A stretch of 51,606 bases of DNA from a virus. The stretch is from positions 1 through 51,606 of IMG/VR virus record IMGVR_UViG_3300036770_005494; one strand, given 5' to 3'. Below the pieces are notes generated by a model. That model saw nothing but the letters and a program-made list of their open reading frames with translations. It was not told the DNA's origin and searched no databases. The position numbers and the translations under genes were made by a program. This document shows positions 1 to 51,606 of this stretch, one piece after another. The number at the start of each line of letters is the position of its first letter. The stretch's first letter is position 1.

Positions 1-1
1 A

Positions 2-1330
2 ATGAGCATCTATAATATTATTCAGCAGTTAGAATCTGATAATTCTCGTTTAGCAAAAGAAAAGATATTAACTGATTATAAGGATAATAAACTTTTACAG
101 CGAGTATTCTTTTTGGCATTAGATCCTTTCACCCAGTTCTATATTAGAAAAATTCCTGCGTATACTAAAAACGATAAGCCAACTTTAGATTTTGGATATG
201 CGTTGGATCAGTTATCTAAATTATCTAGTCGCAAGGTGACCGGCAATGCGGGCATAGAACACTTAACAAATTTATTGAGTCAATTGGAAGAAGATGATGC
301 AAAGATACTCGAACGTATTATTGGGAAAGACCTTAAGTGCGGAGTCTCCGAAAAAACAGCAAACAAAATCTGGAAAAACCTCATTTCGGAATATCCGTGT
401 ATGCTTGCTTCTGGATTCGACCAAAAGCTGGTTGACAAAATCCAATGGCCAGCATTCGTACAGCTCAAGCTCGACGGTATGCGATTTAACGCAATCGTTA
501 AAGGAAAAGAAGTCGAATTTCGATCTCGTAACGGCAAAGAATTAGGTATTCCGAATCCTAGTTTTGCCGCGGCATTTGTTCAACTGCGTAATCACTATGG
601 CGTTGACATGGTATTCGACGGCGAGTTACTTGTTGTTAACGAATCGGGCAAGCCTGTTAACCGACAAACGGGCAATGGCATTTTATCCAAGTCCATTAAA
701 GGTACCATGTCCGAGGAAGAGGCAGTTGATGTTCGAGCAACCCTCTGGGATGCTATTAGTATAGACGGATTTGACGCAGGTAAAGAAGATGAAATCTATA
801 GGCATCGGTTTGCCAAATTAAGTAATGCTATATCCCATGTTAAAGGTATCCATCGACATCTAGGACATTATTTTGATTTGGTATGGTCTCGCAAAGTAGA
901 AAATATTGCAGAAGCCCAAAAAGTATTCGAGCATTTCCTATTAAAAGGCGAAGAAGGAACTATCCTTAAAGATTTTAATACCCCATGGGAAGGTAAACGC
1001 TCGAAGAGTCAAATTAAGTTTAAGGGTGAACTTGATTGTGATCTAATCTGTGTAGACTGGGAAGAAGGCACGGGTAAGAATAAAGGTCGGATGGGTGCAC
1101 TTGTGCTAGAATCCGCTTGCGGCAAACTTCGCACAAATGTAGGTACAGGATTTACAGATGAACACCGGGATATGTTCACACCGGGAAATACTATAGGAAA
1201 AATTGTCTCTGTCAAATATAATAGTAAAATACAGGATAAGGGTAATAACGGGTGGGCATTATTTCTTCCCGTGTTCCTAGAAATGCGAGAAGACAAGATT
1301 GATGCAGATAGATTGGATAAGATAAAATGA
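2..1330 (+). CDS. 30: ATP-dependent DNA ligase (T4 gp30 type)
   Basis: Seals nicks in duplex DNA during phage replication, recombination and repair. The 442-residue protein carries the adenylation motif KLDGMR with the expected AMP-accepting lysine at K156 (K159 in T4), then the RSRNGKE and DGELLV motifs and the EGTILKD and KFKGELD stretches near residues 315-345 expected of nucleotidyltransferase motifs IV and V. The N-terminus, rich in helices and starting MSIYNIIQQLESDNSRLAKE, lines up with the start of T4 ligase, so the ATG at base 2 is very likely the true start and the gene is complete although it touches the window edge. It is slightly shorter than T4 gp30 (487 residues). Its stop overlaps the next start (ATGA), which points to translational coupling with the following small gene. 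Confidence 0.95.
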   Translation: MSIYNIIQQLESDNSRLAKEKILTDYKDNKLLQRVFFLALDPFTQFYIRKIPAYTKNDKPTLDFGYALDQLSKLSSRKVTGNAGIEHLTNLLSQLEEDDAKILERIIGKDLKCGVSEKTANKIWKNLISEYPCMLASGFDQKLVDKIQWPAFVQLKLDGMRFNAIVKGKEVEFRSRNGKELGIPNPSFAAAFVQLRNHYGVDMVFDGELLVVNESGKPVNRQTGNGILSKSIKGTMSEEEAVDVRATLWDAISIDGFDAGKEDEIYRHRFAKLSNAISHVKGIHRHLGHYFDLVWSRKVENIAEAQKVFEHFLLKGEEGTILKDFNTPWEGKRSKSQIKFKGELDCDLICVDWEEGTGKNKGRMGALVLESACGKLRTNVGTGFTDEHRDMFTPGNTIGKIVSVKYNSKIQDKGNNGWALFLPVFLEMREDKIDADRLDKIK

Positions 1331-1632
1331 CCGAAGATGAAGCAAAAGAATTTTCAGAAGCATTTAACTCTGCCATGAAAAAGATTGAAGAAGATCAAGA
1401 GAAATTTTGGTCTTCTTTGTCCAAGGAAGATCAGATAAAGGCATTTTGTTGCGTATCTCGTAGATTGTTCGAGGGGGAAATTAAAAACCCCAGATCTTAT
1501 CGGGGCATTCTATATGATATTTTTGGATTCGGACCCGAAGCATATGCACAAGCGCAATGTGCAGGATTCTTAGCTATTCATAACAGTATTATGACCGACG
1601 AGGAATTTAATGAAATGAGAAAGGATCTTTAA
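1327..1632 (+). CDS. conserved small protein of T4-like marine phages, function unknown
   Basis: A 101-residue acidic, mostly helical protein. The central segment with AFCCVSRRLFEGEI and DIFGFGPEAYAQAQ is a pattern I recall as conserved in small uncharacterised proteins of T4-like cyanophages and related marine phages; I know no function for it. It starts inside the ligase stop codon (ATGA overlap) and so is probably co-translated with ligase. No signal peptide, membrane segment or catalytic motif is visible. The two adjacent cysteines in the core are the only obvious candidates for metal or redox chemistry, and that is speculation. Confidence 0.75.
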   Translation: MTEDEAKEFSEAFNSAMKKIEEDQEKFWSSLSKEDQIKAFCCVSRRLFEGEIKNPRSYRGILYDIFGFGPEAYAQAQCAGFLAIHNSIMTDEEFNEMRKDL

Positions 1633-1642
1633 TATATAATGT

Positions 1643-1912
1643 ATGAGCGCAACACTCTACCATTTCCCTACAAAGTCCCTGCGGGGCCTAAAAATTCCTC
1701 TCTATACTGAGGAGGAAATATTTATTACTTTGGCAGCATTAAATTGTTTCGGTCCCAATGAGATAAAAGTTACGGAAAAGGATCTTTTAGATATAGAACC
1801 TGTAGAAGTAATGCAGGCATTATATGAAGCCAAATACTCAAATCTGTTTTCTTTTAATACAAAACAAACAATCGAAAAAATTCTTAAATCCATTGAAACT
1901 GTTGCACTATGA
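1643..1912 (+). CDS. hypothetical protein, 89 residues
   Basis: I do not recognise this protein. It begins with an ATG 10 bases after the preceding stop and its own stop overlaps the next gene's start (1909-1912, ATGA), so it sits within a tightly packed operon and is very likely expressed. The sequence has a helical central part (TEEEIFITLAALNCFG) and no membrane segment, signal peptide or known motif. No function can be assigned. Confidence 0.6.
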   Translation: MSATLYHFPTKSLRGLKIPLYTEEEIFITLAALNCFGPNEIKVTEKDLLDIEPVEVMQALYEAKYSNLFSFNTKQTIEKILKSIETVAL

Positions 1913-2460
1913 ATATTTTTTATTTACATAATGATCCACGCACCTGCGCACAGATGCACAATGACAAGCATGTGGTTAAGATGATTATTGAATATGCTCA
2001 ATTAATGTCCACTGCCCATCGAGTATTAGATGGAAAAGAATATTATGCGTTAACTGCAAATGGTCGAAAGATTAAACGATGGAAAATGGAGGATGAAAGA
2101 TATGAGAGTGGACTAATGAAAGCATCCCATGTTAATCATCCGTCGGGCATATGGCTTCGGCAAAGTAAACAAAATTACATCTGGCTAAATCAGCTTTGGC
2201 AATACTTAATGCAAGAATATACTCATCGTTATGGTAAGCACCATTCTTGCGAGAAGTATATGAGTGTACTTTATCCTTGGCCTGTTAATATACCCGAAGG
2301 TTATTTTACCGAACCAACACCGGCAATGCCAGATGTGTATAAGGTGAAAAATGATTCTATACAGTCCTATAAGAATTACTACATTTTTGCTAAGAATCAC
2401 CTTGCATCATGGAAAAAACGACAAATTCCTGAATGGTACTTGGTCCCGAGTAATATATAA
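1909..2460 (+). CDS. conserved hypothetical protein with DP-CA-H-DKHVVK N-terminal motif
   Basis: A 183-residue soluble protein opening with MNIFYLHNDPRTCAQMHNDK followed by HVVKMIIEYAQLMSTAHRVLDG. I recall this N-terminal pattern from a widespread family of uncharacterised proteins in marine myoviruses. The closely spaced conserved Cys, His, Asp and Lys residues suggest a metal- or nucleic-acid-binding site, but that is inference. The C-terminal part, SYKNYYIFAKNHLASWKKR followed by PEWY, is also typical of the family. The start overlaps the previous stop by four bases (ATGA). It lies in a run of DNA-metabolism genes (ligase upstream, PhoH downstream), so a DNA-processing role is possible but not shown. 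Confidence 0.75.
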   Translation: MNIFYLHNDPRTCAQMHNDKHVVKMIIEYAQLMSTAHRVLDGKEYYALTANGRKIKRWKMEDERYESGLMKASHVNHPSGIWLRQSKQNYIWLNQLWQYLMQEYTHRYGKHHSCEKYMSVLYPWPVNIPEGYFTEPTPAMPDVYKVKNDSIQSYKNYYIFAKNHLASWKKRQIPEWYLVPSNI

Positions 2461-2478
2461 TAAAATAGGAATTAATTG

Positions 2479-2733
2479 ATGCCTACATATACATTTTTAA
2501 ATACGAAAACAAACGAAATCGAAGAGCATGAAGTGAAGATGCGAGACTACGACGATTTCAAAATTAATAATCCCCACTTAGAACGTCATTTCACACCCGA
2601 AGGTGCAGGCGCCCTTGGCGACCCTGTACGCCTTGGTATTACTACCACAGATGGCGGATTCAAAGAAGTCCTTTCCAAAATTCATGCGGCAAATCCCTAT
2701 GGGAATTTGGCATCGAAACTGAGCAGGCGCTAA
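2479..2733 (+). CDS. small FmdB-like phage protein (MPTY N-terminus)
   Basis: An 84-residue protein beginning MPTYTFLNTKTNEIEEHEVK, the N-terminal pattern of small phage proteins that resemble the beta-hairpin of FmdB-type zinc-ribbon proteins. The cysteines of a real zinc ribbon are absent, so this is at best a metal-free relative. I chose the ATG at 2479; the TTG just before it is in frame but less likely. Similar proteins occur in T4-like cyanophages next to DNA-metabolism genes. Function unknown. Confidence 0.7.
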   Translation: MPTYTFLNTKTNEIEEHEVKMRDYDDFKINNPHLERHFTPEGAGALGDPVRLGITTTDGGFKEVLSKIHAANPYGNLASKLSRR

Positions 2734-2762
2734 ATGAAGTTTATTCTCAAACTCAAGAATAA

Positions 2763-2780
2763 GGAGGATGGTAGTCCTCC
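2763..2780 (+). other. stem-loop between small gene and phoH
   Basis: A perfect 6-bp stem, GGAGGA paired with TCCTCC across the 6-base loop TGGTAG, lies in the 71-base gap before phoH. No T-run follows, so it is not a classical terminator. It contains a Shine-Dalgarno-like GGAGG that would be hidden when folded. A 16-codon reading frame (2734-2784) runs through it, but I cannot support that as a gene. Confidence 0.35.
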
Positions 2781-2804
2781 ATAACTTCACCTAACGAGGG
2801 CAAT

Positions 2805-3548
2805 ATGGCAAGACACAAAACTAATACGCAATTGCAACAATCTAATCAACCTCAGCTCGTAGTATCGCATAAGTTGAAAATAAGATTAGATGACATGAAG
2901 ACAATTGAGCCATTAACAGAAAATCAAAGGGGGTTTTTCGAAGCGTATAATGATTCCAAGGTAATGTTATTACATGGAGTTGCGGGTACAGGAAAAACAT
3001 ACATAGCACTCTACCATGCCTTAGAAGAAGTTTTAGAAAAAAGTAATCCGTATAATAAAGTAGTAATCGTTAGGTCTGCTGTACCAAGCAGGGAAATAGG
3101 ACATTTGCCGGGAGACGAAAAGGAAAAAACAGAAGTATATACTCAACCATATGTTTCAATTTGCGAAGATTTATTTGATAGATCAGATGCATATCAAAGA
3201 TTGGTTGAGCAAAAAGCTGTAGAATTTATGATAACCTCATTTATACGAGGTATAACCTTAGAAAAATCTATAATCATTGTAGATGAATGTCAGAATATGA
3301 CGGACATGGAATTAAATTCGATTATTACTAGGGTAGGCGAAGGATCTAAAATTTTATTTTGCGGCGATTTTAGGCAGACGGATCTATATAGAAAAACAGA
3401 TATGTCTGGTCTTAAGAAGTTTATGGCAATCGCAGATATGATGCCATCTGTCAAGACATTTGAATTTGGTGTTGATGATATTGTTAGATCCTCTTTAGTT
3501 AAGGAATATATATTGGCTCGTCTCAAGTATGAGACAGAATATGAATAG
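2805..3548 (+). CDS. phoH: PhoH-like ATPase
   Basis: A 247-residue P-loop ATPase of the PhoH family, common in marine phages. The Walker A motif is GVAGTGKT with the lysine at K64, and the Walker B is SIIIVDECQN. The motifs VIVRSAVPSREIGHLPG and FCGDFRQTD are typical of the PhoH/RNA-helicase-like NTPase group. The host family is linked to phosphate starvation and, in some bacteria, to RNA metabolism; the phage role is unsettled. The gene is preceded by a short gap containing GAGG about 6 bases before the ATG. Confidence 0.93.
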   Translation: MARHKTNTQLQQSNQPQLVVSHKLKIRLDDMKTIEPLTENQRGFFEAYNDSKVMLLHGVAGTGKTYIALYHALEEVLEKSNPYNKVVIVRSAVPSREIGHLPGDEKEKTEVYTQPYVSICEDLFDRSDAYQRLVEQKAVEFMITSFIRGITLEKSIIIVDECQNMTDMELNSIITRVGEGSKILFCGDFRQTDLYRKTDMSGLKKFMAIADMMPSVKTFEFGVDDIVRSSLVKEYILARLKYETEYE

Positions 3549-3558
3549 GAGTTAGAAA

Positions 3559-4176
3559 ATGGAAGTTACTGATGTGCATTATAAAATACCGTCTACGGTT
3601 CCGGAACCAGAGAAAACGCAGTTTGTAGAAGAAAGTCAAATATTTGAAATTGAAAATTTAATACCGGCGCATTTATGCGATGAGGTAGTTTTATGGTTTA
3701 AAACTGCACCTAAGATGCCGACAAATGGAGCCCAGAGTTTCTTTGACGGAAAACAAATAAACTATGAGCACATCAGTAACCCAAGGATTAAACAAATAGT
3801 TAATATGTTTAGATATGAGGCAACTATTAAAGTGCAGGAGTACTTCAAGAAAAAAGTATATCCAGATTACACAGATTTAGTCTTTTGGGACGAAGGTTCG
3901 GGTATGCTAGTACATGCTGATAATTGTGATCCGGAGGGAAATCCGAACTATTGTTCTTGGAGAAAGTATTCTGGGGTACTTTATCTAAACGACGATTATC
4001 AGGGAGGCAATACATTCTTTCCAGATCATGGTCCAAAATTTGTTATTCCTCAGAAAGGTAAATTTGTATTTTATCCTTCAGGGCGCGAATATAATCATGG
4101 AGTTACTACCGTGGTGGGTAAAAGATATACGATGCCAATTTGGTTTACTGCAGAATTGAATCATATAGAAACATAG
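3559..4176 (+). CDS. 2-oxoglutarate/Fe(II) dioxygenase, prolyl-4-hydroxylase-like
   Basis: A 205-residue enzyme of the 2OG-Fe(II) oxygenase superfamily, which uses molecular oxygen and 2-oxoglutarate to hydroxylate a substrate. The iron triad is visible as H119-x-D121 (VHADN) and H180 (EYNHGV), and R189 (GKRY) is the expected 2-oxoglutarate-binding residue. The core YSGVLYLNDDYQGGNTFFP closely matches the prolyl-4-hydroxylase-like proteins of marine T4-like phages. The substrate is unknown. It is preceded by a good ribosome-binding site (AGGAG, about 8 bases before ATG). The next gene follows after 8 bases, so the two are probably co-transcribed. Confidence 0.9.
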   Translation: MEVTDVHYKIPSTVPEPEKTQFVEESQIFEIENLIPAHLCDEVVLWFKTAPKMPTNGAQSFFDGKQINYEHISNPRIKQIVNMFRYEATIKVQEYFKKKVYPDYTDLVFWDEGSGMLVHADNCDPEGNPNYCSWRKYSGVLYLNDDYQGGNTFFPDHGPKFVIPQKGKFVFYPSGREYNHGVTTVVGKRYTMPIWFTAELNHIET

Positions 4177-4184
4177 GAGAAAAG

Positions 4185-4649
4185 ATGAAATTAACAGAAA
4201 ATTTTAGTCTGTCAGAAATGACAAAGAGTGAAACTGCGCTAAGGCAGGGTTTAGATAACACCCCGGGCGAAGAAGAAATTGAAAATCTTCGTAAGCTTGC
4301 GGAAAATGTATTACAACCTATTAGAGACGCATATGGACGCGGTGTTAAAGTTAATTCTGGATTTAGGCATCCAGATGTTAATGCTGCGGTAGGTGGCTCT
4401 AGGACATCAGATCATTGTAGAGGTCAAGCTGCAGATATTGAGATTCCGGGCGTAGCAAATGCGGAGCTTGCACAATGGATTTCTGAAAATTTAGAATTCC
4501 GCCAATTGATTCTTGAGTTTTATACCCCAGGTGTTCCAGATTCGGGTTGGGTACACGTGTCTTATGTTGAAGGCGATAACAAGAAACAGGTAATGACAGC
4601 GATGAAAGAAAATGGTAAGACAGTTTATAAACCTGGTCTTATTGCTTAG
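4185..4649 (+). CDS. M15-family peptidase (D-Ala-D-Ala carboxypeptidase-like), candidate endolysin
   Basis: A 154-residue zinc peptidase of the M15A/VanY-like type that cleaves peptidoglycan cross-bridge peptides. The metal ligands are H77 and D84 in SDHCRGQAADIE and H124 in WVHVSY, and the family signature SGFR precedes them. I start it at ATG 4185, which has AGGAGAAAAG directly upstream; an earlier in-frame ATG lies inside the previous gene. No signal peptide is visible, so if it is the lysis enzyme it would need a holin, and none is evident nearby. Its catalytic domain is clearly related to the C-terminal domain of the gp5 spike in this same window (see 18299-20926), so a virion role is also possible. 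Confidence 0.88.
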   Translation: MKLTENFSLSEMTKSETALRQGLDNTPGEEEIENLRKLAENVLQPIRDAYGRGVKVNSGFRHPDVNAAVGGSRTSDHCRGQAADIEIPGVANAELAQWISENLEFRQLILEFYTPGVPDSGWVHVSYVEGDNKKQVMTAMKENGKTVYKPGLIA

Positions 4650-4659
4650 TGTTTGTTTT

Positions 4660-4682
4660 GGTATGAGTCTACTGCTCATACC
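4660..4682 (+). other. 8-bp perfect stem-loop after the peptidase gene
   Basis: GGTATGAG and CTCATACC form an uninterrupted 8-bp stem around a 7-base loop, starting 11 bases after the peptidase stop codon. There is no T-run downstream on the + strand, so it is probably not a strong intrinsic terminator. It may protect the 3' end of the upstream mRNA or mark a processing site. Confidence 0.4.
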
Positions 4683-4718
4683 TATAGTGGGGATAATGAT
4701 AGGAGTTATTTTTAATTT

Positions 4719-4835
4719 ATGAACCCTACAGATGTTGTGAGATTATTAAATAGAATACTACCTTGGATACCCTCTACTTGCGAGGGCATCCGGGGTGAAA
4801 TTGAACAGGTTATTCGACAATTGAAAGGTGGATAA
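4719..4835 (+). CDS. very small protein, 38 residues, coupled to MazG-like gene
   Basis: An ATG-initiated frame of 38 codons (MNPTDVVRLLNRILPWIPST followed by CEGIRGEIEQVIRQLKGG) fills most of the gap between the peptidase and the MazG-like gene. Its stop overlaps the start of the next gene (TAATG), the arrangement used for translational coupling across this genome. AGGAG lies 13 bases upstream of the ATG, a long but usable spacing. The protein is predicted amphipathic and helical. Function unknown. Confidence 0.55.
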   Translation: MNPTDVVRLLNRILPWIPSTCEGIRGEIEQVIRQLKGG

Positions 4836-5203
4836 TGTCTAAAGTATTTACTGATGTACAAATCTTTATGAATGCAGCAGGCCAAACAACCATAGAAAAT
4901 AATCCCGAACAAGCAATATTATATCATCGACTTATTAATGAAGAGTATAACGAGTTTACTGAAGCAAGGTTAGACAATGATGATGTAGAAACTGCAGATG
5001 CATGCTTTGATATGATCTGGGTTATTGTTGGATACATGCTATCCCGGGGATGGGATTGTAATAAAATCTGGGATGAAGGATCTCTTAGTAATCTAAGAAA
5101 AATTGATAAAGAAACCAAAAAGGTTTTAAAACGAGATGATGGAAAGGTGCTGAAGCCCGAGGGATGGACTCCTCCAGATTTTAGTAAATGTATTAGTGTT
5201 TAA
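4835..5203 (+). CDS. MazG-like nucleotide pyrophosphohydrolase
   Basis: A 122-residue all-alpha NTP pyrophosphohydrolase (MazG/PRA-PH-like). The metal-binding signature is visible as E36-E37-x-x-E40 (NEEYNEF) and E52-x-x-D55 with D59 (ETADACFDMIWV). Enzymes of this type hydrolyse nucleoside triphosphates or related nucleotides; in marine phages they have been proposed to alter host nucleotide or ppGpp pools. The C-terminal DDGKVLKPEGWTPPDF tail is typical of the marine phage subfamily, in which the catalytic domain is followed by a short extension. It starts within the stop of the preceding small gene. Confidence 0.85.
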   Translation: MSKVFTDVQIFMNAAGQTTIENNPEQAILYHRLINEEYNEFTEARLDNDDVETADACFDMIWVIVGYMLSRGWDCNKIWDEGSLSNLRKIDKETKKVLKRDDGKVLKPEGWTPPDFSKCISV

Positions 5204-5207
5204 TCAT

Positions 5208-5849
5208 ATGCCCTGTGAATTTCCCAAACTTACACGAATTACCTCTCCTGACGGTTCTCGAGTTTACGAAACGCCGTCGGGTAGAGCATATCCATCGGTC
5301 ACAACTGTCACAGGACTACTTAAAAAACAAGCAATCGTCGCATGGAGAAAATCTATCGGAGAACAAGCTGCAAATGAAATCTCAAGAAAAGCGGCGAACC
5401 GAGGAACCCGAATACATGGTTTATGCGAAAAGTATTTGTCCAATAACCAAGTCGACCCAGGTTACTTTGATAAAGACATGTGGGATTCATTCAAAGGTGA
5501 ACTTGACGGCATAAATAACATATATGCACTAGAAGCGCAACTTTATTCTGATCATTTAGAAGTAGCAGGAACCGTAGATTGCATTGCCGAGTATGATGGT
5601 AAAATATCCGTCATAGACTTTAAGACCTCTCGACGCCAAAAGCAAAGGGATGATATTCATGATTACTTCATGCAATGTTCAGCATACGCAGTTGCGTTCG
5701 AAGAACGCACAGGCATCCCGGTACCGCAAATTGCGATACTAATGGCAGTCGAGGACGAGAGCCCTCTCATTTTTATAGAAAAACGAGATACCTGGATAAA
5801 AGGATTTAAAAATCTAAGAGAGGAATACCGGCGATGGAAAAATATCTAG
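5208..5849 (+). CDS. PD-(D/E)XK nuclease, Cas4/RecB-like
   Basis: A 213-residue nuclease of the RecB/Cas4-like PD-(D/E)XK group, common in T4-like marine phages and probably involved in recombination or host DNA degradation. Visible motifs in order are RGTRIH (H70), E109, GTVDC (D124), IDFKTS (D137 and K139) and QCSAYAVAF (Q156, Y160), matching the order of catalytic residues in the family. I choose ATG 5208; a GTG at 5196 inside the previous gene is in frame and would add four residues. The 3' end overlaps the next gene by 16 bases. Confidence 0.82.
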   Translation: MPCEFPKLTRITSPDGSRVYETPSGRAYPSVTTVTGLLKKQAIVAWRKSIGEQAANEISRKAANRGTRIHGLCEKYLSNNQVDPGYFDKDMWDSFKGELDGINNIYALEAQLYSDHLEVAGTVDCIAEYDGKISVIDFKTSRRQKQRDDIHDYFMQCSAYAVAFEERTGIPVPQIAILMAVEDESPLIFIEKRDTWIKGFKNLREEYRRWKNI

Positions 5850-6169
5850 CAGCCTTTTTGTTAATGATTACTGCTTCAATTAGTGCAAAAAATATTCAGG
5901 GAAGCGTACCCATCGTTTGTGCAGACGAGAAAGAGTTTGTTGAAGCAATTGTTAGTTTTGACGAAGAACCATTCATCACTGCACTTTCTAAAAGAGACCT
6001 CGGTAATGGGTTACTAACACCGACAGCTTTAGTTATATTTTTGAACCCCAAAACTGGTTCATTTACTGTAGCAGAAAAAATAAGTGATATGTACTGTGTA
6101 GTTGCTATGGGAGAGAACATGAAACCATACTTAGATGAGGAAAATACGGCACCAAGAAAAGGAACCTAA
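5834..6169 (+). CDS. small secreted protein with signal peptide, function unknown
   Basis: A 111-residue protein with an N-terminal MEKYLAAFLLMITASISAKN that has a lysine, an 11- to 13-residue hydrophobic core and an Ala-Ser-Ile-Ser-Ala end, as in a type I signal peptide with likely cleavage near residue 18. The mature part has two cysteines (VPIVCADE and DMYCVVAMG) about 58 residues apart that could form a disulfide in the periplasm. Similar small exported proteins with the GSFTV and M-C-V-V pattern occur in other T4-like marine phages. The gene starts 16 bases before the nuclease stop. Role unknown; a periplasmic or envelope role is an inference from the signal peptide. Confidence 0.68.
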   Translation: MEKYLAAFLLMITASISAKNIQGSVPIVCADEKEFVEAIVSFDEEPFITALSKRDLGNGLLTPTALVIFLNPKTGSFTVAEKISDMYCVVAMGENMKPYLDEENTAPRKGT

Positions 6170-6170
6170 T

Positions 6171-6308
6171 GTGTTTGAATTACTTTTCAGATATAAGAAT
6201 AGCATGGGATTAAATTCTATATTATTTGAAAATGAGGATACTTTATATGCCTTTATCAAAAAAGAAGATATTGAGGTAGAACAAATTATAGACAAACGAA
6301 GTTCTTGA
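6171..6308 (+). CDS. very small protein, 45 residues, GTG start
   Basis: A 45-codon frame starting with GTG at 6171 (VFELLFRYKNSMGLNSILFE and onwards, ending QIIDKRSS). AAGGA lies 8 bases upstream, at an ideal ribosome-binding distance, and the gap after the preceding gene is only one base. The product is mixed charge with no membrane segment. Function unknown. Support comes from the ribosome-binding site and tight packing only. Confidence 0.5.
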   Translation: MFELLFRYKNSMGLNSILFENEDTLYAFIKKEDIEVEQIIDKRSS

Positions 6309-6314
6309 TATTAA

Positions 6315-6322
6315 AATAAATA
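6315..6322 (+). promoter_or_regulatory. possible late-type promoter box (AATAAATA)
   Basis: AATAAATA matches the T4 late promoter box TATAAATA at seven of eight positions and lies 22 bases before a small gene that itself precedes the tmRNA. AT-rich sequence makes such matches easy by chance, so this is weak. Confidence 0.25.
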
Positions 6323-6343
6323 ATTATAGTTAAAGGAATAAAG

Positions 6344-6475
6344 ATGTTTAAAGTAAATTTTGTAGAAAAAGAATTTCCTGCAATTTCGTTGTTTAAAATT
6401 TTTAAGACAAAAGAAAAGGCAGATATCTTTATCAGTGAACTTGGTAATAACTTTGTATCAGTAAAAATCATATGA
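6344..6475 (+). CDS. very small protein, 43 residues, upstream of tmRNA
   Basis: A 43-codon ATG frame (MFKVNFVEKEFPAISLFKIF, then KTKEKADIFISELGNN and a hydrophobic end). AAAGGA sits 7 bases before the ATG, a good ribosome-binding site. It ends at 6475, immediately before the tmRNA acceptor piece, so translation would run right up to the structured RNA. Function unknown. The gene could be cotranscribed with the tmRNA precursor. Confidence 0.5.
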   Translation: MFKVNFVEKEFPAISLFKIFKTKEKADIFISELGNNFVSVKII

Positions 6476-6535
6476 TCGTATGAAGTTGATCGAAAGATGT
6501 TCTGGACGCGGGTTCGACTCCCGCCAGGTCCACCA

Positions 6536-6603
6536 TAAGTCAATTTGCAGACCGTGCCACACTCAGATAGAGAACGTACTGCAGGACGAAGTTGACTTAT
6601 GAT
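6536..6603 (+). other. intervening segment of permuted tmRNA precursor
   Basis: The segment between the encoded CCA and the mature 5' G of the coding piece. CATAAGTCAA (6534-6543) and TTGACTTATG (6592-6601) pair perfectly over 10 bp, stacking on the acceptor stem with one mismatch (C6533/A6602) and an A-U pair between them. The precursor therefore folds as one long hairpin that host tRNA-processing enzymes would open to release two RNA pieces. This is the expected design of permuted pre-tmRNA. Confidence 0.85.
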
Positions 6604-6690
6604 GGGCCTGTACTGGAATTCGACAGGGCAAGTAGTAGTGAGATGGACGATCCGGTAGGCGATGACCGTAAATCAAGCAAATCAATAGTC

Positions 6691-6735
6691 GCAAATGACG
6701 ATTATTTCACTCAGGATCTTAAGCTAGCTGCTTAA
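6691..6735 (+). other. tmRNA tag reading frame (ANDDYFTQDLKLAA)
   Basis: Fourteen codons from the resume codon GCA to TAA encode ANDDYFTQDLKLAA. The bases just upstream, ATAGTC, match the resume-site context of E. coli tmRNA (TAGTCGCAAACGAC). The AND start and the LAA end fit the standard degradation tag, with LAA expected to be read by ClpXP. The end of the frame lies in a hairpin, TTAAGC/GCTTAA (6719-6735), as in helix P5 of other tmRNAs. Confidence 0.9.
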
Positions 6736-6750
6736 ACCTGACGGGGTCTT

Positions 6751-6787
6751 CCTGGTTCATCCTTGTTCCCAAATGAACCAGGCTTTT
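6751..6787 (+). terminator. terminator-like hairpin after tmRNA
   Basis: A perfect 10-bp stem, CCTGGTTCAT (6751-6760) with ATGAACCAGG (6773-6782), encloses a 12-base loop and is followed by CTTTT. It is placed just after the tmRNA coding piece and 15 bases before the next gene's start, so it may define the tmRNA 3' end, terminate transcription partly, or both. The T-run is short, so read-through into the oxygenase and bilin genes is likely. Confidence 0.65.
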
Positions 6788-6801
6788 ATATGAGGACACG
6801 T

Positions 6802-7410
6802 ATGGCTTTTAAAGATAATTTATACGAAGTTGTAAAAGGCGCGGTTAATCCGGATGTACTTAATCATCTAGATATTGAATTTGAACTACTTCGGAAAGTG
6901 ATGTTTATTACTAATAAAATTCCCGATACACCTGAGAATGCTCATCGACTTAACGATGATCAAATAACAAATAGTTTTTCCTATTACTCTGCACTTTGTT
7001 TTGAAACCTTGGCACAAACATTGAAACCTACAATGGAAGAAGTTACCGGGTTAAAATTATATCCTACCTATACATATGCGAGAATATATTATAATGGTGC
7101 AGAAATGGCAAGACATACTGACAGGCCAAGTTGCGAATTTTCAACTACGGTTTGTATATCGAATGATGAGGAATTTGGACCATGGGATATCTGGTTTAAA
7201 TCTACTGAAGGTAAAGAATTTCCAATATGGTTAGAACCTGGGGATGCCTTAATTTATAAAGGTGATATTTTGGAGCACTGGAGAAATCCATATGATGGCA
7301 AGAGGCAAACTCAGGCATTTCTTCATTATGTAAATAAATTTGGTAAGTATAGGGATTATAAGTATGATAGACGACCATACATTGGACTTTCTTCTGACTA
7401 CAAACGATAA
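6802..7410 (+). CDS. second 2-oxoglutarate/Fe(II) dioxygenase
   Basis: A 202-residue 2OG-Fe(II) oxygenase-type protein. The likely iron ligands are H105-x-D107 (MARHTDRPS) and H159 (ILEHWRNPY), with R168 (GKRQ) in the 2-oxoglutarate position. The order and spacing fit the family, but the sequence differs clearly from the prolyl-hydroxylase-like protein at 3559-4176 and resembles a separate group found in T4-like marine phages. I start it at ATG 6802 because GAGG lies 6 bases upstream; the ATG at 6790 and a TTG at 6763 are in frame but the latter lies inside the tmRNA terminator hairpin. Substrate unknown. It is the first gene after the tmRNA and directly precedes the heme oxygenase gene. Confidence 0.83.
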   Translation: MAFKDNLYEVVKGAVNPDVLNHLDIEFELLRKVMFITNKIPDTPENAHRLNDDQITNSFSYYSALCFETLAQTLKPTMEEVTGLKLYPTYTYARIYYNGAEMARHTDRPSCEFSTTVCISNDEEFGPWDIWFKSTEGKEFPIWLEPGDALIYKGDILEHWRNPYDGKRQTQAFLHYVNKFGKYRDYKYDRRPYIGLSSDYKR

Positions 7411-7420
7411 GTATAATATT

Positions 7421-7948
7421 ATGAGTACACTAAAAGAATTAACAGCAGAGAAACATAAAGAAGCGGAAGCACAATCTTTTCTAAAATCAATATTTGCAGG
7501 TGAAGTTGATTACTTTAAATATGTAGATTACCTATATCAATTGCTCTACATTTATAGGGTATTAGAAGAATTAGGCGATAAAAAACTTATCTTCACAGGT
7601 ATGGAGTCCATTAAAAGAAGTAGCGCAATTGAACAGGATTATACAGAATTGATGGGTGACCCTCCTTATCCGGTAGTAAAACAAAGTACACAAGAATACG
7701 TAGACTATCTGTATACCATAGCAGATGATGGACCCAAATTACTCGCACATATATACGTTAGGCATATGGGCGATCTGTTCGGCGGACAACAGTTAGCAAA
7801 GTTGTTGCCTGGTCCCAATAACATGTATAAATTTGATAACATACCGGAACTAATTAAAGTGTTCCGAGCAAAGTGCGGGATAAGCCTTGCAGATGAAGCT
7901 AATAAAGCGTTTGACTACAACATTAAAATACTCAAAGAATATGATTGA
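7421..7948 (+). CDS. ho1: heme oxygenase (biliverdin-forming)
   Basis: Opens heme to biliverdin IX-alpha with release of iron and CO, using electrons from ferredoxin. The 175-residue protein starts MSTLKELTAEKHKEAEAQSF, where H12 is the expected proximal heme ligand, and has the distal helix GDLFGGQ (residues 117-123) in RHMGDLFGGQQLAK. The C-terminal LADEANKAFDYNIKI also fits the family. It is shorter than plant or cyanobacterial HO1 (about 240 residues), lacking a C-terminal extension, as in other phage versions. Its stop overlaps the bilin reductase start by 8 bases, so substrate maker and user are translationally coupled. Confidence 0.92.
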   Translation: MSTLKELTAEKHKEAEAQSFLKSIFAGEVDYFKYVDYLYQLLYIYRVLEELGDKKLIFTGMESIKRSSAIEQDYTELMGDPPYPVVKQSTQEYVDYLYTIADDGPKLLAHIYVRHMGDLFGGQQLAKLLPGPNNMYKFDNIPELIKVFRAKCGISLADEANKAFDYNIKILKEYD

Positions 7949-8615
7949 AGTGTGGCCACAAGTTCAGGCCATGTCTGAACGCATCATTCAAAAATTCGAC
8001 AAAAAATTTCAAGTACCCGTAGAAGAAGAATATCATATCGATGATCTAGATTTTACTTGGAAAAACTATGTATGGGAATCTCCTAAGTATCGCAGGGCCC
8101 ATATTGAAATAGTCGATGCGACTAAAACGAAAAAGATGTGGGTGATGCATATGTGCATCTTTCCTCATTACACCTGTCCCGATCCAATATTTGGTTTCGA
8201 TGTTGTTTGCGGTAAGAATAAGATAACAGGGGCATTCCATGATTTTTCCCATATAGGTAGATCTGATCTATATGACTGGTATCAATTTAAGATGGAGAAA
8301 CTAACTTGGAATAAACCGAGGGATCTCCCTGATTGGGCGAAGGCAATCTTTAGCCCACAGATGTTAGCTGCGGGCAATATACAGACTCAAGAAGAGATTA
8401 ATCAATTAATAGATACATCTATAGACAATCTAGATCATTACCTTTATAATGTAGGTAAGTACTCTGATGGTAAGGATTATCGAGAGCAACATAATTGGTA
8501 TTGCTACAATCAGAAGAGAAATCCTCATACTCCAGCAATGATGGTTAATTTTGGAGTCGATGGTAAGGTGTTTAATAAGTTTATGGATGATGTACTATTT
8601 CAGGAGTCAGAATGA
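7941..8615 (+). CDS. pcyX: ferredoxin-dependent bilin reductase, PcyA/PcyX type
   Basis: Reduces the biliverdin made by the upstream heme oxygenase to a coloured bilin. The 224-residue protein has RAHIEIV, KMWVMHMCIFPH and PIFGFDVVCGKNKITGAFHD followed by FS, the core of this reductase family. H54, E56, H70 and D87 fall where PcyA has H74, E76, H88 and D105, judged by eye. It is clearly not PebS, the cyanophage enzyme, whose sequence differs. From memory, a PcyA-related phage enzyme named PcyX, which makes phycoerythrobilin, was described from uncultured marine viruses; this gene fits that description better than PcyA because of phage context and pairing with ho1. The product (phycoerythrobilin or phycocyanobilin) cannot be read from sequence with certainty. 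The start ATG overlaps the ho1 stop. Confidence 0.88.
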   Translation: MIEVWPQVQAMSERIIQKFDKKFQVPVEEEYHIDDLDFTWKNYVWESPKYRRAHIEIVDATKTKKMWVMHMCIFPHYTCPDPIFGFDVVCGKNKITGAFHDFSHIGRSDLYDWYQFKMEKLTWNKPRDLPDWAKAIFSPQMLAAGNIQTQEEINQLIDTSIDNLDHYLYNVGKYSDGKDYREQHNWYCYNQKRNPHTPAMMVNFGVDGKVFNKFMDDVLFQESE

Positions 8616-8878
8616 GTGAAGAGGATTTTAAGGATTTAAATGATACGTTGGTAATAACTAAAAAATTTCGATCTCCTAATGAATTTTCTTTATACATAGA
8701 ACAAAAAGTTATTAATGAAAAAATAGGATATATGGATGCGATAATTAGTTATTGTGCAGAGGTAGATATAGATGTTGAGACAATTTCAAAACTAATTAAT
8801 AGTTCGTTAAAAGAAAGAATTAGGACTGAAGCTGAAGAATTTAATTATATTAAAAGACGAGGAAAGTTACCCCTGTGA
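8612..8878 (+). CDS. 33: late promoter transcription accessory protein gp33
   Basis: An 88-residue homologue of T4 gp33, which binds host RNA polymerase and links it to the sliding clamp to activate late promoters. The core IEQKVINEKIGYMDAIISYC with SLKERIRTEAEEFNYIKRRG aligns with the gp33 segment IEKMVEEFGMSYLEAT and the following residues. The C-terminal end KLPL is short and hydrophobic, like the clamp-binding end of gp33. The gene overlaps both neighbours (ATGA with the bilin reductase, GTGA with gp59) and keeps the T4 adjacency of 33, 59 and 32. Confidence 0.78.
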   Translation: MSEEDFKDLNDTLVITKKFRSPNEFSLYIEQKVINEKIGYMDAIISYCAEVDIDVETISKLINSSLKERIRTEAEEFNYIKRRGKLPL

Positions 8879-9507
8879 TAACAATGGATGAGTTTTCAGT
8901 ATATAAGATGTATCTTGCCCTTAAACTTCATTTTACTACAGATAAGTATGATGTAATTAAGCAAAAGGGAAAAGTCAGGGCTAGTCGACAGGCATTTGCG
9001 AAAAGGAAGGATCTATATTCAATTAAGAAAGTTTCAAAGACATACTCGGATGAAGAAGTTGCTAATTTTCTAGTTGCAAACTTCGTATCCGGAGATAGAT
9101 GGGGCGGTGTGTTTGATTCTGAGGCAGGTGAAACTTATACCCATTGGAAAAAGAAAATGGAGAGTTTATCCTATATATTTTCCTCAGAACTAGATAACTT
9201 ATTACTAGAACTCGAGGAAAAGGGAAAAGATTTTGATTATGCATTCACAGTCTTAAATGGTCAGCATCCATATATAATAAAGTCTTATTTGAGAAAAAGC
9301 ATTAGTTTGGAAACAGTATTAATTTTGAATTCGTTATATCCATTCTTGGATAAATTTGATAGTGAGATATCTGACAATATTCTTTGGCCCGATATATCTA
9401 GATTAATACATAAGTATAAACCGTTTTTAAAATTTAACAAGGAAAAGTTCGATGGCATACTTAGACGAAGAATTGGACGTGACTCTTCAAAAGATCCAAA
9501 ATCTTGA
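8875..9507 (+). CDS. 59: helicase loader gp59
   Basis: A 210-residue homologue of T4 gp59 (217 residues), which loads the gp41 replicative helicase onto gp32-coated DNA at forks. The N-terminus, VYKMYLALKLHFTTDKYDVI, matches T4 VYKLYLMIKQHMNGKYDVI, and the C-terminal half has the expected helices including LETVLILNSLYPFLDKFDSE. The GTG start at 8875 overlaps the gp33 stop, with GAGGA about 11 bases upstream; the ATG at 8884 is the alternative. The position between gp33 and gp32 supports the call. The last 56 bases overlap the next gene. Confidence 0.87.
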   Translation: MITMDEFSVYKMYLALKLHFTTDKYDVIKQKGKVRASRQAFAKRKDLYSIKKVSKTYSDEEVANFLVANFVSGDRWGGVFDSEAGETYTHWKKKMESLSYIFSSELDNLLLELEEKGKDFDYAFTVLNGQHPYIIKSYLRKSISLETVLILNSLYPFLDKFDSEISDNILWPDISRLIHKYKPFLKFNKEKFDGILRRRIGRDSSKDPKS

Positions 9508-9688
9508 AAAAGAAATGGATTTTATAAAAGACGCACTTACGTCCCATGCACAGACGATCAAAGAGTGCCAGACATACTTAATTAAATTGGCACATAATCA
9601 AGCGCAAGTAACTAAAAGAATTTCGCAATGGCCATACATTGCAGTACCTCTCGATGCGCCAAATCGAGAGGATGGCGAATCTTTATAG
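9452..9688 (+). CDS. small coiled-coil protein between gp59 and gp32
   Basis: A 78-residue protein with a long heptad-like helix (LDVTLQKIQNLEKEMDFIKD and beyond) followed by IKECQTYLIKLAHNQAQVTK and ISQWPYIAVPLD. I recall near-identical small proteins at the same position in T4-like cyanophages, so it is likely a conserved accessory replication protein, but no function is known to me. The start lies inside gp59 (56-base overlap), with AAGGAAAAG just upstream as ribosome-binding site. Confidence 0.7.
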   Translation: MAYLDEELDVTLQKIQNLEKEMDFIKDALTSHAQTIKECQTYLIKLAHNQAQVTKRISQWPYIAVPLDAPNREDGESL

Positions 9689-9704
9689 GAGATAAATTTG
9701 TAAA

Positions 9705-9896
9705 ATGAGTAGCAAAAGAAGAAATGATTCTCTGGACAGAGAGAAGAAAATACATAAGGTCAAATCTACTAAAAATTTTGTAGACAAGCACAAAAAAGTA
9801 ATATATAATATAGCATCATCTAAAAGAATTGTTGAGGATGATGATTTAGATTATGATTTAGATTATGCGTATGTGGGAAAAAACAAACAACGCTAA
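9705..9896 (+). CDS. small charged protein, 63 residues
   Basis: Not recognised. The N-terminal half is strongly basic (MSSKRRNDSLDREKKIHKVK, then KHKK) and the C-terminal part is acidic (VEDDDLDYDLDYAY), so it could bind nucleic acid or a replication partner, but this is inference. AGGAG lies about 16 bases upstream of the ATG. It sits directly ahead of gp32 in the same direction. Confidence 0.55.
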   Translation: MSSKRRNDSLDREKKIHKVKSTKNFVDKHKKVIYNIASSKRIVEDDDLDYDLDYAYVGKNKQR

Positions 9897-9942
9897 TACG
9901 ACGCAATACATTAAATACGATATTTATACGAAAGGAAATACG

Positions 9943-10875
9943 ATGGCATTTACATCATTAGCAGATCTTCGCAAATCCCGAGGCGGTTTTGATTCTCTTA
10001 TGAAAGAGGTCGAAAAGATCGCAAATCCCCAAACAGAATCACGAGGCGCAGATGAGCGTTTCTGGCAACCAGAAGTAGACAAGGCCGGAAATGGTTATGC
10101 TGTTATTCGATTCCTCCCTCCATCTAAGGGAGAGGAAATTCCATTCCAGCGAGTTTGGAACCATGGGTTTCAGGGCCCAACAGGAAAATGGTATATTGAG
10201 AATTCTCTCACAACCGTTGGTAAAAATGATCCTGTATCCGAATATAATACTGAGCTTTGGAATTCAGGTTCAGAAGCAAATAAGGAACAGGCTCGCAAGC
10301 AAAAGCGCAAGCTGACTTATTACTCAAATATCCTTGTAGTTAAGGATCCTGCTCATCCCGAGAATGAAGGCAAAGTATTCCTCTATAAATTTGGTAAGAA
10401 AATCTTTGATAAGATCAAAGATATGGCCGAGCCACAATTTGAGGACGAAAAGCCAGTCAATGTATTTGACTTTTGGACAGGAGCAAACTTCAAACTAAAG
10501 ATTCGTAATGTTGAGGGTTATCGCAATTACGACAAATCCGAGTTTGATTCTCCAGCACCAGTTGCAGAGAGCGATGAAGAAATTGAAGCTATCTGGAACA
10601 GCCAACATGCTTTATTAGAATTTCTTGATACTAAGAACTTTAAATCCTATGATGATCTCAAGAAAAAATTCGATATGGTCATGGGACTCAGTGGTTCTAT
10701 GTCCTCAACCAAGAAAGCTGAAGAAGTCGAATTGGAAGAAGAATATGATTTTACTGAAGCTAAGCAAGGAGCGGTAGCCAAAAAGCCTACCGAGAAGCCA
10801 CCAGCAAAAGATATTGATTTAGATGATGATGATGAGAGTCTAAGTTATTTTGCTAAATTAGCAAACGACGACTAA
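9943..10875 (+). CDS. 32: single-stranded DNA-binding protein gp32
   Basis: The phage ssDNA-binding protein, coating DNA at the fork and in recombination. The 310-residue protein (T4: 301) starts MAFTSLADLRKSRGGFDSLM, has the OB-fold signature SNILVVKDPAHPENEGKVF and LYKFGKKIFDKI, and ends in the acidic tail DIDLDDDDESLSYFAKLA that recruits gp59 and other partners. The T4 zinc ligands are mostly lost: H64 is kept as H74, but C77, C87 and C90 correspond to S88, D96 and S99, so no zinc site is likely. AAAGGA lies about 8 bases before the chosen ATG. Confidence 0.93.
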   Translation: MAFTSLADLRKSRGGFDSLMKEVEKIANPQTESRGADERFWQPEVDKAGNGYAVIRFLPPSKGEEIPFQRVWNHGFQGPTGKWYIENSLTTVGKNDPVSEYNTELWNSGSEANKEQARKQKRKLTYYSNILVVKDPAHPENEGKVFLYKFGKKIFDKIKDMAEPQFEDEKPVNVFDFWTGANFKLKIRNVEGYRNYDKSEFDSPAPVAESDEEIEAIWNSQHALLEFLDTKNFKSYDDLKKKFDMVMGLSGSMSSTKKAEEVELEEEYDFTEAKQGAVAKKPTEKPPAKDIDLDDDDESLSYFAKLANDD

Positions 10876-10880
10876 AATTA

Positions 10881-10907
10881 ATCCCCGCGCAAGCGGGGAT
10901 TTTTATT
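10881..10907. terminator. bidirectional intrinsic terminator after gp32
   Basis: ATCCCCGC and GCGGGGAT form a perfect 8-bp GC-rich stem with the stable tetraloop GCAA, followed by TTTTATT on the + strand. On the - strand the hairpin is followed by ATTAATTTTA. It lies between the convergent ends of gp32 (+) and the tape-measure-like gene (-), whose stop codon overlaps the T-run, so it probably serves both. Confidence 0.88.
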
Positions 10908-12399
10908 AATATCTAATAACACCATTCTTTCTAAGATATGCCCCAACAGAGGGATTAGTATCTATAGAATTTGCATTCGGGAAAACCATAGGAGTTTGCT
11001 GTCCTCCCAATACATTGGTAGTATTAACTTGGGTATTCATATTTCCAGGGCTTCCCGACCCGCCCGAAGTTAAATCCTGATATTCTCTCATCGCGGAATC
11101 ATATATTCCTTGCAATAATCCGCCCATACCCTCAAACACATTAAACATTTCTTTACCTTCTGCATCCTTAATACTACCTAGCCCGAAAAGACTATCTTTA
11201 ATTTTTTTGCCGACTATATCTACCTTTTCTTTCGCAATTCCCATAAAATCTTTTAATGCTCCGTCCAATTCATCACCACCCTCTTGTAGATTTTTCGCAA
11301 AATCACCCATTTCTAATTTCGATTTTTCCATCTCAGCTTGTTCGATTAATTCCTGTTGCCTTGCTTCATAATATTTGTCAAATAGTTCCATTTTTGCATC
11401 TTCGCCGGCTTTTTGAATTCGTTTAGCTCCAGACCATTGGGAGTTTTGTATATCCTTTTCGGCAGCTTGGAGAGCTTTATTCATTTCTGAAATCATAACC
11501 ATTGGATCCGAAGCTTTGGATACGTTGTCTTGAGTTTCCTTATTTATTAGGTTCAATTCAACTGCTTTTCTATATCTACCTTTGGTTTCGGCCATATCCA
11601 AATTTGTTAACATTTCTTCATTCTGTTGCATACTTCTTCCGGCGAAGCCTGTACCAGCACGCAATAGTGCCTTCTTATTTTCTCTTTCTTCTATTGCATC
11701 CATAATATAATCTGTTCCAAATGTCCCAATCGTACCACCCGCAACCGCCGCGGCAACATATGGGTTCAACATCGCCGCCCCTGCTGCGCCCAATGCACCT
11801 CCCATTTTTCCTAATACTCCCCCGCCTATACCTCTTGCAATAGTAAACATGGCTCGTATTACTGCAGAAAACACTGGGCTAAGTAAGGAATACAATGTTT
11901 TTCCTATAGTTGTTACCACAGTTTTTAACCCACCTAATAATGCAGCAATGCCGGCACCAAATAATCCGGCACCTAACATTCCTTTTACTCCTGCCCCTCC
12001 TGTCGCGCTGCCAATTGCGCCAGCAATTGCTTGCGCTAACATTTCCCGATCTTTTTTCTTCTGTCCTTCTTCATAGGACTTTCGAATAAATTCAATATCG
12101 AGTCCTGTCTTTTGTGCTATATTTTTTGTTAACTTGGTTTCTTCAAAAGTCTTAAATTGTATCTCTTGGGCATTCATCCTAGTATTGCCCATTCTGGTGA
12201 ACGACTCAAGTATCTTTTTTATCGTAGATTTTTCTTGTTGGTCGTCTATGGTACGTTTATCTTTTCTAGTTTCGGTTTCTCTTTTGGTAAGACCTTCATC
12301 TCTCCTAGTCAAAGCTTTCGCTATGTTATCTAAAAGATTTTCTTGATTTCTTAAAGAAGTTAGAACTTCTCTATCGGTGATTGAAGGTAAATTTGCCAT
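10906..12399 (-). CDS. tape-measure-like tail protein (gp29 slot)
   Basis: A 497-residue protein with a charged coiled-coil N-terminal third, a long Gly/Ala-rich hydrophobic middle (residues about 125-235, including GAIGSATGGAGVKGMLGAGL and ALGAAGAAMLNPYVAAAVAG) and a charged helical C-terminal half. This organisation is that of phage tape measure proteins, which set tail length and enter the host membrane at infection. Its place directly downstream of gp26 and the gp51-like frameshift segment is the canonical position for a tape measure. It is shorter than T4 gp29 (590 residues). AAGGA lies 8 bases before the ATG. No clear sequence motif proves the identity. Confidence 0.62.
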   Translation of the reverse strand: MANLPSITDREVLTSLRNQENLLDNIAKALTRRDEGLTKRETETRKDKRTIDDQQEKSTIKKILESFTRMGNTRMNAQEIQFKTFEETKLTKNIAQKTGLDIEFIRKSYEEGQKKKDREMLAQAIAGAIGSATGGAGVKGMLGAGLFGAGIAALLGGLKTVVTTIGKTLYSLLSPVFSAVIRAMFTIARGIGGGVLGKMGGALGAAGAAMLNPYVAAAVAGGTIGTFGTDYIMDAIEERENKKALLRAGTGFAGRSMQQNEEMLTNLDMAETKGRYRKAVELNLINKETQDNVSKASDPMVMISEMNKALQAAEKDIQNSQWSGAKRIQKAGEDAKMELFDKYYEARQQELIEQAEMEKSKLEMGDFAKNLQEGGDELDGALKDFMGIAKEKVDIVGKKIKDSLFGLGSIKDAEGKEMFNVFEGMGGLLQGIYDSAMREYQDLTSGGSGSPGNMNTQVNTTNVLGGQQTPMVFPNANSIDTNPSVGAYLRKNGVIRY

Positions 12400-12594
12400 T
12401 TACTGTTCCTTTAATTTCTTTTGTGCTATTTTATTTTTTTCTTCTTGTAAATGATTTATTAACATTGTTACGTATATCTCTCTTTCCCAAGGTATCATAC
12501 TTTCTATTTCAGCTAATGAATAACTATGGTGTTGCATAAGTGAAAAATTTAACTGAAAATAATTTACGAGGGACTCATGGGAAAGAGTTAGCCG
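12400..12594 (-). CDS. 51: gp51-like segment, probably read by -1 frameshift from gp26
   Basis: A 64-residue frame follows the gp26 slippery site in the -1 frame: RLTLSHESLVNYFQLNFSLM, then QHHSYSLAEIESMIPWEREI and IYVTMLINHLQEEKNK to KEQ. The SLAEIESMIPWEREIYV part resembles short proteins annotated as gp51 in T4-like marine phages. The earliest ATG (12537) would give only 45 residues and omit the upstream part that looks like conserved protein. No start codon of any usual type follows the GGAGG at 12615-12611. The simplest reading is a gp26-gp51 fusion of about 295 residues made by frameshift, with free gp26 as the main product. Confidence 0.68.
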   Translation of the reverse strand, partial: RLTLSHESLVNYFQLNFSLMQHHSYSLAEIESMIPWEREIYVTMLINHLQEEKNKIAQKKLKEQ

Positions 12595-13286
12595 AAAAAA
12601 TTTTGCAGGCCCTCCACAACAATATTATTCTCGGTATTACAATTAGAACATACTGCACGTATATCTTGTTTTAATTTTGGCATCGTTATGAAGAAATTTT
12701 CTAACTTGTCAAACTGTGCTTTGGAAAATGAATTTACAAATTCGTCAATCTCTTCCTTGGTGTGATCCTCAAGTTTATAATATTCGTTTTCGGTATATAT
12801 TGTATCTATACACGAACAAACTAATTCTACAATTTTATCAGAATTCGCATCTTCAAAAATATCCAATACTTCTTTAAAATTCGGGTATCTCATCTCCAAT
12901 GTTATAGAATCATTTATCTTGATCTTATTTGTATGCTCGTTGTTTTTATGAACCTTTGCTTTAGTTATATCTACAACGTGTTCTATTTTATTTTGACAGT
13001 TTTTGCAGGTAATAATTGTGGTAGTATTTTCACCTATGGACTTCGCCCGTATATTTAAAAAGATGTATTCTATATCGAAGCTAGGCAACCTTGAAGTTTT
13101 TAGAGTTTTAAACGTACAAACATCTATAAGTTCTGTAACTATACGATAGATTTCCTCGGCATCTGATTCTAATGCCGTTAATAAAATTTTATATTCTTTA
13201 ACTAGGAAAGGTCGGTATTTTACTTTTTCGCCAGTTGAGGGCAAAATCAATTCATAGGTGGGTGTTTCTAATTTAGGTAAGGACAT
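12588..13286 (-). CDS. 26: baseplate hub assembly protein gp26
   Basis: A 232-residue homologue of T4 gp26 (208 residues), needed for assembly of the baseplate hub and not necessarily kept in the mature particle. It starts MSLPKLETPTYELILPSTGE with KYRPFLVKEYKILLTALE, typical of the family. Two CxxC pairs (TCKNCQ near residue 91 and VCSNCN near residue 217) suggest a zinc ribbon. GGAG lies just before the ATG. Its position between a tail-tube-like protein and a tape-measure-like protein is that of a tail assembly chaperone in other phages, and its 3' end carries a frameshift signal into the gp51-like frame. Confidence 0.83.
   Translation of the reverse strand: MSLPKLETPTYELILPSTGEKVKYRPFLVKEYKILLTALESDAEEIYRIVTELIDVCTFKTLKTSRLPSFDIEYIFLNIRAKSIGENTTTIITCKNCQNKIEHVVDITKAKVHKNNEHTNKIKINDSITLEMRYPNFKEVLDIFEDANSDKIVELVCSCIDTIYTENEYYKLEDHTKEEIDEFVNSFSKAQFDKLENFFITMPKLKQDIRAVCSNCNTENNIVVEGLQNFFG
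12594..12615 (-). promoter_or_regulatory. candidate -1 frameshift signal: GGAGG, 10-nt spacer, T TTT TTC
   Basis: Reading leftward, the gp26 codons AAT TTT TTC GGC TAA contain the slippery heptamer T TTT TTC (12600-12594) two codons before the stop. GGAGG (12615-12611) ends 10 bases before the heptamer, the spacing at which an internal Shine-Dalgarno sequence stimulates -1 slippage in bacterial dnaX. After slippage the next codon is CGG and the frame stays open for 64 residues. Confidence 0.68.
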
Positions 13287-13302
13287 AATATCTCCAAAAT
13301 AA

Positions 13303-14121
13303 TTAATTGATTGCGGTTACGAAAGGGTTTTGTGCTGCAGTGGGGGAATCTGCCTCACGCCGACCCGTAGTTGATGGTAACAGGGTAAATGTTTCTGTTT
13401 CATAAGATATATGCCCCTCGTTAAATATAACCGCCACCTTTCCTGATCTATCTACGGAAGGAACCATCTCAAGAGCCTTTTGAGGTATAACAGGCATGAT
13501 AGATTTATTTGCATCTGATCTGTCGGTTATTCTATCATCTCTATTAAATACTCTAGGATATCGAACTCGATTAGTTTTAATATGGGCGGGCGACCATTTT
13601 CTATAAGCAAAATTCACATTTATTCTATGGAATTGATTCTGAGTAGTATTATTTAAATCCATTATTGTTACACTACGAGGAAATGCATCTTGTATTTCTA
13701 CAGAATACATTATGTTATCATTATCATCCAACTGATGTACTCGTATATCTACGGAATACTCTCGTTGATAGTAAACAAAAAACTGAAAAGGATCTACAAC
13801 CTTACTTATCCAAGAATCAAAAAAAGCTTTGACATCCATTTGTCTATCTACAAGGAATGTCATAGGTATTCCTTCTCCTCCGTATTCTACACCAAATGGC
13901 CTTTGATATAGGGGACCATATATTCTTTGAGGACGCACACCGATAATCTGTGGGGGGAAACTTGCTTGTTCGCAAAACAAGTTTACTATTTGTATATCCC
14001 TTGAGAAGTAGTAACCTACAAGAGATCTGGGAATAGGCATTTCTATCTCAAATCTATTTGTTCTAGCAAGACCTCTCCGGGATACTTCTGCCTTAAATCT
14101 ATCTAGCGAAAAATTTGCCAT
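13303..14121 (-). CDS. tail-tube-like baseplate protein (gp54 candidate)
   Basis: A 272-residue protein of the tail-tube fold type, matching the marine-phage proteins that start MANFSLDRFKAEVSRRGLAR and contain RIYGPLYQRPFGVEYGGEGI. T4 baseplates carry two such tube initiators, gp48 and gp54; since gp48 is identified across the divergent promoter, this one is the best candidate for gp54, although it is closer in organisation to gp19. The end, NFAYRKWSPAHIKTN with a basic tail, fits. I start it at ATG 14121, which overlaps the upstream stop (TAATG), rather than at an earlier in-frame ATG inside the neighbour. Confidence 0.62.
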   Translation of the reverse strand: MANFSLDRFKAEVSRRGLARTNRFEIEMPIPRSLVGYYFSRDIQIVNLFCEQASFPPQIIGVRPQRIYGPLYQRPFGVEYGGEGIPMTFLVDRQMDVKAFFDSWISKVVDPFQFFVYYQREYSVDIRVHQLDDNDNIMYSVEIQDAFPRSVTIMDLNNTTQNQFHRINVNFAYRKWSPAHIKTNRVRYPRVFNRDDRITDRSDANKSIMPVIPQKALEMVPSVDRSGKVAVIFNEGHISYETETFTLLPSTTGRREADSPTAAQNPFVTAIN

Positions 14122-14696
14122 TAGAATCTCGATCCGTATTTTTTCTGAGTTTCTTTCCAAACATCTTGTTTGGAATCTTTTTGGAATCTTTCAATAGGCA
14201 ACATAGAAGCAGTTACCCAGTCATTAAATTCTATTTTTAAAAATCCCGTCTTTAAATGATTATTTAAGTAATGCTTTACACAAGCAGTTGCTGCAAGTAA
14301 CTTACTAGAGCCTTCTAATATCTGCCAAGATATTTTAATCCTTGCTGTTTCATTTACTGAGGTATCTGTTACCAATTTACTCAATTCTCCCAGCAGCCTG
14401 AACCGAGCCAAGTAAGGTAAGTAGTGCAGGTTTATACCTAAAAAGCCATTTGGCATTTTTCTAAAGGGAAGTACTAAGGGTAGAGTGTCGTAATATGGAA
14501 GTGTATCCTTGTGCTTTGGATCATACGCAAACAAGTACATGCTTCCCGGCATAACAGTTGAGGTAAGTTTTTTCTGCCTAAATAGCGCACTACTTTGGAT
14601 TCTTCCCAATGAATTTATTTGGCTCCTATACCACTGATACGATTTGTCGGCATCGCCAGCCTTCATACTTATGGTTCTAAAAATATCAGTAGGCAT
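14121..14696 (-). CDS. conserved structural or assembly protein, function unknown
   Basis: A 191-residue protein containing KSYQWYRSQINSLGRIQ, YLFAYDPKHKDTLPYYDTLP and FLGINLHYLPYLARFRLLGE. This layout, in which Trp-Tyr-Arg is followed by a Tyr-Asp-Pro-Lys segment and a PYYDTxPL segment, is one I recall from conserved proteins located next to gp4 in T4-like cyanophages, so it is probably part of head or tail completion. I cannot name a T4 counterpart with confidence; T4 has gp2 beside gp4, but similarity to gp2 is not apparent. It overlaps both neighbours, so it is part of the leftward late operon. Confidence 0.68.
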   Translation of the reverse strand: MPTDIFRTISMKAGDADKSYQWYRSQINSLGRIQSSALFRQKKLTSTVMPGSMYLFAYDPKHKDTLPYYDTLPLVLPFRKMPNGFLGINLHYLPYLARFRLLGELSKLVTDTSVNETARIKISWQILEGSSKLLAATACVKHYLNNHLKTGFLKIEFNDWVTASMLPIERFQKDSKQDVWKETQKKYGSRF

Positions 14697-15141
14697 TTTT
14701 AATTCCCAGATCCTTTTCTGTTAAAATTACGAACTTCATATTCCTATCCTGACAATACTCAAATGCCGCTTTCCATTTAGCATCATTTACCCCATATTGA
14801 AACACTTCGTCAATAAATGCCTTTGTTTTCTTCTTTGGTATTTCCGGAGGTTTAGTAAATCTCTCCGGTTTTATTTCAACCAAATATTTTTGTAACATTC
14901 CATGTTTATCTCGAACTTTAATATAAAAATCTACAAAGTATCTATGAACTTTTCTATCAACGGGTGAGATATATGGTACGACCACAATCTCAGATCCCCA
15001 TTCCTCCACGGAAGTTTCGGTATCGCACCATTTCATAAAGCGTAATTCCCAAAGGGAGCGATATACTATGTTAGATATATCTCCTCTGTATTTTTTGGGA
15101 TTTGTCGCTCGAAATCTTCCCTTATAGGTTTTGGTATACAT
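14686..15141 (-). CDS. 4: head completion nuclease-like protein gp4
   Basis: A 151-residue homologue of T4 gp4 (also called gp50, 150 residues), required to complete DNA-filled heads so tails can join. It carries the restriction-endonuclease-like core seen in this family: EEWGSEIVVVPYI, then HRYFVDFYIKVRDKHG and KYLVEIKPERFTKPP, giving the acidic and lysine residues of a PD-(D/E)XK active site (D94, E110, K112, approximate). The C-terminal AKWKAAFEYCQDRNMKFVIL helix-strand also matches T4. It is the first gene of the leftward operon, about 30 bases after a TATAAATA box. Confidence 0.87.
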   Translation of the reverse strand: MYTKTYKGRFRATNPKKYRGDISNIVYRSLWELRFMKWCDTETSVEEWGSEIVVVPYISPVDRKVHRYFVDFYIKVRDKHGMLQKYLVEIKPERFTKPPEIPKKKTKAFIDEVFQYGVNDAKWKAAFEYCQDRNMKFVILTEKDLGIKNAY

Positions 15142-15148
15142 AATTAGT

Positions 15149-15156
15149 TATAAATA
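15149..15156 (+). promoter_or_regulatory. late promoter box TATAAATA (rightward)
   Basis: An exact T4 late promoter -10 box on the + strand, 32 bases before the gp48 start. It is expected to be read by RNA polymerase carrying the phage late sigma factor gp55 with gp33 and the clamp; gp33 is encoded in this window. No other promoter is visible for the long rightward tail operon. Confidence 0.78.
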
Positions 15157-15170
15157 TATTGAGTCCACAA

Positions 15171-15178
15171 TATTTATA
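15171..15178 (-). promoter_or_regulatory. late promoter box TATAAATA (leftward)
   Basis: An exact late promoter box on the - strand (TATTTATA as written on the + strand), 30 bases before the gp4 start. It lies inside the rightward transcription unit: the two boxes face each other 14 bases apart, so the two transcription starts should fall at nearly the same place and only one polymerase can probably bind at a time. Confidence 0.78.
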
Positions 15179-15187
15179 CCTAAAAAG

Positions 15188-16363
15188 ATGGCAAATTCAC
15201 TTAAAGTACCTACCAGAGACGTCGTAGACGAAAGAAGACAGAGATTTTCCGGACGCTACATGAATCAGGATGAAGCGCAAGGATATAATGTAGGAACATT
15301 TGAATATCCCGAAAATCTGCGGGAAGATCCCGATACTCAGCATTACGTTGCTTTTTATATCTTGGCCAGGGAAAAAAGTGAGGTTGTTCGGGGCCTCGCC
15401 GGAGCTGTAGAAAATCAAGAAGGACTAAGACCCCCAGAATTAATAACCAGAGGAAGTGAAACCGATATTAGGCGCAATTATAGATCTGCCGGTAATAATC
15501 TAAATTTAACTGACGGTAAGGCATTGGGTATGATAGGAAACAATTTGGGATCTCTTGCAGGTTTAGCAGTTTTGCTAAAAGATGGTATTTCCGGAATATC
15601 TGGGACAAGGGTCATTGCCGCAGCTGCAACTAAAGTAGTTGTAGATAAAATAGCAGAGGAAACAGGAGAAAAATTTAAAGGTACTGCTGTAGGCAAGGCT
15701 TTATTTGAATCAGGAACAACGGTAAGATTGAAGGAAGTTATAACTCTGCATATGGAGGAAAAACCCTCAGTTAGATATGCGGTAAATTATAATACAAAAG
15801 ATTTGGGAGTTTTAACCGGAGCAATAGTACAAGGATCGGCAACGGATGCTTCTAAAGCTAAAGAATTTATGGGAGAAGGATTCGCAAGGGCAATTGCGGA
15901 GCTTATTAAGTTGCCGGGTATTATCGGTAGTAGCACCTTAGCAGATATTAGAGAATTAACAACGGCGACTAGAACAAATCCTTTCAGGCAAGTGATGTTT
16001 GAATCTGTAGATTATAGAACATTTAATTTTAGATATAACTTTTTCCCACGGAGCGAAAAAGAAAGTAAAGACGTAAGAAATATTATAGATTTATTTAAAC
16101 GACATATGCATCCGGAGCTATCTGAGAATAAATTTTTTCATATCTATCCTTCGGAGTTTGAAATACGGTATATGTATAAAACAAAAGAGAATCCATACCT
16201 GCATAAAATATCGACGTGCGCATTGACAGATATGCAGGTGGATTATGGCGGCGATCAATTTTCAACCTTCGAAAATGGTGCGCCGACGCAGATAAGTATG
16301 ACCTTAACTTTTAGAGAACTCGAGCAGCTGGATTCTAAACGAATAGTAAGGCAACAATTCTAA
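15188..16363 (+). CDS. 48: baseplate tail tube cap gp48
   Basis: A 391-residue protein (T4 gp48: 364) of the baseplate that caps the tube initiator and starts tail tube growth. The C-terminal half, with PFRQVMFESVDYRTFNFRYN, FFPRSEKESKDVRNIIDLFK and SEFEIRYMYK, is the typical tube-like domain of gp48. The middle has a hydrophobic Gly/Ala segment (MIGNNLGSLAGLAVLLKDGI). I start it at ATG 15188, the MANSLKVPTRD start, rather than the earlier in-frame ATG that overlaps the promoter region. It is the first gene of the rightward late operon, and its stop overlaps the gp53 start. Confidence 0.85.
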   Translation: MANSLKVPTRDVVDERRQRFSGRYMNQDEAQGYNVGTFEYPENLREDPDTQHYVAFYILAREKSEVVRGLAGAVENQEGLRPPELITRGSETDIRRNYRSAGNNLNLTDGKALGMIGNNLGSLAGLAVLLKDGISGISGTRVIAAAATKVVVDKIAEETGEKFKGTAVGKALFESGTTVRLKEVITLHMEEKPSVRYAVNYNTKDLGVLTGAIVQGSATDASKAKEFMGEGFARAIAELIKLPGIIGSSTLADIRELTTATRTNPFRQVMFESVDYRTFNFRYNFFPRSEKESKDVRNIIDLFKRHMHPELSENKFFHIYPSEFEIRYMYKTKENPYLHKISTCALTDMQVDYGGDQFSTFENGAPTQISMTLTFRELEQLDSKRIVRQQF

Positions 16364-16974
16364 TGGCATCTAATTTATTTTTCGACGATTTTCCTCAAGT
16401 TGCATACTCGCTAGATAATGGTAAGAGTATTCAAATTATAACCGATATTCTTAGGAGAGTAGTTTTATCTAAAGAATTTAGAGTTAATAGTGCATTTTTT
16501 GAAGAATATGAAATTTACGATGGCGAGACACCGGAGGATGTGTCATATAGATTCTATGGAACACAAAGATTGCATTGGCTAATACTGATGGTCAATGACA
16601 TAATTAATCCTAGATTCCAATGGCCATTAACCGGCGAACAGATGTATAGGCAAGTTGAGAATATATACGGCGAGAAACAAAGCGTTTACTCCCCCAATAG
16701 GGCGAAGGATAAAAAAGGATATGTTGTCAATACCTTTTTCCTTTTAACTGAAGATTCTACCCATAAAAATCCTGTAAGGTTATGTTACGAAACCTCAGAT
16801 GAAAATGAAACTAAAGAACCTATATCATATGCCGAATCAGATATTATAGATGACTTCGAAAGTAATTTCGAAGTTGAGGTGGAGGATAATGAATCTTATA
16901 GGAATATTAGAATACTAAAAGCCTCAGTTGTTCCAGACATAATTTCAGAATATAAGAAACTGATTGTTGCATGA
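16363..16974 (+). CDS. 53: baseplate wedge protein gp53
   Basis: A 203-residue homologue of T4 gp53 (196 residues), which clamps wedges together around the hub. The conserved region includes FFDDFPQVAYSLDNGK and VSYRFYGTQRLHWLILMVND, then INPRFQWPLTGEQ, where the TQRLHWLILMVNDIINP stretch is the LysM-like segment of the family. It starts within the gp48 stop (TAATG) and its stop overlaps the following hub gene by four bases. Confidence 0.9.
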   Translation: MASNLFFDDFPQVAYSLDNGKSIQIITDILRRVVLSKEFRVNSAFFEEYEIYDGETPEDVSYRFYGTQRLHWLILMVNDIINPRFQWPLTGEQMYRQVENIYGEKQSVYSPNRAKDKKGYVVNTFFLLTEDSTHKNPVRLCYETSDENETKEPISYAESDIIDDFESNFEVEVEDNESYRNIRILKASVVPDIISEYKKLIVA

Positions 16975-18296
16975 GTGAAGAAATTTTACAAACTCCTGGC
17001 GATGTAAGGATAAAAAAACTTATTCTGGCCAAAGAGGACGGGACTTCTTTAGATATATTAGATTATCTAATAGAGTTAAATTTGTACGAAAGCATCTTTA
17101 GTCCAGCCCTCACGGGAAGTATGACCCTAGGAGATAGTAGAAATCTAATCCAAAGTTTTCCTTTGTTAGGAGAAGAAATATTATTTTTTGAAGCAACTAC
17201 CCCAAGCTCAGGAGTATCTATAGAAAAAGCATTTAGATTATATTCTATTGTTGAGAAAAATTATGCTACGGATGGAGCAACACAAGTATATACTGTACAA
17301 TTTACATCTGTAGAATTATTTCGAGATATTAGTAATCCTATATATAGATCATTTGAAGGAACTCCCTCGGAAATAGTAGGTCAAATTTTTGAGGAATATC
17401 TAAGAGTGCCCAGAAATGTTGACGGATTAAATAAAAATATTACAACAGATTCTTCGTATACCCCTCTATTTCTGTTTAGTGTATCAACAAATCTTATTAA
17501 ATTTGTTAGTCCCGGATGGACTCCCGTACAATGTATAAATTGGTTATGTGCTCATGCTGAACCATATGGGGAAAAAGCTGCCGATTTTTTATTCTGGGAA
17601 TCTAACAAATCATTTTACTTCGGTACTATCGAAGATATTATTTCCATCAAGGATGAAGTTAATGCTGGCACATATTATTATTCTGCAGCAATGATGAATT
17701 CTGATGCATCTATACAATCTAAGATGATGGCCGTTCGAGATATAAGTTTTAAAAGATTATATGATCAGCTACAAAACAAAATGGAGGGGTTCCTTTCTAG
17801 TAGATTAACTACTGTGGATCTAATAAACAAAAGATATGATAACTATGATTATGATTATACCAACAATTTTGGAAGGTATAATCATCTAGAAACCGATAAT
17901 GCTATACCCCTGCATAGTACAAATACTTCAAGAAATCCACTAGTTCATAGGATGGTAAATTATAGTTTGCCGGATATGTTCACAGGGTTTACAAATAACT
18001 ATAGTGAATCTTTTAAGTTCATTTACGGTAATAGAAGATCTAATATTATGAGATTAAACAATCTGATAATTAAATTAGTAATTCCTGGAAGAACAGATTT
18101 AGAAGCAGGTTCCGTAATAGATTTAATTTTACCTAGGGGATTCCCCAACTCTCCTGAAGATACTAATACCAATGCAAGAGATCCTATGTACTCAGGTAAA
18201 TATCTTATAACATCTATTAATCATAAATTTAATCCAATAACACATTTTATAACTATGAATGTGACCAAGGATTCCTTATCTAATACAGAAACTTAA
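16971..18296 (+). CDS. 27: baseplate hub protein, gp27-like
   Basis: A 441-residue hub protein. The N-terminus LDILDYLIELNLYESIFSPA followed by LTGSMTLGDSRNL is the start of the first hub barrel in the gp27/gpD family, and the following QVYTVQFTSVELFRD and WTPVQCINWLCAHA fit the second. T4 gp27 (391 residues) forms the trimeric ring on which gp5 sits, and here the spike gene gp5 follows after 2 bases, supporting the call. Sequence similarity to T4 itself is low, so the identification rests on family pattern and gene order. Confidence 0.8.
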   Translation: MSEEILQTPGDVRIKKLILAKEDGTSLDILDYLIELNLYESIFSPALTGSMTLGDSRNLIQSFPLLGEEILFFEATTPSSGVSIEKAFRLYSIVEKNYATDGATQVYTVQFTSVELFRDISNPIYRSFEGTPSEIVGQIFEEYLRVPRNVDGLNKNITTDSSYTPLFLFSVSTNLIKFVSPGWTPVQCINWLCAHAEPYGEKAADFLFWESNKSFYFGTIEDIISIKDEVNAGTYYYSAAMMNSDASIQSKMMAVRDISFKRLYDQLQNKMEGFLSSRLTTVDLINKRYDNYDYDYTNNFGRYNHLETDNAIPLHSTNTSRNPLVHRMVNYSLPDMFTGFTNNYSESFKFIYGNRRSNIMRLNNLIIKLVIPGRTDLEAGSVIDLILPRGFPNSPEDTNTNARDPMYSGKYLITSINHKFNPITHFITMNVTKDSLSNTET

Positions 18297-18298
18297 TC

Positions 18299-20926
18299 AT
18301 GGAAAATAATTTATCTTTTTGGACGGGTGTTGTTGAAAATAGAAATGATCCTCAGCTACTCGGTCGCTGTCAAGTGCGCATCTTCGGCGTTCACACTGAA
18401 GATATTGTTGCTTTACCTACCTCAGATTTACCTTGGGCAATACCTTTACAATCAGTAACTTCTGCAGCAATTTCAGGAGTTGGCAGTACTCCGGTGGGGA
18501 TAGTTCCCGGCACATGGGTTATGGGATTCTTCTTGGATGGAACATCTTATCAAAAACCCGTAATACTAGGTACTTTGGCAGGAAAACCGGGTGCCAGCCC
18601 ATTAGCGGAAAGAGCAGCTTTTGAAGAAGCTGTAGAAAATGATCCTGATGTTTTAAAGGATAGCGAAGGCAATCCAGTTTTAGATGGTTCAGGCCAGCCT
18701 ATAAAGACTACTCCTTCCAACGATCCATTAGAAAATTTTGGGAATTTAACTAAGGCGGGGGTTGTAAAAACAATACAAGCTTTGGGCAATGCTTTATCGG
18801 GCGGCGACTATTCTAAAGCAGATACGGGCAAATTTGGAAAGTACCAATTTACGTATCAACAATTAATTATGTTGGGTTATGTGTATCCTCCTAAAACTGC
18901 AACAGGAAATTTAGAAGAAATATATGATCCTGCCTTGTTAGATAACCTAGCAAATTGGGCACCGGGAAAAAATTCAGTATTTTCCAAAGAAGATTTTTTA
19001 TCCAAGTTTAGTGCCCAGGAAGATGCCATGGTGCAATTGACAAGCTACAACTATAAAAATTTAGTAAGGCTAAAGAAAATAAAGAATGATAGTGACCCAG
19101 GGGTAGTTGCGGGATTACTGTCCTCAGCTCACATCGGGGGATATAGTAATGCAGATAAACTTGGGCGCAAAACTGGGGATGAAACTTTAAGGAAGTTTTT
19201 CTTGGTTGGAGCGGAAGCGGTTAGCGGACAAGAAACAGATGTTGTTACAAAAGTTGATGAGAGGGGAACTTATGTTCCCTATGAATTTGAGACGGATATA
19301 TCTGAGTTTGCTAAACTAGAAGGATTTCAAGATCCAAATAAAGAATTTCCAAAATATGAGTATCGGGGAAAGAGTGATATAAACAAACTTGCACTAGGTG
19401 ACAGATCTCATATACTTTTTGAAAAGAAAGAAAATTTAAGGCAAACAGAAATACCCAAGGCAAGGACTACTGATATCTGGGATGAACCAAAGCCAGTGTT
19501 TGGTGCATGCTATCCCTATAATCAAGTATTAGAAACAGAAGCAGGTCATGTTATAGAATTAGACAGTACACCGGGTGCAGAAAGAATACATGTCTTTCAC
19601 AAGGCAGGCACCCATATGGAAATAGATGTAAATGGTTCCATGGTCAGAAAAGTTGTTGGGGATAATTATGAGGTAATAGACAAAAATAATTATGTTTATG
19701 TTAAAGGTGCCGAAACTATAACTATAGAAGGCAAAACTAGAATTCTTGTTAAGGATGAAGCACACCTTGAAGTTGAAGGAGGTTTAACAATAACCAGCAA
19801 TAGAGATATGGCGATACAAACTGCAAGAACGATGGGTATTATTGCAGATAAATTTGAACTCTCATCTACATCGGGTATTGATTTAGTATCAGGTGGACCA
19901 ATTAATATACAGGGAACTTCTGTAACTACTAGTGCCACAGATGGTGCTATAATTAATTCTGCTTCCAAAGGTATTTTTAATACGGCAGGGGAGCAAATTA
20001 ATATTTCGTCGGGAACAGAAACCAGATTGCAAGCAGGCAAGCAATTTGATATTACATCTGGAACTAATACAAATATAGATGCAGGAGGGCAATTAAATAT
20101 AAGAATGGCCCAAGCACAACCGGCAACCTTGCAATCCAGGACCAACTTAGGAAGAAGGCCACCCCCAGAACTTAAAACCCCGGAGACCTCTGAACCTGAT
20201 CCTTTGGATAGAAATACGAATGGTCAAGCTCCATTTATTTCTGACGATGATCCTGAAGCAAAGCGGGGGTATATTGAAGAACAGATTGAAAATGGAGAAA
20301 TAAACCCAAATATTGCTGACCGGCGAGCAGATGGTTATCCAACTTATGGTAGACAAGTTCCAACCGACCCCAATTACAATGCGGATTGTTCTCAATTTAA
20401 TAATTTACGAGTATTTTCAAACGCATTGCCTTTAAGTAAAAAATATAAGTTAGGGAATTTTTTAGTTGGTGGAGAAAAAGAGGGAGGATGGGCAATTAAG
20501 AGTCAGGCCGGATTATCTGCTTCAAAGATTGTATGTAATCTGCAGAATCTTGCAAATAATGTGATGGAACCAATACGACAAAAATATCCATCAGTAATAA
20601 TTACTAGCGGATTTAGAAATTTAACATCTAGATTGCCAAATGAATCCAGCGATCATCTACGAGGATGTGCCGTCGATTTACAATTCCGGGTTTCGAATAA
20701 GGAATATGTAGATATTGCGGAATGGATACGAGAAAATATACCATATAAACAACTACTCCTCGAATATGAAACAGATGATTTGGGGAGAGTTAAGACTGCT
20801 TGGATACATGTATCTTCAGAAGTATCCTCGGTTTCCGGTAGACCCATACCAACAGGAAGTATCCCGGTAGCAACCGTAGTAAATCATGATTTCAAATATC
20901 GAAATCAACTAGTCAATCTAGCATAA
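18299..20926 (+). CDS. 5: tail spike and cell-wall enzyme gp5 with added M15 peptidase domain
   Basis: The membrane-piercing spike protein, 875 residues against 575 in T4. In order: an OB-fold (1-100, FWTGVVENRNDPQLLGRCQV); a lysozyme/transglycosylase-like domain (about 150-320, with SGGDY at 167-171 and GKYQF at 180-184); a beta-helix needle (about 400-620, repeats such as GKTRILVKDEAHLEVEGG and INISSGTETRLQAGKQFDI); and a C-terminal M15 peptidase-like domain (about 700-850) with zinc ligands H786 and D793 (SDHLRGCAVDL) and H837 (WIHVSS). The residue before SGGDY is L166, where I expect the catalytic glutamate in this type of domain (ESGGDY), so the glycan-cleaving activity may be lost. The C-terminal domain resembles the free peptidase at 4185-4649. 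Confidence 0.87.
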   Translation: MENNLSFWTGVVENRNDPQLLGRCQVRIFGVHTEDIVALPTSDLPWAIPLQSVTSAAISGVGSTPVGIVPGTWVMGFFLDGTSYQKPVILGTLAGKPGASPLAERAAFEEAVENDPDVLKDSEGNPVLDGSGQPIKTTPSNDPLENFGNLTKAGVVKTIQALGNALSGGDYSKADTGKFGKYQFTYQQLIMLGYVYPPKTATGNLEEIYDPALLDNLANWAPGKNSVFSKEDFLSKFSAQEDAMVQLTSYNYKNLVRLKKIKNDSDPGVVAGLLSSAHIGGYSNADKLGRKTGDETLRKFFLVGAEAVSGQETDVVTKVDERGTYVPYEFETDISEFAKLEGFQDPNKEFPKYEYRGKSDINKLALGDRSHILFEKKENLRQTEIPKARTTDIWDEPKPVFGACYPYNQVLETEAGHVIELDSTPGAERIHVFHKAGTHMEIDVNGSMVRKVVGDNYEVIDKNNYVYVKGAETITIEGKTRILVKDEAHLEVEGGLTITSNRDMAIQTARTMGIIADKFELSSTSGIDLVSGGPINIQGTSVTTSATDGAIINSASKGIFNTAGEQINISSGTETRLQAGKQFDITSGTNTNIDAGGQLNIRMAQAQPATLQSRTNLGRRPPPELKTPETSEPDPLDRNTNGQAPFISDDDPEAKRGYIEEQIENGEINPNIADRRADGYPTYGRQVPTDPNYNADCSQFNNLRVFSNALPLSKKYKLGNFLVGGEKEGGWAIKSQAGLSASKIVCNLQNLANNVMEPIRQKYPSVIITSGFRNLTSRLPNESSDHLRGCAVDLQFRVSNKEYVDIAEWIRENIPYKQLLLEYETDDLGRVKTAWIHVSSEVSSVSGRPIPTGSIPVATVVNHDFKYRNQLVNLA

Positions 20927-20937
20927 TAAATATTTAG

Positions 20938-21336
20938 ATGGCAACCATAAAAACAAATAGAGCATTTAGGGATATAGATTTATCCTTCAGGGCCAATCCC
21001 TACACCGGGGATATCTATACAAAAACTAATGAGGAATCGGTTAAAACTGCACTAAAGCATTTAATACAAACTAGAAACTTTGAGAGAAAATTTAGACCAG
21101 ATATCGGCACTCAAGTATACTCTCTTTTGTTTGAGAACAAAAGTGCTGCGGTGGATTTGGCATTAGAAAAAAGTATAACAGAAGCCATAGAAAAATATGA
21201 GCCTAGAGTTAGGTTAATAGATGTCAGAGTCGAGGATCTTTTAGATACAAATGATTTACGAGTAACTATTGAGTTCACATTAAGAAACATAGATGCTCCT
21301 ATAACCATCACAACTATTTTAAGCAGAGTAAGATAA
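20938..21336 (+). CDS. 25: baseplate wedge protein gp25
   Basis: A 132-residue protein, exactly the length of T4 gp25, with the gpW/gp25 family core: NPYTGDIYTKTNEESVKTAL and HLIQTRNFERKFRPDIGTQV. gp25 joins the gp6 and gp53 core of the wedge and helps start sheath assembly. It follows gp5 after 11 bases containing AATAAATA (20925-20932), a one-mismatch late promoter box that is probably too close to the ATG to be its promoter. Confidence 0.92.
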   Translation: MATIKTNRAFRDIDLSFRANPYTGDIYTKTNEESVKTALKHLIQTRNFERKFRPDIGTQVYSLLFENKSAAVDLALEKSITEAIEKYEPRVRLIDVRVEDLLDTNDLRVTIEFTLRNIDAPITITTILSRVR

Positions 21337-23181
21337 ATGTCAAATTTTAGAATAGCAGAACTGGATTTTGATTCTATAAAACAAAATCTAAAAATCTTTC
21401 TTACAAATTATAGAGACAAAGATAATAATCTAGTTTTTTCTGATTACGATTTCGAAGCATCCTCTCTATCAATATTACTCGACATACTAGCTTACAATAC
21501 ACATTATAATGCATATCTCGCAAATATGGCAGCAAATGAAATGTTTTTGGATTCTGCAGTAAAAAGAGAATCTGCAGTCTCAATAGCTAAACATCTTGGA
21601 TATACCCCAACTTCATTTAGAAGCTCTCGAGCAGTAGTATCCTTTGAGGTATTAAATCCTACAAATATTCCATCGACCTTAACATTACCAAAATTTACAG
21701 CATTTAATACTGCAATTAATACATCAAAATATACTTTCGTCAATCTTGATGCGGTAACAATTAATCCCATTAATGGCAGATATCTTTTTCAGGATGTACA
21801 AATTGTTGAGGGTGAGCCATTAACATTTTCTAGAAGAGTAGATGTGGGCACCCCGGACGAAAAGTATGTTATTCCCAATAGGAATATAGATACTACTACA
21901 ATTAGAGTACGAGTACAAAACTCATTTACAGACCCAACATCTTTTACATACACATTCGCAGATAATTTGGCTGGGCTAACCCCAGACTCAAAGGTATACT
22001 TTTTAGAAGAAAATGCTGCGGGATATTATCAAATATACTTTGGCGATGGAGTATTAAGTTCAAAATTACAACCTAGAAACATTGTAACAATTGATTATCT
22101 AGTTAGTTCTGGATCTGTTACAAATGTTTCAAGTGGAACTACGCAACAATTTACTTTAGACAATTTAATTGGCGGTGGGTCAATTTCTGGAATAATTAAT
22201 GCAATAACAAACTCTACCGGCGGAAATGAACCGGATACTATAGATGAGATAAGATTCAAGGCACCAAGATTTATATCTGCATTTAATAGGGCAGTTACTG
22301 CGGAAGATTATAAGGCACTTATTGAAGCAAATTTTCCTTTAATAGAATCAGTTGCAGTATGGGGCGGAGAGGATAACGATCCCCCAGTATATGGAAAAGT
22401 AATCATATCACTAAAACCTTTCCAAGGGTATATCATTAATGATTTGGTCAGATCGGATATACGTAACAAAGTTTTAGCAGATAAGAAAATGATAACTACC
22501 TCAATTGAATTTGTTGATCCAAATTATCTATACATCAATTTTGTAAATCGAGTAAGGTTCGATCCCAAAAATTCTCAATATACTACGCAAGATATACAAC
22601 TGCTTGTTGAGAATGCCATTCGAAGTTATTTTAATCAGGAATTACAAAAATTTGATCAAGACTTTGTATATTCTCAGTTAACGAAATTAATAGATGAAAT
22701 AGATGAATCAATCATAGGTAATACATTTAACTTTAAATTGCAAAAAAGAATTGTTCCGATTCTTGGTGCAAGGAATAGTTATAATGATGCCAATGCAATA
22801 AAATTTGCAAACAAGCTGGTATCGGGATCAATTTATTCTACAACATTTTTCTATCTAGATTTAGATAACTTTTTAAAATTATCATATTTAAAAGATGTAT
22901 TGACCGAGAATGAAACAAGCACATTAAATCTAATAGATTACTATACAAATGATGTACTGGTATCGGGTATAGGAACAGTTAATTATAGCACAGGAACCAT
23001 AACTATACCTGAACTAAACGTTAGGGGATTTCAAGAAAATTCCTCAGACATTAGAATATATGCAAGATCTCAAGATTTGGATATTGCAGCTACCAGAGAC
23101 ATTGTACTATTAATAGACGACAGTACCCAGGATATACTTTTAAAACGAGACCCCGGTATAACGGTAAATGTAGTAAACTAA
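21337..23181 (+). CDS. 6: baseplate wedge protein gp6
   Basis: A 614-residue protein (T4 gp6: 660) of the baseplate J family, forming the iris-like ring that couples baseplate opening to sheath contraction. The N-terminus DFDSIKQNLKIFLTNYRDKD and SILLDILAYNTHYNAYLANM are hallmark segments, as are FGDGVLSSKLQPRNIVTIDY and RFKAPRFISAFNRAVTAEDY in the middle. It begins directly after the gp25 stop. Confidence 0.93.
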   Translation: MSNFRIAELDFDSIKQNLKIFLTNYRDKDNNLVFSDYDFEASSLSILLDILAYNTHYNAYLANMAANEMFLDSAVKRESAVSIAKHLGYTPTSFRSSRAVVSFEVLNPTNIPSTLTLPKFTAFNTAINTSKYTFVNLDAVTINPINGRYLFQDVQIVEGEPLTFSRRVDVGTPDEKYVIPNRNIDTTTIRVRVQNSFTDPTSFTYTFADNLAGLTPDSKVYFLEENAAGYYQIYFGDGVLSSKLQPRNIVTIDYLVSSGSVTNVSSGTTQQFTLDNLIGGGSISGIINAITNSTGGNEPDTIDEIRFKAPRFISAFNRAVTAEDYKALIEANFPLIESVAVWGGEDNDPPVYGKVIISLKPFQGYIINDLVRSDIRNKVLADKKMITTSIEFVDPNYLYINFVNRVRFDPKNSQYTTQDIQLLVENAIRSYFNQELQKFDQDFVYSQLTKLIDEIDESIIGNTFNFKLQKRIVPILGARNSYNDANAIKFANKLVSGSIYSTTFFYLDLDNFLKLSYLKDVLTENETSTLNLIDYYTNDVLVSGIGTVNYSTGTITIPELNVRGFQENSSDIRIYARSQDLDIAATRDIVLLIDDSTQDILLKRDPGITVNVVN

Positions 23182-23182
23182 T

Positions 23183-24562
23183 ATGAGTTATTCCACACTA
23201 ATAGAAATTGAAAAACGCGGGGCGTTCAAAATTTTTGCCACGTCAAAACTTACTGATAGCACAACACCTGGGATACGAGGCTGGTATTATCCGCTTTATC
23301 TTAGCCGAGAAGAAGCCATAACTGCAGACGTAAGTGCTGGCGGTAAGGGCGTGTATATAACACATACTTTTTACGAGCAGCGTGGAGAATTTTATTCCCC
23401 GGAAACAGGTTCATATTATGGGCAACCCAATGAACCCGCAATATATATTACTTATCGAGGAGAGGGAGCGCAAAATCCTTTTTCTAAAATTAAGTATCAT
23501 CTATCAGAATTAATTCCAGATCAGCTTCCGGGATTTGTGCGAGATGAGTATGATAACTTTATAGTTTTTCTCAAGGCATACTATGAGTTTCTAGAACAAG
23601 ATAATAAAGCTCAAGAAGTTTTGGAAAATTTACACAAGTATTCTGATATCGACGAAACAGCTGAAGAATTGGTAGAAAAGTTTTTTAAGACCTACGCCTA
23701 CGACATTAGCTTTTCGGAAATATCAGATAGTAGATTGTTTTTAAAGAATATACGAGAATTGTATAGTAAAAAAGGCACGGAAACATCTTATAGAATATTA
23801 TTCTCATATCTGTTTAAAGAAACTATTGAATTCTTTTATCCGTATACCGTCGTACTTAAAGCATCGGATGGAAAATGGAAAACTCAAGTATCCTTAAAAG
23901 TAAAAAAGATTAATGAAGAACAAAACATTTACGACTTTAAGGATACAGTAGTTGTCGGATTAACTTCAGATGCGAAAGCAAGTGTTAAAAATGTACTATT
24001 TTTTAGCCGGGGACCATACGAATATTTTGAACTAGAATTAGATGAAAAAAGTGTAGATAGCGATTTTCTTGCGGGAGAAACAATAACAACTTTTAAAAAT
24101 TTTGCAGGCATAGAATCATCTACAAATTTATTGAATATACAGGCAGAGCTATATTCTGTTATTAGCAGAATAAACGTAACATTTCCTAGCATCGGATATG
24201 AAAAGGGAACTGAAGTAACTATAACAGATAACTTCGGGAATTATGGCAGGGCAAGAATAAGTGGGGTAGATTTATACGGAGGAATAAAATCTATACAAGT
24301 TATAGATTCTGGATTCGATTATTCAGACCAGACTCATATTGATCCGGGACTACCTACAAGAAAAATAGCAGGAACATATTCGTTAAAAGAAGGAAAGGTT
24401 ACTGTAAATTTCCCAAATAAACATGGATTGAGTATAGGAGCCAATGTAGAAGTAACATACACGGGGAATATTTTTAGTCCTGTAAATGATGTTACTCACA
24501 GCGCCGTAGTAGTTTCGATACCCACTCCTCGATCAATAAGATTTAGATATCCAGGTTTCTAA
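23183..24562 (+). CDS. baseplate wedge-type structural protein (gp7 slot)
   Basis: A 459-residue protein with the segment QLPGFVRDEYDNFIVFLKAY followed by YEFLEQDNKAQEVLENL, a motif I recall in baseplate proteins of T4-like marine phages located just after gp6. By position it occupies the gp7 slot, but T4 gp7 is more than twice as long and I cannot show homology. The middle, FLKNIRELYSKKGTETSYRI, is helical; the C-terminal third is beta-rich and holds one copy of the SGFDY-type repeat seen in gp8 and the sheath. It follows gp6 after one base. Confidence 0.62.
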   Translation: MSYSTLIEIEKRGAFKIFATSKLTDSTTPGIRGWYYPLYLSREEAITADVSAGGKGVYITHTFYEQRGEFYSPETGSYYGQPNEPAIYITYRGEGAQNPFSKIKYHLSELIPDQLPGFVRDEYDNFIVFLKAYYEFLEQDNKAQEVLENLHKYSDIDETAEELVEKFFKTYAYDISFSEISDSRLFLKNIRELYSKKGTETSYRILFSYLFKETIEFFYPYTVVLKASDGKWKTQVSLKVKKINEEQNIYDFKDTVVVGLTSDAKASVKNVLFFSRGPYEYFELELDEKSVDSDFLAGETITTFKNFAGIESSTNLLNIQAELYSVISRINVTFPSIGYEKGTEVTITDNFGNYGRARISGVDLYGGIKSIQVIDSGFDYSDQTHIDPGLPTRKIAGTYSLKEGKVTVNFPNKHGLSIGANVEVTYTGNIFSPVNDVTHSAVVVSIPTPRSIRFRYPGF

Positions 24563-24563
24563 A

Positions 24564-26066
24564 ATGGCAGATCCCACCTATTCCTTAGTATCCGATAAAA
24601 CTTCTGTCCAAGAAGGCGATAGTGTAACTATCACTTTAAATACTACCTACATTAATGAACCAACCTTAATAAGATGGATTGTTGCTGGAGATAATATTGA
24701 CTCTGGAGACTTTATTGGCATTCCTTCACTAGAAGGAAACTTTAATGTTGTTGCCAATACTGCAAGTGTAACATTTACAGTTAATGCAGATACTAAAACA
24801 GAGGGAGTAGAATATTTCTATTTAACTTTGCCCGATATTGCAGATGCTCCCTTTATTCCTATATCTATTTCAGATACCTCAAAGACACCGATTACTGAAT
24901 TAGCTAAATTCTATATTAATTCAAATACTCCAGTTATCGACGAGGGGGTATATCTTTTCTTTCAAATATCCGCAACCGGATTAACTTCAAATATAACTGT
25001 TCCTTGGACCTTGCAAGGTATTCCGACTGCGGACATACTAGAAGGAACGAACAGAGGTAATGTAACACTATTAGAATTAGAAGAAGGAAGATGGTCGGGA
25101 GAAGTAAGAGTAGGTATACTTGAGAATTTTAAAACTCAGGGAACAAGGACCGCCCTATTAACAATTAATCCGGGAATTCCATATCTTCTTGAAGTATCGC
25201 AATCTGTAATTGTTAAAGATACGTCCCTCGATAGAGATCCTCGATATGATCTTCAAGTAAATAAAACTAGGGTAATAGAGGGTGGTAATGTAACTGTTAC
25301 TGTTATTGCTACAAATGTCCCAGATAATACAATAGTTCCCCTGCAGATATTGCCATGGGAAGATGCAGAATTTCATCCGGATGAAGCGGACTTCGTAAGT
25401 ATAGCAAATGTTAGACAGTTATATTTTCCTCCATTAGAAAATAATACCGCATCATATACTGCAACAGTTTTAGATGATTTTAAATTTGAACAAACTGAGT
25501 ATTTCTACTTTAATATTCCTGGCACAATCGCATCAAGCCAAGTTGTAGAAATAATAGATTCAGGAAATACTTTATTAACATCTAACGCAACCTTTTCGGG
25601 AAATATACTCTTAGGATTTTTAGATAAGGCAGTGCTCACTCCAGATATAGGGGGCTTGACTATCGGTGCTAGCAATTGGGAGGATTTGTCAGGAAAACTT
25701 TCTGAAAGCATATATGTGCAGGGAAGAATTCCAGACGCTAGCCCAACTGCAGGAATATTTTATCAACCGTTTTCATACGTAATACGTTCAAGCACTTCGA
25801 TAGAGCTATGGAGAGATTCCATTAAAAAGGTTCTACATCCGGCGGGACTTGCGCTATTTAGTGAGATAGATACAGAAACTTTACCAGGCAATGAGTTCAA
25901 TATAGAACCAAAGAAAGATGGACCCGCAACAATTGCAGACTTTTTTGCCCTGACTGCAGATAATTTCAGATTACCCTTTTGTGCAAGCAATGTAAAATAT
26001 ACTAATACAAGATTTTCTGTTGATTTAAAATCAGATTTTGCCTATTACATACACAAAGAACTTTAA
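24564..26066 (+). CDS. Calx-beta-like domain structural protein
   Basis: A 500-residue protein built from about three tandem beta-sandwich domains (roughly 1-105, 110-215 and 220-330). Each has a version of the pattern in YSLVSDKTSVQEGDSVTITL: a start strand, then EG or DEG, and an end such as VEYFYLTLPDIAD followed by I-S-D-T or V-K-D-T-S. This is the Calx-beta/Ig-like layout used in adhesins and phage decoration proteins. The last 170 residues are different and unrecognised. Its place between wedge genes suggests a baseplate or fibre-anchor part; sugar or surface binding is inference. Confidence 0.68.
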   Translation: MADPTYSLVSDKTSVQEGDSVTITLNTTYINEPTLIRWIVAGDNIDSGDFIGIPSLEGNFNVVANTASVTFTVNADTKTEGVEYFYLTLPDIADAPFIPISISDTSKTPITELAKFYINSNTPVIDEGVYLFFQISATGLTSNITVPWTLQGIPTADILEGTNRGNVTLLELEEGRWSGEVRVGILENFKTQGTRTALLTINPGIPYLLEVSQSVIVKDTSLDRDPRYDLQVNKTRVIEGGNVTVTVIATNVPDNTIVPLQILPWEDAEFHPDEADFVSIANVRQLYFPPLENNTASYTATVLDDFKFEQTEYFYFNIPGTIASSQVVEIIDSGNTLLTSNATFSGNILLGFLDKAVLTPDIGGLTIGASNWEDLSGKLSESIYVQGRIPDASPTAGIFYQPFSYVIRSSTSIELWRDSIKKVLHPAGLALFSEIDTETLPGNEFNIEPKKDGPATIADFFALTADNFRLPFCASNVKYTNTRFSVDLKSDFAYYIHKEL

Positions 26067-26076
26067 TAAATAATAG

Positions 26077-27363
26077 ATGCCTAATATAGTAACCAAAGAA
26101 ATTAAACTAAGCAATGCTAGAAATTTTCTAGATTCCCTATCTATCTCGGAAAGATCCATATACTTGATGCTGGGCAGGCCCCAACCTTGGTATAGAGAAA
26201 CTATTCCCCAGACACCTATAGATACTCCCCAGGAAACTAGCAAAATATGGGATGAATCTATTGCTGTTAAAAGAATTTTACCAATAGATGTAAGAGCAGT
26301 GGTTCCAAGAATAAATTGGACCGAATTTGCAGTCTATACGGAATACGATCATTTGGATTCGAATATTTGGGACAAGAATTTCTATGTAATGAATAGAAAT
26401 TTTGATGTATATAAATGTATAGATAATAACAAAGGTGCGAAATCCACAGTTGAACCATCAGGGCAAAGTTTAAATATATTTAAAACTGCAGATGGATACA
26501 AATGGAAATATCTGTATAGTATTAGTGTTTCAGATCAACTAAGATTTTTAACTAGAAATTGGATGCCCGTTTCTAAGAACGACGAAGTTGCAAGTGTCGC
26601 TATAGATGGCGGCATTGAAAATATTAGAATTATTTCCGGAGGTTCGGATTACAGCGGGGTAGCTTCTGCTATAATCGAAGGCGACGGCAAAAATGCCCAA
26701 GTTGTGCCGAAACAACGTATTGGAGTAATCACAGATTTTCAAATACTAAATCCCGGCGAGGGATATAGATATGCAACAATTAGAATATTAGACGGTACCG
26801 GACAATATGCCAATGTTCAACCTGTACTTAGTCCTCCTGACGGACATGGTAGTGACCCAATAACAGAATTGGGTGCTTATAGAATAATGTTGAATGCGAG
26901 AACAGAATATAACGAAGGTGGCGGGGATATTCCCCCAGAAATTAAATTTAGAAGAATATGCCTAGTTAAGGATCCTTTAACTTCCTCAAACGACCCAGCA
27001 TCATCCTTAACATACAATAGTATGAATATACTAAACTTTGGCGGCGCGACTTCTGCCTTTGTGAATGGAGAATATATAGAAGGAGCTAATAGTAAGGCAA
27101 ATGCTTTTGCAGTAGTTTCAAATACAGTTGGCGGCAACGGGTATATTAAATTTATTCAATCTAACGATAGCACCAATCTTAGAAAATTTATAAATGGTGA
27201 AATTATCGTAGGCAAAACATCCGGATGTGCTGCAAATGTTGCATCCAACGTAAGCCCAGAATTAAAACATGATTCTGGCAGAATAATATATGTTGAGAAT
27301 AGAACTTCAGTATCTAGATTTCCAGATCAGGCAGAAAATTTACATTTAGTAATAGAATTTTAA
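26077..27363 (+). CDS. 8: baseplate wedge protein gp8
   Basis: A 428-residue protein (T4 gp8: 334). The N-terminal IYLMLGRPQPWYRETIPQTP, then AVKRILPIDVRAVVPRINWT and DGYKWKYLYSISVSDQLRF, and the C-terminal IIYVENRTSVSRFPDQAENL with HLVIEF all align in order with T4 gp8 (IFITFGRSEPW, VLPSMLDAVIPRRDW, GYVWEYLFEI, MIYMENRPP, EEINILFTF). The extra length lies in the middle (about 170-245), where two copies of a SGGSDY/PGEGYRYA-type repeat followed by GDGKNAQV or DGTGQYANV occur, the same repeat that expands gp18 here. Confidence 0.85.
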   Translation: MPNIVTKEIKLSNARNFLDSLSISERSIYLMLGRPQPWYRETIPQTPIDTPQETSKIWDESIAVKRILPIDVRAVVPRINWTEFAVYTEYDHLDSNIWDKNFYVMNRNFDVYKCIDNNKGAKSTVEPSGQSLNIFKTADGYKWKYLYSISVSDQLRFLTRNWMPVSKNDEVASVAIDGGIENIRIISGGSDYSGVASAIIEGDGKNAQVVPKQRIGVITDFQILNPGEGYRYATIRILDGTGQYANVQPVLSPPDGHGSDPITELGAYRIMLNARTEYNEGGGDIPPEIKFRRICLVKDPLTSSNDPASSLTYNSMNILNFGGATSAFVNGEYIEGANSKANAFAVVSNTVGGNGYIKFIQSNDSTNLRKFINGEIIVGKTSGCAANVASNVSPELKHDSGRIIYVENRTSVSRFPDQAENLHLVIEF

Positions 27364-27372
27364 GGAAAAGAT

Positions 27373-30300
27373 ATGGCGGCAGAAACTAACGTTGCACCTT
27401 ATTACGATGATTATAACGAAGAAAAGAATTTTCATAGAATTCTTTTTAAACCGGGTGTCGCGGTACAGTCGAGAGAATTAACTCAATCGCAGACTATATT
27501 ACAAAATCAAGTAAAAAGAATAGGCGATTATCTTTTTACAGATGGAGAACTTGTTCAAGGTGCTTCTCCAAGTATAAATGCTGATGCAAGAACTATACGG
27601 ATTAAAGATACTGATTCTCGAGGAAGAAGTATAAATCATACAGATTACCTAGGTAAGTACGTAAGAACAACTAGTGATTCTTCTCCGATAGGATATGTAG
27701 AATTTACCTTTAGTAAGGATAATCCTAATATAGGAGATCCTATTAGTTTCGTAATTAGTTTGAGAAGATACAATAAAGAAGATAATGATAATTTAAATGT
27801 AAATATTTTTGCACAAGAAACAGAATTACTATTTTACGATGATTATATCGATTGTCTTAATTTAGATCCAAATATTCAGCTTAGGGCAACTACAGTAAGA
27901 GATATCTCAAGGAATGCATACAGCACAACAAAGTTATATTCTAAAGAAATTATCTTATCCAATCCATCGGATCAAATAGAGGTTGGAGATTTACTAATAC
28001 ACCCCCTATTAACTAAAAAGATTTATGTAACTCAGATTTTAAGTACCATACAAATTGTAGTCAGTGAAGAACCCGAGGTTGTCATTGCAAATGATCTAAT
28101 ACAATATGTTAAAAAGTGTGTAAGTCCTACATCTATTTTAACGCAAGATGTTTCTATATTCTATAAGGATGGATACTTTGTTAGATGTCCAAAACAAAGA
28201 ATCGTCCCAGATAAGGATACATCATTTCCTAGCGTAATGATTGGGTTGTATAGTGAGCAACAAATTATTACTAGTAACGATGACAATAGTTTATTAGATC
28301 CTGCTCTAGAAAGTTCCAATTACTTTGCAACAGGGGCCGATAGATTAAAGGTCGATTTATCCTTGGCTAGTTTGCCCTTAGATTCTGAAGGCAACGTAGA
28401 AACTACTGATGATTTTATTCCCCTATTAAAATTCAATAAGGGAGTTATTGAATATGTTAAGATTACAGATTTAAGAAGTTCTTTTGATGATAAGCTAGCT
28501 GAAAGAACATACGATGAATCAGGTAACTATGTGGTTGACAATTTTACCATATTGCCCGAAGAAAGTGCAGTAGATTCTGAAACCTTATTATTAAAAGCGT
28601 CTGCAGGAAAAGCATATGTCGGGGGATACCAAGTAAAAACAATTGGACCAACTGAAATTAGAATTCCTAAAAATACTAAAACTGAAACTAAAGAATTTTA
28701 CAATGTTAATACCACCCAGGGAAATTATATAAAAATTGGATCGGTCGAAGGTATACTTCCTAGGCCGCAATCTTTAATTCAGTCTGAAACATTTTTAGAA
28801 TTACATAGTGTGCTCGATGAAGAGGGTATTCCTTCAGGAGAAGAGCCAACGGATGATACGACAAGAGTAGGTATCCTTGCATTCAAAGGAATTGAGTATG
28901 ATAGTTTTTATACCGACAATTTAGTATACAAACTCTTTAGCCATTACATAGCATTGAAACCCGATGCTCCTTTATCCTGGGAAGCATGGGCAGAAGCATA
29001 CAATATACCTGAAGATGAAGGTCGATATGTTTCTAGTGTGTTGTATGAGGGTGAAGAAGCAATAGGTACGGTAAAAGAAGGTGCCACAAACATCACAATT
29101 TATGGATTGTATAGAGAACCTGATGCATCGGGATTGGCTTTTTGGTATAGAAGATATCGAGAAAACGGCAAGAATATAGACAATATACTTCAGGCATTTT
29201 ATGATGCTGCAACAGGACTAGACAAAACTAGATTAACACAATCTTCTAAAAGTTTCTTAAGTGTTATTAACGGCAGTCCTTTTTATGACGGAATAACAAA
29301 CACCTCAAAGGTTACTCATATTATAGGAGTACCTAATGAGTATACTGACCACGAAGCAACAGGATCTTATTCCTCGCCATTTTTCAAGGCAAATGTGCAT
29401 TCTACCGGACGAGATGTTCAAAATCAACTTATTATATTTGATAAAAAGCCTTCTGATAGATTGTTATTTCCTATAGGGAAAAACTTTGTAAAAAGTGTAT
29501 CAAAATTACAGACATCCTATACTAAAGTATTCCGCGGTGTGTCTTTCGTTTCGGGAACCTATACATTGACATTATCCTTACCGGAATCTTTACCAATAGG
29601 AGATGGTACCGTTCCTGCATCTACAGCCAGGGCAAATTTTGCATTAATTGTTCGTACTGGCGCAACATCAAGTGTCCCATTGGGATCCTGGGGATTCGAG
29701 TCTGGCTCCGTAATTATATCAGGAAGTTCTGCTAGTATAACAATAAACACCGGCGACGCATCCTTTACCGGAACTGCAGATTTGATGCTAACTATAGAAA
29801 ATGATAATTTAACCCAAAGAATTAAAAAGTTAGTAGAATATAATACAAAGATCATAGATATTGATACTGCTGACAAAGATTACTCTTTAGGTAAAGCCGA
29901 TATCTTTAGATTTAGGGGAGTTTATAAATTAGAAGATTTCTCAGCATATAAAGGCAATTGGTCATCCTCAACTGCGTATACTTACAACAGTCTTGTAACA
30001 GATAGAGGTCAATTATATCAAGCATTACTTGCGACCACCGGCGTGGATACAAATTTTGCGAATGCATGGTTACCTGTGCAACCCGAAATTATAACAAATT
30101 ATGTATTAGATAATGGGCAGAGAGATAGTTTGTATGATCACGGGTATATCAAATATTTGGGTTCTTCCGCAGATATCCCAGGCAATGTTTTAGTAACATT
30201 TGATTACTTTACCCATACGGGTGAAGGCCCCGTTACTGTAAATTCATATGATGCGAATCTTTATTCGGAAGTCCCTTCCTATCGTTCTATTATTGATAGC

Positions 30301-32025
30301 ACAAATTTTATATTAAGAGACTGCCTGGATTTTAGACCTAGGAGAAAAGACGATGTGGATTACTTTGATATGCAAACTTCAGTGTTTCCAACATCGTCAG
30401 TTAACACGGAAATAACTGTAGAGTATTATCTAGGTAGGAAAGATCGTATCTATGTAACAACAGGATTGCAGAATGTAGGATCTCCCTATAATAAATTTTA
30501 TCATGTCAAAGGTATAGAATCCACGGATCCTATAGAGCCCGAGGATGAATCGGATTTAACTAAGTTAAGTCTCTGCGTTCTAGATATCCCGCCATATGCG
30601 GTTTCATCCTTCGATGTTAGATTTACGTATGATGACAACGCTAGATACACCATGAAGGATATAGGAAACTTATCCGATAGTGTTATTAAATTAGAAAAGG
30701 CAGTTAAACTTCAAAGTGTGGAAGTAGCAGCATTAAAATCTATAATATTGGATGATGATGATAATGTACTATTGAAATCGGGAATTTTTATTGATGATTT
30801 TTCGAGTTTGGACAAAGCAGATCTTACAAGCGGATTTTTCAGTGTGTTAATAGATGAAGATTCTCAAGAATGCTTCCCCGGATTTACCGCATATAATATT
30901 GATATGGAACCTGAAAGCGAACTTGATATAGATTTAATGAATGATATTGTTACAATGAAGTATGTAGAAGAGCCATTCATAATTCAAGATGAACTAAACT
31001 TTACCTTAACTGTAAATCCTGGAGCGGTAGATGATAAACGCGGTAGAGCAGTTATTTCGAGAAAAAATTCTCTTTCAGTCAATATGCTATTAACTGGCGG
31101 AGCACTTCTTTCTTCAGCAATTGCACTTAAAACTATATCAGCGTATGTCGTGGCGAGTGCGCAAGGAACCAGCACAAGCATTCTTTCTCCTACAAGCGGA
31201 ATTAGTAGAGGATCTTCGGCTAACTTTTCATCGTATGTAGGGGAAGGTTCTATCGCAATCGCATGGAATGCATGTAGAGATGCCTCGTTTAATTTCTTAG
31301 ATTCTGTAGTAGCAATTAGTACAATATCTAGATTATTATCAGGCCCTGCACAATTTGTTGCAGATGCATCTACTTTTGTATATGAATTTATTTCTGGAGG
31401 ATTTTCCACTGTACTGCCGGCACTATCTGGAGACGGACAAGCGACTACTCAAAATATATTTGCAAGTAATGTGATAACCGCATCTGCAGAATTTTTCCCG
31501 CAGTATTCCGCCGGTTTATCTAAAATAATTTTAATTCTAGCCACAATACTAAATGGTTCCTACGGATCAGGAATATCTGGATTACAGGCGGGATTAAATT
31601 CCTTAACTGCTAGTATAACCACAGGGTCATATAATAGTTTGATATTGAAAGCAGATGCAGCGTCCCTTGCCGCGGTAGGTAAACAAATAACCCGAGGAGG
31701 AAGTGGGGGTAATATCATAACAGATATTTTAGATTTCGTGGGAAGTGTAGTAGGAGGTATATTAAAAGGTGCCGTAAGTATAATTAAGGGCATATTTAAA
31801 ATATTCTCAGATAGTCGTATGAAAACTAACATTAAATATATTCGTACTCTTAAGAGCGGCTTAAATATCTATAGTTTTGAGTATAAAAAAGAATTTAAAG
31901 AAATCGCAGGATATGGTAAATATTTTGGATACTTAGCAGATGAGGTGGAAAAAATATTTCCAAAGGCAGTATGCGTGCACGATAATGGTTATAAGATGAT
32001 TAATTATTCCTTAATAGGTAACTAA
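27373..32025 (+). CDS. 1550-residue DUF4815 structural protein with S74 chaperone end
   Basis: The N-terminus NVAPYYDDYNEEKNFHRILF, then KPGVAVQSRELTQSQTILQN, is the DUF4815 signature found in large tail proteins of T4-like marine phages. Further modules: a DUF4214-type unit at about 570-640 (LYREPDASGLAFWYRRYREN); a carbohydrate-binding-like unit at about 858-905 (YKGNWSSSTAYTYNSLVTDR); an Ala/Gly/Ser-rich segment at about 1240-1450; and a C-terminal intramolecular chaperone of the peptidase S74 type at about 1478-1550 (SDSRMKTNIKYIRTLKSGLN), which trimerises fibres and usually cuts itself off at the Ser-Asp before R-K. It probably forms a baseplate-attached fibre or spike. AAGG lies about 9 bases before ATG. 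Confidence 0.78.
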   Translation: MAAETNVAPYYDDYNEEKNFHRILFKPGVAVQSRELTQSQTILQNQVKRIGDYLFTDGELVQGASPSINADARTIRIKDTDSRGRSINHTDYLGKYVRTTSDSSPIGYVEFTFSKDNPNIGDPISFVISLRRYNKEDNDNLNVNIFAQETELLFYDDYIDCLNLDPNIQLRATTVRDISRNAYSTTKLYSKEIILSNPSDQIEVGDLLIHPLLTKKIYVTQILSTIQIVVSEEPEVVIANDLIQYVKKCVSPTSILTQDVSIFYKDGYFVRCPKQRIVPDKDTSFPSVMIGLYSEQQIITSNDDNSLLDPALESSNYFATGADRLKVDLSLASLPLDSEGNVETTDDFIPLLKFNKGVIEYVKITDLRSSFDDKLAERTYDESGNYVVDNFTILPEESAVDSETLLLKASAGKAYVGGYQVKTIGPTEIRIPKNTKTETKEFYNVNTTQGNYIKIGSVEGILPRPQSLIQSETFLELHSVLDEEGIPSGEEPTDDTTRVGILAFKGIEYDSFYTDNLVYKLFSHYIALKPDAPLSWEAWAEAYNIPEDEGRYVSSVLYEGEEAIGTVKEGATNITIYGLYREPDASGLAFWYRRYRENGKNIDNILQAFYDAATGLDKTRLTQSSKSFLSVINGSPFYDGITNTSKVTHIIGVPNEYTDHEATGSYSSPFFKANVHSTGRDVQNQLIIFDKKPSDRLLFPIGKNFVKSVSKLQTSYTKVFRGVSFVSGTYTLTLSLPESLPIGDGTVPASTARANFALIVRTGATSSVPLGSWGFESGSVIISGSSASITINTGDASFTGTADLMLTIENDNLTQRIKKLVEYNTKIIDIDTADKDYSLGKADIFRFRGVYKLEDFSAYKGNWSSSTAYTYNSLVTDRGQLYQALLATTGVDTNFANAWLPVQPEIITNYVLDNGQRDSLYDHGYIKYLGSSADIPGNVLVTFDYFTHTGEGPVTVNSYDANLYSEVPSYRSIIDSTNFILRDCLDFRPRRKDDVDYFDMQTSVFPTSSVNTEITVEYYLGRKDRIYVTTGLQNVGSPYNKFYHVKGIESTDPIEPEDESDLTKLSLCVLDIPPYAVSSFDVRFTYDDNARYTMKDIGNLSDSVIKLEKAVKLQSVEVAALKSIILDDDDNVLLKSGIFIDDFSSLDKADLTSGFFSVLIDEDSQECFPGFTAYNIDMEPESELDIDLMNDIVTMKYVEEPFIIQDELNFTLTVNPGAVDDKRGRAVISRKNSLSVNMLLTGGALLSSAIALKTISAYVVASAQGTSTSILSPTSGISRGSSANFSSYVGEGSIAIAWNACRDASFNFLDSVVAISTISRLLSGPAQFVADASTFVYEFISGGFSTVLPALSGDGQATTQNIFASNVITASAEFFPQYSAGLSKIILILATILNGSYGSGISGLQAGLNSLTASITTGSYNSLILKADAASLAAVGKQITRGGSGGNIITDILDFVGSVVGGILKGAVSIIKGIFKIFSDSRMKTNIKYIRTLKSGLNIYSFEYKKEFKEIAGYGKYFGYLADEVEKIFPKAVCVHDNGYKMINYSLIGN

Positions 32026-33759
32026 ATGGCATCGAATCAAACAGTTAACAGACAAACATCAAATAGATTACCGGTATTTGCCGGACCGGAAACCACAGCA
32101 TTTAAAGTAACACATATGCCTCCTAATACGAGGATATATGTTTACGTAGATAATGTAAATATTACAATGTTTTGCAGTCCTCTTCTAACTTCGCAAATGG
32201 GTACAGAAATAGTAACCAACCAACAGGGCGAAGCCACCGGATTTCTCTATATTCCCAGTAATGACGGACAATATAAATTCTTATCCGGCGAGATTCTTAT
32301 TAGTTTTGGAGATTCCCCCAACGGTATAGAAAACTGCACTTATATAGCAGAATCTATAATGTTTAACCATGGGTTAAATTTAATAGATACGGAACAAGGC
32401 AGTACAATATCCCTTAGGGCAACTGAAAAATTTAGAACAAGTACACAAGGATCATCTGCCGAAGAAGATACTAGTCAGCAAAGATTAGATCCTTTATCTC
32501 AGACCTTTGTTATAGAAGAGGTCAAATATCCTCAAGGTATAGTGGTTACTAGCATTGTACTATATTTCTTCAATAAGGATTCTAATTTACCAGTATCTGT
32601 AGAACTAAGACCAACTGAAGGAGGCATTCCCTCCAGGACAGAATATATTTCCGGTTCTACGGTTACAAAATATCCACAGGACATTCAAATATATGATCCA
32701 ACCGCAGGAGAAGCATTTCCAACGGTATTCACCTTTACCCATCCTATATATCTAAAACCCGGAGAATATGCATTTTGTGTAGTTACAAAATCCGATCAAT
32801 ACCAGTTAGTTACTGCAAAATTGGGCGATGGCAAAACAGTTAAAAAACCCTTTGCCGGAAAATTATTTAGAGCTCAAAATACTGGCACCGAATGGAAAGA
32901 AGATACCAACGAAGATCTTACCTTTAGAATTAATAAGGCTAAATTTGAAACTGGAACAACTACATTCTTAATGAAAAATAATACAATTGCTCCTATAGAA
33001 TATAATAAATTAAGAATGCTATCAACTACAGTATCTCTAGGAGACACCGCATATGCAGAATATAGAGTAAAGACAACATCGGCGGGTATCAGGGACGTAT
33101 CAGATTTTCTAGAAGTTTTACCCAATGGTGAGCCGAACCTAGATAGTAGGCAAGAAGTTTCTGCAAGGGGCGATATTACTTTAGAAGTTTCGTTAACAAC
33201 AAAATCTCAAGATGTTGCTCCCATACTAGATAAGCAATTAATAAAAGCGCAACTTTTTAGAAATAAAATTGTGCCGTATAGCACAGTAGTTTCTCAATCA
33301 GAATTAAGCCCAAATACTGGGCAAGCTGGCGCTAGATATATAGGTAAAATTGTTGCACTTCAAGAAGGATTTGATTCTACTGGATTAGAAGTTACTGTAG
33401 ATGTCAATAGAAAAATTGGTACAGATATAGAAGTCTATGCCAGAGTACTTTCTAGAGAGGATAAAGTATTAGCTGGCGGCATTGTAGAAAGACCTTGGCA
33501 GTTATTACCATTAGCTCCAGGACAATCAAAATCCTTTGCGGGAACAGATACCTCATCCTTTAGCAAAGAAATATATAGATTATTAGATCCAGATTTATCT
33601 TATTCCTATAACGGAGAGGAATTGGCAACAGTAAGTGCAGCCACAGACGATTTTAGTTTTGATACATTCGGATATTATCAAATTAAGGTCGTATTTTATG
33701 CATCGAATCAAAATTATTTACCAATAATTAAGAATTTAACGGCAACTGCAGTATTGTAA
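32026..33759 (+). CDS. conserved baseplate or tail-fibre protein (gp10 slot)
   Basis: A 577-residue, beta-rich protein. The segment LDPLSQTFVIEEVKYPQGIV with VTSIVLYFFNKDSNLPVSVE is a pattern conserved in large structural proteins that follow the DUF4815 protein in T4-like marine phages. By position after gp8 it may fill the role of T4 gp9/gp10, the wedge parts that hold fibres, but I cannot show sequence homology to gp10 (602 residues). It starts right after the previous stop, and its stop overlaps the next start (TAATG). Confidence 0.62.
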   Translation: MASNQTVNRQTSNRLPVFAGPETTAFKVTHMPPNTRIYVYVDNVNITMFCSPLLTSQMGTEIVTNQQGEATGFLYIPSNDGQYKFLSGEILISFGDSPNGIENCTYIAESIMFNHGLNLIDTEQGSTISLRATEKFRTSTQGSSAEEDTSQQRLDPLSQTFVIEEVKYPQGIVVTSIVLYFFNKDSNLPVSVELRPTEGGIPSRTEYISGSTVTKYPQDIQIYDPTAGEAFPTVFTFTHPIYLKPGEYAFCVVTKSDQYQLVTAKLGDGKTVKKPFAGKLFRAQNTGTEWKEDTNEDLTFRINKAKFETGTTTFLMKNNTIAPIEYNKLRMLSTTVSLGDTAYAEYRVKTTSAGIRDVSDFLEVLPNGEPNLDSRQEVSARGDITLEVSLTTKSQDVAPILDKQLIKAQLFRNKIVPYSTVVSQSELSPNTGQAGARYIGKIVALQEGFDSTGLEVTVDVNRKIGTDIEVYARVLSREDKVLAGGIVERPWQLLPLAPGQSKSFAGTDTSSFSKEIYRLLDPDLSYSYNGEELATVSAATDDFSFDTFGYYQIKVVFYASNQNYLPIIKNLTATAVL

Positions 33760-33962
33760 TGTCTAGATATATTCCTCTACAAGATGAGCCTAGTTATGTT
33801 AAAGATAGCGCATCTAGCGCATTAATCAATAATGATGCGAATATGCTTGCAGAATATAAAGCCAGGAGAAAAACCTCCAAGCAAATAAAGGATATGCAAG
33901 CGGAAATAAATATGTTGAAAGACGAATTACATAAAATTAAATCTCATTTAAACTTAAGATAA
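33759..33962 (+). CDS. small coiled-coil structural or assembly protein
   Basis: A 67-residue protein: MSRYIPLQDEPSYVKDSASS with ALINND, then a basic stretch (YKARRKTSKQ) and a leucine/isoleucine heptad helix (IKDMQAEINMLKDELHKIKS). Small proteins of this pattern follow the same large baseplate protein in related marine phages. The start overlaps the upstream stop. A coiled-coil linker or chaperone role is inference. Confidence 0.62.
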   Translation: MSRYIPLQDEPSYVKDSASSALINNDANMLAEYKARRKTSKQIKDMQAEINMLKDELHKIKSHLNLR

Positions 33963-33966
33963 GACT

Positions 33967-35589
33967 ATGCCAAGACTAAAAGCACTAGCAAATGTAAATG
34001 TAGGATTAGCTGCCAACGATGGTACGGGTGATCTTATACGAGATTCGTTCATTAAGATTAATAGTAATTTTAATGGATTATATAGCAATGGCCAATTTGT
34101 AGCATTCAATCCCGATACTAGATTAACTCCAGGATATACCTGGACAGGTGATAAAGATACCGGGATATATAGGCCAGGATCGGGTAAAATTGCTTTTAGT
34201 TTAAATGGTACAGAAAGTTTATTACTAAGCGAAGACGCTACAATTAAATGGTTCGGCGCAGAACTAGCAACTAAGGATTTTGTAACTCAAGAATTATCTA
34301 GCGTTTTTGGCACAGGGTCGGGCTCGGGAACACCCGGTGGCGGAGTACCAATTACTGTTGTGGATTCAGAAGGTGCCATCATAGGAGAAACTACATCATA
34401 TATTAACGGAATTCCTGTTGTTGTTTCTTTACCGACGGTCGGAAACTATGAAGGAAGATTCGCATATTATAATGGTGATGTATGGATCTTTTCATGTTAT
34501 CCTCCGGGTAATGGTACAGGTCTTCCTGCAGATTCTTCAATTGCAAGAGCGGCAGGAAGCGATTGTAGATGGACCAGATTTAGGGGAGAGGGGGCAGTAT
34601 CGGTAGGTACCTCACTACCCACTACTGGGGTAGAAGGACAAGTATTCTATAATGCCACAACAAATACATTATTCTATTATATAGAAGGAGCGTGGAAAAC
34701 TGCAGCATCTGTAGTTGTACCTGACGCACCATCCGGATTTACTGTTTTATCCGCATTACCTGCAACAAGTGATCCCGACAATTTTGAGGGTAGAACCGTA
34801 GTTGTGGGAACCGTAGTTTATATCTTTAGAAGCGGAGCCTGGGTCAATTTTAGTACATATGTTAGCGGCGGTACTTCTGGCGGTATTACATCGGGAGCCA
34901 CATTACCTTCGGCAGTGGGAGCATCCGTTGGACAATTATTTAGAAAAACAGGAACAAATGCGGGACTTTATGCATTCAATGGCGTTGCATGGGTGACCCT
35001 ATCAACCTATACCAGAGACATTGGTGCAACTGCAGGAATTAAAAGATACGGAAGTCTGCCGGCAGATGTTACTAGCTTTAGTGCAGGTGATCTAGTTATA
35101 GTAGATGATGAAGTTTACATTTTAAATTCGGATAAAACCAATTGGGATTTATTTAGACCAGGTGGCGGTTCGGGATCCATTGTAGCGGTATCCGTTTCGG
35201 CGAACAGCATAGGAACCGACGAATTAAAGGCAGGAGCTGTAACTGCAGATAAGATTTTGGGCGGTACTATTACTGGCGATAAAATTGATGCTGGAACTAT
35301 TACCGCAGATAATATAGCTACAGGAACCATCACTTCAGCACAAATAAGAACCGGCACAATTGGCGCAGATCAGATTAACGCAGATTCAATTGCCACCGCA
35401 GTTCTGGCAACAGGTAAATTAACCGCAGGTACTATCGAAGCAGGATCTATCGGTGCAGAAAAACTAGATGTAACTACACTTTCGTCTATTACTGGAAACA
35501 TGGGTACATTAACCGCCGGAGTCATGAAATCTGGTGATAATAAAATGATTATAGATTTAAATAATAAGTTTATTCGAATTGAATTGTAG
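33967..35589 (+). CDS. tail fibre-like protein with TGTI-type repeats
   Basis: A 540-residue fibre-type protein. The N-terminal VNVGLAANDGTGDLIRDSFI with KINSNFNGLYSN is the head-fibre or attachment motif often found at the start of marine-phage fibre proteins. The middle has three similar beta modules with PDAPSGFTVLSALPATSDPD and SGATLPSAVGASVGQLFRKT. Residues about 415-510 repeat a roughly 10-residue unit (AGTITADNIATGTITSAQIR, then TGTIGADQIN), as in beta-helical C-terminal stalks of tail-tip proteins. It opens the host-contact cassette and is followed closely by a peptidase gene. Confidence 0.7.
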   Translation: MPRLKALANVNVGLAANDGTGDLIRDSFIKINSNFNGLYSNGQFVAFNPDTRLTPGYTWTGDKDTGIYRPGSGKIAFSLNGTESLLLSEDATIKWFGAELATKDFVTQELSSVFGTGSGSGTPGGGVPITVVDSEGAIIGETTSYINGIPVVVSLPTVGNYEGRFAYYNGDVWIFSCYPPGNGTGLPADSSIARAAGSDCRWTRFRGEGAVSVGTSLPTTGVEGQVFYNATTNTLFYYIEGAWKTAASVVVPDAPSGFTVLSALPATSDPDNFEGRTVVVGTVVYIFRSGAWVNFSTYVSGGTSGGITSGATLPSAVGASVGQLFRKTGTNAGLYAFNGVAWVTLSTYTRDIGATAGIKRYGSLPADVTSFSAGDLVIVDDEVYILNSDKTNWDLFRPGGGSGSIVAVSVSANSIGTDELKAGAVTADKILGGTITGDKIDAGTITADNIATGTITSAQIRTGTIGADQINADSIATAVLATGKLTAGTIEAGSIGAEKLDVTTLSSITGNMGTLTAGVMKSGDNKMIIDLNNKFIRIEL

Positions 35590-35597
35590 GAGTTGTT

Positions 35598-36236
35598 ATG
35601 CTTGGACATAGTTTACCTAATGAAATATATGATCTAGTTAAAGCAAAAGGAAAAATTTTCGTTAGACAGGAAAAAGGAAAACCTGTAGTATCTGAAGATT
35701 TTGATCAAGATTCTGTTGCAATAATTTTAAGTAAAGATAATAGTAATCTAGCAAATCTTTCAGATGATGAAAGAAGTGAGATGAATGAAAAAAATATTAT
35801 TGTTGCAACCATAGGATCAACTAAAGATTACACAGAAGTATTTTTTCCAGAGAGATATTTTGAAAATAGGCCCCTAACGGGTAGGCCTTTCCTTCATGGA
35901 TTATTTGATTGTTACACTCTGATACGAGATTATTATACTAGAAATTTTAATCTAATGATGCCAAATAATATGCAGAGGGAATGGGAGTGGTGGAATCAAG
36001 GCCCGAACCTATACGTAGAAAATGCAAATAACTATGGGTTCTTCGAAGTCAATGATATTAAAAAACATGATCTATTAGTTATGTCTTTAGGAAGTCCGGT
36101 ACCAAATCACGGTGCGGTATATCTGGGGGATGGTAAATTGATACATCACGTTGCAGGTAGATTTTCAACAATTGAGGAATTGTCTACTTTTTATAAAACC
36201 AAGATATCCGTAGTTTATAGAAATAATACAATCTAA
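35598..36236 (+). CDS. NlpC/P60-type cysteine peptidase of the tail
   Basis: A 212-residue protein whose C-terminal half is an NlpC/P60 domain, which cuts peptide bonds in peptidoglycan stems. The nucleophile is in HGLFDCYTLIRDYYTRNF (C104, approximate) and the histidine is in VPNHGAVYLGDGKLIHHVAG (H173, approximate), the order seen in lambda gpK-like tail proteins. The N-terminal half with IYDLVKAKGKIFVRQEKGKP is not recognised. AGGAG lies 8 bases before the ATG. Such a domain is usual in siphovirus tail tips but is not part of the T4 plan, which uses gp5. It may locally open the wall at infection. Confidence 0.82.
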   Translation: MLGHSLPNEIYDLVKAKGKIFVRQEKGKPVVSEDFDQDSVAIILSKDNSNLANLSDDERSEMNEKNIIVATIGSTKDYTEVFFPERYFENRPLTGRPFLHGLFDCYTLIRDYYTRNFNLMMPNNMQREWEWWNQGPNLYVENANNYGFFEVNDIKKHDLLVMSLGSPVPNHGAVYLGDGKLIHHVAGRFSTIEELSTFYKTKISVVYRNNTI

Positions 36237-37780
36237 TGGCATACGAAGATAGAAGAATTACAGGTAGTACATCGGGATCTACGGTATGGGGTTCTAATCC
36301 TTATACCGACGATTCGGATTTTTCCGTTGCTGCGGTACACGCAGGATTAGTACTGCCAGGAGAAACCAAGTATATAAGATTAACAGAAGTAGGCGAATTA
36401 ACAGGCTATACTGGTACTACTAAAAATGGAGTAACAACTAAGGCATGGGATACTCCCTGGAATGGTTTATACATAACTTTAGTTGGAGAATTTCCTTCTG
36501 ATGGTTCAGGATCCTCATATGGTTATGATGATTGGTATGAGGAATTTTCGGGTTCACTTTTAAAAGGTATAAACAAAACTGAAGCATTACGTATCGGTCA
36601 GTTAATCGCAACTTTTTATTCCGGCGATTCCAAAGTAACAGACGATGTTGGAAATACTTGGTATGCATTATTTAGAAAACCAGATGCGGAAGGATTAGCA
36701 TATTGGACACGAGAAGCATACTTAAGTTATAATAGAAATCCTTTTAATCTAACCTTTGCTAGATTCTTCTTTAGTTCATCTAAACCTGGAGATCTAGATT
36801 ACAATCGAACAAGGACGGCAAGTAAATCCTTTCTAAGCGGAAATGGCGTAGGTGATTTTTACGATCGAGGTTCTTCTGCTCAATCTTCAGTAATACAGTC
36901 AATTACTAGCGGATTATCAATACAAGAAGCAAGGCAAGTAGTATTAGATCTGTATGCATCTATAGGCAGAGGCCCAACCTTTGGAACCAAACTTAGCGAA
37001 ATTGATCAAGCGGGTTATGATTTTTGGGTAAATAAAATAGTTAATGACTCTCTAACTGTCGCGCAAGCTAATACTCAATTTACTGCAGATGTCAATAACT
37101 TTATAGCAAACAATCCGGAGGATCCATATACTAGATATGTTTTAAGTTGGAGGGCCACTCAAGAAGCAGGGCCCCCAGCACCTCCGGTAGTACAACCCCC
37201 GACAATTACACGCGAAGTAGAACCTATACAATCTACGTATGTGCCTTCTGCAGATGGAAGTACTAGGGTTATGTGGGCGGGGATTAAGAGTGGTGTAGGT
37301 TTAGTTTCAATATTTAACAATCCTAAAAATTCTCAGGGCGATGATTCTCCGTTAAATTCTCCGTTAAGTAATCTAAATAGAATATTTTTTGATACTAGAT
37401 TTAATTATTTAAACATAGTATCTGAAGCAAATCCTACCATTAATTTTCCTTTCAGAGATATTAATAAACAAAACACAGGCAAAAAGGGTAAAGATACTAG
37501 ATTAATACCGGTTGAGGGAGAAGCATTATATACAGCATACCCACATAATTTAGGATATGTTCCTTCGGGATTGCTCTATGATTTAGATAATAATCAGGCA
37601 TTGTCTGGCAATACATTTTTGCAAAATATAGATAACACATCCTTTAGATTAGTATACTTACTAGTAGATGATACCAATTTTTATATCAAGGAAAGATTTT
37701 TTGTACGAGGATTCCCGTTACCGTCTTTATCAAAATCTTTTAGAATTTTAGTATTTAATAATCCCGCAGGAGTAGTATAA
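36236..37780 (+). CDS. structural protein with two DUF4214-type modules
   Basis: A 514-residue protein of the host-contact cassette. Residues about 135-205 contain WYALFRKPDAEGLAYWTREA and TASKSFLSGNGVGDFYD, a DUF4214 pattern (LYxRxPDxxGLxYW), and about 230-300 contain a second, weaker copy (VLDLYASIGRGPTFGT to GYDFWVNKIV). DUF4214 units occur in bacterial surface and secreted proteins. A Pro-rich linker (PPAPPVVQPP, about 315) separates them from an unrecognised C-terminal domain. The start overlaps the peptidase stop (TAATG) and its stop overlaps the next start. Confidence 0.65.
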   Translation: MAYEDRRITGSTSGSTVWGSNPYTDDSDFSVAAVHAGLVLPGETKYIRLTEVGELTGYTGTTKNGVTTKAWDTPWNGLYITLVGEFPSDGSGSSYGYDDWYEEFSGSLLKGINKTEALRIGQLIATFYSGDSKVTDDVGNTWYALFRKPDAEGLAYWTREAYLSYNRNPFNLTFARFFFSSSKPGDLDYNRTRTASKSFLSGNGVGDFYDRGSSAQSSVIQSITSGLSIQEARQVVLDLYASIGRGPTFGTKLSEIDQAGYDFWVNKIVNDSLTVAQANTQFTADVNNFIANNPEDPYTRYVLSWRATQEAGPPAPPVVQPPTITREVEPIQSTYVPSADGSTRVMWAGIKSGVGLVSIFNNPKNSQGDDSPLNSPLSNLNRIFFDTRFNYLNIVSEANPTINFPFRDINKQNTGKKGKDTRLIPVEGEALYTAYPHNLGYVPSGLLYDLDNNQALSGNTFLQNIDNTSFRLVYLLVDDTNFYIKERFFVRGFPLPSLSKSFRILVFNNPAGVV

Positions 37781-39057
37781 TGTCTAAAGTATTAGAAATA
37801 ACACGGGAAAGAGTAATTATTGGAAATGGCACAGATACTATTTTTGATACAAATAACGGATACCTATACAGGGACCAATCGTTTACTTTGCCCAGTGAGC
37901 AAGGTAAGTTATTTACTAGAACGTTAAATTTAAATGGTAAACAGATAATACCCGAAATTAATACTATTCAAAATTTAAACAAACCATATAGGACTGAGGA
38001 TTGGGGAGATATGCAAATAAGCGGCAGGGATATTACCCGTCCCGGTACGCCAATTAGCAAACCATTTTTAGAATTCTATACCTATAATGGTAGCCCAGAA
38101 ACTAGATTTTATTGTTTTCTTTTATTAGTAGATATTTCTCCTATCCGACAAGGGTTTCATGAATTTTATGTGGGTACTAAAAAATTCTTTGGGTTCGTTC
38201 GAAAATTAGATAAGTATGATCATTATAATTGGCAACCAACTAGCGGTACTGCGTTAGGTTCACCTATACATTCTTGGGTTAAACAACCCCGACCACTAGG
38301 ATATGGTATAGAAGTTTATCCCGGAGATCTTTATTATAATTATGAAGTATCAGAAGGAGATTACAATGTTAAAAAAGTTGCAGAAAAACCATTATTGCAA
38401 TTTCTTCGTAATCTTCGGGGAGGTGAAGAAATAATTTCTAGTTTAACACCAGTTAATCCTGGAGTATATGATGTACGTATACATGAATTACCCATAGGAT
38501 TTTTTGAACAAGGCCAGGACGGAGGTCAAGATGTATTTAGTTATAGCGAAGGCTACGATCTATTAAGAATTTCGCCAACCGATGCATTATCATATATAGC
38601 AAGTTATCCCGATTTAATCGCCGCATATGGTACAGGTAGTACTTCTGCGATGATAACAAATGGGCAGAATCATTGGGCAAGTTTTGCTGCAAGAGAAGGT
38701 CGCACTTTAATTTTTAATCCTTTAGCCTATATTAATAAGTATGCGGATATAAAACAACAATACGTGGTTGGCTCTAAGATAGATTTTCAAGGAGCCACAG
38801 AACACTATATTAGATTTGGTTATGCAGAAGGTAGAACCTTGGAAGGATCCAGTACATTTTTCCCAAATGCAAGGGGAGGATTATATGATGAAAGATTCGG
38901 GGCGATAGATGTGGGGGACGATATCATCATCTATCCGAATGGTCAAACTATTGCCGGCAAGGGTAATAACCTTACCTACAGATTCAACAATACTGTATAT
39001 TATCTAAATGGGAATATACCAACAAACGAAAAGACACTTTTTCTGAGAAAACAATAA
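37780..39057 (+). CDS. structural protein with tandem DALSYIASYPDLI-type repeats
   Basis: A 425-residue protein of unknown function. Residues about 262-350 hold two copies of a repeat: DALSYIASYPDLIAAYGTGS to NHWASFAAREGRTL, and PLAYINKYADIKQQYVVGSK to EHYIRFGYAEGRTL. The pattern Y-I-A-S-Y-x-D-L-I, H-Y, G-x-x-E-G-R is found in secreted bacterial proteins and adhesins. The N-terminal 250 residues are beta-rich and unrecognised. Overlapping start and stop codons with both neighbours place it firmly in the fibre operon. A role at the tail tip or fibre is inference from location. Confidence 0.6.
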   Translation: MSKVLEITRERVIIGNGTDTIFDTNNGYLYRDQSFTLPSEQGKLFTRTLNLNGKQIIPEINTIQNLNKPYRTEDWGDMQISGRDITRPGTPISKPFLEFYTYNGSPETRFYCFLLLVDISPIRQGFHEFYVGTKKFFGFVRKLDKYDHYNWQPTSGTALGSPIHSWVKQPRPLGYGIEVYPGDLYYNYEVSEGDYNVKKVAEKPLLQFLRNLRGGEEIISSLTPVNPGVYDVRIHELPIGFFEQGQDGGQDVFSYSEGYDLLRISPTDALSYIASYPDLIAAYGTGSTSAMITNGQNHWASFAAREGRTLIFNPLAYINKYADIKQQYVVGSKIDFQGATEHYIRFGYAEGRTLEGSSTFFPNARGGLYDERFGAIDVGDDIIIYPNGQTIAGKGNNLTYRFNNTVYYLNGNIPTNEKTLFLRKQ

Positions 39058-39575
39058 TGGGAATAGTTTTTCAAAGCGATAAATTTGAGATTAGAGATGC
39101 CGCAAGGCAGCTAAAATTCTCCACGGCAAGGAAAATGCCGCATTTATTATATTCTACGACAGGAACGTATACCGTACCTGCGGTTAGAAACGGGCAGGCT
39201 TATGTAGAGCGAATAGACGAGAAAATAGTGCTAACAAACTCTAATATAAATACTAATGATCCTTTCACAATGGGGTTCTTTGATATCACCGGAGGGGTAG
39301 GTGATACAAATGGAAAAATTGCAGTTGGAGGAGGATCTATAATTTTGAGATTATTGAGGCGAGATAGGACGGGAGAATTTTTGGGTAGTTCTATACTAGA
39401 TATAAAAGTTGAGACTGGTGTTTTGAAATTGACGGTATCTCAAAATTTAGATAGAACTCAGTTTGGAGGGGGAACGTATGGTAGTCCATTGACCCCAGAC
39501 ATACGAGAACAAGATGTACTAGGAGATGATGCAGTAAGCATTTCCTACAGAATATTTTACGGGAGATTTCAATGA
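39057..39575 (+). CDS. hypothetical fibre-operon protein, 172 residues
   Basis: Not recognised. The 172-residue product looks beta-rich (HLLYSTTGTYTVPAVRNGQA and GKIAVGGGSIILRLLRRDRT) with no signal peptide or membrane segment. It begins in the stop of the preceding gene and overlaps the next gene by four bases (ATGA), so it is probably translated as part of the structural operon. A small virion or fibre-assembly part is the likely role, by context only. Confidence 0.55.
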   Translation: MGIVFQSDKFEIRDAARQLKFSTARKMPHLLYSTTGTYTVPAVRNGQAYVERIDEKIVLTNSNINTNDPFTMGFFDITGGVGDTNGKIAVGGGSIILRLLRRDRTGEFLGSSILDIKVETGVLKLTVSQNLDRTQFGGGTYGSPLTPDIREQDVLGDDAVSISYRIFYGRFQ

Positions 39576-39787
39576 GTTTAAATGTAACATTTTTGTCAGT
39601 GGATAATTATTCTAACGTGACCAAGGTTACTGTTGAAGTAAGAGAAATGATGGGTAATATCGAAAGATTAAAGGATACACTATCACTCACGCTTTCGGGC
39701 AGATATCCTTCGGTAGATGATTTATTAATGGAAAAAATACTAGAAGAACTAAAGAAAAATAATTATTCATACTTACCACAGAGCTAA
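39572..39787 (+). CDS. hypothetical small protein, 71 residues
   Basis: Not recognised. A 71-residue protein with a beta-type N-terminal half (MSLNVTFLSVDNYSNVTKVT) and a helical C-terminal half (MEKILEELKKNNYSYL). It starts with ATGA overlap to the previous gene, and the collagen-like fibre gene follows after 3 bases. It may be a fibre-assembly chaperone by position; the sequence does not show this. Confidence 0.52.
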   Translation: MSLNVTFLSVDNYSNVTKVTVEVREMMGNIERLKDTLSLTLSGRYPSVDDLLMEKILEELKKNNYSYLPQS

Positions 39788-39790
39788 TAA

Positions 39791-42700
39791 ATGGCAATAA
39801 CCAGAAATTTCGTAATAAATTCTGGTGATAGTTTTTCTCAAAATTTAAATTATGTAGATAGCAGCAAACGAACAGTAAACCTAACAGGATATGCCCTTAG
39901 AGGTTTACTAAAGGAATCCTACGTTTCCTCGGAAGCAACATCTCTTAATCCAGTATTTACTGATGCTAGTAATAGCAGAATTAATATATCCCTTACATCT
40001 AATGTGACCTCCACATTAGATACGAAACGCCATGTATATACTATAGAAGCATTGGGTGGTTCTCAAAATATAGTAATGTTTGAAGGCATCATTACTGTCG
40101 AAGGTACTGTTACCCGGTTATCGGCACCTACAGTAATTACAAATCAAGAAACTTTAGAAAGCGGAAATTTAATACCTATAGCAAATAATGAATATTCTAT
40201 AGGTTCGCCGGAAAAATCTTGGAAAGATTTATATTTAGGAAATGCCAGAGTATATGGTTCAAATGAAAATTTATATCTTCCTTTAAATACATATATAGGA
40301 ATTTCCCCAGTACCATTAGTAGAAACTCTAGAATATTTTATAGACATTGTCGCATCAAATGTTATAATGGGTGCTACCGGACCAACAGGTCCTGCAGGAG
40401 ACCCTGGCGGGGCGACAGGTGCTACCGGTATACAAGGAGCGACGGGCGCATCAGGATTAACTGGTGCAACAGGCCAAACTGGGGCAACCGGATTAACTGG
40501 CGCAACAGGCCAAACTGGAGCAATCGGATTAACTGGCGCAACAGGCATACAAGGACCAGTTGGTCCAATAGGACTTGTAGGTTCAACTGGAGCAACAGGA
40601 ATAACCGGAGCTACAGGTTCTTCTGGGCCTCAAGGCGCAACAGGCCAAACTGGATTTACAGGATTACGAGGCGAGAATGGATCTACAGGTCCCCAAGGCG
40701 CAACAGGTTTAACGGGTGCCACAGGATTGACAGGTCCCGTTGGACCTCAAGGAATACAAGGTGCAACGGGATATGTTGGCGCAACAGGAGCAGGAGCAAC
40801 TGGCGCAACAGGTATTCAGGGACCTCAAGGATTTACAGGATTAACTGGCCCACAAGGTGCAACTGGATTAAGAGGCACCACGGGAGCTACAGGAATACAA
40901 GGACCTATAGGTGCAACAGGATCAACGGGACCCGTAGGAGCATCGGGTATTAGTATATCTTGGAGAGGTATTTGGAATTCCGGAACAGTGTATAATTTAA
41001 ATGATTTAGTATATTATAACGGGCGTAGCTTTATTAGTATCGTAAATAATAATATTAATGTCAATCCAGATTCATTAAATTCTGCATGGAATACTTTAAC
41101 AAGTTTAGGATCGACGGGTGCTACAGGACTTAGAGGAGCAACAGGATCTACAGGTCCCCAAGGATCGACGGGTGCTACAGGAGTAACAGGAGCAACAGGA
41201 CAAATAGGACCTACTGGACCATCTGGCCCTATAGGATCTACAGGTACACAAGGACCCCAAGGAGCTACAGGTACGGTAGGATCAGCAGGATCAACCGGGC
41301 CTTCTGGACCTACAGGATCAACTGGCCCTAGTGGACCTGCAGGAGATACTGGATCAACAGGTCCATCTGGACCGCAAGGCGATCCGGGAGGAGCGACGGG
41401 TGCTACTGGGCCATCCGGACCATCAGGCCCAGCTGGGGCGTCTGGAGCAACTGGCCCAATAGGATCAACAGGAGTAGGAGCAACTGGGGCAACAGGACTT
41501 AGGGGTTCGACGGGGTCAGTCGGAGCAACAGGTGTTCAAGGAGCAACAGGCATTCAAGGATCAACGGGACCTTCGGGACCTGCAGGTGCGACAGGTGCAT
41601 CTGGACTAGCAACTTATGTAGAATTGGATAGCTTCGGTGCTGCAGGTAATGGTACTACTGATGATAGAGCAGCATTACTATCAGCAATGGCAAGCCTAGG
41701 TGTATCTGGTGGCACAGTTAAATTAGCAAAAAATAAAAAGTATAGAATAGGTAGTGGAATTACTGTTCCCAAGAACGTACACATTCTTGGCGATTTACAA
41801 ATGGTAGGCAGTAACGGCAATAACTGGTATACCAACTATGATGCTTTAGGATCTGCATTATGGCTAGATGGTGCAATAACCTTGTCTTCTGGTTCAAGCA
41901 TATCTAAAGTATTCATTAAAAGAAGAACCGCAACTTATACTAATCTATCAACATATTCTGGAACTGCCATACTGATAGATGGTACGCATTCTAATATAGG
42001 AAGTTCTTTACCTGTAGCAGAAGATGTAACAGTTAAAGATTGTATGATATTAGGTTTCACTACGGCTATATACGCAGAATCTGCACAAAGACCTAGAATA
42101 TCAGATCTTAATATTGACTGTACAAATGGTATTCTTATAGAAAATTCTTTGGATATACCATATATTAGTAGGGTACATTGCTGGCCATTTGGCACTATTG
42201 CCGCAGTAGCAACAGGAACAATGGCAAATACTAATGGATTATCATTATCAAGGAGCGGTATAGGATTTAAATTTTTAGATACTGTGGATTGGGGTAAGAT
42301 AACGGATTGCTTTACATATGGCTATACATATGGGTTCGTAATTGAAAATTGTAATAGTTGCATACTTACGGGATGCGGTGCGGATGATGTGCCCGAAGCC
42401 GGATATACCTCAACAGGCCAAACCGGCAAGATCGGATTTATTGTAACGGGTAATTGTGAGGATACTATATTAACAAATTGCCAATCTGCATCACACGAAA
42501 AAGGTTTTTATATTAATACCAGCGCCAATCAACAAACAATGCTTAACAATTGTGTTGCATGGGCAAATAGGGATCAAGGTATATTAATTGAAGGGGGAGA
42601 TGTAAAGATTACCGATGGTGTAGTCCGACAAACAAATATAGGTATAAGAATAACAAATACCGCATCAGATGTTTCTATCAATGGTATAAAATTTAGAGAT

Positions 42701-43093
42701 ATAGATGGATTAGCAGTATCATCTCTATCTAAAACAACCTATGCAAAAGATATATTATTTGGAAATCTTACGGCGGCATCTCAAAAGATTTCAATCCCAT
42801 CCCCAACCACAATAAGTGTAGGTGGAACTGGGGTTATGACCATACCCCACGAGGGAGATACTTTTGTACTTAGTAGCGGAACAATACTAGGAAATATTAA
42901 ATGGGGTTGGGCAGGAAGAAGAATAACTATAATCTTTATGAATACTTTTGATTGCGTAGTATATAATTCCAGCGGGGCGGCCGGAGATATCTATCTCAGC
43001 GGTAGCATAAATTGGACAGCAAGGCAAAGGGCGACCTTATCTCTTATCAGCGATGGAACATACTGGTATGAGGTAGGAAGAAGCACCAGATAG
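39791..43093 (+). CDS. collagen-like tail fibre with pectate-lyase-type beta-helix
   Basis: A 1100-residue fibre. Residues 1-190 form a beta-rich attachment domain ([20 protein letters not shown]). Gly-X-Y collagen repeats run at about 195-388 and 441-608, mostly [12 protein letters not shown] and GIQ triplets. Between them is a carbohydrate-binding-like module (about 390-438, [20 protein letters not shown]), also seen in the 1550-residue protein. The C-terminal part (about 612-1100) is a right-handed beta-helix of the Pectate_lyase_3 type ([20 protein letters not shown]), a fold used by receptor-binding and polysaccharide-degrading tailspikes. The collagen part is expected to be a trimeric rod. 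This is the best candidate for the main receptor-binding fibre in the window. Confidence 0.85.
40453..40550 (+). repeat. tandem 36-base repeats in collagen-like coding region
   Basis: Nearly identical copies of a 36-base unit (GGATTAACTGGCGCAACAGG then CCAAACTGGAGCAA, with few changes) lie head to tail and encode [10 protein letters not shown]. Similar but shorter repeats recur through 40372-40950 and 41109-41609. Because the unit is a multiple of nine bases, gain or loss would keep both reading frame and the Gly-X-Y register. Confidence 0.75.
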
Positions 43094-43101
43094 GGATAAC
43101 A

Positions 43102-43845
43102 ATGGCAAGGGTAAGCTCAAGATCACAACTTATAGATTACTGCCTCAGGAGGCTAGGTAGCCCAGTAATCGAAATTAATATTGATGATGCTCAGATAGAG
43201 GATCGAATAGATGACGCATTTCAATTCTATAGGGAATTCCATTACGATGCTATCGAACTGGTTTATCTAAAGCATCAGTTTACTGCTGAGGACATAGCAC
43301 GACAGTATATCGAAACAAGCGAATTAGTTGTCGGCGTAAATAGGATTTTGCCATTCACCAATAGATCAAGGGGAATGGACATCTTCGATATTCGTTATCA
43401 AATTCTAATTAACGATTTGTATAGTTTGATGTCTACGGATTTAATCTATTATTCCATGGTAAAGACACAATTAGAATTAATTAATATGTTACTTGTCGGT
43501 CAGCAACCGATTCGTTTTAACAGGCATATGAACAGGCTTTATATCGATGCTGACTGGAATTTAGACTCAAGAGAAGGTGAATATATAATCATAGAGGCAT
43601 ATCGTATTTTAGATCCTAATACGTATACCGATGTATATGACGATATGTATCTAAAGAAATACGCAACTGCACTTATTAAACGCCAATGGGCAGAGAATAT
43701 TAAAAAGTTCTCCGGTGTTCAACTTCCTGGAGGAGTAACCCTAAATGGGGATACACTGTATCAAGAAGCAATTCAGGAAATTGCCGCTATTGAAGAAGAG
43801 ATTAGAAGATCCTTTGAATTACCTCCAGACATGTTCATAGGATAA
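43102..43845 (+). CDS. 13: neck protein gp13
   Basis: A 247-residue homologue of T4 gp13 (309 residues), which with gp14 closes the filled head and makes the tail docking site. Hallmarks are the N-terminal RSQLIDYCLRRLGSPVIEIN with IDDAQIEDRIDDAFQFYREF and the C-terminal YLKKYATALIKRQWAENIKK with FSGVQLPGGVTLNG. It follows the collagen-like fibre after 8 bases and begins the head-tail joining and packaging block. Confidence 0.93.
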   Translation: MARVSSRSQLIDYCLRRLGSPVIEINIDDAQIEDRIDDAFQFYREFHYDAIELVYLKHQFTAEDIARQYIETSELVVGVNRILPFTNRSRGMDIFDIRYQILINDLYSLMSTDLIYYSMVKTQLELINMLLVGQQPIRFNRHMNRLYIDADWNLDSREGEYIIIEAYRILDPNTYTDVYDDMYLKKYATALIKRQWAENIKKFSGVQLPGGVTLNGDTLYQEAIQEIAAIEEEIRRSFELPPDMFIG

Positions 43846-43906
43846 TTTCATTACCCAGGCCTCATAGCAAATAATAACACCGAGTCTATAGAAAATCTAT
43901 AATTAA

Positions 43907-44656
43907 ATGGCAACAGTTAACCATTATTTTCAATCAGGAAGATCGATTGGTAATCGGTCAGAACAGACCCTCTATGAGGATTTGATTATAGAGTCGATGA
44001 GGATTTATGGTTTTGAGGTCTATTATATCCCAAGGAAGCCCAACAATCAGGATATTATACTTACTGAGGATCCTTTAAATACCTACGAGTTTGCCTATCC
44101 GATTGAGATGTATATGGAGAACATCGGGGGATTTGAAGGAGAGGGAGAGCTATTAACTAAGTTTGGTTTGGAAATACGAGACACGGCAAACTTCATTGTT
44201 GCTAGGAGAAGGTGGCAATCGGTTGTGGGTGCTCAGGGCCAGAGCGTACTGGAGGAAAGGCCGGCAGAGGGCGATGTAATTTACTTCCCCTTAACCAAAT
44301 CTTACTTTGAGATACGAAAAGTCGATGGGCAGACACCTTTCTTCCAGATCGGTAAGTTATACATCTACAAGATGAACTGCGAATTGATGCAGTTTTCTAA
44401 TGAAGTATTTAATACCGGTATTGAAGAAATTGATAATACCATAGATGTGCTAAGTAATACTGTTGATAATTTTGAATTACTGCAAGAGAACGGAGATACA
44501 TTGTTGTTAGAATATAACACTTTGACTCCTATTATACTTGAAGAATATACTAATAATGACGAATTACTCAACATAGATAACGATAAGTTTGATATAGATA
44601 TAGACAATGTTTTAGATTTTACTGAGAGGAATCCTTTCGGAGAGGTTTATAGATAA
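43907..44656 (+). CDS. 14: neck protein gp14
   Basis: A 249-residue homologue of T4 gp14 (256 residues), partner of gp13 in the neck. The sequence HYFQSGRSIGNRSEQTLYED with SMRIYGFEVYYIPRK is typical, as is LTKFGLEIRDTANFIVARRR. The last 60 residues are unusually rich in Asn, Asp, Leu and Glu (DNTIDVLSNTVDNFELLQEN). A 61-base gap separates it from gp13, which holds only a weak 5-bp hairpin. The stop overlaps the gp15 start. Confidence 0.92.
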   Translation: MATVNHYFQSGRSIGNRSEQTLYEDLIIESMRIYGFEVYYIPRKPNNQDIILTEDPLNTYEFAYPIEMYMENIGGFEGEGELLTKFGLEIRDTANFIVARRRWQSVVGAQGQSVLEERPAEGDVIYFPLTKSYFEIRKVDGQTPFFQIGKLYIYKMNCELMQFSNEVFNTGIEEIDNTIDVLSNTVDNFELLQENGDTLLLEYNTLTPIILEEYTNNDELLNIDNDKFDIDIDNVLDFTERNPFGEVYR

Positions 44657-45408
44657 TGTTAGATCAAAGATTTTATTGGGGAACAATACGAAAGACTGTA
44701 ATAGCCTTTGGTAATATGTTTAATGGTATTACTATACAAAGGAATGATGCCCAGGGAAGTCCTTCTCAAACTATTAAGGTTCCCCTGTCATATGCCCCGA
44801 AACAAAAGTTCTTAGCAAAGATTCAACAAAGGCCAGATGTAGATGTACAAAACATTCAAGTGCTTTTGCCCAGGATGTCTTTTGAAATGGTAGATATCTT
44901 TCATGACCCTCAAAGAAAGATAAGTCCTGTCCAGCAAACCCGGAATGTAACTAATAATTCATTATATCTAAATACTCAGTATGCTCCTTCACCATATAAT
45001 ATAACAATGTTACTTTACATCTATACGAAAAATATGGATGATGGTTTGCAGATTGTGGAACAGATATTACCTTATTTTAATCCCGACTTTAACTTAAGTT
45101 TAAAAACTATTCCTGAGCTTGGAATAAAAAATGATCTTCCTATTATTTTGGATAATATAGGATTCGAAGATGATTATGAGGGAGATCTCACTACACGAAG
45201 GGCTATCATATGGACTCTTTCTTTTACGATGAAACTTAATTTTTATGGTCCGGCGTCGAAGCAAGGTATTATTCGTACATCTATTGCAAATACTTTTTCT
45301 GACCCGACACTAAATAATAGACAACAGAAAATTACTGTTGGGGTAGATCCTGATACTGCTACTCCTGTTGAACCTTTTGAATTCTTTGAGAACTTTGAGG
45401 ATTTTTAA
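44656..45408 (+). CDS. 15: tail completion and sheath stabiliser gp15
   Basis: A 250-residue homologue of T4 gp15 (272 residues), the hexamer that ends the tail tube and holds the sheath, and contacts gp14 of the neck. Family hallmarks are MLDQRFYWGTIRKTVIAFGN, KVPLSYAPKQKFLAKIQQRP and QVLLPRMSFEMVDIFHDPQR. The ATG overlaps the gp14 stop (TAATG) and gp16 follows after 3 bases. Confidence 0.93.
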   Translation: MLDQRFYWGTIRKTVIAFGNMFNGITIQRNDAQGSPSQTIKVPLSYAPKQKFLAKIQQRPDVDVQNIQVLLPRMSFEMVDIFHDPQRKISPVQQTRNVTNNSLYLNTQYAPSPYNITMLLYIYTKNMDDGLQIVEQILPYFNPDFNLSLKTIPELGIKNDLPIILDNIGFEDDYEGDLTTRRAIIWTLSFTMKLNFYGPASKQGIIRTSIANTFSDPTLNNRQQKITVGVDPDTATPVEPFEFFENFEDF

Positions 45409-45411
45409 TGC

Positions 45412-45846
45412 ATGAAAGATTTAGACAATCTAAATAATATTTTTAATATTGAACCTACTCCCCCGGAAAAACAGTCCAATATAGTTAAAGCCGCGGAATC
45501 TATGAGTTCTAGCAAAGAGCTAGATCAAGAGGACGACTATCAATTAGCACGGCATACTATGAGGAATTTGCTAATAAAAGGCGAGGATACGTTAAACGAA
45601 ATTTCAAATCTTGCAAAAAATTCTGAGCACCCTAGGACATACGAGGTGACAGGACAAATGATTAAAACATTATCTGATGTGGCTAAAGATTTAATGGGTT
45701 TGCAAAAACAAGTTAAGGATTTACAATTAACTGACGACACTCCTAAAATTGGCACTCAGAATAATGTTGTCTTCGCAGGATCTACCCACGAACTTATGAA
45801 ACTCTTGGGAAAGAAAGATGGCGACAGCAACACAATCGACCAGTAA
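45412..45846 (+). CDS. 16: small terminase subunit gp16
   Basis: A 144-residue homologue of T4 gp16 (164 residues), the DNA-recognition and regulatory partner of the packaging motor. The central helices LARHTMRNLLIKGEDTLNEI and PRTYEVTGQMIKTLSDVAKD with LMGLQKQVKDL form the oligomerising coiled-coil core, and the C-terminal NVVFAGSTHELMKLLGK is a conserved end. It overlaps the large terminase gene by 29 bases, suggesting coupled synthesis. Confidence 0.88.
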   Translation: MKDLDNLNNIFNIEPTPPEKQSNIVKAAESMSSSKELDQEDDYQLARHTMRNLLIKGEDTLNEISNLAKNSEHPRTYEVTGQMIKTLSDVAKDLMGLQKQVKDLQLTDDTPKIGTQNNVVFAGSTHELMKLLGKKDGDSNTIDQ

Positions 45847-47500
45847 AAAACTTTCCTATAATGGTAACCCCAATCTAAAACAGATTGGTACGGTTATACA
45901 ATATAGCGAAGAACAAGTAAAAGAGATATTAAAATGTTCTCAGGACCCAGTATACTTTATTGAGAACTATTGCCAAATTGTTTCGTTGGATAGAGGCCTT
46001 GTTCCATTTAAACTCTATGATTGCCAAAAAAGAAAAGTAGAAACTATATTAGGCAATCGTAAAGTTATACTCATGGAAGGACGACAGCAGGGCAAAACAA
46101 TTACTGCTGCCGCCTGTATACTTTGGTACACTTTATTTCAGGCAAATAAAACTGTTGCTATACTTGCAAATAAATCTTCGGCTGCTAGGGAAGTTCTTTA
46201 TCGATATGAATTGATGTATGAGATGTTACCTATATGGATGCAGCAAGGCGTGAAGAGTTTTAATAAAGGTGACGTTGAGCTTGAGAATGGATCCCGAGTA
46301 TTTACTGCAGCAACGAGCTCTAGCGGTATCCGAGGTAAATCTGTAAACTGGCTTTACATTGATGAGGCGGCAATTATTCCAAATAATGTTGCTGAGGATT
46401 TCTTCACCTCAGTATATCCTACAATTTCTGCAGGTGAAACTACAAAGATTTTGCTTACATCTACCCCGTTAGGTTATAATCATTTCTGGAAGTTCTGGAA
46501 TGAGGCAAAAGAGGGCAGGAATGGATTTGTACCAATGTTTATTCCTTACTCAGAAATTCCTGGCAGGGACAAAAAATGGGCAGAGGAACAAAGATCAATT
46601 CTCGGCGAACTTAAGTTTAACCAGGAAGTATTATGTACATTCCTCGGATCATCCAATACCCTAATTGGTCCTGATACTATTGGAAGAATGTCATTTAAGA
46701 CTCCTATATATTCTAAGGATGGTCTAGATGTATACGAGGAACCAAAAGAAGAACATGTATATATGATATCCGCGGATACATCTCGAGGCGTCGGTGGCGA
46801 TTACTGCGCATTCTCGGTTATTGATATAACAGAATACCCACACCAAGTGGTTGCTAAGTATCGACACAATAAGATAAGTCCTTTGATGTTCCCGAATATT
46901 ATTGCCAAGGTCGGCAAGGATTATAATAAGGCATACTGTCTGATAGAAATTAATGACAACGGGCAGCAGGTCGCAGATTCGCTATATCAAGATTTAGAAT
47001 ATGAGAATGTTTTCTTTGTTGGTAATAATTCTAAGACAGGACAATACTTATCTGGAGGATTCTCGTCCGGAGCTACCTTGGGTGTTAGGACCACAAAACA
47101 GGTAAAACGATTAGGGTGTACGTCGTTTAAGAGTTTAGTTGAGGGTAATAAGTTACTAATATTTGATAGCGATATTATAGGTGAAATATCTACATTTATT
47201 GAAGTCAATGGGCACTTTAAAGCGGATGAGGGATATCATGATGATTTAGTTATGACCTTGGTATTATATTCGTGGGCAACAAATGAACCATTTTTTAAGG
47301 ATTTAACAGATACAAATCTTAGGAAAATTCTATATGAAGAGCAGTTTAAGCAGATTGAGGAAAGTCTAACTCCTTTTGGATCTATTGAGGATGGCAGGCC
47401 GGAGGAAACTAAACCCCAGATTGAGGAAGATACTATTTGGTTCGCTAATGATATTGAGCGAGAGATGGAGGAATTTAAACGAAATCTCATTCAAAATTGA
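45818..47500 (+). CDS. 17: large terminase subunit gp17
   Basis: The 560-residue packaging ATPase and nuclease (T4: 610). The Walker A motif is GRQQGKT at residues 88-94 with K93, the Walker B is WLYIDEAA with D182 and E183, and LTSTPLGYNHFWKFWNEA carries the coupling motif. The RNase-H-like nuclease domain shows ISADTSRGVGGDYCAFSVID, CLIEINDNGQQVADSLY and GYHDDLVMTLVLY with the expected acidic residues. The start ATG lies within gp16. Confidence 0.95.
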   Translation: MATATQSTSKKLSYNGNPNLKQIGTVIQYSEEQVKEILKCSQDPVYFIENYCQIVSLDRGLVPFKLYDCQKRKVETILGNRKVILMEGRQQGKTITAAACILWYTLFQANKTVAILANKSSAAREVLYRYELMYEMLPIWMQQGVKSFNKGDVELENGSRVFTAATSSSGIRGKSVNWLYIDEAAIIPNNVAEDFFTSVYPTISAGETTKILLTSTPLGYNHFWKFWNEAKEGRNGFVPMFIPYSEIPGRDKKWAEEQRSILGELKFNQEVLCTFLGSSNTLIGPDTIGRMSFKTPIYSKDGLDVYEEPKEEHVYMISADTSRGVGGDYCAFSVIDITEYPHQVVAKYRHNKISPLMFPNIIAKVGKDYNKAYCLIEINDNGQQVADSLYQDLEYENVFFVGNNSKTGQYLSGGFSSGATLGVRTTKQVKRLGCTSFKSLVEGNKLLIFDSDIIGEISTFIEVNGHFKADEGYHDDLVMTLVLYSWATNEPFFKDLTDTNLRKILYEEQFKQIEESLTPFGSIEDGRPEETKPQIEEDTIWFANDIEREMEEFKRNLIQN

Positions 47501-47577
47501 CCCTAGTAGTCTAAATAGGGATATTTATAAATAAATAGAAATCATTAGTTATAGAGCTCAATCTTAAGGAGAAAAAG
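47501..47577 (+). promoter_or_regulatory. gp17-gp18 gap with late promoter box TATAAATA
   Basis: The gap ahead of the tail sheath gene contains TATAAATA at 47526-47533, an exact T4 late promoter box, 45 bases before the gp18 ATG. AAGGAG lies 5 to 10 bases before the ATG and is a strong ribosome-binding site. The box is part of TATTTATAAATAAATA, so a - strand box overlaps it (47522-47529), but no leftward gene follows, and only the rightward one is likely used. Sheath and tube proteins are needed in many copies, which fits a dedicated promoter. Confidence 0.8.
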
Positions 47578-50490
47578 ATGGCATTTCAGCTTTCACCTGG
47601 CGTATTAGTGACCGAGGAAGATAGATCGACAGTAATCCCCTCCGTTGCTACATCTGCAGGAGCAATCGCGGGAGCTTTTCAGTGGGGTCCTGTAGACCAA
47701 GTAACGTCAATTGACTCGGAAAATACCCTTGTAGAAAGATTTGGTAAACCAAACGATACAACTGCTCCATACTTTTTTACCGCAGCAAACTTCCTTTCCT
47801 ACGGTAATAATTTACAACTTGTACGAACTGTAGATAAGAGTGCTGCTAAAAATGCGGTTTCTTCAGCATCCGGTTCAGTTACCAGTATAACAGTTACCGA
47901 TAGTCCAAACACTTTATCCTCCGTTGCTGGATTTACAGTAACAATTTCTTCTCCAGATGAATTTGGAGGAACACAAGCTACTGCTAGTCCTGTACTAGCA
48001 ACAACGGGTAGTGTGGAAAATATCTTTATATCCAATTTTGGTTTTGGTTATTCTAGAGTTCCGAATGTTGTTATTTCTGGGGGTGACGGAACAGGTGCTA
48101 CTGCTGAGGCATTCCTAAGATTTGGTCGTGTAGTTTTTGCGGTTGTTGCTGCGCAGGGTAATAATTATACCACAAATTCTACAGTAACTTTCTCGGGGGG
48201 TGGCGGAACAGGTGCTACTGCAAATCTAAGATTAAATTATTCGGTTTCTTCTGTTACAGTTGATTCTGGTGGAGACAATTATCAGAACACCGCAAATATT
48301 ACAGTATCCAATGTTACTGTAGGTGGCGTTGCTCCAGTATTAACTCCTGTAATTGGTTACCCTGTACTTTCTGCAAATATTACAGCTGCAGGAAATGGTT
48401 ATATTAATGGCAATGTAACTGTAACTATTAGCGGGGGCAATGGAACAGGTGCCACTGCAAATGCTTCACTTGGAGCGAATGGAGAAATTACTGCAATTAA
48501 TATTTTAACTGGCGGCTCAGGTTACATTACTGCCCCAGATGTTATAATCAACAGAAATGATACTGCAAATGCTAATGTATTTGTTTCCGCAGGAGCGTCC
48601 TCAGTATTAAGTTCCAATGGTTCAATTAAATCCATTACTATCGTAGGCAACGGGTCGGGATTAACTACTGCTCCTGTACTAACTGTAAATAGGAATAATG
48701 CAAACTTGGGAGCAAATGCTTCGCTAACAGCAGTGCTTGGATATGGTAAAGTAGTAGGTATAAATGTTTTAACTCAGGGCAACAACTATACTTCTGTACC
48801 TACAGTTGTAATTAATAAAAATAATGCACTCGGTGGCGCTAATGCTAGTGCGGTTGCTAGGGTAGAATCTCAGCTCTCGTCAATTGTTGTTAGGCATAGA
48901 GGTTCTGGATATATTTCGGCACCAAATGTTACCATTGTACCTTTAGGTGGGGATAATCCTTCAACCCCTGCTCGTGCTACTTCTGAGTTAGGTTTTGAAA
49001 TAGGATCAATAACTATAACCAATTCAGGTACTGGATATACAACAGAGCCCACAATAACAATACAAAATGCTGATACTGGCGAACAGGCAAACGCGACTGC
49101 TACAATTTCGGTACAAGGCGTACTAATTACGAATGAAGATCAGTATGATAATTCTTTTGAATCTGGCGGTTTAATATATGGTAGATTCGCTGCCAAGTAT
49201 CCTGGGGTATTAGGTAATTCTATACGAGTTTCTACTGCGGATTCTTCGACTTTTAGTGTGTGGCAATATCGAGCACAATTTGATGATGCTCCTTTAACAT
49301 CTGATTATGCCCAAACTAAGGGGGCATCTAATGACGAATTACATATAATTGTTTTAGATATGACTGGCGATATTAGCGGAACTACAGGCTCAGTTCTTGA
49401 GAAATACTCGTTTGTATCTAAAGCATCTGATGCTAAGAGAGCGGATGGTTCTTCGAATTATTACAAGAATGTTCTCAATGAACAATCCCAATATGTTTGG
49501 TGGATGAATCACCCCGCAGGATCTAATTGGGGGACAGTTGTAACTAATGGAAAAACATTCACAAATCAGGGTACTCAATTCGTAGCAACTTTATCTGGGG
49601 GAGTTAGTGGAGATGCAGTTTCGACCGCTAATGTTATCAATGGATATAGTATATTTGCTAATGACGAATTGTATGATGTAAGCCTGATGCCAATGGGTCC
49701 TCTTACGGATGCGGCATCTATTAATACTGCAATAGGCATTGCAGAATCAAGAAGAGATTTAATGGTTTTTGCATCTCCTCCATTAAGTACTGTTTATAAC
49801 ACTACGGATTCTGCAAATAAGATTATAGAATTTAGAGATACTTTAACAAGTTCATCTTTTGGTGTAATAGATACTGGATGGAAATATCAGTATGATAGAT
49901 ATAACGACAGATATCGTTACATTCCTCTGAATGGAGATATCGCTGGACTTGCAGCTAGGACAGACTATATAGCAGATCCTTGGTTCTCTCCCGCAGGATA
50001 TAACAGGGGAGTTATTAAGAATGTTGTTAAGCTTCCTTATTCTCCAGGAAAAACAGATAGAGACAATCTTTACAAGAAAGGTATTAACCCTGTAGTAACA
50101 TTCCCGGGACAAGGAACAGTATTGTTTGGCGATAAAACAATGCAATCCAGACCAAGTGCTTTTGATAGAATCAATGTTAGAAGACTCTTTATTGTTCTGG
50201 AAAAAGCTATTGCCACAGCATCAAAATTCCAGTTGTTTGAATTTAACGATGCGTTTACTAGGGCACAATTTAGAAACTTGGTTGAACCATTCCTGAGAGA
50301 CGTGCAGGGAAGACGAGGTATCACAGACTTCAGAGTGATATGCGACGAAACCAATAATACGGGTGAGGTAATTGACAGGAATGAATTTGTTGCAGATATA
50401 TTCATTAAGCCTGCAAGAGCTATTAATTTCATCCAACTGAATTTCGTAGCTACGAGATCTAGTGTATCATTCCAAGAAGTAGGAGCATAG
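47578..50490 (+). CDS. 18: tail sheath protein gp18 with large repeat insertion
   Basis: The contractile sheath subunit, 970 residues against 659 in T4. Residues 1-95 (MAFQLSPGVLVTEEDRSTVI, AGAFQWGPVDQV, FFTAANFLSYGNNLQLVRTV) and about 515-970 (GRFAAKYPGVLGNSIRVSTA, YRYIPLNGDIAGLAARTDYI and RVICDETNNTGEVIDRNEFV) are standard sheath sequence that locks neighbouring subunits. Between them about 400 residues contain roughly nine repeats of 40 to 50 residues of the form GSGYITAPDVIINRN, often followed by GTGATANA. In a sheath this region would lie on the outer surface. The strong ribosome-binding site and own promoter fit high expression. Confidence 0.93.
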   Translation: MAFQLSPGVLVTEEDRSTVIPSVATSAGAIAGAFQWGPVDQVTSIDSENTLVERFGKPNDTTAPYFFTAANFLSYGNNLQLVRTVDKSAAKNAVSSASGSVTSITVTDSPNTLSSVAGFTVTISSPDEFGGTQATASPVLATTGSVENIFISNFGFGYSRVPNVVISGGDGTGATAEAFLRFGRVVFAVVAAQGNNYTTNSTVTFSGGGGTGATANLRLNYSVSSVTVDSGGDNYQNTANITVSNVTVGGVAPVLTPVIGYPVLSANITAAGNGYINGNVTVTISGGNGTGATANASLGANGEITAINILTGGSGYITAPDVIINRNDTANANVFVSAGASSVLSSNGSIKSITIVGNGSGLTTAPVLTVNRNNANLGANASLTAVLGYGKVVGINVLTQGNNYTSVPTVVINKNNALGGANASAVARVESQLSSIVVRHRGSGYISAPNVTIVPLGGDNPSTPARATSELGFEIGSITITNSGTGYTTEPTITIQNADTGEQANATATISVQGVLITNEDQYDNSFESGGLIYGRFAAKYPGVLGNSIRVSTADSSTFSVWQYRAQFDDAPLTSDYAQTKGASNDELHIIVLDMTGDISGTTGSVLEKYSFVSKASDAKRADGSSNYYKNVLNEQSQYVWWMNHPAGSNWGTVVTNGKTFTNQGTQFVATLSGGVSGDAVSTANVINGYSIFANDELYDVSLMPMGPLTDAASINTAIGIAESRRDLMVFASPPLSTVYNTTDSANKIIEFRDTLTSSSFGVIDTGWKYQYDRYNDRYRYIPLNGDIAGLAARTDYIADPWFSPAGYNRGVIKNVVKLPYSPGKTDRDNLYKKGINPVVTFPGQGTVLFGDKTMQSRPSAFDRINVRRLFIVLEKAIATASKFQLFEFNDAFTRAQFRNLVEPFLRDVQGRRGITDFRVICDETNNTGEVIDRNEFVADIFIKPARAINFIQLNFVATRSSVSFQEVGA
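47880..49120 (+). repeat. about nine beta repeats within tail sheath
   Basis: Degenerate protein repeats, each with a Gly-x-x-Tyr turn and two beta strands: for example FGYSRVPNVVISGG, NNYTTNSTVTFSGG, NGYINGNVTVTISGG, SGYITAPDVIINRN, NNYTSVPTVVINKN, SGYISAPNVTIVPL and TGYTTEPTITIQN. DNA copies are diverged, so this is protein-level repetition rather than recent tandem duplication. Confidence 0.8.
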
Positions 50491-50499
50491 GAGAAATAA

Positions 50500-51075
50500 A
50501 TGGCTATTCCATTTAATGTAGAAAGATTTAAATCAGAGCTAGCAAACGGTGGGGCCCGCCCTAATCAGTTTGCGGTTCAGTTAACATTCCCGAACTATGT
50601 TGCAGGCAGGGCGGCGGCAATTAAAAAAGGACCTTTTTTAGTTACTGCTGCGGAATTACCAGGACAGACTATCGGAATTGCTCCAGTTTATTATAGGGGC
50701 AGGCTAGTTAAGTATGCAGGTGACAGAGAATTTGCACCGTTTAATTGTACTATTCTTAATGATTCTGCCTTTACTATTAGGACCGCTCTTGAGCAATGGT
50801 TGAATGGAATTGAGGATATGCAGAACAAAACGGGAAGGCTTGTTCCTGCACAGTATCAGACAGATATGTTTATTACTCAGTTGGATAGGAATGGAATAGT
50901 TCTTAAGTCGTATAAATTATTAGGATCCTTCCCAACAGAAATAGGAACAGTTCCTTTAGACTTTGGTAGTAATGATCAGATGTCAAATTTTCCTGTTTCA
51001 TTCCAGTATCAATCTTTTGAATTTTCTAATGCACCTGAAGCGCAGTTGATTGATTCGTTAGTAACACTTACCTAA
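50500..51075 (+). CDS. 19: tail tube protein gp19
   Basis: A 191-residue tube subunit (T4: 163) that stacks as hexameric rings inside the sheath. MAIPFNVERFKSELANGGAR with PNQFAVQLTFPNYV, PGQTIGIAPVYYRGRLVKYA and DREFAPFNCTILNDSAFTIR are standard for gp19 of T4-like marine phages. It follows gp18 after 9 bases with AGGAGAAATAA as ribosome-binding site. Confidence 0.94.
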   Translation: MAIPFNVERFKSELANGGARPNQFAVQLTFPNYVAGRAAAIKKGPFLVTAAELPGQTIGIAPVYYRGRLVKYAGDREFAPFNCTILNDSAFTIRTALEQWLNGIEDMQNKTGRLVPAQYQTDMFITQLDRNGIVLKSYKLLGSFPTEIGTVPLDFGSNDQMSNFPVSFQYQSFEFSNAPEAQLIDSLVTLT

Positions 51076-51096
51076 TTATAGGATTGAATTTAAATT

Positions 51097-51606
51097 ATGG
51101 CTATTAATCTCTTTGGATTTACTATTGGAAAACAGGAAGAGCCGGAAAGTAATAAAACCCGCATCATCGGAACTCCTATTGACGACGATGGTGCGGCCAC
51201 CGTACAAGCAGGCGGCTACTTCGGTACCTATATTGATTTAGACGCGACTGCTAAATCTGAAGCTGAACTTATCACACGATATAGAGAAGCTTCAATGTAC
51301 TCTGATTGTTCTGCGGCAATTGATGAAATTGTAACGGAAGCAATCGCGGCAATTGATGATGAGGATATTGTTCTACTCAATCTTGATAAGCTAGATATAG
51401 ATGATGAAATTAAGCGAACTATGTCTGCAGAATTTAAACAAGTACTGAAGCTGCTAAACTTTAATAATAAAGCATATGATATATTCCGCCGTTGGTATAT
51501 CGACGGTCGCCTTTATTATCAAAAGATCATAGATCAATCTAATCCGAAACGAGGACTTGTAGAGTTACAACAATTAGATCCCCGCAAGATTAGAAAAGTT
51601 AGAGAA
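51097..51606 (+). CDS. 20: portal protein gp20, 5' part (runs off the window)
   Basis: The first 170 codons of the portal vertex protein, which forms the dodecameric DNA channel and packaging motor base. The start MAINLFGFTIGKQEEPESNK and the segments AELITRYREASMYSDCSAAI and AIDDEDIVLLNLDKLDIDDE, then NNKAYDIFRRWYIDGRLYYQ and LQQLDPRKIRKVRE, match gp20 well. No stop codon occurs before the end of the window, so the gene is incomplete here only because the sequence ends; T4 gp20 has 524 residues. It keeps the T4 order 18-19-20. Confidence 0.93.
   Translation, partial: MAINLFGFTIGKQEEPESNKTRIIGTPIDDDGAATVQAGGYFGTYIDLDATAKSEAELITRYREASMYSDCSAAIDEIVTEAIAAIDDEDIVLLNLDKLDIDDEIKRTMSAEFKQVLKLLNFNNKAYDIFRRWYIDGRLYYQKIIDQSNPKRGLVELQQLDPRKIRKVRE

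Follow-up and report, generated by a model that had tools for sequence, protein, structure and literature searches.

A circularly permuted tmRNA gene of a T4-like phage and its place in a viral lineage with putative genes in the tmRNA spacer

Phages and islands often carry fragments of ssrA, and permuted tmRNAs of phages have already been published, as for the phage Melnitz. Passages of a survey of phage tmRNAs (PMC9004378) report tmRNA genes in 402 of 18,146 phage genomes, amounting to 133 unique structures, 53 of which were two-piece; 50 of these 53 came from marine or aquatic samples. An earlier sequence-only reading of the DNA analysed here had called a permuted tmRNA unusual for a T4-like phage; with 53 such structures in print, the view that the kind is new or rare was not upheld. 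The Rfam model RF04321 was built in a study (PMC11915505) whose database, according to the part of it consulted, holds 79 bacteriophage tmRNAs, and a passage of the huge-phage paper (PMC7162821) mentions tmRNA and SmpB.

The window, that is, the whole stretch of DNA analysed, is a virus record of 51,606 bases without recognised genome ends and was therefore treated as a fragment. The phage is T4-like by its gene content, which includes matches to the T4-type baseplate PHROGs of gp6 (phrog_219, 6e-150) and gp5 (phrog_430, 1.7e-85) and Pfam matches for gp32 (PF08804), DNA ligase and PhoH. In tblastn, gp6 matched 2321 of 50,697 phage records, every one at less than 60% identity; T4-like phages rank among the best of these 2321 matches, the top 30 of which include pelagiphages, Melnitz, cyanophages and Caulobacter phage Cr30. 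SmpB (PF01668) was detected in none of 14 phage records (the window fragment and 13 others, several of them fragments) as against 10 of 14 control genomes; since no SmpB gene was found in these phage records, host SmpB is presumed. Heme oxygenase (PF01126, 7340-7945) and ferredoxin-dependent bilin reductase (PF05996, 7887-8612) lie adjacent to each other about 0.6 kb downstream of the tmRNA gene, and a passage of PMC11480375 describes this pigment pair from aquatic phages.

Positions 6474-6783 (+) of the window hold an intact circularly permuted tmRNA gene. The covariance-model check proposed in the sequence-only reading succeeded: with cmscan against Rfam, the permuted model RF04321 (tmRNA_permuted) matched 6474-6735 at 133.1 bits (cut-off 47). 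RF01850 (beta_tmRNA) matched 6427-6759 at 114.5 bits (cut-off 84), and no other Rfam family exceeded its cut-off in the whole window. ARAGORN called a single permuted tmRNA (tmRNA*, 6443-6826) and no tRNA genes in the window. The locus has the anatomy of RF04321, with the acceptor half before the coding half, a 7-bp acceptor stem between them, the T arm and the CCA in its position. All parts lie on the + strand and, unless stated otherwise, were read directly from the sequence. The acceptor (3') piece (6474-6535, 5' boundary approximate) carries the signature GUAUGAAG-N18-GGAC and contains the P2 strand UGUUCUG (6498-6504), a T arm with a 5-bp stem and the loop TTCGACT (6508-6524), the 3' strand of the acceptor stem, CAGGUCC (6525-6531), the discriminator A (6532) and an encoded CCA (6533-6535). 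A 68-nt spacer (6536-6603) follows, which forms a hairpin and ends in the leader UGAU (6600-6603) directly 5' of G1. The coding piece starts at the putative RNase P site with the 5' strand of the acceptor stem, GGGCCUG (6604-6610), and continues with the P2 strand CAGGGCA (6624-6630), the tag frame (6691-6735) and, by eye, a terminal hairpin (6751-6782) with the 10-bp stem CCTGGTTCAT / ATGAACCAGG, followed by CTTTTAT; the stem of this hairpin is also present, by eye, in the related viral locus L082. The acceptor stem comprises 7 bp, including G3-U70 formed by the U of CAGGUCC, and the P2 helix 7 bp, two of them G-U. The tag frame encodes ANDDYFTQDLKLAA, 14 amino acids long, from the resume codon GCA at 6691 to the stop codon UAA at 6733-6735.

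The sequence-only reading had postulated a two-piece permuted tmRNA in a T4-like phage, with a 7-bp acceptor stem including a G-U pair, a 7-bp P2 and a full tag frame, and on each of these points it agrees with RF04321, ARAGORN, the T4-type genes and our own reading of the sequence. The acceptor end at 6535 and the coding start at 6604 that it gave also stand, whereas the acceptor piece starts at about 6474 and not at 6481. A 43-aa ORF (6344-6475, +; stop codon 6473-6475), with AAAGGA upstream of its start, adjoins the acceptor piece; it had no match in Pfam or among the other loci fetched, and in 100 of 117 loci of the family, the window included, an ORF of 30 aa or more on the same strand terminates no further than about 130 nt from the signature. 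The one + strand promoter-like site near the tmRNA (6289-6317) lies 5' of this ORF and is at chance level, with four promoter-like sites observed in the tmRNA region and 3.5 expected, and a scan found no terminator-like site near the tmRNA.

The ends of the spacer pair with each other. The first 11 nt after the CCA (6536-6546) form a helix with the stretch that ends 4 nt before G1 (6589-6599), and none of 2000 shuffles reached this 11-bp terminal helix. The segment 6525-6610 folds with z = -5.78, the acceptor ends and the spacer making one long precursor hairpin, interrupted at the CCA/UGAU step by one C/A mismatch. Among the first 17 phage genes compared, the terminal helix had a shuffle P <0.01 in 12, and it did not reach this level at the offsets tested in L085, L102, L103, L104 and L107; by eye, the spacer ends of L102 look complementary in a shifted register. 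In the family of loci that carry the signature, at least 7 bp form between the spacer ends in a fixed register in 96 of 117 loci, compared with 9.8% when arms were swapped between loci, and shuffled spacers reach 7 bp in 0.3% (78 of the family loci); thus, the spacer arms change together, and the covariation that the sequence-only reading had offered as a further check is present in the paired parts of the relatives. The spacer of L082 is unlike that of the window in sequence, yet has complementary ends of its own, and the UGAU leader is found in 82 of the 117 loci.

Heuristically called tags of the relatives end in LAA in 68 of 78 cases. ARAGORN proposed a 24-aa tag for the window gene, which starts too early, because in the near-identical gene of L082 the same program calls ANDDYFYQDLKLAA. 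This 14-aa tag was called in both L259 and L082, although their acceptor pieces and spacers differ. Very long apparent tags with an inner ANESRYALAA were seen in the coding pieces of L307, L309, L325, L326, L334 and L336; which codon is the resume codon in these loci is not certain, and their real tags may be shorter.

We are highly confident that the window phage encodes an intact permuted tmRNA that would work by ordinary trans-translation. The gene is probably a real, working one, and a role in ribosome rescue can reasonably be inferred. Its anatomy, pairing and tag frame are all present and are conserved with change in relatives, and expression would yield a single transcript, whose acceptor stem and spacer helix would be joined across the CCA/UGAU step into one long hairpin. 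Host tRNA-processing enzymes would remove the spacer, RNase P presumably cutting at 6603/6604 and 3' processing taking place after 6535, and the two pieces would stay joined by the acceptor stem and P2. The CCA end would be charged with alanine, presumably via G3-U70, and together with host SmpB the RNA would free stalled ribosomes and append ANDDYFTQDLKLAA, whose LAA end may mark the product for host proteases.

Alternatively, the RNA might be made and charged mainly to displace the host tmRNA, either blocking the tagging of phage proteins or imposing its own tag, with host-protein recycling as the outcome. The window tag is indeed unlike tags such as ANDERFALAA of the relative L084, degradation of host proteins for amino acids is proposed in a passage of PMC9004378, and a passage of PMC11915505 states that the endogenous tmRNA is inhibited in E. 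coli by a phage DS6A tmRNA that lacks a CDS. We nevertheless regard this as unlikely to be the main role, since the tag frame is intact and LAA is kept, likewise in most called tags of the relatives, which fits ordinary tagging. The two roles are not mutually exclusive.

The window gene is a member of a large viral lineage of permuted tmRNAs. In its acceptor piece, GUAUGAAG stands exactly 18 nt 5' of GGAC, and our scan of viral contigs revealed this signature in at least 120 viral stretches, whereas with a slightly widened T loop it was found in none of 369 genomes from the class of Dechloromonas. Out of 121 signature loci examined, 118 are permuted, the window included (117 by script and L269 by Rfam and reading), and the three not scored as permuted (L212, L245 and L293) are truncated by a contig end 84-97 nt past the acceptor. 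The script required a 7-bp acceptor stem, so the stem in script-called loci is not independent evidence; G3-U70 is present in 117 of 117 of them. The 117 permuted loci comprise 102 distinct cores. Since the flanks of 85 of 95 loci tested fall into one single-linkage component, the family counts represent related phages rather than independent origins. The tmRNA of L082 is 90% identical to that of the window over 139 columns and retains the anatomical parts and an almost unchanged tag.

Of 78 stretches that precede the tmRNA in the relatives, 18 contain TTGACA (1.4 expected), which falls 15 times into the -45 bin, and 41 contain TAAATA (8.3 expected), which falls 23 times at -20. These counts suggest sigma-70-type promoters in some relatives. 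The T4 late promoter TATAAATA was found in 3 of 78 stretches, with 1.0 expected from shuffles.

Phylogenetic analysis with IQ-TREE over 144 columns separated 48 permuted rows (40 phage and 8 bacterial; alpha-type rows, L091 and Melnitz excluded) from 11 standard rows with support of 99/91. The window groups with L082 and L084 at 95/99, and its five nearest listed tree rows are viral. IQ-TREE did not resolve how phage and bacterial rows are arranged inside the permuted group, its bootstrap not having settled, and either direction of transfer is compatible with this tree; a single clade of all 40 phage rows was neither rejected (p-AU 0.149) nor demonstrated. FastTree returned a phage cluster with middling support, in which analysis L105 (Alcaligenes phage) came next to the standard rows and L085 was the partner of L106 (Acinetobacter phage), and on account of these positions the two are not clearly members of the lineage. 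An extra base in the D-like loop (TGGNNTTCGAC) was considered as a viral hallmark and rejected: it occurs in only part of the phage genes, is absent from many viral rows, and the bacterial L134 has a 14-nt loop. A relaxed scan of genome contigs gave three matches (two Dechloromonas, one Herbaspirillum), and a second motif pattern gave none in 300 genomes of the Dechloromonas order, a zero that carries little weight given how strict the pattern was.

We also consider it unlikely that the phage recently captured the permuted ssrA of its present host, an origin implied by the host matching proposed in the sequence-only reading. Such a capture would agree with the betaproteobacterial Rfam match at clade level and with L132 and L134, two loci in genomes of the Dechloromonas order whose permuted ssrA has an encoded CCA and a UGAU leader. 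The grouping of the window with L082 and L084 among viral rows argues against it, as does the signature, common in viral stretches and absent from the 369 sampled genomes; a stricter phage-like pattern with the extra D-like-loop base also had no match in genome contigs, which is weak evidence, as the pattern demanded an encoded CCA too. That the gene is a functionless decayed or att-site fragment of a host gene is hardly credible: ssrA fragments are frequent on phages and islands (so a passage of PMC9004378), but here the gene is whole, with all parts intact and the tag frame open, its relatives' spacer arms change together, and intact conserved copies exist in many phages.

The sequence-only reading had also expected the permuted form to restrict the host range to bacteria able to process permuted tmRNA, which our data do not support: cultured phages with permuted tmRNAs include those of Stenotrophomonas, Xanthomonas, Acinetobacter and Alcaligenes. 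Stenotrophomonas, Xanthomonas and Acinetobacter probably have one-piece tmRNA genes, and enzymes of tRNA processing occur in bacteria generally. As these enzymes carry out the cleavage of permuted tmRNA, according to a passage of PMC11915505, permutation need not confine a phage to hosts with permuted genes. These observations suggest that the form of a phage tmRNA is apparently not tied to that of its host, which removes the host-range argument and raises the question of whether phages spread permuted tmRNAs. Nor does the match to RF01850 name the host, because phages of several hosts, namely L102 and L104 (Stenotrophomonas), L107 (Xanthomonas XacN1), L106 (Acinetobacter) and L105 (Alcaligenes), also pass its cut-off. 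In Xanthomonas phage XacN1 (AP018399.1) two permuted copies with equal scores (37231-37530 and 356026-356325) lie about 319 kb apart, perhaps in terminal repeats. An RNAcentral entry for maltophilia, mentioned in a passage of PMC8928761, may stem from a phage or be a genuine gene of the chromosome.

Among bacterial genomes, RF04321 was matched at E 1e-12 in 2 of 369 from the class of Dechloromonas, one being the Dechloromonas genome used as centre; above cut-off in 9 of 200 from its order; and in 31 of 120 from its phylum, the centre included in both. For the large genome samples, scoring used stricter filters, at the cost of weak matches. We take the order and class, in GTDB terms, to be Burkholderiales and Gammaproteobacteria, and the matches in the phylum are presumably mostly Alphaproteobacteria. 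Two of the nine order matches are of other types, G149 being standard by geometry (L137) and G230 alpha-type (L135). The alphaproteobacterial-type permuted tmRNA of L135 lies near a contig end and may reflect transfer or contamination. In the Dechloromonas genome G050 (contig C1, 1035817-1036400; L109), two divergent permuted tmRNA-like genes stand on opposite strands about 150 bases apart, and L111 is similar.

No ORF nested like those of relatives lies in the window spacer, whose only reading frames are one of 16 codons beginning with TTG and another that begins in its final bases. Among 117 signature genes, 20 have a spacer with an ATG ORF longer than the shuffle expectation (P <0.05; 300 shuffles per locus, about 6 expected by chance, ORFs of 24 codons being borderline singly). 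Together with L269, which was not in the shuffle set, 21 of 118 genes have nested ORFs, of 24-122 codons. The start lies 10-13 nt after the CCA in all 20 and in L269, and the stop is the UGA of the UGAU leader in 14 of 20, or 15 of 21 with L269. A Shine-Dalgarno-like stretch (e.g., UAAGGAG) lies in the 5' helix arm for many of these ORFs, while some, L204 and L271 among them, lack it. The longest frame (L269:538-906, 122 codons) fills a 382-nt spacer, and further examples are L195, L219, L234, L239, L254, L271, L292 and others. A scan for CCA, GGAG and ATGAA revealed 33 stretches, 18 permuted and 15 not permuted by script (9 of standard geometry); all 18 permuted loci encode a hydrophobic peptide of 22-24 aa (e.g., MNDDLTPLAIGVVVVLVVFALVLL) with its stop at the leader, although the scan selected for such ORFs and gives no estimate of their frequency.

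In one family of nested ORFs (MND), 13 distinct DNA versions gave dN/dS values of 0.18 (codons 2-24) and 0.22 (codons 4-20), while synonymous/nonsynonymous rates in the other two frames were 0.44/0.32 and 0.11/0.36. Differences by codon position were 420/201/653, summed over non-independent pairs, and polymorphic columns at the three positions numbered 15, 5 and 17 of 18. These substitution patterns show purifying selection on this family. Nested proteins resemble separate ORFs elsewhere: that of L239 one in L216 (73% over 52 aa), that of L261 those in L266 and L288 (51% over 43), that of L234 one in L209 (69% over 32) and that of L271 one in L256 (27% over 73; E 2e-14 with composition correction off). 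Stand-alone homologues of these four sit close upstream of the tmRNA in other phages, and by eye a fifth nested protein, that of L221, looks similar to an upstream ORF in L269. The 24-aa microprotein had no tblastn match at E 1 in cultured phages, eight nested proteins searched against PHROGs gave a best E of 0.0098 and otherwise weaker or no matches, and two searched against Pfam, one of them the L269 protein with residues 1-117 of its 122, gave no match. The nested ORFs look like real small genes, placed inside the tmRNA gene in some phages.

Hence, one may tentatively regard the spacer of this lineage's permuted tmRNA as a slot for small phage genes, with the window as a member whose slot is empty, a reading to which we give slightly less than even credence. 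Genes of 24-122 codons would lie inside the spacer; for most of them the 5' arm of the processing helix would contain the ribosome-binding site, and the UGAU leader would supply the stop codon, a single nucleotide ahead of the RNase P site. The same transcript would then serve as mRNA and as tmRNA precursor, and nested translation and tmRNA maturation would be mutually exclusive. Protein genes in the spacer of permuted tmRNAs are not described in the titles and abstract beginnings of the best-matching open-licence articles in PubMed Central, and a precedent in print is possible. If translated, the nested genes would be compound genes, a protein-coding gene inside a structured RNA gene, with possible built-in competition between a protein and a ribosome-rescue RNA. 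The window gene itself is one more phage tmRNA, and the family matters more: the wider result is a viral lineage whose tmRNA spacer can carry putative genes.

Among described systems, the Methylophilales phage Melnitz (MZ577097, L108) resembles the window in being a T4-like phage with a two-piece tmRNA, an encoded CCA, a UGAU leader and paired spacer ends (9 bp), but it lacks the GUAUGAAG signature, has a 142-nt spacer and the tag ANDNYVPVDYALAA, and in FastTree pairs with viral L091 on a branch between the alphaproteobacterial-type rows and the rest. Its ssrA has a glutamine riboswitch in the 3' domain, as reported in a passage of PMC9004378. The Melnitz spacer also contains an ATG frame of 54 codons after GGAGAAGTAT (about 6075-6260 of L108) that terminates 39 nt inside the coding piece, an arrangement that differs from the nested ORFs of the signature lineage. 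The Stenotrophomonas phages Marzo (L102) and DLP_6 (L104) and Xanthomonas phage X1 (L103) are, like the window, permuted with a UGAU leader; Marzo and X1 share GUAUGAAG at the same position, where DLP_6 has GUAUGAUG. Passages on the tmRNA in the literature on Marzo do not mention permutation. The tags of Marzo, DLP_6 and X1 called by ARAGORN (VAANDDSYTVRIAA, ANDDSFAPMAIAA and VAANDADYSVARYA, respectively) are unlike that of the window, and their spacers measure 57, 31 and 126 nt compared with its 68. The betaproteobacterial permuted tmRNA (RF01850), represented by Dechloromonas L109, differs from the window in its 49-nt spacer, in having ACCT instead of an encoded CCA and in lacking GUAUGAAG, but shares with it the same overall anatomy.

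Follow-up and report, generated by a model that had tools for sequence, protein, structure and literature searches.

One gp26 gene of an uncultured T4-like phage very probably yields short and long forms of a tail assembly chaperone by -1 frameshifting

How is the gp51-like segment that follows gp26 in an uncultured T4-like phage translated, when it lies in the -1 frame and has no obvious start codon of its own? We addressed this question in a window of 51,606 nucleotides, the whole stretch of DNA analysed (IMG/VR virus record IMGVR_UViG_3300036770_005494, positions 1 to 51,606).

The -1 frame at the 3' end of gp26

On the minus strand, the genes run in the order head closure gp4, DNA end protector gp2, tail tube, gp26, (gp51) and a tape-measure-like gene, the ATG of which abuts the gp51 stop. 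The genes around gp26 are as follows:

13303..14160, minus strand: tail tube gene, directly upstream of gp26 (phrog_45 'tail tube', E=7.2e-34)
12588..13286, minus strand: gp26, putative short form of the tail assembly chaperone (TAC-N), 232 aa (PF12322, E=7.4e-63; phrog_150, E=1.4e-65)
12400..12594, minus strand: -1-frame segment (gp51, TAC-C), 64 codons plus stop (phrog_634, E=3.7e-27)
10906..12399, minus strand: tape-measure-like gene, 497 aa, named from its position and hydrophobic/coiled composition only

The position of the tape-measure-like gene directly after the gp51 segment agrees with the original prediction. A place between the tail tube and tape measure genes is one mark of a TAC pair, and gp26 occupies it, the downstream gene being tape-measure-like by position and composition only. 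The product of this gene had no match in Pfam, PHROG or NCBIfam, and an HMM built from its relatives reached neither T4 gp29 nor the Cr30 tape measure. The order tail tube, gp26, gp51 and tape-measure-like gene is common to the phages phiN3, EniLVp02 and D484.

Direct reading of the minus strand bore out that gp26 ends in AAT TTT TTC GGC TAA. The landmarks at this end, all read from the sequence, are the following:

12625..12627, minus strand: TAA, -1-frame stop and upstream bound of the gp51 frame
12611..12615, minus strand: GGAGG, internal Shine-Dalgarno-like element, 10 nt upstream of the heptamer
12594..12600, minus strand: T TTT TTC, candidate slippery heptamer, unchanged in 102/102 distinct cyanophage-type loci
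12588..12590, minus strand: TAA, zero-frame stop of gp26, one codon past the heptamer

The 3' end reads GGAGG GCCTGCAAAA TTTTTTC GGC TAA, with AAAA just ahead of the heptamer at 12604-12601 and GGC between the heptamer and TAA at 12593-12591, and the last zero-frame codons are CAA AAT TTT TTC GGC TAA. In the zero frame, T TTT TTC has the X XXY YYZ form of a programmed -1 ribosomal frameshift site. The predicted distance between GGAGG and the heptamer was correct, whereas the heptamer, thought to lie two codons before the stop, is separated from it by only one (GGC). A second heptamer, A AAT TTT, overlaps T TTT TTC, and a slip there would give the same product.

Reading in the -1 frame from the heptamer yields RLTLSHESLVNYFQLNFSLMQHHSYSLAEIESMIPWEREIYVTMLINHLQEEKNKIAQKKLKEQ. 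This frame is open for 64 residues, as had been claimed, its codons running from 12594 to 12403 and ending at TAA 12402-12400, and its residues match positions 58-118 of phrog_634 ('baseplate hub assembly catalyst', the gp51 family) with E=3.7e-27. Stop codons between 12594 and 12537, named beforehand as a sign against frameshifting, are absent. The claim that no start codon lies near GGAGG also held: no ATG, GTG or TTG was found in the -1 frame upstream of the ATG at 12537 (residue ~20), and this ATG has no Shine-Dalgarno sequence. Since the frame is closed upstream by the stop at 12627-12625 and has no such codon before 12537, gp51 has no obvious independent start. A gp51 start of its own in the window was considered as a candidate and rejected, no start codon being present before residue 20. 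The tryptic peptide across the fusion junction would be AVCSNCNTENNIVVEGLQNFFR. Since trypsin cuts after R, the junction peptide NFF-RLT originally suggested for mass spectrometry would require another protease or the use of this tryptic peptide.

Conservation among near and distant relatives

The relatives compared were 80 close and 80 S-PM2-like sequences from viral contigs, together with named phages. Distinct cyanophage-type (Kyanoviridae-type) gp26 3' ends with the stop directly after the site numbered 102, and every one of them has TTT TTC as codons -3 and -2, whereas Phe codons elsewhere in the same genes are TTT in 72% and TTC in 28%. The codon before this pair varies (AAT, TCT, AGT, GAT or GCT, for Asn, Ser, Asp or Ala), always ending in T. 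Past the site, the -1 frame is free of stops over 150 nt in all 112 loci examined, each of which has stops in the other two frames, and its divergence by codon position (0.36/0.18/0.55) is the pattern of coding sequence. Conservation begins at FFR, right at the slip site, which in most loci lies ahead of every start codon. Near the junction, 68 of 103 loci have no ATG, GTG or TTG, and in 36 of the 103 a -1-frame stop precedes the gp26 stop by at most 33 nt. Conservation of the slippery site and of the open frame in relatives, proposed earlier as a check, was thus found in this group. The heptamer and the open -1 frame are not due to chance. A short form with an apparent -1 frameshift extension towards the 3' end of the first ORF, a further mark of a TAC pair, was present in all cyanophage-type loci.

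The arrangement reaches well beyond this group. T TTT TT(C/T/A) stands one codon before the gp26 stop, followed by a gp51-like -1 frame, in Caulobacter phage Cr30, Aeromonas phage Aeh1, Agrobacterium phage Atu_ph04, the Vibrio phages vB_VmeM-32, XZ1, EniLVp02 and D484, Stenotrophomonas phage Moby, Delftia phage PhiW-14, Pseudoalteromonas phage XG4 and an IMG/VR contig. In Sinorhizobium phage phiN3, the site is AAT TTT TTT and stands two codons ahead of the stop. Pelagibacter phage Mosig (L092) keeps GAT TTT TTC, and its zero-frame stop is several codons further on, which would give its short form a longer tail than those of its relatives. Scans of viral contigs with gp26 of VmeM-32 and Atu_ph04 found no relatives.

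In Ackermannviridae, the site is ATT TTC, GTT TTC or GTT TTT, not the classical T TTT TTC. No ATG, GTG or TTG was found in the first dozen -1-frame codons of Kuttervirus, Taipeivirus and Miltonvirus members. Five Ackermannviridae loci (L090, L091, L103, L109 and L205) have a gp51-like -1 frame with neither the classical heptamer nor one of these start codons within the first dozen codons, and they carry ATT or ATC at the spot where the stop-overlapping ATG stands in Ds9CZ and VP-1.

Stimulatory signals and rival explanations

Upstream of the slip site, 67 of 114 distinct loci have a GAGG or GGAGG that ends 10 nt from the heptamer, and another 17 have GAAGG at 9 nt. Of 92 Glu codons at -8, 66 are GAG, compared with 21% elsewhere in the gene. 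This bias indicates that synonymous codon choice favours the Shine-Dalgarno-like element.

Downstream, the RNA of the window is predicted to fold into a 10-bp stem (12587-12578 with 12489-12480; -29.5 kcal/mol, z -4.45), the arms of which are:

12578..12587, minus strand: 5' arm of the long stem, CUCUUUCCCA, 6 nt past the heptamer
12480..12489, minus strand: 3' arm of the long stem, UGGGAAAGAG, inside the PWERE codons

RNA structure was scored as z against synonymous shuffles that used each locus's own codons, with a gene-wide positional control. At the slip site, a 114-nt segment had a mean z of -3.34 in 24 representatives of the clade to which our stretch of DNA belongs, against about -0.4 elsewhere in gp26, and a 42-nt segment had a mean z of -2.01 in 36 cyanophage-type representatives, against a background of about -0.2. 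Together with the GAG bias at -8, these two scores point to selection on the stimulatory elements. Compact hairpins, for example GCCCUC...GAGGGC or AGUAUGGCUCA...UGAGUCAUACU, occur in other cyanophage clades; the place of the downstream structure is conserved and its form is not, and in some loci it was not seen. The arms of the long stem are constrained by protein motifs as well, and covariation is slight, since arm positions are mostly invariant and a single sequence (L050) carries a double change from U-A to C-G. With so little covariation, the long stem rests on the synonymous-codon evidence. A short hairpin right after the slip site in the window was weak (z -0.47 and -1.1), and the long stem is the stronger candidate. 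An Rfam search of the junction gave no match. These results show selected RNA structure directly past the slip site and suggest, short of proof, that it has a function.

We then weighed other ways in which the gp51 segment could come about. If gp51 were a separate small gene with its own start, translated by reinitiation or internal initiation after the gp26 stop, its annotation as an ORF in GenBank records would be explained, and a suitable ATG does occur in places: 5 nt past the gp26 stop in the S-PM2 group, and overlapping this stop in Cr30, Atu_ph04, D484, XZ1, EniLVp02, Moby and PhiW-14. The heptamer is kept in these seven phages too, so both routes to gp51 are possible there. In the group of the window, by contrast, relatives with a clear gp51 start and ribosome-binding site, which the original prediction had named as evidence against it, were not found; this part of the prediction stood, and the overlapping ATG of some distant phages qualifies it. 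The first start in the window comes 20 residues into the conserved segment and lacks a Shine-Dalgarno sequence, the annotated starts are inconsistent across phages, and the heptamer is retained even where an ATG exists, all of which makes a separate gene improbable.

The fusion could also be made by transcriptional slippage at the six-T run rather than by ribosomal slippage, as polymerase slippage can occur at T or A runs. The run consists of just six T's, however, and always ends in C in frame, and the selection on the upstream GAGG and on the downstream RNA structure fits ribosomal frameshifting; we regard slippage of the polymerase as very unlikely. That the -1 reading is an unexpressed, decayed remnant of an ancestral in-frame fusion, or a sequencing error in one, is barely conceivable. 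T4-type phages do have an in-frame version (gp51), but the same frame relation recurs in 112 loci from many samples, with the frame open in all of them and a clear coding signature, and this reading is already contradicted by conservation.

Ribosomal slippage remains the explanation that we prefer: the single gp26 gene of this uncultured T4-like phage very probably encodes the chaperone in two lengths through a -1 slip at T TTT TTC. We infer the occurrence of slippage, its rate and the chaperone action. In the proposed mechanism, most ribosomes would stop at TAA and release gp26 (TAC-N), the short form of 232 residues. A minority would pause at T TTT TTC, held there by pairing of GGAGG with 16S rRNA 10 nt upstream and by the RNA stem 6 nt downstream, and a slip of one base back would give a gp26-gp51 fusion of ~295 residues (TAC-NC). 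If lambda gpG/gpGT are a guide, the N-terminal domain common to both forms would coat the tape measure protein, the product of the next gene, the gp51 tail would bring in tube subunits, and both forms would be absent from the virion.

It is possible, if on balance somewhat doubtful, that the downstream RNA element sets the frameshift in this mechanism and holds the ratio of long to short chaperone fixed across T4-like phages. Its place would have been kept and its form repeatedly replaced, with a ~100-nt long-range stem in the clade of the window and compact hairpins of 6-14 bp in other cyanophage clades, while Ackermannviridae would have given up the classical heptamer in favour of a weaker slip or a non-AUG start.

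Relation to T4 gp51 and to known chaperone pairs

Residues 1-201 of T4 gp51 (249 aa) match the gp26 Pfam family PF12322 (E=3.9e-52), and the C-terminus of this protein matches phrog_634. An HMM from 100 virtual fusions aligned with gp51 proteins of Tevenvirinae, and in several of these the alignment ran unbroken through the junction, whereas T4 gp26 aligned with the short part only. The PF12322 domain and the gp51 C-terminal segment that mark the T4 gp26/gp51 family were both found at the locus studied here. T4 gp51 consists of a gp26-like domain, in effect a full-length paralogue of gp26, and the gp51 segment and so corresponds to the frameshift fusion. T4, with gp26 as its short form, has both forms as separate genes, which lie on opposite strands, so that no frameshift is needed there. 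T4 gp51 is required for assembly yet absent from the particle (PMC3004832).

This correspondence bears on earlier annotation. A 2010 comparison reported cyanophage gp51 at ~20% of normal length, without the first ~200 residues, and no gp51 in Aeh1 (PMC3037559). Aeh1 does carry the gp51 segment, in the -1 frame after GAT TTT TTC GAC TGA and with no start codon. If gp26 supplies the ~200 residues by frameshifting, both the short cyanophage gp51 and its apparent absence from Aeh1 are explained. The starts annotated in GenBank give gp51 a length of about 30 codons in P-HM2 and about 44 in Mosig (lengths from coordinates), and there is none in DSL-LC03, apparently because the frameshift went unrecognised; many cyanophage gp51 genes as annotated are probably misannotated. 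In the records GU075905, MT647606, OR003938 and AY266303, gp51 is either unannotated or annotated from starts that disagree (about 30 or 44 codons).

The AlphaFold model of gp26 has a pLDDT of 88. Its N-terminal 84-94 residues matched 3fgx, 2ob9 (HK97 TAC) and 3klu (YqbN) with Z of 7.6, 7.3 and 6.8, values that the tool calls middling and that were obtained with a predicted model as the query; the next, unrelated structure had a Z of 3.4. We take 3fgx (rbstp2171) and 3klu, which are bacterial or prophage proteins, to be TAC relatives. The gap in Z and the shared identity of the top three matches make this middling match meaningful, and the modelled short form probably has a TAC fold, weak as the match is by absolute Z. 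Solved structures gave no match in a sequence search with gp26. A fold search with a T4-type gp51 model found no chaperone, a result that excludes nothing. The fold match and the gene order support the view that a chaperone pair of the G/GT type acts on the tape measure protein and, with the colinearity of T4 gp51, favour the original proposal that gp26 and gp51 form such a pair through -1 frameshifting.

In lambda, gpG/gpGT comprise a short protein and its -1 frameshift extension, encoded between the tail tube and tape measure genes, with G GGA AAG as the slippery site. The window has the same layout, as originally proposed, in the order tail tube, gp26/51 and tape-measure-like gene. It differs from lambda in its slippery site and in sharing no sequence family in the searches made, and gp26 has an added zinc-ribbon-like domain relative to gpG. 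The E. coli dnaX cassette consists of an internal Shine-Dalgarno 10 nt upstream, a heptamer, a short spacer and a downstream stem, all with counterparts here; unlike dnaX, the window has T TTT TTC in place of A AAA AAG, and its stem closes a ~90-nt loop with arms in coding motifs.

Vladimirov, Gautam and Davidson (Virology 2022, 566:9-15; pmid 34826709) reportedly identified the tail assembly chaperones of T4-like phages, and their abstract is said to name genes 26 and 51 and to describe frameshifting as conserved in several T4-like groups. As summarised in papers that cite this work, the genes and the idea are the same as in the window, with the long form made by poly-T -1 frameshifting in some groups. 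Separate short and long TAC genes in some T4-like phages are described in PMC10885494, and PMC12846349 gives poly-T as a known -1 signal in T4-like TAC-N genes. The idea of a frameshifted T4-like chaperone is already published, and the locus of the window is a further member. As the central idea is known, the gain lies in its confirmation in an uncultured clade and in RNA and family-wide detail; the downstream RNA structure and the Ackermannviridae variant may be additions to the published work.

Elsewhere in the window, positions 6427-6826 on the plus strand hold a permuted (two-piece) phage-encoded tmRNA (Rfam RF04321, 133 bits, E=6e-26), for which ARAGORN predicts the tag DDRKSSKSIVANDDYFTQDLKLAA. 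At 7340-8615 on the plus strand, a heme oxygenase gene (PF01126, E=4e-21) adjoins that of a ferredoxin-dependent bilin reductase (PF05996, E=8e-19) in overlapping frames, a bilin-making pair known from cyanophages.
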